DNA of 40,361 nt from Planctomycetota bacterium (GTDB taxonomy: Bacteria > Planctomycetota > Phycisphaerae > FEN-1346): positions 1 to 40,361 of the forward strand of contig JAPLMM010000090.1 in the NCBI GenBank assembly GCA_026387035.1, written 5' to 3'. Of this stretch, positions 1-40,361 are shown one piece after another. Position numbers and translations under genes: made by a program. Below the pieces are notes generated by a model. The model was not told the DNA's origin and did no database searches. It saw only the letters and a list, made by a program, of their open reading frames with translations. How positions within the stretch are numbered: position 1 is the stretch's first letter; every line of letters begins with the position of its first letter.

Positions 1-828
1 GTCGATCTTGCGGATGATGCGGCGGCACAGGTCGGTGTACTCGGTGTATTCCCTGGCGGTGAGCGTCTGCGAGGGGGCGACGACCATCGAGTCGCCCGTG
101 TGGACGCCCATCGGGTCCACGTTCTCCATCGAGGTGATGATGATGACGTTGTCCCGGCAATCGCGCATCACCTCGAACTCGATTTCCTTCCACCCGAGGA
201 CCGACTGCTCGACGAGCACCTGGCCGACGGGACTCGTGGTGAGGGCGTGGGTGAGGGCGGCGGCGAGTTCTTCCTGGTTATAGGCCGTCGCGCCGCCCGC
301 GCCGCCCAGCGTGAACGCCGGACGTAGAATCAGCGGGAACCCGATCCGTTGGCCGATCTCCAGACCCTCTTCGACGCTGGTGGCGATGCCGCTCTCCGGC
401 ACCCGGATGCCGATCTCCTGCATGGCCTTCTTGAAAAGGTCGCGGTCCTCGGCGCGGCTGATGGCTTCGGGGCTGGCGCCCAGGACCTCGACGCCGTACT
501 TCTTGTACACCCCGGCGCGGGCGAGGAAGACGGCGACGTTGAGGCCTGTCTGGCCGCCGAGGGTCGGCAGAACCGCGTCGGGGCGCTCGCGCGCGATGAT
601 TTTTTCAACGACCTCGGCGGTGATGGGCTCAATGTAGGTGCGGTCGGCCATCCGCGGGTCCGTCATGATCGTCGCCGGGTTCGAGTTGATGAGGATGACC
701 CGGTAGCCCTCTTCCTTGAGGGCCTTGCAGGCCTGGGAGCCGGAATAGTCGAACTCGCAGGCCTGGCCGATGATGATCGGGCCGGAGCCGATGATCAGCA
801 CGCTCTTGATGTCGGTGCGCTTGGGCAC
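1..828 (-). CDS. carB: Carbamoyl-phosphate synthase large subunit, N-terminal part (partial)
   Basis: ATP-grasp subunit that makes carbamoyl phosphate from bicarbonate, ATP and ammonia for pyrimidine and arginine synthesis. The 276 codons visible begin [18 protein letters not shown], the standard CarB start, and continue through the first preATP-grasp domain ([28 protein letters not shown]) into the first ATP-grasp domain ([24 protein letters not shown]). The reading frame is open to base 1, so about three quarters of the protein lies beyond the window. The start is GTG at 828, preceded by AGGGAAC four bases upstream. It lies downstream of carA, separated by 105 bp that hold a short-period repeat. 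Family identity is certain; only completeness is unknown. Confidence 0.97.
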
Positions 829-847
829 GGGCGTTCCCTGTCCGTTC

Positions 848-908
848 TTTGAGATTTGAGATCTCAAATCTCAGATCTCAAATTTCAGATTTCAAATCGG
901 AGATCTCC
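848..908. repeat. Short-period AT-rich repeat between carA and carB
   Basis: Imperfect tandem and inverted copies of a roughly 10-base unit (ATTTGAGATCTCAAAT and variants CAGATTTCAAAT). It is far poorer in G+C than the surrounding genes and partly self-complementary. A related array sits at 14716-14750. No function can be assigned. It lies inside the carA-carB transcript if that is one operon. Confidence 0.7.
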
Positions 909-933
909 AGTCCAAGACCTCAAACCGCCTCAT

Positions 934-2046
934 TCAGGCCTTGCGCCTGCCTCGTTTCTTCGTACGTGCGGGCGGGCGGCCGCCTTCCGAGAATGCCTTC
1001 AAGAGCGGGCTCGGCGCGCCTATTTCGTCCGGGCACGGGTGGAACTGAAGGCCCGCCGCGTCGAACTTGCGGCTGCGGATTCCCTCGACCGTCCCGTCAT
1101 TCAGATTTTCGTAGGCGACGGCAACGTCTCTCGGCAAGCGCTCGCCATCCACCACGAAACTGTGATGCTGAACCGTGATGAGCGAGGGGCCGCCCGTCAG
1201 GTCCGTGACGGGGTAGTTGACGCCGCGGTGGCCTGTTTTCATGCGCTTCACTTTGCATCCGAGGGCGAGGGCGAGCACCTCGTGCCCCAGGCCGATCCCC
1301 AGCAGCCGAACCTTGCCCAGGAGCCCTGCGACCATCTTGACGGCACGCGTCCGGACGCGCGGGTCGCCCGGACCGCCGGCGACGATGACGGCCTCGGGCT
1401 TCTTGGCCAGCACCTCATCGGCGCAGGCCGTGCAGGCCAGAACGTCTACCGAGCAGTCAAGGGCGGCGAGTTGCACGAGCAGGCTGTTCTTCACGCCCAG
1501 GTTGACGAGGACGATCCGGTGTTTCGTCGGGCCCTTCGGAGGCCGGACGCTTTCCCAGGTCAATCCCTCGACGAGGTCTCCGCCGAAGGGGGAGGGGGTC
1601 TTCTTGAGTTTCCTGGCGATTGCCTTCACGTCAAAGTCGCCGGAGACGATGGCCGCCCCCATCTCGCCGTGGTCCCTCAAGTGAACGGTAACGGCGCGGG
1701 TGTCCACCTCGCGGATGCCGACGACGCCGTGCTCCTTCAGAAAATCTTCCAGGGATCCGGTCGCGCGGAAGTTCGAGAAGGTTCGGCTGTATTCACGGAC
1801 GACGATGCCGCGGACGTGAACGCCGTCGGACTCGTTGTCCTCGTCGTTGACGCCGTAACTGCCGATGATCGGGTACGTGAGGACAGCCAGCGTGCCGGCG
1901 TAGGAGGGGTTCGTGAGGAGTTCCTGGTACCCGACGACGCCGGTGGTGAAAACGGCTTCTCCAAAGGCTTCCCCGGCGGCGCCGAAGGGCTTGCCTTCGA
2001 ACGCCGTGCCGTCCTCGAGAATCAGCGCCGCCTTGTTTCCGCTCAT
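934..2046 (-). CDS. carA: Carbamoyl-phosphate synthase small subunit with degenerate glutaminase site
   Basis: The family normally hydrolyses glutamine and channels ammonia to CarB. The 370-residue protein has the CarA N-terminal domain (LILEDGTAFEGKPFG, FTTGVVGYQE, residues 7-41) and a class I amidotransferase fold (VNLGVKNSLL 181-190, GGPGDP 224-229). The nucleophile elbow, normally GICLGHQ, reads GIGLGHE at 250-256, so the catalytic Cys is Gly252. The triad HPE motif reads H336-P337-C338, so the Glu is also lost. The rest of the fold and the reading frame are intact. The start ATG follows GGAGA; carA lies 45 bp after guaA and 105 bp before carB on the same strand. Inference: a structural or regulatory subunit that no longer uses glutamine, with CarB fed by free ammonia. 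Confidence 0.93.
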   Translation of the reverse strand: MSGNKAALILEDGTAFEGKPFGAAGEAFGEAVFTTGVVGYQELLTNPSYAGTLAVLTYPIIGSYGVNDEDNESDGVHVRGIVVREYSRTFSNFRATGSLEDFLKEHGVVGIREVDTRAVTVHLRDHGEMGAAIVSGDFDVKAIARKLKKTPSPFGGDLVEGLTWESVRPPKGPTKHRIVLVNLGVKNSLLVQLAALDCSVDVLACTACADEVLAKKPEAVIVAGGPGDPRVRTRAVKMVAGLLGKVRLLGIGLGHEVLALALGCKVKRMKTGHRGVNYPVTDLTGGPSLITVQHHSFVVDGERLPRDVAVAYENLNDGTVEGIRSRKFDAAGLQFHPCPDEIGAPSPLLKAFSEGGRPPARTKKRGRRKA

Positions 2047-2091
2047 ACGGTCTCCGCCGACTTGGTCCGGCGTCTGCTTGGCCGCGAACGC

Positions 2092-3027
2092 CTAGATGTA
2101 CTCAATCGTGCTGGGCGGCTTCGGGCTCAGATCGTACACGACTTTCGTTGCGGACGGGATCTCCCGGTAGATCCGATTCTGGATTTTCATGAGCACGGGC
2201 CAGGGCAGTTTCGTCGCCGTGGCTGTGATCGCGTTCTCGGAATCCACGCAGCGGACGGCAATGATGTGGCCGAAACGCCGATGGCCGTCCTTCGTCACCC
2301 CCGTCGCCCGGTCCTCCAGGAGCACCCCGAACGCCTGGAACTTCTTGAAGCGCTTCGTCTCTTCCTCAACGATCTTGCAGGCGGTGCGGACGATCGCGAT
2401 GCGCTCGGGGTTCGCCTCGCCGAGGCATCGGCACGCCAAGCCCGGGCCCGGGAACGGCATGCGGGCGTAAAGGCTTCTCGGCAGGCCGAGGGCCCGGCCG
2501 ACCTTCCGCACGTCGGGCTTGTAGAGCGTCTTGAGGGGCTCGATCGTCGTGTAGCCGTAGCGGCCCTTTGCGCTGATGCCGATCTGGTCCAGCACGTTGT
2601 GCTGCGTCTTGACGCCCTTGCGGGTTTCGACGATGTCGGCCGCGATGGTCCCCTGGACGAGGAACTGGGCGCCGGAGGCGCGCACCGCTTTCTTGAAGAC
2701 CTTGTAGAAGGCGTCGCGGAAGGCTTTGCGCTTCCGCTCGGGATCGGTCCGTCCCTTGAGCGCCGCGAAGAACGTTCGCGCCGCGCGGACGATCCGCACG
2801 CGGATGCCGAGGTGCGCGAAAGCCGCGCGGACCTCCTGGGGTTCGTCCTCGCGCATCAGGCCGTCGTCGATGAAGATGACCTTGAGGCGCTTGCCGAGCG
2901 CGCGGTGCGCCAGGATCGTGGCGACGGCGCTGTCGACTCCTCCCGACAGGGCGCTGATGGCCCGGCCCTTGCCGACGGTGCGGCGAATGGCGGCGATCTG
3001 ACGTTGTGCAAATGCCTTGTGGTTCAC
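2092..3027 (-). CDS. guaA: GMP synthase, ATP-pyrophosphatase subunit only (no glutaminase domain)
   Basis: Adenylates XMP and amidates it to GMP. The 311-residue protein begins VNHKAFAQRQ and shows the N-type ATP pyrophosphatase loop SGGVDS (residues 28-33), the GTIAADIVE block, MPFPGPGLACRCLGE, and the C-terminal dimerisation end KPPSTIEYI. It equals the C-terminal two thirds of ordinary bacterial GuaA; no class I amidotransferase domain is fused. The GTG at 3027 is chosen because AGGGGAGA precedes it by four bases. An in-frame ATG 35 codons upstream has no family support. It is probably first gene of guaA-carA-carB. It must receive ammonia directly or from a separate GuaAa-like subunit, which is not in the window. 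Confidence 0.95.
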   Translation of the reverse strand: MNHKAFAQRQIAAIRRTVGKGRAISALSGGVDSAVATILAHRALGKRLKVIFIDDGLMREDEPQEVRAAFAHLGIRVRIVRAARTFFAALKGRTDPERKRKAFRDAFYKVFKKAVRASGAQFLVQGTIAADIVETRKGVKTQHNVLDQIGISAKGRYGYTTIEPLKTLYKPDVRKVGRALGLPRSLYARMPFPGPGLACRCLGEANPERIAIVRTACKIVEEETKRFKKFQAFGVLLEDRATGVTKDGHRRFGHIIAVRCVDSENAITATATKLPWPVLMKIQNRIYREIPSATKVVYDLSPKPPSTIEYI

Positions 3028-3215
3028 TTTTTCTCCCCTAATGCGCGTCTGACCTGCGAAGCGTACCCCGCAAGGTTGCTGGTCAGCCTGGCGGGCGAAA
3101 GGATAGCGGGCGCACGCGCGGATTGCAAGCATACCTTCCGGGAAATTCCACAGCCCTGGCGGCGAAGTGTTTCCTTAAATCCGGTGGCGGGCGCATGGGG
3201 ACAAGCCAAGTTCAA

Positions 3216-3279
3216 GAGCCGTGACCGCGACCAGAAGGTCGCGGCTCGAACGGCAACACGGCGGGTGGGGACACCCGCC
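3216..3279. repeat. Two palindromes upstream of the HNH gene
   Basis: The first is a hairpin built on CCGCGACCAGAAGGTCGCGG (about 3216-3253). The second is GGCGGGTGGGGACACCCGCC (3260-3279). The first motif recurs with one change (CCGCGACCGGAAGGTCGCGG) upstream of the hspR-like gene near 8787-8806, so it belongs to a dispersed palindromic repeat rather than a gene-specific site. The 3028-3367 gap between guaA and the HNH gene otherwise holds only the promoter described separately. Confidence 0.7.
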
Positions 3280-3320
3280 GCGCGGTGTTTTTTGGTGCGG
3301 CGCGGGCGGGGCGGGGAAAC

Positions 3321-3349
3321 TGGACAAGGGGGGGCGTTGGGTCTATAGT
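3321..3349 (+). promoter_or_regulatory. Sigma70-type promoter for the HNH gene
   Basis: TGGACA (3321-3326), a 17-base spacer, then TATAGT (3344-3349). Transcription would start near 3356, just ahead of the ATG at 3368 and leaving a very short leader. Confidence 0.55.
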
Positions 3350-3367
3350 ATGGGGTGATTCGCGCGC

Positions 3368-4039
3368 ATGAGGACAGCAGAGATGAGCCACGCCATGGCA
3401 TTGGCAGCGCCGGCCCACAGCGCCCTGGACTCGAGCGTCCTGGTGCTGAACCGCCTGTTCATGGCGGTGCGGGTGATCCGCGCGCGGCACGCGTTTGTCC
3501 TGTTGTGGAAACAGGTGGCGGAGGTCGTGTCGGTGGAGGATGAATCGTACAATTGCTACGATTTTTCTTCGTGGGCTGAACTCTCGCAATACCGGCGGAA
3601 GTTCCAGCCGGCGCTGCACCAGGAGTGGATCCGGACGGTGCGGTTCGACCTGGCCGTCCCGCGCGTCATCCGCCTGGTGCGCTACGACCGGATTCCCAAG
3701 ACGCGTGTGCGGCTAAACCGTCGGAACCTTTTTGCGCGCGATTCGAGCCGGTGCCAGTACTGCGGCCGGAAGTTCCGCACCTCGGACCTTTCGATCGACC
3801 ACCTCATCCCCCGGAGCCGAGGCGGACACACCGTCTGGAGCAACGTCGTCTGCGCCTGCCTGGAGTGCAACGTGCGCAAGGGCGGGCGGACCCCGGCGGA
3901 GGCGGGCATGAACCTGGTGCGCGAACCGAAGGCGCCGCGCTTCAGCCCGGTCATCACGCTGCACGCCCGGGACCCGAAGTATCGGTCGTGGCAGCAGTTT
4001 TTGGACGCGGCGTACTGGCACGTGGAACTGCGTGATTGA
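3368..4039 (+). CDS. HNH endonuclease family protein
   Basis: A 223-residue protein with an N-terminal region typical of planctomycete HNH proteins (VLVLNRLFMAVRVIRARHAF, about 24-43) and a C-terminal zinc-bound HNH domain. CQYC (129-132) and CLEC (164-167) would bind zinc, DH at 144-145 starts the HNH core (IDHLIPRSRGG), and Asn159 and Asn168 fill the other positions. The core therefore looks catalytically complete. It stands alone with its own promoter and is divergent from guaA. Substrate is unknown; a role in DNA cleavage or repair is family inference only. An internal ATG at 3383 (MSHAMALAAP) is an equally plausible start. Confidence 0.88.
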   Translation: MRTAEMSHAMALAAPAHSALDSSVLVLNRLFMAVRVIRARHAFVLLWKQVAEVVSVEDESYNCYDFSSWAELSQYRRKFQPALHQEWIRTVRFDLAVPRVIRLVRYDRIPKTRVRLNRRNLFARDSSRCQYCGRKFRTSDLSIDHLIPRSRGGHTVWSNVVCACLECNVRKGGRTPAEAGMNLVREPKAPRFSPVITLHARDPKYRSWQQFLDAAYWHVELRD

Positions 4040-4118
4040 GGGGGCACGCGCCGCGCACTTGTCCGCCATAGCCTTGGCGACGGCGGAAGCGCGGCGGCTA
4101 AATGTGAACGGCGCGCAT

Positions 4119-4158
4119 CCCGCAGATGAGTCCCGGCGCGCCGGGGCTCATCTGCGGG
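4119..4158. terminator. Long hairpin downstream of the HNH gene
   Basis: Outer stem CCCGCAGATGAG / CTCATCTGCGGG (12 bp) enclosing CCCGGC-GC-GCCGGG. It lies 80 bases after the HNH stop codon and could end that transcript, but there is no strong T-run. Its layout (GATGAG core, outer and inner stem) matches the repeat family seen at 7380, 17147, 17231 and 18073, so it may be a dispersed repeat serving as a terminator. The rest of 4040-4332 shows no gene. Confidence 0.5.
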
Positions 4159-4332
4159 CTTTGAAAGGCGCCCGCTCTGCGGTTGGCCGGGCAGCAGGTT
4201 ATCGGACGTTCCCGCCGGCATTCCGTCCGGACCGGCTGGGCTGGAAGAGCAGAATCTAAAAGGCCGAAAATCGGCTTATTCGGCCAATAGGGGCCCTTTA
4301 TCCGCCCCGCCGGCCGGAATCTTTCTCGGAAA

Positions 4333-4361
4333 TTTGCATTTCCGCCGTTCTTGTGTATAAT
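4333..4361 (+). promoter_or_regulatory. Sigma70-type promoter for the PEP-CTERM gene
   Basis: TTTGCA (4333-4338), 17 bases, TATAAT (4356-4361): one of the best promoters in the window. It leaves a leader of about 160 nt before the ATG at 4530. The leader contains a perfect 6-bp hairpin (GGGCTA/TAGCCC, 4410-4428), and its AGGAAAGGA ribosome site is at 4513-4521. I could not match the leader to a known riboswitch. Confidence 0.65.
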
Positions 4362-4529
4362 GTCAACGGCAGGGTTGAGTATCTCTGCCGAGATGCACCC
4401 GGGGAAAGCGGGCTAAGCGATATAGCCCTCCAATGTGGCGGGACTTTGCGCCGTGCGTGGTTTCTGTTCACGCCATCGGCGCGGCATATCGTCCCCCGCT
4501 CCCCCGAAAGACAGGAAAGGACAGTCGCT

Positions 4530-5660
4530 ATGTTTCAGACCACCTTTCGGGCGGTGTTGGGGATCGCGGCGGGCCTCTGGCTGGCGGGCGTGGGCGCCGG
4601 CGCCAGCATCCCCGACGGGAACCTCTTTGAAGGCAGGACTCCGGGCGGTTTCGGGCCGTCCGTCGCCCTAACGGCCGACGGTCAGGAACTCGTTGAAGTG
4701 TACCTGGCGCCGGCCGGTGGCCAGATCTTCAGGGGCTGGGCCGCACGCCCGCTGGATCCGGCGGCTGAGGATTCCGCGTGGATGGCGGCGGGCGCCCCTC
4801 GCACCGTGGTGTTCGAGGCGCCGGCCGAACTGGCCGCTCCCGCCGGCCTGGCGTCGTTCGTGTATCCCGAGGTCACGGGTCTGTCGCATGCGGCGTCGGA
4901 CGAGCGGGCCAATCCCCTCTCGGACGCAGCGGTCCTGGCGCTCGGTCCGGGCGGCATGGGCCGGTACATGAACGGCAAGCCCGACGGCTCCATCGCGAAC
5001 TGGATCCTCGCGAATGAATCCGCCATCAGTTACATCCGGCCGCACGTCAACGTCGAGATGATGCTGGCGCTGGAGATACCCGCTGGCGCGGCGGCCTTCG
5101 AGGGCCCCGGCCTTGAGCCACACGCCTACATGGCCGTGGACCACCGGACGCGCGTGGACTCGGCCGACATCGGGTCCGCAACGGACGCGTTCGGCCGGCG
5201 ACCCGTCGAAACACCCGCCCAGGAATCGCAGACGGCCATGGCCGTCGGGCTGGACCTCGGCATCCTGCCGACGTTCCTCTCGCAGATGGGCATGAACATC
5301 TCGGTCGTGGCCTCGCAAGGACAGGAAACGGGCAACGTGAAGGTGGCCCTGGTGGGGACGGCGGAACTGCCGATCGACTGGCTGCCGCACGAACGCCCGA
5401 TCAACCATCCCACCGGCCTGGCCATTTTTCCGTATGACATCGCGTCGAGCCCCTACGAGTTCGGGTCCGGAGGCAGCGGCAGCGGCACGCCGCCCGGCGG
5501 CGACGGGGGTGGCGGCGGCGGGGGCGGTGGCGGCGGGGGGGGCGGCGGGGGAGGCGGCCCCATTCCCATCGTCCCAGTGGTTCCGGAGCCTGCGTCGCTC
5601 CTGCTTATCGGCCTGGGGGCGATCACCACCTGGGCTGTCCGCCGGCGCCGGCACGGCTAG
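4530..5660 (+). CDS. PEP-CTERM sorted secreted protein
   Basis: A 376-residue exported protein of unknown function. Residues 1-25 form a signal peptide (FRAVLGIAAGLWLAGVGAGA). The C-terminus carries a glycine run followed by VPEPASLLLIGLGAITTW and an RRRR end: a PEP motif, a membrane helix and a basic tail, the signal for the exosortase/archaeosortase-type anchoring system. I recognise no domain in the middle. The start is chosen for the AGGAAAGGA site and the signal peptide; the frame is open further upstream but without a signal. It is monocistronic under a TATAAT promoter. Its TAG stop is formed by the first bases of a TA-flanked repeat element, so the original C-terminus may have differed by a few residues. 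Confidence 0.88.
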   Translation: MFQTTFRAVLGIAAGLWLAGVGAGASIPDGNLFEGRTPGGFGPSVALTADGQELVEVYLAPAGGQIFRGWAARPLDPAAEDSAWMAAGAPRTVVFEAPAELAAPAGLASFVYPEVTGLSHAASDERANPLSDAAVLALGPGGMGRYMNGKPDGSIANWILANESAISYIRPHVNVEMMLALEIPAGAAAFEGPGLEPHAYMAVDHRTRVDSADIGSATDAFGRRPVETPAQESQTAMAVGLDLGILPTFLSQMGMNISVVASQGQETGNVKVALVGTAELPIDWLPHERPINHPTGLAIFPYDIASSPYEFGSGGSGSGTPPGGDGGGGGGGGGGGGGGGGGGPIPIVPVVPEPASLLLIGLGAITTWAVRRRRHG

Positions 5661-5800
5661 GCTCTGTCTGAAAAACCCCCATCGGGTGGCGGCCTTCCCA
5701 GGCTGCCACCCGTTTCACGTTCTCCTGGTTCTTCGCGGCGGTCCCGGCGCGCCTGCCCCGTTGGGGCCGGGACCGCCGCGCGTTTCTCAGACAGAGCCTA
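5658..5800. mobile_element. MITE-like element, copy 1 (143 bp, TA-flanked)
   Basis: Terminal inverted repeats TA-GGCTCTGTCTGA and TCAGACAGAGCC-TA enclose two GC-rich hairpins (GGGTGGCGGCC pairing within 5695-5725, and GCGGCGGTCCCGGC / GCCGGGACCGCCGC). A homologous 139-bp copy sits at 15810-15948. Flanking TA dinucleotides fit a TA target duplication as made by IS630/mariner-type transposases. There is no coding capacity. It may double as a transcription terminator for the PEP-CTERM gene. Confidence 0.75.
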
Positions 5801-5863
5801 GCCCCATCCGTTGACTTCGTTGCACCGTTTCCTCGGGGCGCGGAAAATCTGCGCACAGAAATC

Positions 5864-5892
5864 TTTCCTCCAACCCCCTCCTGTGTTAGAAT
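5864..5892 (+). promoter_or_regulatory. Candidate promoter for the TPR membrane protein
   Basis: TTTCCT (5864-5869), 17 bases, TAGAAT (5887-5892). The -35 is weak. It would give a GC-rich, structured leader of about 210 nt ahead of the ATG at 6108. Apart from a doubtful 23-codon ORF (5982-6053), the stretch 5801-6107 holds nothing recognisable. Confidence 0.4.
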
Positions 5893-6107
5893 AGGGCTCG
5901 GCGCCGGCGCAAAAAAATCGGGCCCCGCCCATACGTCCGAAGACGCCGAGCGAGGCCCTTGCGCTGGGATGGGCCGGAGTTATGAACAACGACATGCTAG
6001 GATTCCGGCCGGGAGCATTCAAGAAAATTCCTGGCGAATTTTCTGTCCCCTGAGGCGGGGGAGCGCCGGCCGGCCAAACGGGCGAACCTTGAAAAAGGAG
6101 AGACGGC

Positions 6108-7220
6108 ATGACCCGGTTCCCGGAAGGAAAACCCATCGGTAAGGAGTTGCCTCGGCCTGGCGCCGTGACGTGGCTGCTCTGGCTCTTCGCCATTGCGGCA
6201 TGGGCCGGCGCCCTGGTGGCTCTCGGCGCCGCCATCCTGGAAGCCGTTCAGGAAAAACTTTCCTTCGCGGGATTGGTCCTCGCGACGGGGGTTTTCGCCG
6301 GCTGCGCGGTGCTCGGCGTCCTGCCGATGTGCCTGGCGCTGCTTTTGAAGTATGCGTTCAGCGCCTCGGTCAGCGCGAAACTCATGGAGCGGACGCTCCG
6401 CACCCTCGAGCAGAAACGCGAGGGCGGCCAGGGGAGTACGGAACTGGAAACCGCGTCCCACCAGGAAGTCGTCAGCCTGCTGTCGGAGATCATGGAGAAC
6501 ACGCTCCTGGGGGAAGACGAGAAGGGTGCGAAGCGGCAACTGGCCAAGAAACACCGCCAGCAGGCCCTTCGGCGCGAGATCGAAGCCCTCATCAACGCCG
6601 CCAAGTACCGCGACGCCCAGGAACGGCTCGAAGAGTTCCGCGCCCGCTACGCCGACTCCAACCAGGTCGCCGAACTCGAGGCCCGTCTCTCCGAATCCCT
6701 CCGCCAGCACGAACAAACCGAGATCACCGCCATCACCGACCAGATCCACCGGTACACGGGCCTGGGGCTGTGGGAGCGCGCGATGGAGATGGCGCGCGCC
6801 CTGGCCGAACAGTACCCCGAGAACCCCGACGCGGCCCGGCTGCCGGAAAGCGTCCGGCTGGAACAGGAAGGCAGCAGTCGCCAGGAGCAGCAGCGCCTGT
6901 ACCGCGAGATCGAGCACCTTGCGGCCCGGCGGCACTGGCGCCAGGCGCTGCGCGTCGCGGAGTCGCTCCTCGAGAAACACGCCGACAGCCCCGAGGCCCA
7001 CGCGCTGGCCGGCCAGGTCGAGGAACTCCGCCGCAACGCCGCCGTCATGGAACGCCGAGAATGGGAGACCCGCATCGCCGAACACGTCCAGACCGGCAGA
7101 CACCGCGAGGCCTACAACCTCGCCGTCGAGTTGATGGAAAAGTACCCCGAGTCGCCGCAGGCCCAGGCCATCCGGGAGCGGCTCGAGCAATTGAAGGCCC
7201 GCGCCGGCGTCGCCGAGTAG
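6108..7220 (+). CDS. Two-TM membrane protein with TPR-like coiled-coil region
   Basis: A 370-residue protein. Two hydrophobic helices (about 19-46 and 52-84, the second LVLATGVFAGCAVLGVLPM) anchor it in the membrane. The remainder is charged, helical and repeat-like: segments such as YRDAQERLEEFRARYAD, LWERAMEMARALAEQYPENP, WRQALRVAESLLEKHADSP and HREAYNLAVELMEKYPESP have the spacing and small-residue pattern of tetratricopeptide repeats. These usually mediate protein assembly. The start ATG follows AAAGGAGAG. It stands alone on the plus strand between two repeat elements. No enzymatic motif is seen, and the partner or process is unknown. Confidence 0.82.
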   Translation: MTRFPEGKPIGKELPRPGAVTWLLWLFAIAAWAGALVALGAAILEAVQEKLSFAGLVLATGVFAGCAVLGVLPMCLALLLKYAFSASVSAKLMERTLRTLEQKREGGQGSTELETASHQEVVSLLSEIMENTLLGEDEKGAKRQLAKKHRQQALRREIEALINAAKYRDAQERLEEFRARYADSNQVAELEARLSESLRQHEQTEITAITDQIHRYTGLGLWERAMEMARALAEQYPENPDAARLPESVRLEQEGSSRQEQQRLYREIEHLAARRHWRQALRVAESLLEKHADSPEAHALAGQVEELRRNAAVMERREWETRIAEHVQTGRHREAYNLAVELMEKYPESPQAQAIRERLEQLKARAGVAE

Positions 7221-7243
7221 CGCCGACCGGCGCTTCGGCTAAA

Positions 7244-7373
7244 AGGCTGTTTCACAACTCCCTCTCCCTCGATGGGAGAGGGAGGGGGTGAGGGTGAAGT
7301 CGGCCGAAGGCCTGGCGCTACCCCCCTCACCCTACCCCTCTCCCACGGGGGGAGAGGGGATTTGAAACAGCCT
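7244..7373. repeat. Inverted-repeat element with AGGCTGTTTCA ends
   Basis: Ends AGGCTGTTTCA (7244-7254) and TGAAACAGCCT (7363-7373) are perfect inverted repeats. The interior consists of pyrimidine/purine-rich hairpins (CCCTCTCCCTC.. / ..GGGAGAGGG and a second copy). It has the architecture of a non-autonomous element or a strong bidirectional terminator. It lies just past the end of the TPR gene and faces the rnpA operon. Confidence 0.6.
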
Positions 7374-7379
7374 CTAAAG

Positions 7380-7507
7380 CCCGGAGATGAGACCTGACTT
7401 TCGTCAGGTCGAATCTCCGGGACATCCCGGCCTTTCGCTCCGCTCAAGGCCGGGCGTTAACAGATTCGCGCCAAACGCCTCGCTCCGCTCAAGGCCGGGC
7501 GTTGAAC
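7380..7507. repeat. REP-like palindromes downstream of rnpA
   Basis: Element B (7380-7421): outer stem CCCGGAGAT/ATCTCCGGG around inner stem GACCTGAC/GTCAGGTC. Element A (7426-7470): CCCGGCCTT-loop-AAGGCCGGG followed by CGTTAACAGATTCGCG, then a second half copy (7481-7507). Both families recur at 13.5 kb and flank the RAYT gene at 17.3 kb. Nothing else is seen in 7221-7568. Confidence 0.75.
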
Positions 7508-7568
7508 CACCGCGCGATGCCGGCGGCACGGGATCCCAGCCACCCGAGCGCCCTTCCGGCCGCCCCCT

Positions 7569-7994
7569 TCACCTTGCCGCTCCTTCCGTGTCGGACCCCT
7601 TGGCCGCACGCTCCTGGGCTCGCCGGACGGCCTCGGGCACAAGCGTGCGGATCCGCCGGTCCAACTCCTCAAACGTGTAGTCCCGGCCGAGCGTGACGAG
7701 GACCACATCGTATCCTCGTGGCAAGTCGGCCCGCGCCTGCCGGAACGCCTCGCGCAGGAGCCGCTTGACCCGGTTCCGCCCGACCGCTTTGCCGCACCGC
7801 TTCCCCACCGACACGCCGAGCCGCGTCACGTCGCGCCCGTTCGGGCGTGCGTAGGCGACCAGCCGCCCGTCGCCCGCGCGGGCGCGTGCGGCATAGACGG
7901 CGCGAAAGCCGCTCGCGGCCAGGAGCCGCTCTCGGCGATTGAGCGTCGGTCGTGGCGCGGGCACGCCTCGCGGCGACGCGGGCGAATCGCTCAT
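7569..7994 (-). CDS. rnpA: Ribonuclease P protein component
   Basis: The 141-residue basic protein assists RNase P RNA in tRNA 5'-end maturation. Family signatures are visible: the F-x-x-VY segment (GFRAVYAARARAG, 29-41), the central strand RLGVSVGKRCGKAVGRNRVK and the RNR motif RNRVKRLLREAFR (73-85), then YDVVLVTLGRDYTFEEL. The start ATG at 7994 overlaps the TGA of the upstream small membrane protein by 4 bp (ATGA), indicating translational coupling. Normally rnpA sits with rpmH. Here it closes a dnaJ-hspR-membrane protein group, with no rpmH or yidC visible. The in-frame extension upstream of 7994 has no family similarity. Confidence 0.95.
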   Translation of the reverse strand: MSDSPASPRGVPAPRPTLNRRERLLAASGFRAVYAARARAGDGRLVAYARPNGRDVTRLGVSVGKRCGKAVGRNRVKRLLREAFRQARADLPRGYDVVLVTLGRDYTFEELDRRIRTLVPEAVRRAQERAAKGSDTEGAAR

Positions 7995-8239
7995 CCGGCA
8001 TCCTCTTCCTCTGAGTCCTGCCCGTTCTGGTCGTCCGGCTTCACGGAAAGCCGCCGGCCGGCCTCCGCCCACGCGTCGGTCGTGTCGCTCGGCTTGTGGT
8101 CCATCGGCCGGTCCAGCCGCCGCCGCAAAACGCTCAGAAGAAAAAAGACAACAACCAGGCAGGCGACCAGAACCATCCACCAAGCCCAGCCTTCGCCTCG
8201 GGCGCTCAAGGCAAGCGAGGACGCAAGGTCGTGGTTCAC
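7991..8239 (-). CDS. Small single-pass membrane protein
   Basis: An 82-residue protein with one hydrophobic helix (WWMVLVACLVVVFFLLSVL, about 20-38) followed by a basic turn (RRRLDR) and an acidic, hydrophilic tail ending DSEEEDAG. It therefore probably has its C-terminus in the cytoplasm. I recognise no family. It starts at GTG 8239, preceded by GGAGGA with six-base spacing, and overlaps the hspR-like gene by 4 bp upstream and rnpA by 4 bp downstream. The clean ribosome site and double overlap argue that it is real. A role in stress sensing or membrane targeting would be speculation. Confidence 0.75.
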   Translation of the reverse strand: MNHDLASSLALSARGEGWAWWMVLVACLVVVFFLLSVLRRRLDRPMDHKPSDTTDAWAEAGRRLSVKPDDQNGQDSEEEDAG

Positions 8240-8682
8240 GATTGTTCCTCCGGTTCCGGCGACCCGTGCTGCTGCGCCTCGCCCCCTTCGGGAGCGCCGG
8301 GTTCCGAGATGCCCTCGACCGAGATGTTGACGCCCGGCCGGGGCCGGCCTTCGGGCCAGAGGCGGTCCCAGACGTCGGGCCCGAGTTCGCGTTCGACGAT
8401 CTCGACGAGCGTCTCCAAATCGCGCCGCATCTGCTCGAACTGCTCCCGCAGTTGCAGCACCGCCCCTACCCCGGGCAGGTTGACGCCCAGGTCGCGATGC
8501 AGCGTCACGACGGTCCAGAGCCGGCGCATCTGCGCCCGGCTGAACGACTTCCGCCCGGCCGGCCCCCGCGCCGGCTCGACGAGCCCTTCCTCGACGTACG
8601 ACTCGACGTCGGCGGGGCTGACACCGAGCCTCTCGGCCGCCTGCTGGACCGTGTAGGTTTCCGGTTCGCTCTGCGGGCTCAT
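8236..8682 (-). CDS. MerR-family regulator, HspR-like
   Basis: A 148-residue protein. Residues 10-80 are a MerR winged helix (YTVQQAAERLGVSPADVESY, then VEEGLVEPARGPAGRKSFS). The block HRDLGVNLPGVGAVLQLREQ followed by a coiled coil (QMRRDLETLVEIVERELG) is the arrangement of HspR, the heat-shock repressor that binds HAIR sites and uses DnaK as co-repressor. The dnaJ-like gene lies 152 bp upstream on the same strand, as in known dnaJ-hspR pairs. The start at 8682 follows GGGGAG; an upstream in-frame ATG adds 19 unsupported residues. A CbpM-like chaperone modulator is the alternative. I found no clear HAIR inverted repeat. Confidence 0.82.
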   Translation of the reverse strand: MSPQSEPETYTVQQAAERLGVSPADVESYVEEGLVEPARGPAGRKSFSRAQMRRLWTVVTLHRDLGVNLPGVGAVLQLREQFEQMRRDLETLVEIVERELGPDVWDRLWPEGRPRPGVNISVEGISEPGAPEGGEAQQHGSPEPEEQS

Positions 8683-8775
8683 GAGTCGCTCCCCGTCCTT
8701 ACGCGGCGCGCCACGTTCTCCCGCCGCGTCGTGTGCCACGGCCGGTCGCGCTCGCCGCGTGCTTCCGCCCGCGGC

Positions 8776-8811
8776 TCACCGTGAGCCGCGACCGGAAGGT
8801 CGCGGCGATGT
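8776..8811. repeat. Palindrome between dnaJ and the hspR-like gene
   Basis: CCGCGACCGGAAGGTCGCGG, a perfect 8-bp stem with a 4-base loop, near-identical to the motif at 3226-3245. It lies in the 152-bp gap (8683-8834) and may attenuate read-through from dnaJ. Confidence 0.6.
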
Positions 8812-8834
8812 TCTCCCGCCGCACCATAAAACCG

Positions 8835-9848
8835 TCATTCGCCGCCCTTTTTTTTACCCGGCGATTCCTCTTTGGCCCACTCCAGGCCCCGCCGGGGGCC
8901 CGGGCCCTCGGCCTCGCGCAATTCCTCGAACAGACGCTTCTGGCGTTCGTCGAGGCGTTTGGGCGGCACGATGCGAATGACGCAGTACTCGTCGCCGCGC
9001 GAGTCGCCCTTGGCGTCGGGCAGGCCCTGACCTTTCAGCCGCAGTCTCGCCCCGCCCGCCGTGCCCGGCGGGATACGAACGCTCGTTCGGCCGTGAACGG
9101 TCGGCACTTCGACCGTTGCGCCGAGGGCGGCCTCGGCGACGGAGATCGGCACGTCGATGGTCACGTCGCGCCCCTCGGCACGGAAATAGGGGTGCGGCTT
9201 GACGCGGACTCTCAGGTACAGGTCGCCGGCGGGCGCCCCGCCCGCGCCCGGCGCTCCCTGGCCGCGGAGGCGGATCCGCTGGCCATCCCGGACTCCCGCC
9301 GGAACGTTAATCCGGAGGTGCTCGCGCCGCACACGCCCGTCGCCGACCGGACGCTGCACGAGAACGCTCGTCCGCACGCCGCCCACCGCCTGGTCGAACG
9401 ACAATTCGATTTCGCTCTCGAGGTTCCGGCCGGCGACCGCCGCCCGCTGGGCCCCGCGCCGGCCGCGCATCCCGCCCAGGCGGCTGAAGATTTCCTCGAA
9501 GATGCTCCCCGCCTGGCCGCCCGAACCGGCGAACGCCTCGAACGCCACGTCCTCGAACGGCGACCCTTCGCCGGTCCAGGTGTAGCGGACTCCGGACGGC
9601 CCGGCCCCGGTGGCGGCGCCCGCCCGGACGCCTTCGCGCCCGAACTGGTCGTACACTTGGCGCTTCTTGGGGTCCGAGAGGACCTCGTACGCCTCGCCGA
9701 GTTCCTTGAACCGGCGTTCGGCCTCGGCGTCGCCGGGGTTCAGATCGGGATGGAACTTGCGGGCGAGTCCGCGATAGGCCTTGCGGACGTCCTCCTGGCT
9801 CGCCCCGCGGGGGACGCCGAGCACCTCGTAATAGTCCCGCTCCGCCAT
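8835..9848 (-). CDS. DnaJ/CbpA-type co-chaperone (no zinc finger)
   Basis: A 337-residue Hsp40. The J domain occupies residues 1-70 ([20 protein letters not shown], the HPD tripeptide in [10 protein letters not shown], then [17 protein letters not shown]). A G/F-like linker follows. Two C-terminal peptide-binding domains come next ([19 protein letters not shown]; later [20 protein letters not shown] and RLKGQGLPD). The CxxCxGxG zinc repeats of true DnaJ are absent, so this is the class II CbpA type. It stimulates DnaK ATPase activity. The start ATG at 9848 is fixed by the J domain; the frame runs 69 codons further upstream through repeats. The coding strand upstream carries GGGG tracts described separately. 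Confidence 0.93.
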
Positions 9849-9859
9849 GCCAATTTTCC

Positions 9860-9906
9860 ACCCTTCGACAGGCTCAGGGTGGCCCCGAGCGTAGTCGAGG
9901 GGCCAC
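9860..9906. repeat. Dispersed palindromic repeat upstream of dnaJ
   Basis: CCTTCGACAGGCTCAGGG followed by CCCCGAGCGTAGTCGAGG: an imperfect inverted repeat of a type seen between genes in many environmental bacteria. No specific function can be given. Confidence 0.55.
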
Positions 9907-9924
9907 AAGGGTTGAGAATCCCGG

Positions 9925-9954
9925 CCCCAACCCCAACCCCAACCCCAACCCCAA
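9925..9954. repeat. Five tandem CCCCAA hexamers (G-quadruplex candidate)
   Basis: Five perfect CCCCAA units, followed by CGGGG. The dnaJ coding strand therefore reads as GGGG tracts separated by TT, 77-106 bases upstream of the dnaJ ATG. Four G4 tracts with 2-base loops meet the standard quadruplex definition. The remainder of 9849-10131 holds palindromes but no gene. Confidence 0.85.
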
Positions 9955-10131
9955 CGGGGCAGGCGGGGCAGGCGCGCCGGGACCGGAATGATTATAAGCG
10001 AACGCGGGCACGCGGGGCAACGGGTTCGCCGGCCGGAACAACACACGCCGCGCAAGCGCGGCGGCTAAACGTGGCCCGTCTCGACGTGGGCGCGCCCGTC
10101 CCTCGCAACCTTGGCGTGAGGCATTGTCTTG

Positions 10132-10716
10132 TCAGGCTTTGGCCGGGCCCGCCAGACCGAGTTCCTCGGCCGCCTCGCGCATGCCCAGGATCGTGTCGGT
10201 GATGAGGTCCGAGAGGTCCATGCCGAGACGCCGGGCGCCGTCCTCGATGACCGCGCGGTTGACGCCTGCCGCGAACGCCTTGTCCTTCCACTTCTTGCGG
10301 ACGCTCTTGGCGGCCATGTCCATGACGGACCGCGACGGGCGCACGAGCGCGGTCGCGACGACCAGGCCCGTCAGTTCGTCGATGGCATAGAGGACCTTCT
10401 CCATCTCGGTCTGGGGCTCGACGTCGGTGCAGAGCCCGTAGCCGTGCGAGACGACGGCCCGGACAAGGCCCTCGGGCCAGCCGCGCTCGCGGAGAATCTC
10501 CTCGGTTTTCTTGCAGTGCTGGTCGGGGAACCGCTCGTAATCGAGGTCGTGGATGAGGCCGACGACGCCCCACGTCTCCTCGTCCTGGCCGCGCTTCCGG
10601 GCCATGTACCGCATGACAGCCTCGACGGCCAGGGCGTGTTTGATGAGGCCCTCGCTCTTGTTGAACTCCTTCACGAGCGCCATCGCTTCGTCGCGCGTCG
10701 GAACATTCGCCGCCAT
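10132..10716 (-). CDS. HD-superfamily hydrolase (COG2316-like)
   Basis: A 194-residue cytoplasmic protein. It matches the pattern of the single-domain HD proteins: NKSEGLIKHALAVEAVMRYM at the N-terminus, the metal-binding LIHDLDYERFPDQH, VRAVVSHGYG, and the conserved block LYAIDELTGLVVATALVRPS followed by FAAGVNRAVIEDGARRLG. Such proteins are presumed metal-dependent phosphohydrolases; the substrate is unknown. The ATG at 10716 is preferred because GGGAG lies six bases before it. An ATG at 10722 overlaps the TGA of the upstream nucleoside hydrolase gene (ATGA) but leaves no room for the ribosome site. It is last gene of the miaA - hydrolase - HD run. Confidence 0.88.
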   Translation of the reverse strand: MAANVPTRDEAMALVKEFNKSEGLIKHALAVEAVMRYMARKRGQDEETWGVVGLIHDLDYERFPDQHCKKTEEILRERGWPEGLVRAVVSHGYGLCTDVEPQTEMEKVLYAIDELTGLVVATALVRPSRSVMDMAAKSVRKKWKDKAFAAGVNRAVIEDGARRLGMDLSDLITDTILGMREAAEELGLAGPAKA

Positions 10717-10718
10717 GG

Positions 10719-11885
10719 TCATCTCCCTTCCGTGTGCCCGGCCTCCGCGGCCTTGCCGGCCAGGGGGAATCGCCGGTAGAGGTCGAGAAGGCAACTGTTC
10801 ATCACTTTGCCGTAACGTTCGGCGTCGGTCCTGCGGAAGGCCGTCACGTTGGGCTCGGCCGCGCCGTACTCCACCTTCGTGGGCTTGCCGGCATCGTCCA
10901 GTTCCACCCGTGCGGGGACGAGTTCGCAGACCCGTTCCTCGGTGGCGCCGGGCGGGGGAGCCGTCGCCGCCACCCACGCGGCGGGGCCGGTGCGGTAGAC
11001 CTTTCGGCCGGCCGCCGCGAGGAGACTGGGCGTGCACCACATCTCCTTGAGCCCCTTCGGCCGGACGGACGCCAGCGACGCGTCGGCCAGCGCCGCCACG
11101 GGCTCGAACGTGCGGGGGTCGAGTTTCCGCATGGCGTAGGTGAAGTAGCACCGCAGACCGGCGGGCACGGTGTCGCCCTCGAACATCGGCCCGAAGTCGA
11201 ACCGCCAGAACGTGGCCCCCGGGTGCGCCTCCGGAAGGCAGGGGAACCAGACGACCGGCAGGCCCGACGCCAGGAGCGCCCGGTACGATGCGGCATCGAG
11301 GCGAACGTTATACTCCCCGCCGCCGACCACCGCGCTGCCGATGTTGGCGTACACGCCGCGGATCTTCTCCCGGCACAGGACCGGGTCGCGGTTGAAGGCC
11401 GCGACGACGTCGCGCACGCTGCCGGTCGTGAGGACGGTTACGGGGCCGGCGGCCTCGGCCAGGACCTTCAGGATGAGTGTCACCCCGGCCTGGAACTCGG
11501 CCGGCTGGTCGAGCGCCTTGTCGCCCGGGCCCGCCAGAGCGCTCTTGAGCCCGAGCGCCCACGGCACGCGGCGGCCCGTCAGGGCAATCATCTGCTCGAC
11601 GGCCGGGCGGCCGGCCCGGGCCACCTCCCCGTTCACGTCCAGGATGATCGCCCGGACGTCGAACTCGGGCATCGCGAACACCTGGGCCAGGTCGAAGTGG
11701 TCGTCCAGGTCCACGTGCGGGTGATAGAGGTCGGTGGAGTAGATGAGCGGGACGCGCGGCGCCTCGCCGCCCGCCGCCGCCGGCGCGCCGGCGTGGCCGA
11801 CCGCCACGGCCACCAGTGCCGCCAGGGCCCACGCCATCGCCGCGGCCTTCTGCATGGACCAGCCCTTCCCTTTCCGCCGGGTCAT
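10719..11885 (-). CDS. Exported nucleoside-hydrolase-like protein
   Basis: A 388-residue protein with a signal peptide (basic start, then AAAMAWALAALVAVAVGHAG). The mature part resembles the inosine-uridine nucleoside hydrolase fold: VPLIYSTD and VDLDDHFDLAQVFA near residue 55 stand in for the usual DTDPGxDDAxAL calcium site, followed by VRAIILDVNG, TVLTTGSVRDVVAAF and YANIGSAVVGGGEYNV. The aspartate spacing is unusual, so activity on nucleosides is uncertain. The ATG at 11885 overlaps the miaA stop (ATGA). An ATG at 11855 with a stronger AAGGGAAGGG site is a real alternative and would also leave a signal peptide. It could act in nucleoside scavenging in the periplasm; the extended C-terminus is unexplained. 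Confidence 0.75.
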   Translation of the reverse strand: MTRRKGKGWSMQKAAAMAWALAALVAVAVGHAGAPAAAGGEAPRVPLIYSTDLYHPHVDLDDHFDLAQVFAMPEFDVRAIILDVNGEVARAGRPAVEQMIALTGRRVPWALGLKSALAGPGDKALDQPAEFQAGVTLILKVLAEAAGPVTVLTTGSVRDVVAAFNRDPVLCREKIRGVYANIGSAVVGGGEYNVRLDAASYRALLASGLPVVWFPCLPEAHPGATFWRFDFGPMFEGDTVPAGLRCYFTYAMRKLDPRTFEPVAALADASLASVRPKGLKEMWCTPSLLAAAGRKVYRTGPAAWVAATAPPPGATEERVCELVPARVELDDAGKPTKVEYGAAEPNVTAFRRTDAERYGKVMNSCLLDLYRRFPLAGKAAEAGHTEGR

Positions 11886-12844
11886 GGTGCCGTTCTCCCC
11901 GCGTGCTCGTCCCAGAGTTGCTCCACGCGGTCGGCGAGCCCATCCGTGGGCGTGTCGGGCGCGGCATCGAGCCAGACGAGGCCCTCGAACCGCCGAAGCC
12001 ATTTCATCTGGGCCCGCGCGAACTGGCGCGTGTGTAGACGAATCGCCTCGAGCGTCTCGTCCCAGGTGATTCGGCCGGCCAGATGCTCCAGGACCTCGGC
12101 ATAGCCGAGCGCCTGCCTTGGGCCGAGGGCCAATCCCCCCGGCCGGTCCGCGAGCCGGCGCACCTCGTCCTCGAGGCCCGCCTCCACCATCCGCCGGACG
12201 CGCGCCTCGATCCGCCGGTCCAGGTCCTGGGGCGACCGGCGGATGGCCACGAGGAGCGGCCGGTAACGTTCGCGGCGACGGCCCCACTGCGTCTGAAGCG
12301 CCGAGATGGGCGATCCGGTCAGTTCCCACACCTCGAGCGCGCGGATGATTCGCCTGAGGTCGTTCGGATGGATTCGCCCGGCCGCCGCCGGGTCCACTTC
12401 CGCCAGGCACCGATGCAGGGCGTCCGCCCCTTTCGCCTCGGCCTCGGCAGAGAGGCGCGCGCGGACCCGCTCGTCCGCGGCCGGCCCCTCGAAGAGACCC
12501 TCCAGGAGCGCCTTCAGGTAGAGCGCCGTCCCGCCGGAGACGATTGCCACGCGCCCGCGGGCGGTCGCGTCGGCGATGGCGGCATCGGCCGACTCGACCC
12601 ACCGGGCCGTCGAGAATCCCGGCGCGCCGGGACCCGGGTCGGCCACGTCCACGAGATGGTGCGCGACGGCGCGGCGAACGTCGGGCGGCGCCTTGGCGGT
12701 CCCGATGTCCATCCCGCGGTACACCTTCATCGAATCGGCCGAGAGGATCTCGCCTCCGAGACGCTCGGCGACGGCCACGGCGAGGCGCTCCTTGCCCGTG
12801 GCCGTCTGACCGGTGATGACCAGGATAGGAACGCTCGGCGCCAT
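11882..12844 (-). CDS. miaA: tRNA dimethylallyltransferase
   Basis: Transfers a dimethylallyl group to A37 of tRNAs reading UNN codons. The 320-residue protein has the P-loop GQTATGKE (12-19), the substrate motif DSMKVYRGMDIGTAK (37-51), SGGTALYLKALLEGLF, HPNDLRRIIRALEVWELTGSPIS and the C-terminal RQFARAQMKWLRRF. Length and order are typical. The residue after the P-loop lysine is Glu19 rather than the usual Ser or Thr, which is odd for a magnesium ligand position. The start at 12844 is the first ATG that fits the family; the upstream in-frame extension is intergenic. It leads a tightly overlapping run with the hydrolase and HD genes. Confidence 0.95.
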   Translation of the reverse strand: MAPSVPILVITGQTATGKERLAVAVAERLGGEILSADSMKVYRGMDIGTAKAPPDVRRAVAHHLVDVADPGPGAPGFSTARWVESADAAIADATARGRVAIVSGGTALYLKALLEGLFEGPAADERVRARLSAEAEAKGADALHRCLAEVDPAAAGRIHPNDLRRIIRALEVWELTGSPISALQTQWGRRRERYRPLLVAIRRSPQDLDRRIEARVRRMVEAGLEDEVRRLADRPGGLALGPRQALGYAEVLEHLAGRITWDETLEAIRLHTRQFARAQMKWLRRFEGLVWLDAAPDTPTDGLADRVEQLWDEHAGRTAP

Positions 12845-12893
12845 GGGGGCCAAGGTGCGCCCGGCCCGGCGGCAAGTCAAGGGACTTCGCCTC

Positions 12894-12922
12894 TTGCATC
12901 GGACCTTCGGCCTCGCTATCCT
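12894..12922 (+). promoter_or_regulatory. Promoter for candidate microprotein
   Basis: TTGCAT (12894-12899), 17 bases, TATCCT (12917-12922). It points away from miaA and toward the small ORF starting at 12965. The spacing is ideal; both boxes are one or two bases off consensus. Confidence 0.45.
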
Positions 12923-12964
12923 ATGCCCCGCGAGAGCGAGGAGGGGCAGGGAGAGGAGCATCGC

Positions 12965-13054
12965 ATGGCCCACCGAATGTTGTGGGTGGTGGCGATCCTG
13001 GAGGCGTTCCTCATTCTGGTCGAAGACCAGGTCAAGGACCTGCGGAAACGCTGA
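12965..13054 (+). CDS. Candidate 29-residue membrane microprotein
   Basis: ATG 12965 to TGA 13052-13054 encodes a 29-residue peptide starting MAHRMLWVVAILEAF and ending QVKDLRKR: a hydrophobic stretch of about 14 residues followed by a charged amphipathic tail. AGGAG lies seven bases before the ATG, and a TTGCAT-17-TATCCT promoter lies 43 bases upstream. That is unusually good expression machinery for so short an ORF. I know no family. It could also be a chance ORF; conservation in relatives would decide. Confidence 0.4.
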   Translation: MAHRMLWVVAILEAFLILVEDQVKDLRKR

Positions 13055-13084
13055 GCGCCCGGCGGTCTTGGAGGCGTGCAAGAG

Positions 13085-13138
13085 CCCGGCTTCCGGCCCG
13101 CCACGGGCGGGTAAACTTTGTCCCGGCGCGCCGGGACT
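13085..13138. repeat. REP-like palindromes
   Basis: CCCGCCACGGGCGGGTAAACTT and the perfect 18-base palindrome GTCCCGGCGCGCCGGGAC. Both recur near 13428-13490 (the first inverted), and a relative of the first lies inside MITE copy 2. Confidence 0.6.
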
Positions 13139-13172
13139 ACGCCGTGACAGGTCGCCGGGGGTATGCCGTGGC

Positions 13173-13215
13173 AGGCTTCGTTCGCCGCTCGCAAGGCTCG
13201 CGGCGAACGAAGCCT
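13173..13215 (-). terminator. 16-bp perfect stem abutting the tRNA-Met 3' end
   Basis: AGGCTTCGTTCGCCGC pairs perfectly with GCGGCGAACGAAGCCT across an 11-base loop. The stem's last base is the terminal A of the encoded CCA. No T-run follows, so this is a strong terminator-like or processing hairpin rather than a classic intrinsic terminator. Confidence 0.5.
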
Positions 13216-13289
13216 GGTGGCTGCGGGTGGAATCGAACCACCGACACAGGGCTTATGAGTCCCCTGCTCTACCCCTGAGCTACGCAGCC
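13215..13289 (-). tRNA. tRNA-Met (CAT), elongator type
   Basis: A complete cloverleaf can be drawn: acceptor GGCTGCG/CGCAGCC, D arm GCTC-AGGGGTA-GAGC, anticodon loop CTCATAA (anticodon CAT), T arm GGTGG-TTCGATT-CCACC, discriminator A, and CCA encoded in the DNA. The overall sequence resembles bacterial elongator Met tRNA (GGCTRCGTAGCTCAG start). The anticodon stem has an A-G mismatch at 31-39 and a G-U at 27-43. A CAT anticodon modified to read ATA (tRNA-Ile2) is possible but less likely. Confidence 0.95.
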
Positions 13290-13297
13290 CCGAGCGT

Positions 13298-13325
13298 AGT
13301 TTATGCGCTGCTGCGCCAATGTCAA
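13298..13325 (-). promoter_or_regulatory. Promoter of tRNA-Met
   Basis: On the minus strand, consensus TTGACA (13325-13320), a 16-base spacer, TAAACT (13303-13298). The predicted start lies within a few bases of the mature tRNA 5' end at 13289. Confidence 0.65.
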
Positions 13326-13424
13326 GGCGTCGGGGATATCGCGGCGCCGTTCCCCGCCCTGGCACATGCCACGGTAGGGAACGTGACCGCCCGCTTCCGC
13401 GGGCGGCTCGCATGACATCGCGCC

Positions 13425-13635
13425 CATTGTCCCGGCGCGCCGGGACGAAGCCGGAAGTCGGGGCGAATTTTACCCGCCGTGGCGGGCCCCGGGACCGCCG
13501 CGGCGCGACGAGCGGCCAAAGGCGTCCCGGCCTTTCGTCCCGGCTGCGCCGAGACTCAAGGCCGGGCGTTGAACAAACACAAGGCGCAAGGCACGCCGGG
13601 ACTCAAGGCCGGGCGTTGACGGGCGTTACCGCCGC
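13425..13635. repeat. Cluster of REP-like palindromes
   Basis: Contains GTCCCGGCGCGCCGGGAC (13428-13445), an ACCCGCC..GGCGGGT-type stem near 13470-13490, a family A unit (13526-13575, CCCGGCCTTTCG...CAAGGCCGGGCGTT) and a partial family A unit (13594-13630). It sits between tRNA-Met and the end of the amidohydrolase gene. No ORF in 13326-13656 is convincing. Confidence 0.65.
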
Positions 13636-13656
13636 CTCACGGCGGCGGCCCAAAAC

Positions 13657-14661
13657 TCACGCGACCTCGACGCCCAGGAACCGGCGGGCGTTGGCGGTGT
13701 AGAGTTTCGCGAGGACGTCGTCCGGCAGCGCCAGTCCGTGGACCCTCGCCCCTTCGGGCCAGGGCGCGGACGGGTCCGGCACGGGCGACGGCCTCGGGCC
13801 CTCGCCTTCCCACATCCAGCGATGGGCCCAGTACCGCGAGGCATAGTCCTCCGGCACGGCCTCGGAAAAGGCCACCAGGTCCGTGCCGAAGAGAATCCGG
13901 TCCGCCCAGCGGACGACGAAGCGGCGGCTCTCGGCGGGCTGGAGCGCGAGAGCCCGCGCGACCCATTTCGTGGCGCTCGAATCGATCGCGTAGTTCGGGT
14001 GCCGCTCCAGGAGTCGGCCGAGGTGCGCCAGGTCCTCCGGGTGGCCGCCGAAATGGGCGCCCAGCACCTTGAGGTCCGGGTGGCGGTCGAGGGCGCGCTC
14101 GAGCCGGTCGAAGTGTTCCGCTTTCGTGCCGTACCGCGCGCGGTCGGCGTAGTAGGCGGCAAACCAGGCGTCCGGGTCGGCGATGTGGACGAGGGCCGCC
14201 ATGCCGAGTTCCGCCAACGCCTCCAGGACGGGCCCGAGCGCCGGGCTGTCGATCGAGAAACCTGTCTCGGCGACGAATCGGGGCGAATACCAGAACTTGG
14301 CGGCCACCGCCCCGAGATTCCGCGCGGCCAGGATGCGGGCGGCCACCGCCCCGAGATTCCGCGCGGCCAGGATGCGGCCGACGCTCTCGCGAGCGAAGCG
14401 TTCCGGCCGGCCGATGAGCCCGTGATCCACCCAGACGATGGGGCGGAACCGGTCCCCCAGCGCCTCGACGAGCGCCGCCATCCCCTCCAGGTCCACCACG
14501 CCGCAGACGACGCGGACGCCGAAGGCCTCGGCCACCGCGAGAAGCAGGCGCGCTTCCTCCAGCGTGCGGACGTGGGTGTGGCAATCGACGATGGGGCCGG
14601 CGTACCGGCGGATCGGCGGCTTCGAGAGGTCTTCGTCGGTTCGCGGGGCTTCTCGCGGCAT
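13657..14661 (-). CDS. Amidohydrolase-2 (TIM-barrel) family protein with internal tandem duplication
   Basis: A 334-residue metal-dependent hydrolase or decarboxylase-like protein. IVDCHTHVRT (24-33) supplies the first strand's HxH metal pair. Later blocks are VLGAHFGGHPEDLAHLGRLL, NYAIDSSATKWVAR, ADRILFGTDLVAF (Asp at the end of the last strand) and LYTANARRFLGVEV. Substrate is unknown. A 13-residue unit RILAARNLGAVAA occurs twice in tandem, encoded by a 39-bp duplication (14299-14377) with no differences between copies, so it is recent. It falls in a loop or helix before AAKFWYSPRF. The start at 14661 has a weak ribosome site. It is flanked by repeats, with no operon partner. Confidence 0.82.
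   Translation of the reverse strand: MPREAPRTDEDLSKPPIRRYAGPIVDCHTHVRTLEEARLLLAVAEAFGVRVVCGVVDLEGMAALVEALGDRFRPIVWVDHGLIGRPERFARESVGRILAARNLGAVAARILAARNLGAVAAKFWYSPRFVAETGFSIDSPALGPVLEALAELGMAALVHIADPDAWFAAYYADRARYGTKAEHFDRLERALDRHPDLKVLGAHFGGHPEDLAHLGRLLERHPNYAIDSSATKWVARALALQPAESRRFVVRWADRILFGTDLVAFSEAVPEDYASRYWAHRWMWEGEGPRPSPVPDPSAPWPEGARVHGLALPDDVLAKLYTANARRFLGVEVA
14299..14377. repeat. 39-bp in-frame tandem duplication
   Basis: Two identical adjacent copies of a 39-bp unit within the amidohydrolase gene. The period is a multiple of three, so the frame is kept and 13 residues are added. The identity of the copies points to a recent event or an assembly artefact. Confidence 0.9.
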
Positions 14662-14715
14662 AGGGCTAGGATGAGGCCGCGCGGCGGAAAGTCAAGGAAA
14701 GTTCCGGGGGGAAGA

Positions 14716-14750
14716 AATTGCGGATTGCGGATTTCGGATTGCGGATTGAA
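14716..14750. repeat. Tandem GATTGCG/GATTTCG repeat
   Basis: Imperfect tandem copies of ATTGCGG/ATTTCGG between the amidohydrolase start and the rfbB stop. It resembles the array in the carA-carB gap in period and composition. Confidence 0.65.
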
Positions 14751-14773
14751 CGGCGGACGGCGTGCGACCGGGG

Positions 14774-15784
14774 TCAGCGATTGCCGTACCACTTGGCGTA
14801 AAACTCGCGGTACGACCCGTCCTTGACGCGGCGCCACCAGTCGGCGTGGTCGCGATACCAGCGGATGGTGTCGGCGAGCCCTTCCTCGATGGAAACCTGC
14901 GGCCGCCAGCCGAGTTCCTCTTCGATCCGCGCCGGGTTCATGGCATATCGGCGGTCGTGGCCCGGGCGGTCCTTGACGAAGCGGATGAGCGACTCGGGTT
15001 TGCCGACCTGCCGCAGAATCTCGCGCACGACGTCGATGTTCTGCCGTTCGCTTCGCGCGCCGATGTTGTAAACGGTTCCGGGCCGCCCGCCATCGAGCGC
15101 CGCCAGGACGGCCCGCGAATGGTCGTCCGTGTGGATCCAGTCCCGCACCTGGCGCCCGTCGCCGTACACCGGCAGAGGCTTATCCTCCAGCGCGTTGGAG
15201 AGCATCAGGGGGATGAGTTTCTCCGGGAACTGGTACGGCCCGTAATTGTTCGAGCAGCGGGTGATGACGACGTCCTGCCCGTACGTGTGCCGGGCGGCGA
15301 GGACGAGGAGGTCCGCGGCGGCCTTGCTGGCCGCATACGGGCTGGAGGGGACGAGCGGCGAGGCCTCTGTGAACGCCGAGGCGCCGGGCCCGAGCGACCC
15401 GTACACCTCGTCCGTCGAGACCTGGAGGAACCGCTTGACCCCCTTCTCGCGGGCCGCGTCCAGGAGCACCTGCGTCCCCAGGACGTTCGTCCGGACGAAC
15501 GCCAGGGGCCCGAGGATGGACCGGTCCACGTGGGTTTCGGCGGCGAAGTTGAGGAGAGCGTCGGCTCCCTGGGGGACGGCCTGGCGCACCGCCTCGGGGT
15601 CGCAGATGTCGGCCCGGACAAACGCGTGCCGATCCGCCGGAACCCCTTCCAGGTTTCCCAGGTTTCCGGCATAGGTCAAGAGGTCAATCGTGACGATCCG
15701 CAGGTCCGGCCGCTCCTCGAGCGCGAGCCGAACAAAGTTCGACCCGATAAATCCGGCGCCTCCGGTCACGACCCAGGTGGGCAT
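14774..15784 (-). CDS. rfbB: dTDP-glucose 4,6-dehydratase
   Basis: Converts dTDP-glucose to dTDP-4-keto-6-deoxyglucose, the first committed step toward dTDP-rhamnose and other deoxysugars of the cell surface. The 336-residue short-chain dehydrogenase fold shows the NAD site GGAGFIG (8-14), the active-site STDEVYG (123-129, with Thr124-Asp125-Glu126), the YxxxK pair Tyr150/Lys154 in SSPYAASKAAADLL, then RCSNNYGPYQFPEKLIPLM and the substrate block GRQVRDWIHTDDH. All catalytic residues are present. Other rml genes are not nearby, so it stands apart from a typical rml cluster. A TA-flanked repeat element sits 25 bp upstream of the start. Confidence 0.95.
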   Translation of the reverse strand: MPTWVVTGGAGFIGSNFVRLALEERPDLRIVTIDLLTYAGNLGNLEGVPADRHAFVRADICDPEAVRQAVPQGADALLNFAAETHVDRSILGPLAFVRTNVLGTQVLLDAAREKGVKRFLQVSTDEVYGSLGPGASAFTEASPLVPSSPYAASKAAADLLVLAARHTYGQDVVITRCSNNYGPYQFPEKLIPLMLSNALEDKPLPVYGDGRQVRDWIHTDDHSRAVLAALDGGRPGTVYNIGARSERQNIDVVREILRQVGKPESLIRFVKDRPGHDRRYAMNPARIEEELGWRPQVSIEEGLADTIRWYRDHADWWRRVKDGSYREFYAKWYGNR

Positions 15785-15809
15785 GGGTGGCTTCCTGCTC
15801 CGGCCGGTC

Positions 15810-15948
15810 TAGGTTCTGTCTGATAAATCCAGAATGCTCTTGGGTGGCGGCCCCGCCCCGGCGGGTAAACTTCCTAGGCCGCCACCGCCTTCCGTGCCCT
15901 GCGCGGTGGCCTGGGAAGGCCACCGCGCGATTTATCAGACAGAACCTA
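15810..15948. mobile_element. MITE-like element, copy 2 (139 bp, TA-flanked)
   Basis: TA-GGTTCTGTCTGATAAATC and GATTTATCAGACAGAACC-TA form 20-base perfect terminal inverted repeats (18 bases plus TA). The interior repeats the plan of copy 1: a GGGTGGCGGCC..GGCCGCCACC hairpin followed by GCGCGGTGGCC..GGCCACCGCGC. The hairpin sequences differ from copy 1 while pairing is kept. Confidence 0.8.
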
Positions 15949-16039
15949 AAGCAGAGCGACACAAACACCGCCGGACGGCGGCGCCCGGTCGCCCTTGCGT
16001 TCTCGTGCAGGCCGTAAAAGCCCATTTAGGCGATGGGAC

Positions 16040-16264
16040 TTACTCAGTCGCCTTCTTCTCAACGGCCTTGGCGGCCTCGGGGGCAGCCTTCTTGGCAGCC
16101 TCGGGGGCAGCCTTGCCGGCCTCTTCGGCGGCCTTGTTCAGCAGATCGGTGGCTTTCTCCGCCGACGGCTTCTTGGCCGGCGGCGCAGGCGCCTCCGCCT
16201 TCTTGCAGCCGACCAGCGGCACCGTCAGAAACGCCAACAACGCCAGCATCGCTACGTACCTCAT
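16040..16264 (-). CDS. Small Lys/Ala-rich lipoprotein
   Basis: A 74-residue precursor with a signal peptide (MRYVAMLALLAFLTVPLVGC) ending in a lipobox, so Cys20 would be lipidated. The mature part is KKAEAPAPPAKKPS followed by an alternating Ala/Lys/Glu helix (KAAPEAAKKAAPEAAKAVEKK) with an internal 6-residue repeat. It resembles small periplasmic helical or cell-wall-associated lipoproteins, but no family is recognised. The start is supported by AAGGAGAC at a good distance and by the signal peptide; the upstream in-frame ORF is not coding. It has its own promoter. Confidence 0.8.
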   Translation of the reverse strand: MRYVAMLALLAFLTVPLVGCKKAEAPAPPAKKPSAEKATDLLNKAAEEAGKAAPEAAKKAAPEAAKAVEKKATE

Positions 16265-16345
16265 CCTCAGTCTCCTTTCGCAGAACCTCGTCGTCAAACC
16301 CTGGGCCCCTTTGGCCCCCATGGCTGTTCCACAGCCCTTGGACAC

Positions 16346-16373
16346 ATTGTAACACCCGCCGGGGGGTCTGCAA
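16346..16373 (-). promoter_or_regulatory. Promoter of the small lipoprotein gene
   Basis: On the minus strand, TTGCAG (16373-16368), a 16-base spacer, TACAAT (16351-16346), giving a leader of about 75 nt. Confidence 0.6.
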
Positions 16374-16412
16374 GAGAATCTCGGGCCGATGCGGCATCCC
16401 CCGGCCGGACCG

Positions 16413-16916
16413 TCAGGAGTCGAAATGCGCCTTCTCGTCCCGAATGCTCCACAGGTTCGGGTTCCGCATGTACTCATAGAGGTCCACGAGGAGCGCCAGG
16501 TGCTTGTCCTCCTCGGCCTTCAGTCGGCCGAAGAGGTCCTTGGCCTCGGGGTCCTCGGCCTTGGCGGCGGCGTCCTGGTAGAAGGCGATCGCCTCGCGCT
16601 CCATCTTCTGCCCCAGTTCGATCGCCTCGAGGTCGCCGGTCTCGGGCTTCACGGCGCGGTCGGTCTTCGCGTGGGCCCGCTTCAGGATGTCCGGCCCGGT
16701 CGGCGGCAGCGAGACGTTCCGCGGGCACACGCCCCCTCTCGACCACGACGCGAGCAACTGCTCGTGCTTCGTCTCGTCGTCCGCCAGCCGCCCGAACATC
16801 TTCTTGCCGAGGGGATGGTTCGTGTTCTTCGCCGCTCGCAGATAAAAATCGTGGGCGTCCCGCTCCTTGCGGATCCCCATCTCCAGGATCCCGCACATCC
16901 GTTCCGTCAGTGCCAT
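16413..16916 (-). CDS. Rubrerythrin/ferritin-like di-iron protein
   Basis: A 167-residue four-helix protein with paired ExxH motifs: EMGIRKERDAHDFY, then ETKHEQLLASW in the first half, and KMEREAIAFYQDAAAKAEDP, then EEDKHLALLVDLYEYM in the second. These supply the Glu/His ligands of a di-iron site. Rubrerythrins reduce hydrogen peroxide in anaerobes. The C-terminal rubredoxin domain (two CxxC) is missing, so an external electron donor would be needed. The start at 16916 follows AGGAGG; the 49-codon upstream extension is intergenic. The gene fits the oxygen-sensitive lifestyle implied by the glycyl radical enzyme at 24.6 kb. Confidence 0.9.
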   Translation of the reverse strand: MALTERMCGILEMGIRKERDAHDFYLRAAKNTNHPLGKKMFGRLADDETKHEQLLASWSRGGVCPRNVSLPPTGPDILKRAHAKTDRAVKPETGDLEAIELGQKMEREAIAFYQDAAAKAEDPEAKDLFGRLKAEEDKHLALLVDLYEYMRNPNLWSIRDEKAHFDS

Positions 16917-16995
16917 CCGCTCCTCCTTCGATTCCCCGTGAACACGGGGCAATTCTAACCTGCTGCACCCGCCGAGCCAACCCCAAAACCCCCGT

Positions 16996-17305
16996 CGCGG
17001 CGAAGAGCGCTCGGCGCGCAGCGAACAGCGAACAGCGTCCCGGCGTTTCGCTGCGCTCAACACCGGGCGTTAACAGATTCGCACGCGCGACGCGCTCAAT
17101 CGCCGCGATTCACGCGCGCGATGCGCAGCGCCGCACGCCGTTAACGCCCGGGGATGAGGCCCCGGCGCAGCCGGGGCGAATCCCCGGGACGGTCGCGGCG
17201 TCGGGGCGTTTACAGGTGCGCCTCATAACGCCCGGGGATGAGGCCCCGGCGACTTGTCCCGGCGTAGTCGAAGACGAAGCCGGAAGCCGGGGCGGAATCC
17301 CCGGG
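16996..17305. repeat. REP cluster on the downstream side of the RAYT gene
   Basis: In order: a 78-bp unit (16996-17073) that recurs at 18121-18198 with only four differences and ends in a family A hairpin (CCCGGCG..C-CGGGCGTTAA), then CAGATTCG, then two family B elements (17147-17188 and 17231-17305). Each B element has an outer CCCGGGGAT/ATCCCCGGG stem and an inner CCCCGGC/GCCGGGG stem; the second is expanded in its inner loop. Nothing in 16917-17331 looks coding. Confidence 0.85.
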
Positions 17306-17331
17306 ACCACCCCCGCGCTCGGCACGGCCCC

Positions 17332-17832
17332 TCAGGGATCGCCCCGCACCCACACCCAGGCGCCGGGCGCGTGACTCTTGATATAGTTTAGCACGTTCTG
17401 CCAGTGCGCCTCGTCGCGCACGCGGATCGGCCGGCATCCTTCCTGCCAGACCCGGCCGGGAAGGCGGTCGCGCATCCGGTGCGACGAAACCTTCTTCGCC
17501 CGCCCCACCAACGTCTTGAGGCCCTCGCCGGGGCATTCGAGCGCCGCATGCACGTGCTCCGCGCCCACGGACAAGGCAAAGACCTCGACGCCTTCGAGGC
17601 CGAACCGCTCCAGACACGCCCGGCCGAGGGGCTCGCGCAAGGGCGCGGGGAGGACGACGGGCGGCTTCTTCAGGCTCTGCTGCGCGTGCGCGTGAAGCCG
17701 GTCATAGGTGCCGGGCGGCGGCGGGTGACGGTAATCCCACGGCACCTGTCGGCGTCCCTTTCGGGTGCGGAAGCCTCGCGGGTCGCCGGGGAGCCAACTG
17801 CCGTACGTGCCCCACATCACGTGATAGCGCAT
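17332..17832 (-). CDS. REP-associated tyrosine transposase (RAYT, Y1/HUH family)
   Basis: A 166-residue protein of the IS200-like Y1 transposase fold. MRYHVMWGTYGSWLPGDPRG is the characteristic N-terminal strand of this group. HVH (93-95) in VGAEHVHAALECP is the HUH metal motif, and Tyr150 in NVLNYIKSH is the candidate nucleophile that forms the 5'-phosphotyrosine link to single-stranded DNA. Length is typical of RAYTs. It is flanked on both sides by the same palindromes (16996-17305 and 17866-18198), as expected for a REP/RAYT unit; copies elsewhere in the window (7.4, 13.5 kb) would be dispersed products. There is no sign of decay. It is probably domesticated rather than self-mobile, by analogy with known RAYTs. 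Confidence 0.85.
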   Translation of the reverse strand: MRYHVMWGTYGSWLPGDPRGFRTRKGRRQVPWDYRHPPPPGTYDRLHAHAQQSLKKPPVVLPAPLREPLGRACLERFGLEGVEVFALSVGAEHVHAALECPGEGLKTLVGRAKKVSSHRMRDRLPGRVWQEGCRPIRVRDEAHWQNVLNYIKSHAPGAWVWVRGDP

Positions 17833-17865
17833 GGGCGAGCCCCCGTTGATTCATTGCTATCTTAT

Positions 17866-18198
17866 CCCGGCCTTTCGCTTCGCTCAAGACCGGGCGTTAA
17901 ACAGATTCGCGCCGCCGGCGCTCGGCGCACAGCAAACGGCAAACAGCGTCCCGGCGTTTCGTCCCGGCGTTTCGCTTCGCTCAAGACCGGGCGTTAACAG
18001 ACTCGCGCGACGCGCTGCGCTCAAGCGCCTTGGGTTCAGGCGCGCGATGCTCGGCGCCGCACGCCGTTAACGCCCGGGGATGAGGCCCCGGCGCAGCCGG
18101 GGCGGAATCCCCGGGACCGGCGCGGCGAAGAGCGCTCGGCGCACAGCAAACAGCGAACAGCGTCCCGGCGTTTCGCTTCGCTCAACGCCGGGCGTTAA
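17866..18198. repeat. REP cluster on the upstream side of the RAYT gene
   Basis: Family A units at 17866-17911 and 17949-18007 (CCCGGCSTTTCGCTTCGCTCAA..CCGGGCGTTAACAGAYTCGCG), a family B unit at 18073-18115, and the second copy of the 78-bp direct repeat at 18121-18198. The A-then-B order is the same as on the other side. No gene is seen in 17833-18221. Confidence 0.85.
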
Positions 18199-18221
18199 AA
18201 AACTCACCTGTCGCACGCCGC

Positions 18222-19226
18222 TCAGCGCTCGGCGCCAACAGCGCGCCAGCGGCGCAGGGCGTCGAGCGTCCGCTGCATGTCGTCCGGCAGCGGCGCTTCG
18301 AGGACGAGCGGCTCGCCGGTGCGCGGATGCCGAAGCGCGAGCCGCGCCGCGTGCAGCGCTTGCCGCGCCAAGAGCACCTCGTCCCTTTCCGCCCGGCCGC
18401 GCGCGATCTCCTGGAGGGTCAACCTGTCCCGGCTTCCGTACTGCCGGTCGGCGACAACGCGATGGCCGATGTACGCGAGGTGGACGCGAATCTGGTGGGT
18501 GCGTCCGGTTTTCGGCCAGACGCGGACGACCGCAAACCCATCGAACGTTTCGGCGACCTCGTAATGGCTGGCGGCTTCTTTGCCGGTGCCGTCGCGGCGG
18601 ACGGCGTAGCGCGTGCGGACGTGGCGGTCCTTTCCGAGGGGCTGCTCGATGACGTCGGCGTCGAGTTCCGGCACGCCCTCGACGATGGCGACGTACTGCT
18701 TCTCGACGGTCCGGTCCTCCCATTGCCTCGCCAGCCGCACGTGGGCCGCGTCGGTCTTGGCGAAGAGGATGATGCCGGAGGTGTCGCGGTCGAGGCGGTG
18801 GACGACGCCCGGCCGCCAGGGGTCGCCGCCGCGCGAGAGGCTCGTCGCGTGGTAGGCCACCGCGTTGACGAGCGTCCCGTGCGGGTTGCCGCGCGCGGGG
18901 TGCACGATAATCCCGGGCGCCTTGTTGACGGCGAGGAGGTCGTCGTCCTCGTAGAGGACACAGATGGGAATCGGTTCGGGGACGATGCCGAGCGGCCGGG
19001 ACTTGTAAAGCGTGACGAAGAGGTGGTCTCCCCGGTGCACTTCGCCCGAGGGTTTCGTGACGGGTTCGTCGTTCACGAGGACGCGCCCGTCGCGGATGAG
19101 TTTCTGAAAACTAGCGCGGCTGTGGGCGGGCCAGCGAAGGGCGAGGAAGCGGTCGAGGCGCGGCTCGGTCGGCTCGCTCTGGAGGGTGATTTCGAGGGTT
19201 TCCGGCTCGCGGTCGGGGAGGTGCAT
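18222..19226 (-). CDS. rluD: 23S rRNA pseudouridine synthase, RluD type
   Basis: A 334-residue protein isomerising uridines in the helix 69 region of 23S rRNA, by family. The N-terminal S4 RNA-binding domain (about 22-75, RLDRFLALRWPAHSRASFQK and KPSGEVHRGDHLFV) is followed by the catalytic domain: VLYEDDDLLAVNKAPGIIVHP, then the signature HRLDRDTSG with catalytic Asp146, later VWPKTGRTHQIRVHLAYIGH and LHAARLALRHPRTGEPL. All blocks are intact. RluC-type specificity cannot be excluded from motifs alone. It sits beside the RAYT/REP block and has no operon partner. Confidence 0.92.
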   Translation of the reverse strand: MHLPDREPETLEITLQSEPTEPRLDRFLALRWPAHSRASFQKLIRDGRVLVNDEPVTKPSGEVHRGDHLFVTLYKSRPLGIVPEPIPICVLYEDDDLLAVNKAPGIIVHPARGNPHGTLVNAVAYHATSLSRGGDPWRPGVVHRLDRDTSGIILFAKTDAAHVRLARQWEDRTVEKQYVAIVEGVPELDADVIEQPLGKDRHVRTRYAVRRDGTGKEAASHYEVAETFDGFAVVRVWPKTGRTHQIRVHLAYIGHRVVADRQYGSRDRLTLQEIARGRAERDEVLLARQALHAARLALRHPRTGEPLVLEAPLPDDMQRTLDALRRWRAVGAER

Positions 19227-19239
19227 TTCTTCACGCTGT

Positions 19240-19345
19240 GTTTTTCAACGCAGAGAACGCGGAGAACGCAGAGAACAGCAAGAAGTACAGAATGACCTTA
19301 AACGATGTTGCTTTGAAAAACAGACTGTTTCTTCTCTGCAATCTC
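19240..19345. repeat. AACGCAGAG short repeats with partial inverted copy
   Basis: CGCAGAGAACGCGGAGAACG repeats (19250-19279) and a partly complementary TCTCTGCAATCTCTGCG downstream (19333-19349). It is AT-richer than its surroundings and could form a loose hairpin between rluD and the broken corrinoid gene. This type of repeat is common between genes in environmental genomes. Confidence 0.5.
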
Positions 19346-19404
19346 TGCGCTCTCCCCATGTAACAAAGGGGCCCTTTGGGCTGCGTTGAAAGGGCGTTGT
19401 AAAC

Positions 19405-19870
19405 TTACAAGAGGCTCTTGGCCAGGTCCACCGCGCTGGCGGCGTCGGGCGCGTATCCGTCGGCCCCGATCTCGTCGGCGTAGCCTTGAGTGATCGGCGC
19501 CCCGCCTATCATCACCTTCACCTTCAGGCCCGCCTGCTTCAGCACGTCCACGACGGTCTTCATGTTGGGCATCGTCGTCGTCAGGAGGGCCGAGATCGCC
19601 ACGATGTCCGCGTTGACTTTCTTGGCGGCCTCGACGAACTTCGCCGGGTCCACATCCACGCCGACGTCGGTCACGTGGTACCCGCCGCCTTTCAGCATCA
19701 TCGCCACCAGGTTCTTGCCGATGTCGTGCAGGTCCTGTTTCACGGTGCCGATGACGACCTTGCCGCGCGGCTTGATGCCCGAGGCCGTTAATCGCCCCCT
19801 GGACCAGCCGGACGACCGTGTCCCGGTCCCCCCGTTCCAGCGCCGCTGCCATCCCTGCCAAATCCGCCAT
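19405..19870 (-). pseudogene. Corrinoid (B12-binding) methyltransferase protein, internally deleted and frameshifted
   Basis: Intact proteins of this family (MtaC/MtbC type, about 210 residues) carry a methyl group on a corrinoid for one-carbon metabolism. The start (ATG 19870, after GAGAGGA) encodes MADLAGMAAALERGDRDTVV, the first helix of the N-terminal domain, but the frame then breaks near 19785-19797. The cobalamin domain continues in another frame: LTASGIKPRGKVVIGTVKQD, then LHDIGKNLVAMMLKGGGY with the His cobalt ligand, and so on to the normal end. About 45-50 codons of the helical cap are missing at the junction. A GTG at 19743 could still make a bare Rossmann domain. No methyltransferase partner is nearby. 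Decay, or assembly collapse, is likelier than programmed frameshifting. Confidence 0.75.
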
Positions 19871-19942
19871 GGGTTGGTCCTCTCTCAAAAAGGTTCGCCT
19901 GCACAGGAGACTCGATCGCCCACCGGCGCACGCCGGGGCGGA

Positions 19943-20689
19943 CTATTTCTCGGCCTTCGGTTCGGGCGTCTGGCCGGACTTCGGTTCGGCGGGCGGTCCG
20001 GTTTCGGGCGCTTTCGGTTCGCCCGGTTTTGCCGCGCCGCCGCCCTCGCCTGGTTCCTTGGGCTTCTCGGGTTTTTCAAGAGGCTCGTCGGAAAAGGCGA
20101 TCGGCTCGTAGCCCGCCAGCGCCTCCAGATGCGATTTGGCCTTCGCGGCCGCAACCGACTGAGGCCACTCTTTGCGCACTTCCTCGAGGGCCGCCCGGCC
20201 CTCGTCGAGCCGGCCTTCCTCAAGGAGGACAAGAGCGAGCCCGACCCGGGCCATCGGCCGGCGGACGTCGTCGGTCTCGGCCATCTTCGTGTAGAGGTCT
20301 CTGGCCTCGGCGAGTTGCTTCTCGCGTTTGGCTTGCCGGTCGGCGCCTTCGCCGGCCTCGACGCCGCCCGCCGACTCGCGAAGCACCCGATCCGCCAGCA
20401 TCAAGCGCGCCGTCGGAGTCTGCGGCGAGTCGGGATAGGTGCGGAGGAACTCTCGGAGCGGCTCCGCCTCGAAACTTCGCTGCGCCCGGTTGAACACCGC
20501 CGACGACACCGACTCCGCCCCGGAACCGCGCTGGATTCTCGGCAACACGAAAAAGACGAACGCCGCCAGAAGGACCACCAGGGCGCCCCAGCCTAAAATC
20601 CGGGCGTGCGGCTTCAGGCGAAGGATCACCCGCCCGATCCAGTCCGCCAACTCGTTCGTCTGCAACTCGTGCTTGCGCTTGCTCTTCAT
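19943..20689 (-). CDS. Inner-membrane TPR-like protein
   Basis: A 248-residue protein: a basic cytoplasmic N-terminus (MKSKRKHELQTNELADWIGR), one membrane helix (WGALVVLLAAFVFFVLPRI, about 34-52), a periplasmic TPR-like region (FLRTYPDSPQTPTARLMLAD; ARDLYTKMAETDDVRRPMAR; LLEEGRLDEGRAALEEV), then a Pro/Glu/Lys-rich tail rich in EPK repeats. The plan resembles YfgM/TPR_21 proteins that work with envelope assembly factors; that is analogy only. The ATG overlaps the TGA of the upstream lipoprotein gene (ATGA at 20689-20686), so the two are translationally coupled. Confidence 0.82.
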   Translation of the reverse strand: MKSKRKHELQTNELADWIGRVILRLKPHARILGWGALVVLLAAFVFFVLPRIQRGSGAESVSSAVFNRAQRSFEAEPLREFLRTYPDSPQTPTARLMLADRVLRESAGGVEAGEGADRQAKREKQLAEARDLYTKMAETDDVRRPMARVGLALVLLEEGRLDEGRAALEEVRKEWPQSVAAAKAKSHLEALAGYEPIAFSDEPLEKPEKPKEPGEGGGAAKPGEPKAPETGPPAEPKSGQTPEPKAEK

Positions 20690-21174
20690 ATCCCCGACCC
20701 CGTGTCAGGCTCCATCGGCCTGCCGCCCCGCGGGAAGACCTGAATCAGGAGTTTCGCGCCCCAGTCGTCCCAGATGCTGATGTGGCAACTTTCGGTGCCT
20801 TTCTCGAACTGGAACCGCTGCCGGCCGACCGAAAAACTTTCCTCCACGAGCGTCCAGCCTGCCGCGGGCATCTGGCGCCGATAAAACTCGGCCACCTGGC
20901 GCACCGGCGCCCCGCCTTTGTACAGGTGCCGCACGAACCGCAACTCGCCGACCTTGCGGTCCTTCGATTCCTGGTCGTCGAACTTGAAGTTCGCGGGCAC
21001 TGGGACGTCCGCCACCCGCGGCGCCAGCGCCGGCGCCGACGCCGCCGCGCCCCGCTCGTTTTCGCCCCCGCACCCGAGCGCCAGCACCATCAGGCCCACG
21101 AGCGCCAGGGCCGCCAGCACCGGCAACCCGATCGCCGGACGAATCAACCGCGCTATCCGCTGGAACGTTCGCAT
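20686..21174 (-). CDS. Lipoprotein of unknown function
   Basis: A 162-residue precursor. A long n-region (MRTFQRIARLIRPAIG) precedes a hydrophobic core and the lipobox LALGC, giving lipidated Cys35. The mature domain (VPVPANFKFDDQESKDRKVG, then LRFVRHLYKGGAPVRQVAEF and YRRQMPAAGWTLVEES) has the look of a small alpha/beta periplasmic domain found in planctomycete and delta-proteobacterial lipoproteins; I cannot name it. The start directly follows the PHP gene stop (TAAATG) with GGGAGG eight bases upstream. It is coupled to the TPR protein downstream, so the PHP - lipoprotein - TPR genes form one operon. Confidence 0.82.
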   Translation of the reverse strand: MRTFQRIARLIRPAIGLPVLAALALVGLMVLALGCGGENERGAAASAPALAPRVADVPVPANFKFDDQESKDRKVGELRFVRHLYKGGAPVRQVAEFYRRQMPAAGWTLVEESFSVGRQRFQFEKGTESCHISIWDDWGAKLLIQVFPRGGRPMEPDTGSGI

Positions 21175-21837
21175 TTATTGTCCCTCCCGCTCAAGCGCCC
21201 GGGCGACCAGCCTCTCGGCCGCCGCCAGGGCCGCCTGGATCTCCTTCGCTCCGAGTCCCGCACCCGCCAGGACGCGCTCCGCGTTCTCGGGGGGCTTCAG
21301 GTCCCCGACGTCGTGGCTGTCGGAACCGTAGATCACCTGGGCCCCGACTTCGCGCGCGAGGCGCGCCACGTGCCCGTTCGTGAGCGAGTGGCCGGCCCGG
21401 CCGCTGATCTCCAGCAGGACGCCGCGCTCCGCCGCCAGCCGCGCGTCCGACTCCGCGAGGCGCCCCGGATGCGCGAGGATGTCGCACCCCGCTTCGATGC
21501 CGGCCCGGTTCGTCCCTTCGATGACCGGCTCGACGGGCGATTCGCCGTGCACCACCACGATCCGCGCCCCGAGCCGGCGCGCCCGCTCGACGACCCGCGC
21601 GATGTGCCTGGGGCGGCAGTGCGTCACCTCCGCACCCGCCAGCACCGTCATCTCCATCTCGCCCGCCAGGTCCGCCGCCACCCGCGCCAGCACCGGCACC
21701 ACCGTCTCGACCATCCCCGTGTCCACGTGGTCCGTCATCGCCAGGGCCCGGTACCCCAGCACCTCGAACCGGCGCGCCAGTTCCGTGGGGATGAGTTCCC
21801 CGTCCGAAAGTAGCGTGTGCGTGTGGAGGTCGATCAT
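21175..21837 (-). CDS. PHP-domain phosphoesterase
   Basis: A 220-residue protein of the polymerase-and-histidinol-phosphatase family. The four PHP motifs are clear: HTHTLLSDG (4-12), MTDHVD, AGAEVT with VVVHGES, and CDILAHPGR followed by YGSDSHDVGD. These supply His, Asp and Glu ligands for a trinuclear metal site. Such single-domain proteins hydrolyse phosphoesters (for example 3',5'-nucleotide or histidinol phosphate); the substrate cannot be read from motifs. It is first gene of a three-gene operon with a lipoprotein and a TPR membrane protein. The start ATG is fixed by the MIDLHTHT beginning. Confidence 0.9.
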   Translation of the reverse strand: MIDLHTHTLLSDGELIPTELARRFEVLGYRALAMTDHVDTGMVETVVPVLARVAADLAGEMEMTVLAGAEVTHCRPRHIARVVERARRLGARIVVVHGESPVEPVIEGTNRAGIEAGCDILAHPGRLAESDARLAAERGVLLEISGRAGHSLTNGHVARLAREVGAQVIYGSDSHDVGDLKPPENAERVLAGAGLGAKEIQAALAAAERLVARALEREGQ

Positions 21838-22046
21838 TCGGCTCTGTCGGGTCTCCCCATGCCTCCCCCCGGTCCGTCAAGGGCCAAATCCCTCCTTCGG
21901 GGGTTCGGCACTTGAAGACTGTAGTCCCGCCGGGGCTTCAGGTCAAGGCTCTTCCGCCCAACCCTCTTGCGGCGGCGGGAGCGATTGGGCTTGAACTTGG
22001 CCCGCGGCGCGAGCACATTGAGCGTGTCATCCAAAGGAGGTTCCCC

Positions 22047-22172
22047 ATGAACCGCCGGCAATTCTCCAAGGGGGTGGTCGTGCTCGCGGGCGACTCGAAC
22101 AGGCGACCTGCGGTTCAGGAAACCTGTTCTAGCCACAACCCGCCACGGGAAACGTTCTTTTCTCCCGCATGA
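22047..22172 (+). pseudogene. Truncated Tat-signal gene start
   Basis: An excellent ribosome site (AAAGGAGG, six bases spacing) precedes MNRRQFSKGVVVLAG, a twin-arginine signal start of the kind used by planctomycete sulfatases and oxidoreductases. After about 15 codons the hydrophobic core stops abruptly, exactly where the tRNA-like sequence begins (about 22085). The remaining 26 codons read antisense through that sequence and the end of pepP and look random. It is most simply the 5' stub of an exported-protein gene cut by recombination. Confidence 0.55.
22083..22131 (-). pseudogene. Degenerate tRNA-Arg(CCT) fragment, 3' part
   Basis: On the minus strand this reads from the D-arm end through anticodon and T arms (GGTTTCCTGAACCGCAGGTC, then TGTTCGAGTC). 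It matches the intact tRNA-Arg at 37155-37231 at about 37 of 41 positions over the anticodon-to-T region and is in the same orientation. The 5' half is absent and the T stem has lost pairing, so it is not a working tRNA. The pepP stop codon lies inside it. Confidence 0.65.
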
Positions 22173-23529
22173 CGGCCTCGATATCCTTCAATTCCAGCGG
22201 CGCAGCGGCGGTGAGATTTTCGATGCCGCTTTCGGTGACGGCCACCGTGTCCTCGACGCGGATATAGAGCTTCTCTTCGGGCACCCACATCTGCGGATCA
22301 ACGGCAAAAACAACGCCCGGGCGCAGCGGCCCCGCGTGGTAATCCCCCACATCATGGACGGCCATGCCGACGGCGTGCGAGAGGTGGCCCTTGAACTCAA
22401 GGGTCCGCCGCGCGGCACTCTCGTAGATCGGTTTCGAGAACCGCGTCCTGCCGATCACGTCGACCATCTCGGCCGCGGCCTCGGCCAGGACCTGGTCCGC
22501 GGTGGCGCCGGGCCGAATGCGGCGCAGCAGCACCTTATGATACTCCACCATGAACCCATAAAGTTCACGCTGCCTGGGCGCGTAAGTCCCGTTGACCGGG
22601 CACATGCGGCCGATGTCGCTCGTGTAGTACCCGTAGTCGGGGGCGGTGTCCACGAGGACGAGGTCGCCGTCGGCCAACTCGCAGTTGTTGCGGAAGTAAT
22701 GGGCGTTCCACGCGTTCGCGCCGCCGGCGATAATGTGCCGATACCCAAGCCCCTGCGCCCCGTGGGCCAGGTAAACGCGGTCGGCGATTGCGCCCAAATG
22801 GCACTCGACAACGCCCGGCCTCGTCGCCCGCATCGCTTCTGTCACCGCCATCGCGGACAAGAGGCCCGCCCGTCGCAGGAGGTCGATCTCGCGCGGGCTC
22901 TTGATCGCACGCAACGTATCCAGAATCGGCGACAGGTCGCGGATCTCGACCGCCGGCAGCCGCGACCGCACGAGGCCGATGAGATACTGCTCGCGGCTCG
23001 GCCGTTCGTCCCACGGGTCGGCGGCTACGAGTTTGTCCGACCGGATCAGTTCGTCGCGGCTGCCCTTCGGGCCCTCGGCCGGAGCGTGCGGCGTGTAAAG
23101 TGCGGATGCCGCCTTGAGGTGCTCGGCGAGCAACTCGCTCCCATAGACCGCGTCGACGCCGGTGAATCGTCGGATGAGGTCAGCGTCTTCCGCGGCGAGT
23201 GCCGCACCCTCGGCGCCCGCTCGCTCCGGACGATGCGGAAGATAGAGTGCCGTGGTTCGATTCGCTCCCGAAAGAAGCAGGTACGCCTGCGGCACTTCCA
23301 CGCCACAGCAGTAGTAGAACTCATTCGTCTGCCGGAAGACCTCGAAACCGCGGACGGGCGGAGCGCCCTGCAGGAGCGCGTGTGCCCCGGGGCCGATGGC
23401 GTCGAAGATCTTCGCCCGCCGCGCCCTAAACTCTTCCGGCGGGAAATCGGCCTGGAACAGCGAACGCTCCGGCGCGTCGCCCGCGCGGGCGATGCGGTGC
23501 GGCTCAATCGATGGGAATCGGCGGGCCAT
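22129..23529 (-). CDS. pepP: Xaa-Pro aminopeptidase (M24B, AMPP type)
   Basis: Removes the N-terminal residue from peptides whose second residue is proline (often also hydroxyproline). The 466-residue protein has the AMPP N-terminal domain (EFRARRAKIFDAIGPGAHAL; FRQTNEFYYCCGVEVPQAYL) and the pita-bread domain: SPREIDLLRRAG, HIIAGGANAWNAHYFRNN, the DxD-type pair in VLVDTAPDYGYYTSDIGRM, the metal His in GHLSHAVGMAVHDVGDYH and the Glu in IRVEDTVAVTESG. The usual EPG metal glutamate is Asp here (AVDPQMW), a conservative but notable change. The start at 23529 follows AAGGACG. It is divergent from the hydroxyproline dehydratase operon, 176 bp away, and so probably serves the same substrate stream. 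Its stop codon lies in a tRNA remnant. Confidence 0.92.
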   Translation of the reverse strand: MARRFPSIEPHRIARAGDAPERSLFQADFPPEEFRARRAKIFDAIGPGAHALLQGAPPVRGFEVFRQTNEFYYCCGVEVPQAYLLLSGANRTTALYLPHRPERAGAEGAALAAEDADLIRRFTGVDAVYGSELLAEHLKAASALYTPHAPAEGPKGSRDELIRSDKLVAADPWDERPSREQYLIGLVRSRLPAVEIRDLSPILDTLRAIKSPREIDLLRRAGLLSAMAVTEAMRATRPGVVECHLGAIADRVYLAHGAQGLGYRHIIAGGANAWNAHYFRNNCELADGDLVLVDTAPDYGYYTSDIGRMCPVNGTYAPRQRELYGFMVEYHKVLLRRIRPGATADQVLAEAAAEMVDVIGRTRFSKPIYESAARRTLEFKGHLSHAVGMAVHDVGDYHAGPLRPGVVFAVDPQMWVPEEKLYIRVEDTVAVTESGIENLTAAAPLELKDIEAVMREKRTFPVAGCG

Positions 23530-23632
23530 CTCTCGTCCTTTCTCCAATCGCCGCAATTCACGCAACAAGCCGTGCGGTCCGTTGCGGCAGCGTATTGTAC
23601 CACCGTGCGGAACCCTGCGGACACCAAATCGA

Positions 23633-23661
23633 TTGTCGGCGCAGCACGAGGAGTATATAAT
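23633..23661 (+). promoter_or_regulatory. Promoter of the activase-hypD operon
   Basis: TTGTCG (23633-23638), 17 bases, TATAAT (23656-23661). The leader is about 35-40 nt, with GAGGGGA before the ATG at 23706. It lies in the 176-bp divergent region with pepP. No operator palindrome is evident. Confidence 0.65.
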
Positions 23662-23705
23662 ACCCCCGTGGCCGCCGCTTGCGCGGCCGCCAAGAGGGGA
23701 CGTTT

Positions 23706-24605
23706 ATGGAAACCGGCCTCGTTTTCAACATCCAGCGGTATTCCATCCAGGACGGTCCCGGGATTCGGACGACCGTGTTCCTGAAAGGGTGCCCCATGGA
23801 CTGCTGGTGGTGCCACAACCCCGAAAGCCAGGACCCCGAGGCCGAGATCGTCGTCATCGAGGGCCGTTGCATGCGCTGCGGCGAGTGCCGGAAGGCCTGT
23901 CCGCAAGAAGGCGCCGGCGCACCGAAGACTCCGGACGGCAATCGGCGATGCGTCCGGTGCGGCGCCTGCGTCACGGCCTGCCCGACGGGCGCGCGGCAGA
24001 TGGTGGGCCGGCCCATGACGGTGGCGGACGTGGTCGCCGAGGTCCTCAAGGACCGCGTGTTTTACGAGGAGTCCGGCGGCGGCGTGACCTTCTCCGGCGG
24101 AGAGCCGCTCCTCCAGCCGGGGTTCCTGAAGGCCGTCCTCGCGGCCTGCCGCAGCGCAGGTCTCCACACGGCCGTGGACACCTGCGGTTTCGCCCCGAAG
24201 GAAGACCTTCTGGCCATCGCGCCGCTGGCGGACCTTTTCCTCTACGACCTCAAGTTCATGGACGAGGCATCGCACGTCCGGTACACCGGCGCGTCGAGCG
24301 CCTGCATCCTGGACAACCTGCGGGCCTTGGGCCGGGTCCACGAGAACATCTGGATCCGCGTACCCATCATTCCGGGCATCAACGACAGCGCCGACCATCT
24401 GGAGGCGTTAGCGCGGTGCGCGTCTTCCCTATCGGGCGTGCGCCAGGTAAACTTGCTTCCGTATCACGAGGCGGGGGCCTACAAGTCCCCGCGCGTGGGC
24501 AAGGCGTATCGGCTTGAGAAGATTGCGCCGCCGTCGCCGGAGCACATGGAGGATGTGGCGGCGAAGTTCCGAGGCCATGGTCTCAACGTCAAGATAGGCG
24601 GGTAG
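23706..24605 (+). CDS. Glycyl radical enzyme activating enzyme (radical SAM)
   Basis: Uses S-adenosylmethionine and a 4Fe-4S cluster to abstract hydrogen from the glycine of its partner enzyme. The 300-residue protein shows the radical SAM triad Cys29-x3-Cys33-x2-Cys36 (KGCPMDCWWCHNPE), then an inserted ferredoxin domain with two clusters (CMRCGECRKACP 55-66 and CVRCGACVTACP 82-93) as in activases of dehydratase-type enzymes, the SAM motif TFSGGEPLLQP, and the conserved DLKFMD and RVPIIPGIND. The start at 23706 follows GAGGGGA. The stop is 4 bp before hypD, so the two are co-transcribed and the partner is certain by position. Oxygen-sensitive. Confidence 0.95.
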   Translation: METGLVFNIQRYSIQDGPGIRTTVFLKGCPMDCWWCHNPESQDPEAEIVVIEGRCMRCGECRKACPQEGAGAPKTPDGNRRCVRCGACVTACPTGARQMVGRPMTVADVVAEVLKDRVFYEESGGGVTFSGGEPLLQPGFLKAVLAACRSAGLHTAVDTCGFAPKEDLLAIAPLADLFLYDLKFMDEASHVRYTGASSACILDNLRALGRVHENIWIRVPIIPGINDSADHLEALARCASSLSGVRQVNLLPYHEAGAYKSPRVGKAYRLEKIAPPSPEHMEDVAAKFRGHGLNVKIGG

Positions 24606-24609
24606 CGTC

Positions 24610-26973
24610 ATGACAGACCGGACAGCCAGGCTGCGGCAGGCGAGCCTCGACGCGAAGCCCTGCATCGCCGAGGAGCGAGCGGTCCTCGTGACCGGGTTCT
24701 ATCAGGCCAACGAGGGCAGGTTCTCCGCGCCGGTCATGCGGGCGCAGTGCTTCCATCACCTGTGCAGGCACAAAACGATCTACCTGGGCGAGGATGAACT
24801 CATCGTTGGCGAACGCGGGCCGCAGCCCAAGGCCGTGCCGACGTACCCGGAACTGACCTGCCACAGCCTCGAGGACCTCAGGATCCTCAACTCGCGCCCC
24901 AAGACCAGTTATGCCGTCTCCGACGAGTGCGTGAAGGTCTACCAGAAAACCATCATCCCCTACTGGCGCGGCCGCAGCATGCGGGACCGGCTCTTCCAGG
25001 CGATGTCGGAGGAGTGGCGGGCCGCCTACGACGCGGGCATCTTCACGGAGTTCATGGAACAGCGGGCCCCCGGCCACACGGTCCTCGACGACAAAATCTA
25101 CCGCAAGGGGATGCTGGACTTCCAGCGTGACATCGCCGGCGCGATTGCCGCGATCGACTTTCTCGGCGATCCTGAGGCCTGGGCGAAGCGCGAGCAGTTG
25201 CTGGCGATGAACATCGCCTGCGATGCCGTCCTCCTCTTCGCCCGGCGCCATGCGGCGCTCGCCCGCGAGCAGGCCGCTCGCGAGTCCAACCCGGTGCGAA
25301 AGGCGGAACTCGAAAAGGTCGCCGACGTGTGCACGCACGTCCCGGCCCACGCGCCTCGCAATTTCCACGAGGCCCTGCAGTACTACTGGTTCTGCCACCT
25401 GGCGGTCATCACGGAACTGAACGGCTGGGACTCGTTCAGTCCCGGTCACCTCGACCAGCACCTCCTGCCCTTCTACCGCAAGGGCCTGGAGGACGGGACG
25501 CTCACGCCCGAGAGGGCGCGGGAACTCCTGGAGGCGTTCTTCGTCAAGTTCAACAACCATCCTGCCCCGCCCAAGGTGGGCGTGACGGCGGCCGAGAGCG
25601 GCACGTACACGGACTTCGCCAACATCAACATCGGCGGGCTCCTGGCGGACGGCTCGGACGGCTCCAGCGAGATCTCCCACCTCCTGCTGGACATCGTCGA
25701 CGAGATGCACCTCGTGCAGCCCAGCAGCAACCTGCAACTCGCGCGCAAAACCCCCGACGCCCTCCTCCACCGCGCCCTGTGCGTCATCCGGAAGGGCTAC
25801 GGCTTCCCGTCGATCTTCAACACCGACGCCGTCATCAAGGAGCAGTTGCGGCAGGGCAAGACTCTGGAGGACGCCCGGGCCGGCGGGTGCAGCGGATGCG
25901 TGGAAACCGGCGCCTTCGGCAAGGAGGCGTACATCCTCACAGGGTACTTCAACCTCGTGAAGATCCTGGAACTCGCGCTTCACGACGGGCTCGACCCGCG
26001 CACTGGAAAGCCGTTGGGCCTTCGGACGGGGGCGCCGGGGTCGTTCGCCTCGTTCGACGCCCTCTTCGCCGCGTTCCGCAAGCAACTCCACCACTTCATC
26101 GAGGTCAAGATCCGGGGCAACCAGGTCATCGAACAGATGTATGCCACGTGGATGCCGGCGCCCTTCCTTTCAGTCATCACCGATGACTGCATCCGCAAGG
26201 GCAAGGACTACAACGCCGGCGGCGCGCGGTACAACAACACCTATATCCAGTTCGTGGGGATTGGCAGCCTGACGGACTGCCTGGCGGCCGTCAAGCAGAT
26301 GGTCTTCGATGACAAGGCCATGCCGCTCGGCGATCTCGTGAAGGCGCTCGATGCGAACTTCGAGGGCAATGAGATCCTCCGCCAGCGCCTCGTCAACCGC
26401 ACCCACAAGTACGGCAACGACGACGATTACGCGGACGACCTTGCGGTCCAGGCCTTCGAGAGCCTCTTCGAGGAGGTCGACGGGCGGCCCAACACCAAGG
26501 GCGGCCGGTACCGCGTCGAAATGCTCCCGACCACGAGCCACGTCTACTTCGGTTCCGTCACGGGCGCGATGCCGGACGGCCGCAAGGCGGGGCTCCCGCT
26601 GTCGGAGGGGATCTCGCCCGTTCAGGGCGCGGACCGGCACGGCCCCACGGCCGTTTTCAAGTCGGCGGCCAAGATGGATCACATCAAGACAGGCGGGGCG
26701 CTCTTGAACATGAAGTTCACGCCGGACCTCCTGGCCGACGAGGACAGAATCGTGAAACTCGGGCACATGGTCCGGGCCTACTTCAGGATGAACGGCCACC
26801 ACGTCCAGTTCAACGTGGTGCGGGCCGAGACGCTCCGCAAGGCCCAGGCGGAGCCGGAGGCCTACCGGGACCTCATCATCCGCGTGGCGGGTTACAGCGA
26901 CTACTTCTGCGACCTGGCGCGGGAACTCCAGGAGGAGATCATTTCGCGGACGGAGCACGGGGCGATGGCGTAG
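24610..26973 (+). CDS. hypD: Trans-4-hydroxy-L-proline dehydratase (HypD-type glycyl radical enzyme)
   Basis: Dehydrates trans-4-hydroxy-L-proline to 1-pyrroline-5-carboxylate in anaerobes. The 787-residue protein has the PFL-like barrel, the thiyl cysteine Cys430 in GGCSGCVETG and the C-terminal radical motif RVAGYSD with Gly761. From memory, C. difficile HypD uses F152, H160, D278, S334, D339, C434, E436, T645 and G765. Here Phe148, His156, Asp274, Ser330, Asp335, Cys430, Glu432, Thr641 and Gly761 occupy the same contexts, all at a constant offset of -4. This separates it from pyruvate formate-lyase (adjacent Cys pair), choline lyase and glycerol dehydratase. Expected length is about 789. 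The pyrroline-5-carboxylate reductase that often accompanies it is not in the window. It converges with the peptide transporter operon. Confidence 0.88.
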   Translation: MTDRTARLRQASLDAKPCIAEERAVLVTGFYQANEGRFSAPVMRAQCFHHLCRHKTIYLGEDELIVGERGPQPKAVPTYPELTCHSLEDLRILNSRPKTSYAVSDECVKVYQKTIIPYWRGRSMRDRLFQAMSEEWRAAYDAGIFTEFMEQRAPGHTVLDDKIYRKGMLDFQRDIAGAIAAIDFLGDPEAWAKREQLLAMNIACDAVLLFARRHAALAREQAARESNPVRKAELEKVADVCTHVPAHAPRNFHEALQYYWFCHLAVITELNGWDSFSPGHLDQHLLPFYRKGLEDGTLTPERARELLEAFFVKFNNHPAPPKVGVTAAESGTYTDFANINIGGLLADGSDGSSEISHLLLDIVDEMHLVQPSSNLQLARKTPDALLHRALCVIRKGYGFPSIFNTDAVIKEQLRQGKTLEDARAGGCSGCVETGAFGKEAYILTGYFNLVKILELALHDGLDPRTGKPLGLRTGAPGSFASFDALFAAFRKQLHHFIEVKIRGNQVIEQMYATWMPAPFLSVITDDCIRKGKDYNAGGARYNNTYIQFVGIGSLTDCLAAVKQMVFDDKAMPLGDLVKALDANFEGNEILRQRLVNRTHKYGNDDDYADDLAVQAFESLFEEVDGRPNTKGGRYRVEMLPTTSHVYFGSVTGAMPDGRKAGLPLSEGISPVQGADRHGPTAVFKSAAKMDHIKTGGALLNMKFTPDLLADEDRIVKLGHMVRAYFRMNGHHVQFNVVRAETLRKAQAEPEAYRDLIIRVAGYSDYFCDLARELQEEIISRTEHGAMA

Positions 26974-27022
26974 CGCCAACGACAATCCGCCCCGCGCCCT
27001 TCTCGGCCACGAAGATGCCGCT

Positions 27023-29089
27023 TCATGACTCCTTGTCGCCGTACAGGTGGCATCGCACCATCCGGCCCCCGCCGAGATCGGTCTCGCCCGGGTAGAGTTC
27101 CCGGCAGACGGGCATCCCCTCCGGGCAGCGGAGGTGGAAGTGGCACCCGGGGGGCGGGCGGCTCGGCGACGGCACATCGCCCTCCAGGCGGATCCGCCCG
27201 CCGCGCCCCGGCGTCTCCTGCCCGGGAATCGCCGAGAGCAGGGCCCGCGTGTACGGGTGGCAGGGCTCGTCGAAAAGACTTTCCGCCGGGCTCCGCTCGA
27301 CGATCCGCCCGAGGTACATCACCGCCACCTCGTCCGCCATGTATTCGACGATGCCGAGATCGTGCGTGATGAAAAGGTACGTGAGCCGCTCGCTTCCCGC
27401 GCCCTGGAGCCGCCTCAGAAGGTTCAGGATCTGTGCCTGGATTGAGACGTCCAGGGCGCTGGCAGGTTCGTCGAGGACCAGGAACTTGGGCTCGACCGCG
27501 AGGGCCCGCGCGATGCCGATCCGCTGGCGCTGGCCGCCCGAAAATTCGTGCGGGTAGCAGCCCAGCGCATCGGCCTTGAGGCCCACGCCCTCCAGGATCC
27601 TCCTCGTCCGGTCGCGGCGCTCCTCGCGGCTGCGCCCGATGCCGTGGACCAGCATCCCTTCCTCGACAATAGCCTGGACCGTCATCCGCGGGTTGAGTGA
27701 GGAGTACGGGTCCTGGAACACGATCTGGGCCTCGCGGCGGAACTGCCGCAGCGCTTCGTCATCCAGCGCCGTGACCTCGCGTCCGCCCAATCGCACGGTG
27801 CCCGAGGTCGCCGGGAGCAGGCGGATGAGGGTCTTGCCCAGCGTCGTCTTGCCGCAGCCGGACTCCCCGACCAGCGCGAGCGTGGTTCCGCGGCGGATGG
27901 CAAGGTCCACGCCGTCGACGGCCTTGACGTGCCCGACGACCCGCTGGAAGACCCCTTTGCGGATCGGAAAGTGCTTCACGACCTGGCGGGCCTCCAGAAG
28001 CAGGCCGTCCCCGCATCGCCGCGAGGCGTCCGCCGGCGCTCGGGCCTCGGCAGATTCCTGGGATGCCGGCGGCGAAACCGTAACCGGCGGCGCGATGGGC
28101 CCGGCGTACAGGTGGCAGGCGACCGCGTGGCCGGGCTCGATCTCTTGGGGGCGCGGCTCAAGGTCCCGGCACGGCCCGAACGCGTGCGGGCAACGGTCTG
28201 AGAACCGGCAGCCGGGCGCGTAGTCCTTTGGGTCAGGCACCGTGCCCTGGATGGTCTGGAGTTGCCGCCCCCGCTGGGCCCGACTGGGCCGGCACCGCAG
28301 CAGCAACTCGGTGTAGGGATGGCATGGCCGGGCGAAGAGGGAGTCCGTGGGGGCCATTTCCACGATCTTCCCGGCATACATGACGGCCACGCGGTGCGCC
28401 ATCTCCGACACGACCGCCAGGTCGTGCGTGATGAAGAGGATGGCCGTTCCGAGTCTGCGCTGGAGGTCCCGCAGGAGGTCCAGGATTTTCGCCTCCACGG
28501 TCACATCAAGCGCCGTGGTCGGCTCGTCGGCGATGAGCAACTCCGGCCGGCACGCAAGCGCCATGGCGATCATGACCCGCTGCCGCATCCCGCCCGAGAG
28601 TTGATGCGGGTACTGCGAGAGCCGTTGGAGCGGGTCCGGCATGTCCGTCAGCCGCAATGCCTCGACGGCCTCCTTGATCTGGGCCCCTCGTCCGCGAGCG
28701 AAGGCCGATGATTGCCGCACGCCTTCCGGCCGCCCGTGCCGGATGGCCTCCAGGAGTTGCGTCTTGATGGACAGCACGGGATTCAGGCTGGTCATCGGTT
28801 CCTGGAAAACCATCGCCATGTGGCGTCCGCGGACGCCGCGTTTCTCGGGCCCGGACATACGCGTGACATCGCGGCCCCCCAAGAGGATCTCCCCGCCCGC
28901 CACGTAGCCCGGCCGCGGAATGAGTTGCATGACCGAGAGGGCGGTCAGCGACTTGCCGCAGCCCGACTCCCCGACGAGACCGAGCGTCTTTCGGCTCTCG
29001 ATGGCAAACGAAACGCCGTCGATCACCTTCCGGGGCTGGCCGGTGGTGCGGAAGTACGTCCGCAGATCCCTGACTTCAAGCAAGGCCAC
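27023..29089 (-). CDS. Peptide ABC transporter, fused ATP-binding subunits (OppD-OppF)
   Basis: A 688-residue protein carrying two complete ABC ATPases that are normally separate. Domain 1 (OppD-like): Walker A GESGCGKS (40-47), signature LSGGMRQ (164-170), Walker B LLIADEP, and a C-terminal oligopeptide-binding extension with CRFSDRCPHAFGPC. Domain 2 (OppF-like, from about 364): Walker A GESGCGKT (408-415), signature FSGGQRQ (516-522), Walker B FLVLDEP, and a similar Cys cluster CHFHLRCPEGMPVC. The linker at about 332-360 is Pro/Ala-rich. Every motif is intact. It starts at GTG 29089, AGAGGGA upstream, two bases after the OppBC stop. It energises import of peptides delivered by OppA. Confidence 0.92.
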   Translation of the reverse strand: MALLEVRDLRTYFRTTGQPRKVIDGVSFAIESRKTLGLVGESGCGKSLTALSVMQLIPRPGYVAGGEILLGGRDVTRMSGPEKRGVRGRHMAMVFQEPMTSLNPVLSIKTQLLEAIRHGRPEGVRQSSAFARGRGAQIKEAVEALRLTDMPDPLQRLSQYPHQLSGGMRQRVMIAMALACRPELLIADEPTTALDVTVEAKILDLLRDLQRRLGTAILFITHDLAVVSEMAHRVAVMYAGKIVEMAPTDSLFARPCHPYTELLLRCRPSRAQRGRQLQTIQGTVPDPKDYAPGCRFSDRCPHAFGPCRDLEPRPQEIEPGHAVACHLYAGPIAPPVTVSPPASQESAEARAPADASRRCGDGLLLEARQVVKHFPIRKGVFQRVVGHVKAVDGVDLAIRRGTTLALVGESGCGKTTLGKTLIRLLPATSGTVRLGGREVTALDDEALRQFRREAQIVFQDPYSSLNPRMTVQAIVEEGMLVHGIGRSREERRDRTRRILEGVGLKADALGCYPHEFSGGQRQRIGIARALAVEPKFLVLDEPASALDVSIQAQILNLLRRLQGAGSERLTYLFITHDLGIVEYMADEVAVMYLGRIVERSPAESLFDEPCHPYTRALLSAIPGQETPGRGGRIRLEGDVPSPSRPPPGCHFHLRCPEGMPVCRELYPGETDLGGGRMVRCHLYGDKES

Positions 29090-29091
29090 GG

Positions 29092-31344
29092 TTAGTCCCT
29101 CTCTCCGCGGATGCGCAGGCTGGGGTCCAAAGCGTCCCGAAGCGCATCGCCGAACAGGTTGGCCGGCAGCACGAGCGCGAACATGGCCACGAACGCCGCC
29201 GCCAGGTTCCACCAGATGACCGGGTCGCGTCCGAGTTCGCCCCGGGCCTGGTTGATCATCGAGCCCCAACTGGAGGTGTCGTGCCCGACGCCCACGCCGA
29301 TGTAACTCAGGACCGCCTCGGCAAGGATCAGGTCGCTGAACCGCAGCACGACGGTGATCAGCACGAGGTGCATCAGGTTCGGGATCACGTGCCGGGCGAG
29401 CACGCGGAATCGCGAGACCCCCAGCGCGAGGGCCGCCTGAACGTACTCCTTCTCGCGCAGTTTGAGCGTTTCGCCCCTGAGCACCCGGCATAAGCCGACC
29501 CAGCCCGTCAGGCCCATCACGACGCACAGCAGCGGCAGGCGCTCGTCGCTGTTGCTGGCCTCTGAGAAGACCAGCATGAAACAGACCACCAGGAGAATCC
29601 ACGGGATCGACGACAGCGTGGTGTAGAGGAACTGGACCGCATCGTCGATCCAGCCGCCGAAGAAGCCCGCCAGCACGCCGAAAAAAATGGCGAACGGGAT
29701 GGCAATGAGCGTCGTCAGACCGCCGACGACCAGTCCCGTGCGGACGCTCTTGAGGGTCATGGTGAAGACGTCCTGCCCGACCTTGTCGGTTCCGAAGAGG
29801 TGCCAGCCGGGGTAATTCAAAGGCGGGTAGTCGTGGCGGCGGACGATCCGGCCGTCAACCTCCTCCTGGAGCGTCTCCTTCGTGAAGAGCCTGGCCGCGA
29901 GCGGCTCCGAATAGGTCTTCTCCTGTTTTTCGGATAGCGGCGCGCAGATGCGGTCGAGCACGGAGCGCGGCTCCGAGAGCACGGTCGCGGTCGCCGTGGT
30001 TCCATCAGCGCTGTTTCCGGCCGGGCGCTCCACGTCGCGCCACGTTACGCTGTCCAGCGCCGCGATGAGGATGTACACGCCAAGGACCGCCAGCGACACC
30101 TTCGCAAGACGATTCCGGCCGACTTGGCGCCAGGCGCTCCGCCAGAGTTCGCTCCCGCGTGCGTAAAGGAGGAACGCCGCGAACGCCCCCAGCGTGGCGG
30201 CGAGTATGCCGTTGCTGAAGATCACCGTGCGCAGCCCCGGGGTCGCTCTGAGCGCCACCGCCGCGCGCCAAATTCCGAGGGCGCCCGCCGCCAGGAGCAG
30301 GAGGGCGCCAAGGATTTTCGCGACGTCGCGCCAGGACGGGCGGCCGTAGAGGCTCCGCGTGTCGCCGGCGCCCAGCGTGATGCGCGGATCCACGAGGGTG
30401 TAACTGAAGTCCGTCATCAGGAGGCCCGCGATATAGAGGATCGCCCCGATGAAGGTCATCGACCGGATGACCGCGAAGTCCTGGGCGTGGATGGCCTCCA
30501 TCGTCATGCTGCCCAGGCCGGGGATCGAGAAGAACGACTCCATCAGGAGGCTTCCCAGGAAGAGAAACGGGATGACCATCACGGCGTTCGTGAGGATGGG
30601 AATCATCGCGTTCTTGAGGACATGGCGGAAGAGCACGGCGCCTTCACCGAGGCCCTTGGCGCGGGCGGTCCTCACGTAGTCCTTCTCGATCTCCTCCAGA
30701 ATAATCGTGCGGTAGTAGCGGACCGACCCGCCGATTCCCGCCACCACGCCGATGATGACCGGGAGGAAGACGAACTTTGCCGAGGACGCACCCCAATCGA
30801 AGCCGGAGATCGGGAACAGCCGCAGCCACTTGGCGAAGACAAACTGCCCGCCGATGATGTAGAACAACGTCGAAATCGACATCAGGAGCACGCACGCAAC
30901 CGTGCCCCAGCGGTCAAGGTACGCCCCCCGGCAGAGCGCAATGATGAGGGCCGTGGTGATGTAAATCGCCATGCCGAGGACAAACGTGGGGACCGCAATG
31001 GCCAGGCTCGGCCCCATGCGGCGGCGGATCTCCTGGCCGATATCGCGGTCCGTCACGTCCGACCGTCCCAGGTCGAATACCACGAGCCTGGCGCATTTCC
31101 GAAAAAGCAACGTAGAGGTGATTTGGGGGAGGCCTTGTTCCTGTGCGTTGAAAAACACCGGCAAGTCATAGCCGTGGGCGCGGACCCACGCCGCAACCGC
31201 CTCCGGCGTGGCCTTCTGGCCGAGGGTCTTGCGGGCCATGTCCTCGGGTTTGTTGGCGACGAAGAACAGCAGGAAGGTGATGACAACGATGCCCAGGACA
31301 ATCGGCACGGCGTACAGCAATCGGCGTATGAGATACGCGACCAT
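29092..31344 (-). CDS. Peptide ABC transporter, fused permeases (OppB-OppC)
   Basis: A 750-residue membrane protein joining two permeases that are usually separate genes. The first third is OppB-like: MVAYLIRRLLYAVPIVLGIV, the coupling (EAA) region RTARAKGLGEGAVLFRHVLK, and the end SYTLVDPRI near residue 330. Two extra hydrophobic helices (VAKILGALLLLAAGALGIW and the FSNGILAATLGAFAAFLLYA segment) bridge to an OppC-like half beginning near GRNRLAKVSLAVLGVYILIA, with YPGWHLFGTDKVGQDVF, permease helices, the EAA-like QAALALGVSRFRVLARHVIP and the end LFGDALRDALDP. An even number of bridging helices keeps both halves in correct topology. It starts three bases after the oppA stop. Confidence 0.92.
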   Translation of the reverse strand: MVAYLIRRLLYAVPIVLGIVVITFLLFFVANKPEDMARKTLGQKATPEAVAAWVRAHGYDLPVFFNAQEQGLPQITSTLLFRKCARLVVFDLGRSDVTDRDIGQEIRRRMGPSLAIAVPTFVLGMAIYITTALIIALCRGAYLDRWGTVACVLLMSISTLFYIIGGQFVFAKWLRLFPISGFDWGASSAKFVFLPVIIGVVAGIGGSVRYYRTIILEEIEKDYVRTARAKGLGEGAVLFRHVLKNAMIPILTNAVMVIPFLFLGSLLMESFFSIPGLGSMTMEAIHAQDFAVIRSMTFIGAILYIAGLLMTDFSYTLVDPRITLGAGDTRSLYGRPSWRDVAKILGALLLLAAGALGIWRAAVALRATPGLRTVIFSNGILAATLGAFAAFLLYARGSELWRSAWRQVGRNRLAKVSLAVLGVYILIAALDSVTWRDVERPAGNSADGTTATATVLSEPRSVLDRICAPLSEKQEKTYSEPLAARLFTKETLQEEVDGRIVRRHDYPPLNYPGWHLFGTDKVGQDVFTMTLKSVRTGLVVGGLTTLIAIPFAIFFGVLAGFFGGWIDDAVQFLYTTLSSIPWILLVVCFMLVFSEASNSDERLPLLCVVMGLTGWVGLCRVLRGETLKLREKEYVQAALALGVSRFRVLARHVIPNLMHLVLITVVLRFSDLILAEAVLSYIGVGVGHDTSSWGSMINQARGELGRDPVIWWNLAAAFVAMFALVLPANLFGDALRDALDPSLRIRGERD

Positions 31345-31347
31345 CCT

Positions 31348-33660
31348 CTACGCCTCCCTCAGGCATCTGGCGGCCGCCCGCAAGGCCGGCAGGCTGGCAA
31401 GCAGAAGCGCCCCCATGAGCCCGATCACCGGCCACCACTCGGGCCGGTTGTGCTCGCGGCGGTAAGCGGTGCGTGCGGCCGCATCAATGCGGCGGTACTT
31501 CGCCTTGTTCAACGCCACCGCGTGCGGGTAGGCGTTTTTGAGCCAACCGTGGTAGAGTTCCATTGTCATAGGCTCGTAGCGGAAGATCCACGGGGCATCT
31601 TCGCGGAGGATGCCGACCATCTCGTCGATGATCGCCAGCCGCTCCGGCGTGTTCTCCATGCTTCGCATCCTGGCGAAAAGGGCGTCGAAACGCTCGCTGC
31701 GGTAATTGGTGACGTTTTCGCCGCCGGAGGCCACCTTCCCGTTGGGCCCGTACAAAAGGGCCAGGAACGTCTCGGGGTCGGGGTAATCCGCGATCCAGCC
31801 CCAGGCCAGGGCCTGAAAGTTCCCCGAGCGGACCTTCTCCTGGAACCGGTTGAAGTCGGTAACCTGGATGTCAAGGCCGATGCCCAGTTTGTCAAACTGC
31901 TTCTTGAAGAACGTGAGCAAGGTCCTGCTCTCGGGCGTGGGTTCCGTTGCGGCAAAACGGATGACCAGACGCTGCCCGCCAGGGCCGAACCCGTTGGGAT
32001 AACCGGCCTCCGCGAGGAGTCTTTTCGCCTCCTCCAGCGGGCGGCGGACGGCACCCTGGCGCTTTTCATCCCACCGGTAGACGACCGGATTGATCCCCTC
32101 CCGGCCTTCCCGGTGCCCGAAGATACCCAGCGGGATAGGGCCCTGCGCGGGAATCCCCTGGCCGTTGGCGAAGATGGTGATCTCCTCTTCAGAGTCGAAG
32201 GCCATGCTGATCGCCTGCCTCAATTTACGTTGCTCGGGAGCGTATCCGCCGACGACGGCGTCGTCCATGTTGAACCCCAGGTAGTAGGTATGGCACGGAT
32301 ACGAGGTCACCAGCCGGATGCCGCGCGCGGCCATCTCGTCCGAGAGCGAGAGGTCTCCGCGGATCGTGAGCGTGACGGCCTGATTGAACACATCGCTGGT
32401 GATCGTGAGAACATCGTAGTAGCCCTGCTGAAACTTGTTCCACAGCGGGATCAGTTCCTTCTCCAGCCGCATCACGACGCGGTCGGCCATGGGCAGGCGC
32501 CGGCCGACGTCCTCGAGCATTCCCGCCGACGCCATCTCGTCGTAAGCCCGGCGGCCCTGCGCGTCGCCCTCGGCGGGCTTCGGCAGGTCCGGGTAGCGTT
32601 CGTCGCGGAAGTTCGAATTCCGCTCGAAGACGATCTGGTTGGTCGGGTCGAATTCGCGAAGGACATACGGCCCGGTGCCGACAAGGTTCTTGTCGAAGAC
32701 GATGCTGCGCTCCAGAAGCACCCGCTGGTCAAAAAACTCAACCGCCTCGGGTGGAACCGGCGAGAAAAAGGGCATGGCCATCCAGTAAAGAATCTGCGGG
32801 TACGGGTGCCTGAGGACCACCTCGAACGTGTACGGGTCCACCTCGCGCACAAAAGGAAATGAATCCGCTGCGCCCGCGTCATCCAGACGGATGGGATTAT
32901 AGCGTTCGTCCTGCTCCTGGTTGTAGAAGCGTCCTGCGGCGGCTTGGCGCGCCAAGCGCTCGCGCTCCAGCGCGAGCCGCAATGATTCCTGGTATTCCCG
33001 CATGCCCAGCAGGTAGTCCGCCAGCACGCTGAGGATGGGGCACGCAAGCCTCGGATCGGCCAACCTGCGGATGGCGTACACGTAATCGCCCGCCGCGAGT
33101 TCGCGCGTGGCGGCTGGTTGAATGTCCCAGACCGTCCGGACGTTCCGCACGTCGTTCTCAGTGAGGCGGCGATTGGCTTCAACGAAACACGGATGGTCTT
33201 GATACCGGATGCGGGGCGCCAGGCGCACCGTGTAGACGATCGCATCGACCGTCTTCCCCTGGAAGACGACCTTCCGCGGCTCGGGCCGGGGGATATCCGC
33301 CGCGGTCAGCGGGGCGAGCGCATAGGGACGCTTCAGGTAGTGGAACTCGAGCGGCGGCTCGAGCACGTTGCTCATCATCACGACGTCGTCAAACGGATAC
33401 GCCTGCGCCGGGTCCAGGTGCCGGGGCTCCTCGATAAACGTGGTGTACAGGATGCTCTGCCCCTCTTCGGCCTCGGGGTACGGAGAGTTGCAGCCGGCCG
33501 CCGCCAGCAGGGCCAGGAGTGCCGCACCCCGGCACGCCGCAGGACCCGCCGCTCTCAGGAGTGCCATCGCTCCGATGTGAAACGCCCCAGCGGTGTGCGA
33601 ACTGGAAGGCCCGCGCATCACGGGACCGATCACGTGGTTGAAAATGCTGACCGCTTTCAT
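31348..33660 (-). CDS. oppA: Peptide-binding lipoprotein (SBP family 5) with serine-dehydratase-like N-terminal leader
   Basis: The substrate-binding component of the adjacent peptide transporter. The mature protein follows the family 5 plan: LAAAGC lipobox, LDPAQAYPFDDVVMMSNV, VGTGPYVLREFDPTNQIVFE, YYLGFNMDD, LRQAISMAFD, AKRLLAEAGYPNGFG, and ALAWGWIADYPDPETFL; a second membrane helix ends it (VIGLMGALLLASLPALRAAA). From the ATG at 33660 the first 30 residues (VSIFNHVIGPVMRGPSSSHT) are the N-terminus of L-serine dehydratase, fused in frame. The ATG at 33567 (MALLRAAGPA) would give a clean lipoprotein signal peptide and is probably the functional start, though its ribosome site is poor. It leads the operon oppA-oppBC-oppDF. 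Confidence 0.88.
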   Translation of the reverse strand: MKAVSIFNHVIGPVMRGPSSSHTAGAFHIGAMALLRAAGPAACRGAALLALLAAAGCNSPYPEAEEGQSILYTTFIEEPRHLDPAQAYPFDDVVMMSNVLEPPLEFHYLKRPYALAPLTAADIPRPEPRKVVFQGKTVDAIVYTVRLAPRIRYQDHPCFVEANRRLTENDVRNVRTVWDIQPAATRELAAGDYVYAIRRLADPRLACPILSVLADYLLGMREYQESLRLALERERLARQAAAGRFYNQEQDERYNPIRLDDAGAADSFPFVREVDPYTFEVVLRHPYPQILYWMAMPFFSPVPPEAVEFFDQRVLLERSIVFDKNLVGTGPYVLREFDPTNQIVFERNSNFRDERYPDLPKPAEGDAQGRRAYDEMASAGMLEDVGRRLPMADRVVMRLEKELIPLWNKFQQGYYDVLTITSDVFNQAVTLTIRGDLSLSDEMAARGIRLVTSYPCHTYYLGFNMDDAVVGGYAPEQRKLRQAISMAFDSEEEITIFANGQGIPAQGPIPLGIFGHREGREGINPVVYRWDEKRQGAVRRPLEEAKRLLAEAGYPNGFGPGGQRLVIRFAATEPTPESRTLLTFFKKQFDKLGIGLDIQVTDFNRFQEKVRSGNFQALAWGWIADYPDPETFLALLYGPNGKVASGGENVTNYRSERFDALFARMRSMENTPERLAIIDEMVGILREDAPWIFRYEPMTMELYHGWLKNAYPHAVALNKAKYRRIDAAARTAYRREHNRPEWWPVIGLMGALLLASLPALRAAARCLREA

Positions 33661-33693
33661 TGGTGGCCTCGCAGCCAACCCGGCTTCCGGGAG

Positions 33694-33816
33694 ATTCCCA
33701 CCGCTTACACGTACCGCCCCGCGAAGCACCTGTCAAACCCTATCGCCCGGGCCGTCGCCTTCCTGGAGAAGCAGGAACCGGGTCGCGAGGCCGCCAGCGT
33801 CTACTTCGAGGCCTGA
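33694..33816 (+). pseudogene. Possible orphan C-terminal gene fragment
   Basis: The plus strand reads IPTAYTYRPAKHLSNP, then IARAVAFLEKQEPGREAASV and YFEA-stop, with protein-like composition ending at TGA 33814-33816. No start or upstream domain is attached, since the frame runs back antisense into oppA. It may be the tail of a gene removed by rearrangement. The family is not recognised, and a chance ORF is possible. The rest of 33817-33960 holds a hairpin (below) and nothing else. Confidence 0.3.
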
Positions 33817-33889
33817 GCCGACGGACGACACTTCTTCGCCAAGGCTTGCCGCTTCGCCCGTTGGGCTACGCAGGACAAGTCGGAGGTCC

Positions 33890-33922
33890 GGCGGGAAATT
33901 ACCCCAGGGGTAATTCCCGCCT
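33890..33922 (-). terminator. Hairpin after the GH130 gene
   Basis: GGCGGGAAATTACCCC and GGGGTAATTCCCGCC form a 15-bp stem with a single bulge and a one-base loop, about 40-70 bases past the GH130 stop. No T-run follows on the minus strand. Confidence 0.5.
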
Positions 33923-33960
33923 AACATCTTGTTGGGGCAGAGGTTACCGTCCCTCTTGCC

Positions 33961-35049
33961 TCAGGCCACACAGGGGTTACAATCTTTTTTCGTGCAGTTG
34001 GCAAGACCGATCACACGGTCAGCGGCACCGTAATAAAGCAGCCATTCGCCCTTGAAGTAAACCAGCCCGTTGGAGACCGTTGTGCGGCCGATGAATCCCT
34101 GCTTCTCCCAGTCATGCTCCGGGTAGAGGAACGGCTCGTCCTGGTGTTTCAACACGGTCGTCAGGTCGTTGCGGTCGATCAGGGCCTGGCGAAGCACCCA
34201 GGCGCCGAGCGAAGGGTGCCCCCCTTGCGTCATCAGCAGGATGCCATCGTCACGCAACAGAGCGATGGCCCCGGCTTCGCGCCCTCCCCCCGGCCAGACC
34301 GCTTTGCCGGCCGGCGTCCAGTCGATCAGGTTCTCGCTCCAAGCCAGCGCGCAAGGATGCGTGTAGTACATCCAGTTCTTGCCCTTGATCTTCGCGGCGA
34401 TCAGGCGGTTGCCTTGGAGCCGGGAAACCACCACTCCGCTCCGCGATCCATAGACCTTCTCCGGCGCACCCTTCCGGAAGGCTGGCCCGTGCTTGGTCCA
34501 GTGATATAGATCGCGGGACGTTGCCACGGACATGGTGTCCCGCTTGCCGTTCCAGGTGGTGTAGTTCACGTAGTAAGTGCCATCTTCGCCCTCGATGATG
34601 TGGAGGTCCTCGCAACCACCCTCCCACTCGTACTCCTTCCAGGGGTCGTTGTCCGGATAGAGGACCGGCTTCGCATGTCGGGTGAAGTTTATGCCGTCCT
34701 CACTATAGGCCAGACCTATGCGACAAGTTCTTCCCCACTTGAGATCCGGGCTCTTGTCGTCCGCCCGGTAGAGCAAATAGACCTTACCGTTTCGCACGAC
34801 GGCAGCCGGATTGTACACGTTCTGCTCCTCCCACCGGACTTCCTTACCCCGGATGGGGCATTGAAATCTGGAATCCGGCGTCGGCTGCAGGATCGGCTCT
34901 TTCCGTTTGACAAAGGGCCCCATATCCCAGCCGTCCCTGTCGGCATTGCCCAACGCGGAGGACGGGTTAACGATTGGCACAGCAACGGCGGCGGTCGCCG
35001 CGACCGCCGTTCTTAGAAAATCACGGCGTGTCGGGTTGTGGTTGCCCAT
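33961..35049 (-). CDS. Tat-exported GH130-like glycosidase/phosphorylase
   Basis: A 362-residue protein with a twin-arginine signal (TRRDFLRTAVAATAAVAVPI, RR at 8-9), so it is folded before export. The five-bladed beta-propeller pattern of GH130 is visible: VYNPAAVVRNGKVYLLYRAD, CRIGLAYSEDGINFTRH, EGGCEDLHIIEGEDGTYYVN with TTWNG, CALAWSENLIDWTP, then GEWLLYYGAADRVIGLA. GH130 enzymes act on beta-mannosides by phosphorolysis or hydrolysis. The usual EDPR segment is EDLH here, so the catalytic mechanism is uncertain. Export argues for a hydrolase, as phosphate-using members are usually cytoplasmic. The start follows GGAGGT. It overlaps the 3' end of an ornithine cyclodeaminase remnant. Confidence 0.85.
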   Translation of the reverse strand: MGNHNPTRRDFLRTAVAATAAVAVPIVNPSSALGNADRDGWDMGPFVKRKEPILQPTPDSRFQCPIRGKEVRWEEQNVYNPAAVVRNGKVYLLYRADDKSPDLKWGRTCRIGLAYSEDGINFTRHAKPVLYPDNDPWKEYEWEGGCEDLHIIEGEDGTYYVNYTTWNGKRDTMSVATSRDLYHWTKHGPAFRKGAPEKVYGSRSGVVVSRLQGNRLIAAKIKGKNWMYYTHPCALAWSENLIDWTPAGKAVWPGGGREAGAIALLRDDGILLMTQGGHPSLGAWVLRQALIDRNDLTTVLKHQDEPFLYPEHDWEKQGFIGRTTVSNGLVYFKGEWLLYYGAADRVIGLANCTKKDCNPCVA

Positions 35050-35284
35050 GGATTCTACCTCCGAGGATCAAGGGGTGAAGAACGCCCCGCGGCTGCGCCG
35101 TTTCGATGTGCGTCCGCGCCGGAGCGACGACCTCTCCGACAGAAATCTGCCGGAAGGCTTCTTTCATGGCGGCCACGGCCTCTCGCATGGGCAGCGCCTG
35201 CACCACATCGCGTGCCGAAAGGAACCGAAGTAATTCGGGGAACGCTATACTGATTCCGGTTTTCCGATTCCCGTCCACACCCAT
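35021..35284 (-). pseudogene. Ornithine cyclodeaminase / mu-crystallin N-terminal fragment
   Basis: From ATG 35284 (after GGAGGAAGGA) the frame gives FLSARDVVQALPMREAVAAM, then KEAFRQISVGEVVAPARTHI and ETAQPRGVLHPLIL. This is the N-terminus of the ornithine cyclodeaminase/mu-crystallin family, whose members handle ornithine, proline-ring imines and related amino acids. Only about 70 of some 320 residues remain; the NAD-binding domain is missing and the frame runs into the GH130 start, whose ribosome site it now contains. It may still be translated and couple to GH130. The 47-bp gap to the sulfatase stop suggests a joint transcript. Confidence 0.7.
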
Positions 35285-35331
35285 CCTGCTTTTCCTTCCT
35301 CCGCGCCGTTTCGGAGGGGGCCCCGGCGCCT

Positions 35332-37080
35332 CTACCCGCGACGTGCACGGACGTAGTAGGCCCCGCACAGTTCCTTGCCGCCCTCGTCGTAGAACCAGGT
35401 CTGCAGTTGCGTTCTGCCGGCCTCGAGGGAGACGGTGAACGTGACGGACTTGTCGCCCGGCGCGACGGGCCTGGACTCGTCGAACGGGCCGATCTTCAGG
35501 CGGGCCTTGGCGATCGGCAGGGCTTTGCCCCGGCCCGGGGGGCCGGTCACGGGGCCGTCCAGGGCGGCGTCGGCCTCGGGGGGCCACCGCGTCAGCGTGA
35601 ACTCGTACCGGCCGTCGCGCTCGACCAGGATGTTCCAGTAGGAGTTCTTTCCGCCCTGGAGGTGCCCGAAATTGTCCGCGTAGGTCATGTACCACTCGGC
35701 GCAGGTCAACGCCGCAGGGTTCTCCTCTTGTGAGCCGATGTGAACCGGGCAGGGCTCGTTGGCAATCGGCTCGACTTCGGCCCACCACCGCTCGTAGTGG
35801 TCCCGCATGGCCTTGACGACGTCGGGATGCCGGTCGGCCACGCTGCGCTGCTGGCCGGGGTCGGCGGCGATGTCGTAGAGTTCTTCGCCCTTGACGAGGC
35901 GCCACTTCCTCCACATCACCGCCGCGTTCCATTTGGGGATCTGCATGTGATACTGGACGACCGCCATGCGGTCGGTCAGCCGATCCTGGGATCCGCGCAG
36001 CAGGCCGGCCAGGCTCACGCCGTCGAACCGCGCGTCCTGGGGGGCCCGAAGGTTGCACAGGTCGATCAGCGTCGGCAGCAGGTCCTGGCAGGTGGTCAGT
36101 TCCTCCACGTCGCCCGGGTTGCGGAGGCCGCCCGCGGGCCAGCGGACGAAACAGGGCACGCGATGGCCGCCATCGTACAGTTGCGTCTTGCTCCCTCGCA
36201 TGCCGGCGTTGAACACCTTGACGCCGGCCGTGCCGCCGTTATCGGTCATGAAGATGAGGACGGTGTTCCGGGCGAGGCCCGTCTCGTCGAGCATCGCCAT
36301 GAGTTTGCCCATGTTCTCGTCGAGGTTGGCGATCATGCCGAAGAACGCCGCGGGCAGGCCCGGCTTCTTGTAGGGTTCGGCGTAGGCCTCGGGGACGAAA
36401 AGCGGCGTGTGCGGCACGTTGGTCGGGAGGTAGCAGAAGAACGGCTCGTTCCCGGCGGCACAGGCCTTCATCCACCGGGCGGCCTCGCGGAACCAGACAT
36501 CGGTGCAGTAGCCCTCGTATTTCTGGAGCCTCCCGTTGTGCCAGTACGTGTCGTCGAAGTAGTCATTGCCCCAGTAGTCCGCGGCCGACGTAATGCCCCA
36601 GGACTTGTGGTGGAGCGTTTCCTCGAAGCCCCGGTACTGGGGGAGGTACGGGTACTGGTCGCCGAGGTGCCACTTGCCGAAGACGCCGGTCCGGTAGCCG
36701 CCGGCGCGGAAGACGTCGGCCATCGTCGGCACGTCCGACCTGAGCATGGCGAGCCCGCCGCACACGTGCCGGGCCCGGTTCCGCAGCGCGTCGAGGCCCG
36801 ACAGCAACTGGCCGCGCGTCGGCGTGCACATCGGCGCCACGTGGAAGTCGGTCAACCGGACGCTTTCCCCGTGGAGCCTGTCGAGGTTGGGCGTCTTGAG
36901 GACCGGGTTGCCGTGGCAGGACAGATCGCCGTACCCCTGGTCGTCGGTCAGAACCAGGATGACGTTGGGTTTCGTCGCGGCGTCCGCCCCCAAGGCCCGG
37001 CCCCCGCTGCCTCCGACCGCCAGGGCCGTGGCGCCCATCGCCCCGAAACCGATACGCCCCAAAAACTCGCGTCTGTTCAT
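35332..37080 (-). CDS. Tat-exported type I sulfatase
   Basis: A 582-residue sulfate-ester hydrolase. Residues 1-32 are a twin-arginine signal (MNRREFLGRIGFGAMGATAL). NVILVLTDDQGYGDLSCHG (39-57) gives the paired calcium aspartates. C85 in MCTPTRGQLLSG is the formylglycine site (CxPxR form). GVFGKWHLGD, VPHTPLF, and FMTDNGGTAG with DGGHRVPCFVRWPAG complete the active site. The C-terminal 100 residues form an extra beta domain. Such enzymes desulfate algal or host polysaccharides; the exact glycan is unknown. The sulfatase-maturing enzyme that makes formylglycine is not in the window. The start at 37080 is set by the Tat signal; AAGGA lies ten bases upstream. Confidence 0.93.
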   Translation of the reverse strand: MNRREFLGRIGFGAMGATALAVGGSGGRALGADAATKPNVILVLTDDQGYGDLSCHGNPVLKTPNLDRLHGESVRLTDFHVAPMCTPTRGQLLSGLDALRNRARHVCGGLAMLRSDVPTMADVFRAGGYRTGVFGKWHLGDQYPYLPQYRGFEETLHHKSWGITSAADYWGNDYFDDTYWHNGRLQKYEGYCTDVWFREAARWMKACAAGNEPFFCYLPTNVPHTPLFVPEAYAEPYKKPGLPAAFFGMIANLDENMGKLMAMLDETGLARNTVLIFMTDNGGTAGVKVFNAGMRGSKTQLYDGGHRVPCFVRWPAGGLRNPGDVEELTTCQDLLPTLIDLCNLRAPQDARFDGVSLAGLLRGSQDRLTDRMAVVQYHMQIPKWNAAVMWRKWRLVKGEELYDIAADPGQQRSVADRHPDVVKAMRDHYERWWAEVEPIANEPCPVHIGSQEENPAALTCAEWYMTYADNFGHLQGGKNSYWNILVERDGRYEFTLTRWPPEADAALDGPVTGPPGRGKALPIAKARLKIGPFDESRPVAPGDKSVTFTVSLEAGRTQLQTWFYDEGGKELCGAYYVRARRG

Positions 37081-37154
37081 CCCCAAAGCATCCTTGCTGA
37101 AAGCCACCCCATGCACAGGGTCCTGAGGTTCTCGAAGAGCATCCCGCGTTAGGA

Positions 37155-37231
37155 TGGTGCGCCCGGGGTGACTCGAACACCCGACCTGCGGTTTAGGAAA
37201 CCGCCGCTCTATCCTCCTGAGCTACGGGCGC
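37155..37231 (-). tRNA. tRNA-Arg (CCT)
   Basis: A full cloverleaf: acceptor GCGCCCG/CGGGCGC, D arm GCTCAGGAGGATAGAGC, anticodon stem-loop GCGGT-TTCCTAA-ACCGC (anticodon CCT, reading AGG), T arm GGGTG-TTCGAGT-CACCC, discriminator A and encoded CCA. A degenerate copy of its 3' part lies at 22083-22131 in the same orientation, consistent with use as an integration site. Confidence 0.96.
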
Positions 37232-37267
37232 AAACGCTTGGGTGGCAAGTGTTTAGGAACGCACGGC

Positions 37268-37615
37268 TCAATCGCGCCGACAACCGTAACGCCAACCGCC
37301 TGAGCCGCCAAAAAACTTGTATCCTGACACTCCCGCTCGGTCAAGCGTATTCGTAAGTCCTTCCTGCCAGGGGACTTCCGTCGCACGGGCGAACACCCTA
37401 GAGACGCGGTTTACCGAACCGCCGTTCCACGTCGGCATCCAAATGTCTTGCTCACTCGTCGAACCTCTCACCCATCCAGTAAAGCCCGGGGTCGCCAGTT
37501 TCTTAGCGAAGCCCTGGCACGTTACGAACTGGGTCGCGGGCGCAGGCGGGGTCTGGGCTTCGGCCTTCACGGTGAAAACCAAGATGCACAGCGACAGTAC
37601 GTGGAGTGTTCGCAT
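37268..37615 (-). CDS. Short secreted protein, probably truncated
   Basis: A 115-residue precursor with a signal peptide ([20 protein letters not shown]) and a mature start [20 protein letters not shown], then [20 protein letters not shown]. No family is recognised. The ATG at 37615 follows GAGGTGA, 24 bp after the GH5-like stop, so it is probably co-transcribed with that enzyme. The last 30 codons coincide with the promoter of tRNA-Arg and end in a low-complexity GGSGGW stretch, which suggests the original 3' end was lost and the frame now reads into intergenic DNA. Confidence 0.5.
37316..37344 (-). promoter_or_regulatory. Candidate promoter of tRNA-Arg
   Basis: On the minus strand, TTGACC (37344-37339), 17 bases, TACAAG (37321-37316), about 85 bases ahead of the mature tRNA 5' end. 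It overlaps the 3' end of the short secreted-protein ORF. Confidence 0.45.
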
Positions 37616-37639
37616 GGGGATCACCTCGTGTTTGCATAA

Positions 37640-39769
37640 TTACTTGATGCGGCGGTCGGTGTCGAGAATCTGCCCGGCTTCAGGTTGCGGCCGGGAGTAG
37701 TCGGCGGCCGTGAAGTCAATTCGCTTGTCGGCGGTCGTCTTGCGAATCGCTTCGATCTCCTTGGGGTCGTACGACCGGCCGTTTTTGTGGTACAAGTCGC
37801 AGAACCAGAGTTTCGGTTCCGGCGCGCCACGTTTATCCCACCAGGTGAACTGGCACTGCATGCGGCCGTTGACCAGGCCCCAACTGAAGCAGCCCACCGC
37901 CTCCCGGCGGAACAGCGGCAGATCGCTCTCCCACCGGGCGCCGGAGTGACGGGTCATCCACTCGGTGCAGATCACGGGGCGCTGATGGGCCTTGTGGCGG
38001 GCAATCGCCGCGCGCATGCCTTGGTAATTCGTATAGGCGTGAAACGTGATGATGTCGGACCGCTCTGCCATCGCGCGGTTCAGGTCGCGCAGGCGGTCGT
38101 TCCAGATTCCCATGCTGAGCGGCTGGATTGGATCGGCTTGGCGCGCCCATCCGAAGGTTGCCTCAACCAGCGGCAGGCTGCGGTTGCCCATCCCGCTGTT
38201 TCCCGGCTCGTTATACAGGTCCCACATCAGCACCCGCTTGTCTTGGGCGAAGGTCCCCAGGATGTCTTTGACGTATTTCTCCAAGTCCGGCCAGGCGGCG
38301 CGGTCCGTCACGGCTTTGAGCCCCGGGCTTGGGGTCCAACTCGACATGATCATGCCCGGGACCGGCTCCTTTTGCTTGCCTAGGTACGGCTCGGTCGTGG
38401 GCGGGTCGCCGAAAGCGCAGTCGTCGAACGGAACGAAGATCACCGCGATGCCGTGCTTCTCAGCGATCGCCAGGAATCGCTCCATCCGTTTCTTCATGCC
38501 CTGGGGGTCATGCTTCCAGACGAGGTACTGAAGATTCGTCCGACAGGCATTGAAGCCCGTCTTTTCAGCCAGCGCCAACTCGCGGTCGATGGTTTCCTCG
38601 TCGAAGGTGTCGGCAGACCACAGTTCGGTCGTGTTCACCACATTGCTGGGATGGTAGTTGATCCCGACGGTCCAGGGGCGGGCCTTGTACCACGCCCACG
38701 CCCGCTCGATGCTCCAGGGGCTCGGCCGCTGCGGCAGGCCAACGTCGGCAGCCACTTGCCTCGGATCGAGGCCGGTCCGCCCGGGATGGACGATGTGCAT
38801 CACTTCCGTGGCGTCAAAGCAAGTGCCATCGGGATAGATCACGCCCTGGTATGGGGTTGCGCCCTGCGTAAACTGCGTTCGGCCTATCATCAATTCCCAG
38901 AAGCACCAGCCGACCTTTTCCTCGGCCAGGATCGGCATGACGTAGGAATACGGCTGTTTGGGCCGCCCCGCCACTTCGTTGATGATGACGGGCTTGCCGT
39001 GTTTGCGGGCTAACTCCTTGACGGCACGCAGGTCCTCGCGCAGATCCTGTCTGTAATTGTGCGTCGAGACCACCTCAATCTTGTCGAGCACTTTCGGGAT
39101 GAGGCTGGTGTGTTCTACCCCGACCGTGCGCGGATGGGCTGGATCGACCTCTTTCACGTAGTCGAGCATGTGCTGCAAGAACGTCCAGATCAGCTCTTTG
39201 TCCTGCGGCTTCGTGAACGAGGTGCAGGTCGGCTCGTTCATCACGTCCCACATCACGATCCGCCGGTCGTCCTTGTGGCTGCCGACCACGTCGCGGACGT
39301 ATTGTTCCAACTTCGGCCAGTGTTCCCGGCCAAGCCGGTTCTGGCCGGGGTTGGCCATCCAGTTCTTGTCCTTGTAGTTCACCAGGTCGGGGAAGTCCCC
39401 GAAGCAGGAATCGAAGAGCACCGGCATCATGCGGATATGATGCTTGTCGCATAAGCCAAGGAAGTTGTCCAGCCGCTCCAGGAAGAGCTTGGGATCTCGC
39501 TCGTAGACGGCGTACTGGAGAAAGACCCGGACGGTGTTGAGCTTCAGACGCGCGGCGTAGCCCAGCTCCCGGTCGACCACCGCCGGATCATATTCCAGCC
39601 AGAGTTGCACGTCGTTGCGGGCATAGGAGGGCACGTAGTTGGCCCCGCGCATCGTGCTGAAATCGTCGGCAGGCGGGCCCTTCGAGGCGTCGGAGGAATC
39701 GGCCCCCAGAGCGACCTGAGCCGGGACAACGACCATCGCCAACACAAAAAGACTCATCAGTTGCTTCAC
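37640..39769 (-). CDS. Secreted glycoside hydrolase with two tandem GH5-like (cellulase-type) domains
   Basis: A 709-residue protein: signal peptide (MSLFVLAMVVVPAQVALGA), then two homologous TIM-barrel domains (about 38-335 and 360-660). Each keeps both catalytic glutamates of clan GH-A: acid/base Glu179 (WDVMNEP) with nucleophile Glu265 (VIINEVAGRP) in the first, and Glu521 (WDLYNEPGN) with Glu603 (VICTEWMTRH) in the second. Shared blocks such as VRVFLQYAVYERDP versus ACRTNLQYLVWKHDP show an internal duplication. It probably hydrolyses beta-1,4-glucan, mannan or a related polymer. It starts at GTG 39769 (KQL gives a basic n-region); ATG 39757 is an alternative. It works in a set with the sulfatase and GH130 enzyme. 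Confidence 0.9.
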   Translation of the reverse strand: MKQLMSLFVLAMVVVPAQVALGADSSDASKGPPADDFSTMRGANYVPSYARNDVQLWLEYDPAVVDRELGYAARLKLNTVRVFLQYAVYERDPKLFLERLDNFLGLCDKHHIRMMPVLFDSCFGDFPDLVNYKDKNWMANPGQNRLGREHWPKLEQYVRDVVGSHKDDRRIVMWDVMNEPTCTSFTKPQDKELIWTFLQHMLDYVKEVDPAHPRTVGVEHTSLIPKVLDKIEVVSTHNYRQDLREDLRAVKELARKHGKPVIINEVAGRPKQPYSYVMPILAEEKVGWCFWELMIGRTQFTQGATPYQGVIYPDGTCFDATEVMHIVHPGRTGLDPRQVAADVGLPQRPSPWSIERAWAWYKARPWTVGINYHPSNVVNTTELWSADTFDEETIDRELALAEKTGFNACRTNLQYLVWKHDPQGMKKRMERFLAIAEKHGIAVIFVPFDDCAFGDPPTTEPYLGKQKEPVPGMIMSSWTPSPGLKAVTDRAAWPDLEKYVKDILGTFAQDKRVLMWDLYNEPGNSGMGNRSLPLVEATFGWARQADPIQPLSMGIWNDRLRDLNRAMAERSDIITFHAYTNYQGMRAAIARHKAHQRPVICTEWMTRHSGARWESDLPLFRREAVGCFSWGLVNGRMQCQFTWWDKRGAPEPKLWFCDLYHKNGRSYDPKEIEAIRKTTADKRIDFTAADYSRPQPEAGQILDTDRRIK

Positions 39770-39952
39770 CTCTTGATCCTTTCGTGATTCATGATTCGTA
39801 ACCGTTCAAGGTCCAGTACACGCCGGACTCAGCCTAACGGCGCTGCGATGAGTCTAAATGGGCGCCCCAGGGAAGTCAAACTCCGCAGCGGCGCCGCGGC
39901 GTTCGATGAGGCGAACAGTCGGCACATCCACCTCCGTGAGAAACCGGCCGCA

Positions 39953-40361
39953 TCACGGCACTCGGGTAACCTCGACGCCGGCGCGGCGCAGGAGTTCGCC
40001 GGTAACGCCTTCGCGGTCGCACGAGGGGCTCCCCGCCTTGAGGAACGCCCGCCGCGCACCGATCGTTTCGGCGATCTCGAGGGTGTACCGCGCGCCGCTC
40101 ACGTGGAAGTCCGTCAGGTCCTGCCCAGTCGCCGAGTCGACGATGCGCAGGCTGCCGTCAAGCACATCGGCGCCGGTCCCGCCCTGCAGATACTCGCCGC
40201 TTCGGGGCGTGGGCATGCCACCCAATTGTTCGGGGCACACGGGCACGAGGACGTACTTCTTCTTGAGACGCGCGAGGAGCGCGTCGCGCCGCTTGGCGCG
40301 CCGGCCGTGCCAGCGGCATGGAATGCCCAGGAAGCACGCGCTCACGAGCACCGGCTCGCAG
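39953..40361 (-). CDS. DUF523 family protein (partial 5' end)
   Basis: About 135 residues are visible; the frame is open to the window edge, with CEP codons before VLVSACFLGIPCRWHGRRAK. Family blocks are present: the N-terminal SACxLGxxCR motif, VLVPVCPEQLGGMPTPR, and AFLKAGSPSCDREG with a conserved Cys, followed by a short C-terminus. DUF523 proteins are small Cys-containing proteins with no firm function. A GTG at 40351 could be the true start, but the family usually has several residues before LVSAC. The 39770-39952 gap toward the GH5-like gene shows no feature. Confidence 0.88.
   Translation of the reverse strand, partial: CEPVLVSACFLGIPCRWHGRRAKRRDALLARLKKKYVLVPVCPEQLGGMPTPRSGEYLQGGTGADVLDGSLRIVDSATGQDLTDFHVSGARYTLEIAETIGARRAFLKAGSPSCDREGVTGELLRRAGVEVTRVP

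Follow-up and report, generated by a model that had tools for sequence, protein, structure and literature searches.

A planctomycete genome encodes a GMP synthase-type protein without a glutaminase domain (GuaA2) next to a carbamoyl-phosphate synthase (CPS) small subunit with a dead glutaminase (dead CarA), and the two genes form one operon-like run with carB. According to the textbooks, nitrogen enters GMP, phosphoribosylamine (PRA), imidazole-glycerol phosphate (IGP) and carbamoyl phosphate via glutamine. Judged from the sequences, guaA2-carA-carB is fairly probably one operon of a dispersed kit of ammonia-dependent isozymes.

The guaA2-carA-carB operon

The window analyzed here is the whole stretch of 40,361 nucleotides. 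It contains the following features of the operon:

1–825, minus strand: 5' part of carB (275 aa); the rest of the gene is on contig C12 (L012), giving ~1100 aa in all
934–2046, minus strand: carA, CPS small subunit with a dead glutaminase (Cys to Gly, triad Glu lost)
2092–3027, minus strand: guaA2, stand-alone GMP-synthase-type ATP-pyrophosphatase with dimerisation domain and without glutaminase domain

The guaA2 ORF has a GTG start and encodes 311 aa, which match TIGR00884 end to end (residues 6–310; 322 bits, slightly below the cut-off of 338.75) and PF00958, the dimerisation domain, with 86 bits. No GATase domain was found in the 311 aa by profile match, and the protein is thus the ATP-pyrophosphatase part alone, as an earlier note on this DNA had claimed. 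Among PDB entries, the archaeal ATPPase subunits 2DPL and 6JP9 match it most closely in sequence. The adjacent CarA (TIGR01368, 339 bits), which the same note had described as having lost its glutaminase chemistry, reads GIGLGHE vs. GICLGHQ in an alignment with E. coli CarA (1c30). The nucleophile Cys is replaced by Gly, and the Glu of HPE, i.e. the triad Glu, is gone. Both losses were found in 4/4 members of the window's family, and the triad is intact in 20/20 canonical CarA. CarB positions 1–275, encoded in the window, match TIGR01369 with 451 bits. The ORF on contig C12 opens with the last CarB residues of the window (identical overlap) and scores 1072 bits alone; the full-length orthologue in the related genome G005 scores 1450 bits, and the two-half CarB is intact. 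A search for riboswitches or other known RNAs near the operon, in the window and 20 loci, returned only tRNAs.

Canonical copies in the same genome

The source genome is a planctomycete MAG of 2.5 Mb in 317 contigs (95% complete, 2.76% contamination). Its contig C161 carries purF-carA-carB with an intact CarA triad, and on contig C271 a more canonical GuaA is represented by its C-terminal 107 aa, the gene being cut by the contig edge. This fragment probably belongs to a fused, glutaminase-bearing GuaA, because three related genomes (G001, G002 and G004) carry the corresponding operon with carA, the N-terminal half of carB, and a guaA fused with its glutaminase. The order purF-carA-carB1-guaA also occurs among the canonical copies of the window's family. 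On the contigs G001:C152, G002:C1 and G004:C110 (L078, L072 and L067 with their neighbours) the canonical CarB is split: carA and guaA flank an N-terminal half of ~550 aa, and the C-terminal half is encoded on another contig.

The loss seen in the operon was not encountered in three of the other amidotransferases to which the earlier note had pointed as a check: TrpG, HisH and PyrG of the window genome, like the canonical CarA, keep the nucleophile Cys, which rules out a general loss of glutaminases. Together with the canonical GuaA fragment, these intact enzymes show that glutamine hydrolysis has not been given up. Hence, guaA2 and the dead carA are second copies, and the organism has not abandoned glutamine.

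GuaA2 forms a distinct family

A scan of genome contigs yielded at least 562 confirmed GuaA2 relatives, of which 80 were kept as alignment rows. Among the matches listed, GuaA2 occurs in Planctomycetota, Aminicenantes, Verrucomicrobiota, Lentisphaerota, Kiritimatiellota, Thermodesulfobacteriota, Sumerlaeota, Armatimonadota and some archaea. Nearly all of 195 sampled genomes of the phylum Planctomycetota possess a single canonical GuaA, and GuaA2 is therefore sporadic there. Of 48 GuaA2 bearers, 40 also encode a fused canonical GuaA; no canonical GuaA was detected in G005 and G068 (91–92% complete). A stand-alone GuaAa, the search for which had been proposed as a check, was detected neither in the window genome nor in any of the 48 GuaA2-bearing genomes. 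In a tree of 61 rows, GuaA2 formed one clade (support 100/100, branch length 0.79) apart from the canonical GuaA and from two archaeal GuaAb.

The catalytic Asp and Glu and the lid Lys are invariant in 80/80 rows (80 of at least 562 relatives), and so are the XMP-phosphate ligands Lys, Glu and Arg (Mj Lys302, Glu308 and Arg249). The roles of these ligands and of the catalytic Asp and Glu have been described (PMC10526850, PMC9312489). On its own, the ATPPase subunit is able to use ammonia supplied from outside (PMC10526850). Two motifs deviate in GuaA2. The stretch PEXKRKIIGXXF lacks the IIG, and the lid motif IK(T/S)HHN, reported as conserved across GMP synthases (PMC9312489), reads QHN with the first lid His replaced by Gln in 80/80 rows (again of at least 562). 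In Plasmodium GMPS, the exchange H388A greatly impaired GMP formation with both nitrogen donors, NH4Cl included (PMC10526850). Because of this impairment and the replaced lid His, the substrate of GuaA2 could differ from XMP, which is the main doubt concerning its interpretation as a GMP synthase.

In Aminicenantes, GuaA2 mostly occurs without PurF2, and two genomes tested also lacked HisF, indicating that the second set is not obligatory. PurF-like matches near guaA2 in two Aminicenantes loci (L122 and L124) turned out to be ordinary GlmS with Cys.

The second set in related genomes

Three genomes of the same family (G003, G004 and G005) keep the order guaA2-carA-carB, with the dead carA, at 61–86% identity; their GuaA2 orthologues are 74–78% identical. 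A member of another family (G017) has guaA2-carB-hisF with no carA between, and in G007 hisF comes after guaA2. The canonical and the second set are both present in G004, G007 and G017. In G005 (92% complete) the second set was found, and canonical CarA, CarB, GuaA and HisF were not; this suggests that the second set can replace the canonical one, with genome incompleteness as an alternative cause. Since the genomes are mostly MAGs, such absences are weak evidence. Among the relatives of the window, GuaA2 co-occurs with PurF2 (6/6 vs. 4/25, p = 2.9e-4, a value that ignores shared ancestry). No plasmid-borne close relatives were found at ≥60% identity.

Clustering of the ORFs around guaA2 and purF2 in ~110 loci identified HisF (16 loci) and CarB (15 loci) as the commonest neighbours, and no glutaminase recurred near either gene. 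AsnA, the ammonia-only asparagine enzyme, was identified by TIGR00669 directly beside guaA2 in three loci (L128, L130 and L151) and nearby in a fourth (L173). In the CarB tree, the CarB of the window's family fell on the canonical side, and a second, separate clade comprised sequences located beside guaA2 or purF2 in other Planctomycetota and one Desulfobacteraceae genome. The fetched stretches around this separate-clade CarB contained no CarA match. As CarB falls into two groups, a CPS without glutamine hydrolysis has become a neighbour of guaA2 on at least two occasions. Canonical guaA, carA and carB also cluster in this family, so linkage in a nucleotide operon explains part of the adjacency.

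PurF2 and HisF2

PurF2 forms one clade in the PurF tree (100/100). The N-terminal Cys nucleophile is absent from 30/30 PurF2, which have Gly or Ser instead, and the PRPP-binding motif DSIVRGT is kept. When the N-terminal Cys of E. coli PurF was replaced, glutamine use was abolished and ammonia use kept, and for the Cys-less PurF' of Crenarchaeota, otherwise left unexplained, ammonia dependence has been proposed (PMC3261824). PurF2 adjoins HisF2 in five members of the window's family and carB both in G007 and in a Desulfobacteraceae locus (L269). Its neighbour in L132, L145 and L166 is guaA2, and in G240 and G247 it lies inside purF-purM. A Cys at alignment column 13 is invariant in nine aligned PurF2 and also present in nearly all others (not in L237). 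On a Nanoarchaeota contig (L132, 4609–6147, minus strand), a divergent Cys-bearing PurF, PurF2, purD and guaA2 occur close together.

In HisF2, the catalytic Asp11 and Asp130 are kept in 18/18 sequences. Glu167, which we take to be part of the same HisF ammonium gate as Lys99, is lost in 18/18 HisF2 and kept in 9/9 canonical HisF, and residues on the HisH side are lost as well. The inclusion of Lys99 in the gate has been reported (PMC10115891). An intact HisH was found in 0/5 genomes with HisF2 only vs. 17/18 genomes with canonical HisF (Fisher p = 1.8e-4, shared ancestry ignored). HisF2 scores higher on TIGR00735 than on the WbuZ or AglZ/HisF2 models and stays below the cut-offs of the latter. 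A 183-aa frame in G005:C47 (L206), a genome that shows only HisF2, has a HisH-like start with Cys, diverges after the nucleophile motif and is a truncated hisH.

A putative route from glutamine to free ammonia

In the second set, the glutaminase domain is absent, a catalytic residue is lost, or the partner is not encoded beside the synthase gene; synthase-site residues are kept, the gene order is conserved, and the genes co-occur. From this pattern we infer active enzymes with NH3 as their donor, and a role of the set under conditions rich in ammonia or poor in glutamine. With free ammonia replacing glutamine, the isozymes would produce GMP, carbamoyl phosphate, imidazole-glycerol phosphate and phosphoribosylamine. 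GuaA2, as the synthase half of GMP synthase, would work without a glutaminase partner, and CarB would use ammonia to form carbamoyl phosphate, the dead CarA presumably being retained for a structural or regulatory role. HisF2 and PurF2, encoded elsewhere in the genome, would extend the use of ammonia to histidine and purine synthesis.

The adjacency of two amidation enzymes without a working glutaminase, which the earlier note had called a striking coincidence, is not a coincidence, as the pattern extends to HisF2, PurF2 and, elsewhere, AsnA. No pathway step common to purine, guanine, carbamoyl-phosphate, histidine and asparagine synthesis explains the set; what these syntheses have in common is amide or ammonia nitrogen. 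The members serve different pathways, and since AsnA is defined by its use of ammonia, the use of ammonia for glutamine is the simplest common factor. The suspected role of ammonia is thus the best lead offered by the earlier note, and the ammonia-rich lifestyle that it envisaged is compatible with the data. On the broader proposition that GuaA2, PurF2, HisF2, CarB with a dead or no CarA, and AsnA constitute a coordinated, horizontally spread kit, by which many microbes could change over from glutamine to free ammonia in the synthesis of purines, pyrimidines/arginine, histidine and asparagine, we are evenly divided.

The alternative that touches the central enzyme is a change of substrate: GuaA2 would no longer be a GMP synthase, but aminate another XMP-like nucleotide with ammonia, and its neighbours would feed an unknown pathway. 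The long branch of the clade, the uniform exchange of the lid His and the lost IIG fit this explanation, as does the fused GuaA of the 40/48 bearers, which implies that GMP synthesis is already covered. However, the catalytic residues and phosphate ligands are kept in all 80 rows, PurF2 is located in ordinary purine operons, AsnA is an ordinary asparagine enzyme, and the lack of a detected canonical GuaA in the nearly complete G005 and G068 also speaks against a different substrate, which we regard as unlikely. Ordinary duplication within a nucleotide-biosynthesis operon, followed by decay of the spare copies, finds support in the canonical order purF-carA-carB1-guaA of the same family and in the CarB tree, where the window-family CarB groups with the canonical side. 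Yet the genes are full-length, uninterrupted and 60–86% identical across genera; identical residues are lost in each case, the clades of GuaA2 and PurF2 are old and span many phyla, and neither HisF2 nor AsnA belongs to a nucleotide operon, all of which renders decay improbable.

A separate glutaminase that supplies ammonia to all members, the second idea of the earlier note, would have a parallel in the known sharing of glutaminases elsewhere, such as PabA/TrpG. This idea did not hold up in the neighbourhoods, where no glutaminase recurs over the ~110 loci; the gate and HisH-side residues are lost in HisF2, none of the 48 genomes has GuaAa, and we consider a shared glutaminase very improbable. 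A binning artefact, in which either the contig of the window or those with the canonical genes stem from another organism, is conceivable for a MAG of 317 contigs with 2.76% contamination, but G004, G007 and G017 also hold both sets and separate assemblies repeat the operon order, leaving such an artefact barely credible.

If the preferred reading of an ammonia-dependent kit is true, the kit would add a layer of nitrogen metabolism beside the canonical glutamine-dependent enzymes. A recurring bypass of glutamine would spare the ATP of glutamine synthesis when ammonia is plentiful, account for the PurF' duplicates that were reported in 2011 without an explanation, and provide four classic ammonia-tunnelling enzymes in a natural glutaminase-free form.

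Comparison with known systems

In ammonia-dependent CPS-I, the triad change is Cys to Ser. The CPS of the window differs by its change from Cys to Gly, its bacterial origin and its two genes, but resembles CPS-I (5dot/6uel) in a small-subunit glutaminase without the Cys nucleophile and a retained synthetase part. GuaA2 is similar to GuaAb of the archaeal two-subunit GMP synthases (Pyrococcus 2DPL, Methanocaldococcus 6JP9) in being a stand-alone ATPPase subunit of ~310 aa. In contrast to GuaAb, it lacks a GuaAa partner, has QHN for the universal HHN lid, and forms a separate clade, most bearers of which also possess a fused GuaA. PurF2 is, like the crenarchaeal PurF' (PMC3261824), a PurF paralogue without the N-terminal Cys that is located close to purF and other purine genes; unlike PurF', it is, in the genomes covered here, mainly bacterial and found beside guaA2, carB and hisF2. 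AsnA and the NH3-dependent NadE (PMC3376133) are likewise ammonia-using counterparts of glutamine-dependent enzymes and often coexist with them, but are single enzymes and not a multi-pathway set. Searches of the open-access literature for an ammonia-dependent GMP synthase or a glutamine-free enzyme set retrieved single-enzyme precedents only (AsnA, NadE, CPS-I and the archaeal PurF'), and a multi-pathway set is not described there. Second HisF-like proteins also occur as WbuZ and HisF2 of acetamidino-sugar pathways, where they work with a PP-loop enzyme; the HisF2 studied here is nearer to TIGR00735 than to the WbuZ or AglZ/HisF2 models.

Other genes in the window

Divergent from guaA2, an HNH endonuclease-domain protein is encoded at 3368–4039 (plus strand), which in relatives is not kept beside guaA2. 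The product of the plus-strand ORF at 4353–5660 contains a stretch rich in glycine and carries a PEP-CTERM sorting signal (PF07589) at its C-terminus. Farther downstream, at 23679–26973 (plus strand), the gene of a radical SAM activase precedes that of a pyruvate-formate-lyase-like glycyl radical enzyme (PF02901, PF01228), a pair that points to anaerobic metabolism.

Follow-up and report, generated by a model that had tools for sequence, protein, structure and literature searches.

Collagen and plant cell-wall proteins are rich in hydroxyproline, but studies of its anaerobic breakdown have dealt mainly with gut Clostridia given the free amino acid. The closest known enzyme is HypD of Clostridioides difficile (structures 6vxc and 6vxe), in which the roles of the active-site residues have been established by mutagenesis and structure (Backman et al. 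2020, PMC7077986). Aerobic catabolism of hydroxyproline is encoded in the lhp clusters of Pseudomonas and Agrobacterium, which include ABC transporter genes (PMC5144071). In this study, we analysed a stretch of 40,361 nucleotides (the window) from a genome of the planctomycete class Phycisphaerae and found a conserved cluster of genes that includes a genuine HypD, an oxygen-sensitive enzyme (Table 1); the cluster was compared with 150 genomes of the class, six of them from the window's own family.

Table 1. Features of the hypD cluster, in positions of the window
Feature	Position	Strand	Basis
M24 metallopeptidase (pepP)	22129..23529	-	PF00557 E=5e-40; PF05195 AMP_N E=4e-9
Candidate sigma-70-like promoter of activase-hypD, TTGTCG-17-TATAAT	23633..23661	+	10/12 consensus positions
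Radical SAM glycyl-radical-enzyme activase (HypD activase)	23706..24605	+	TIGR02494 above its cut-off
hypD	24610..26973	+	NF043068 1238 bits, 6vxc match, active-site residues, tree
OppD-OppF fused double ABC ATPase (oppDF)	27023..29089	-	two ABC_tran and two oligo_HPY domains
OppB-OppC fused permease (oppBC), 750 aa	29092..31344	-	two BPD_transp_1 domains and OppC_N
OppA-type substrate-binding lipoprotein (SBP_bac_5)	31348..33567	-	PF00496 E=2.3e-49
L-serine dehydratase 5′ remnant, in frame with oppA	about 33568..33660	-	TIGR00719 E=7.5e-9

The gene order read in the first-pass annotation, with pepP divergent from an activase-hypD pair that converges with oppDF-oppBC-oppA, was borne out, and the 176 bp given between the start of pepP (23529) and the ATG of the activase (23706) is exact. 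The activase lies 4 bp 5′ of hypD on the same strand, and 49 bp separate hypD from the stop of oppDF (27023). The candidate promoter, 45 bp 5′ of the activase ATG, is in a fitting position but is weak by itself, because two such motifs were found against 1.3 expected in shuffled sequences. Chance is of no concern for the cluster as a whole, since its genes are long, their matches are strong and their adjacency is conserved. The GH130, sulfatase and GH5-like genes were excluded from the cluster, since they do not recur next to hypD in other genomes. A TonB/ExbBD reading of the genes at 19.9-21.8 kb was also dropped, the scans identifying a TPR protein, one unknown protein and a PHP-type phosphatase.

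Judged by its sequence, the hypD product of 787 residues is a genuine HypD. Its score with the NF043068 profile is 1238.3 bits (cut-off 1100), the next best being a general PFL2 subfamily profile (638 bits), and among solved structures it matches the 6vxc HypD with 1012 bits in a gap-free alignment, the next glycyl radical enzyme reaching 509 bits. The C. difficile HypD residues F152, H160, D278, S334, F340, C434, E436, Y450, T645 and G765 all recur at the constant offset of -4 given in the first-pass annotation, and D339 is likewise found. A phylogeny, which had been suggested as a check, nests the protein inside the HypD clade: in a tree of 64 rows the HypD branch has an SH-aLRT support of 99, as has the group formed by the window HypD with those of three other genomes of its family (G021, G037 and G051). 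This group stands next to Verrucomicrobiota in an environmental HypD clade (support 100), apart from the clostridial part that contains C. difficile. The outgroups were glycerol dehydratase and other glycyl radical enzymes of the class, some of them long-branched; IslA, CutC and PflB are absent from the tree and score far lower than HypD against the window protein. The best-scoring of all activase families for the upstream gene is NF043069, with 371 bits, below its cut-off of 425.

The importer has the complete Opp/Dpp architecture, with an SBP_bac_5 lipoprotein, two permease domains and two ATPase domains with oligo_HPY. OppA matches the OppA, DppA and HbpA structures only distantly, and OppA-family binding proteins also bind nickel, haem and opines. 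Orthologues of OppA occur in G051 (70% identity) and G021 (58%), and those of oppDF (66-79%) lie beside hypD in the same two genomes, a C-terminal fragment being left in G037. A fused OppBC, matching over both halves in one frame, was found in three of the 150 class genomes, namely the window's own, G021 and G051, each time beside hypD. The system is likely to be a dedicated hydroxyproline-peptide importer. The extent of oppA up to 33660 in the first-pass annotation had to be revised. The reading frame is open to 33729, but its translation from 33660 inward matches the N-terminus of L-serine dehydratase, the first 33-41 or so residues of which (33535-33660) precede the signal peptide of OppA in the same frame. 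The ATG at 33567 opens a good lipoprotein signal peptide, with the lipobox Cys at 33492-33490; this ATG is probably the true start, and the dehydratase remnant is not part of the mature importer. The junction resembles a deletion fusing L-serine dehydratase and oppA, and a genome search found no other trace of L-serine dehydratase in the window's genome.

The M24 protein contains the AMP_N and M24 domains of aminopeptidase P, and its best PDB match is the E. coli enzyme (PepP, 1a16/2bww). Of the five AMPP metal ligands, which we take to be D260, D271, H354, E383 and E406 in E. coli numbering, four are identical and Glu383 is replaced by Asp, a substitution conserved within the subfamily; the protein scores 191 bits against the PRK10879 PepP equivalog (cut-off 465). 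We therefore name it AMPP-like: the domains and the best match of the AMPP-type peptidase described earlier hold, whereas the changed ligand and the equivalog score set it apart from PepP. No signal peptide was seen on the protein, which we class as cytosolic, and we propose that it releases Xaa from Xaa-Pro or Xaa-Hyp peptides. Orthologues with 71-72% identity adjoin hypD in G021 and G037, and above 70% identity the protein is confined, among the 150 class genomes, to these two and the window's own, always beside hypD. The subfamily is not exclusive to hydroxyproline, because relatives at 45-48% occur in two genomes in which no HypD was found (G047 and G053). In G021 (L039:3874-7647), M24 shares one uninterrupted frame (1258 aa in all) with a glycosidase that is GH95-like by eye, a possible glycosidase-peptidase fusion.

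The linkage of hypD to M24 and opp is conserved. HypD at 84% identity was found in four of the six family genomes, one per genus and among them the window's own. All four have retained M24 and/or opp by hypD. The order differs among these genera: opp, M24, activase and hypD are collinear in G021, hypD is convergent with opp in G051 as in the window, and an oppF fragment, M24, activase and hypD remain in G037. The neighbourhood, whose uniqueness to this contig would have counted against the first-pass annotation, is thus found in four genera. Of the other two family genomes, G011 has another HypD (60%) without opp, and HypD is missing from G044 (75% complete). The importer is not indispensable, because G037 has lost most of opp yet keeps hypD, and in the window a strand change divides opp from hypD, so that co-regulation is not required. 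Most hypD loci of the class consist of a bare activase-hypD pair, and the idea that opp or M24 is a general trait of planctomycete HypD loci was therefore dropped.

The first-pass annotation had also stressed that HypD is best known from gut Firmicutes. This emphasis was overstated: HypD scores above the cut-off in 19 of the 150 class genomes, and relatives at 60-84% occur in Verrucomicrobiota, Acidobacteriota, Geobacteraceae, Chloroflexota, Aminicenantes, Gemmatimonadota, Bacillota and one Lokiarchaeota bin, so that HypD is common outside that group. HypD is indeed tied physically to an importer and a peptidase, as had been claimed, but the arrangement is not altogether new, since similar groups occur in Anaerolineales and Clostridiaceae. 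Anaerolineales bacterium SKW59 (Chloroflexota; L100) has oppB-oppC-M24-activase-hypD, and Clostridiaceae bacterium M1-B18 (L140) has activase-hypD-regulator-like gene-PepQ-oppA-B-C-D-F-PepQ; in Aminicenantes, an M24 gene lies downstream of hypD. The first two resemble the window in joining hypD and its activase to an M24 peptidase and opp, which in these two loci lie on one strand. The peptidases of all three are unrelated to the window M24. Given that the M24 subfamilies differ and that the Opp proteins of L100 and L140 are unfused and distant, these two groups were probably assembled independently.

A survey covered 98 hypD loci, two of which are duplicates, and flanks of up to 10 kb, about 1.2 Mb in total. 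In these flanks, 16 M24 genes were found near hypD in 15 distinct loci. About one would be expected from a background of about 0.8 per Mb (122 genes in 41 planctomycete genomes); this enrichment is approximate, because two of the 16 (L143 and L129) are weak matches or lie 9 kb off, some of the loci had served as seeds for the search model and the background comes from one phylum. Along the HypD tree, at least nine changes in the presence of an M24 neighbour are needed, and in the majority of HypD loci no opp or M24 gene lies within 10 kb. It is possible, if not quite probable, that anaerobes of several phyla have repeatedly assembled a module of peptide importer, proline-type peptidase and HypD, which sisters of the window's family extend to a second hydroxyproline isomer via AcnX (see below). 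If so, most of the hydroxyproline that enters environmental HypD bacteria would do so within peptides and not as the free amino acid.

Taking together the genuine HypD, the conserved linkage and the similar groups in other phyla, the best explanation, to which we give a probability of about 70%, is that the cluster is a module for the anaerobic use of hydroxyproline-containing peptides. OppA with the fused OppBC and OppDF would import short peptides, and the M24 peptidase would remove the residues ahead of Pro or hydroxyproline in the cytosol. The radical SAM activase would switch on HypD, which would dehydrate the free trans-4-hydroxy-L-proline to (S)-1-pyrroline-5-carboxylate, a step strongly supported by sequence. 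The product could then be reduced to proline by ProC, which is encoded elsewhere in the window's genome (261.6 bits), or be oxidized to glutamate. Titles of the genome records place one sister genome in a fen and another in a deep lake cast, and these habitats, with the M24/GH95-like frame of G021, hint at glycosylated plant proteins. The link of HypD to an importer and a peptidase in bacteria of sediment, peat and lakes suggests an uptake route for hydroxyproline-rich protein debris, and the cluster gives testable functions to three uncharacterized genes.

Alternatively, HypD and its activase may be self-sufficient, with Opp and M24 serving general peptide scavenging and lying nearby through a loose clustering of amino-acid catabolic genes. 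The prevalence of hypD loci that lack both, the distant likeness of OppA to known OppA, DppA and haem-binding proteins and the convergence of opp with hypD in the window and G051 are in keeping with this explanation. We nevertheless regard it as unlikely, because within the class the fused OppBC and the close M24 occur only beside hypD, the linkage has outlasted rearrangement in four genera, and similar groups with unrelated peptidases are found in other phyla.

A separate link to hydroxyproline comes from two sister genomes of the window, which have an additional AcnX gene (PF04412, E=1e-139), followed by that of an OCD-family protein resembling pyrroline-2-carboxylate reductases. A frame between the two in G021 resembles, by eye, the small swivel subunit, which would make this a two-chain AcnX; since the characterized cis-3-hydroxyproline enzymes are single-chain (PMC5144071, PMC8184944), the substrate of the sister AcnX is not certain. 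A search of the window's own genome found neither AcnX nor a full OCD gene. Between the GH130 and sulfatase genes of the window lies a broken N-terminal stretch of ornithine cyclodeaminase/mu-crystallin (34994-35221, minus strand) with an internal stop, to which the intact OCD gene 3′ of hypD in the sisters is only 39% identical. An independent HypD-AcnX pair occurs outside Planctomycetota, in Bacillota Soudan_17 (L138), where AcnX (48%) is directly 3′ of hypD and an OCD gene is nearby.

A variant active site was also noticed among the HypDs of the class. One clade of Phycisphaerae type (support 100), with the motif GGPSGCV[T/E]xSAFGKESC, holds 14 of the 19 class HypDs above the cut-off. In nine of these 14 (L034, L036, L037, L041, L042 and L045-L048, from G056, G109, G121, G011, G098, G133, G099, G062 and G068), Glu436 is replaced by Thr (CVT), all other substrate residues being kept. 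Glu436 is essential in C. difficile HypD, and the E436Q variant is inactive (PMC7077986); all other HypD relatives examined, L112 not being counted, have Glu at this position. The CVT proteins are classed as HypD by NCBI's model (above the NF043068 cut-off) and possibly have an altered substrate or mechanism. In one otherwise HypD-like gene with the CVE motif (L049, G055:C137:592-2939), a frame change or stop interrupts the coding sequence between residues 627 and 628. Desulfosporosinus sp. FKB (L126) has two glycyl radical enzymes and two activases in tandem, the canonical HypD being preceded by a HypD relative of 35% identity.

The AcnX genes of the sisters, belonging to a family that acts on cis-3-hydroxy-L-proline (PMC5144071), and the active-site change in the related clade would accord with a further explanation, in which the glycyl radical enzyme acts on another hydroxyproline-like substrate, an isomer or betaine, processed by the cluster. 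All residues by which 6vxc binds and processes trans-4-hydroxy-L-proline are, however, unchanged in the window HypD, and its score exceeds the HypD equivalog cut-off, which makes this explanation very improbable. Least credible of all is that the neighbourhood arose through misassembly of a fragmented metagenome bin, as the 317 contigs of the genome and the remnants of rearranged genes at 33.57-33.66 kb and 34.99-35.22 kb might suggest. The composition is uniform, and the same gene set in three further genera, whose genomes were assembled independently, refutes a misassembly of the hypD-opp and hypD-M24 pairs.

In comparison with known systems, the window HypD belongs to the same family as the C. 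difficile enzyme, with identical active-site residues and an adjacent activase. The two loci differ in that a proC copy adjoins hypD in C. difficile (PMC9044972), whereas M24 and the Opp importer do so in the window; no proC was found beside hypD in the sampled loci (tblastn, E<=1e-10). The lhp clusters likewise combine hydroxyproline catabolism with ABC transporter genes, and they share AcnX and a pyrroline-2-carboxylate-reductase-like gene with the sister genomes of the window. However, they use an epimerase and a dehydrogenase for trans-4-hydroxyproline, while the window encodes a glycyl radical dehydratase and an oligopeptide-type importer.
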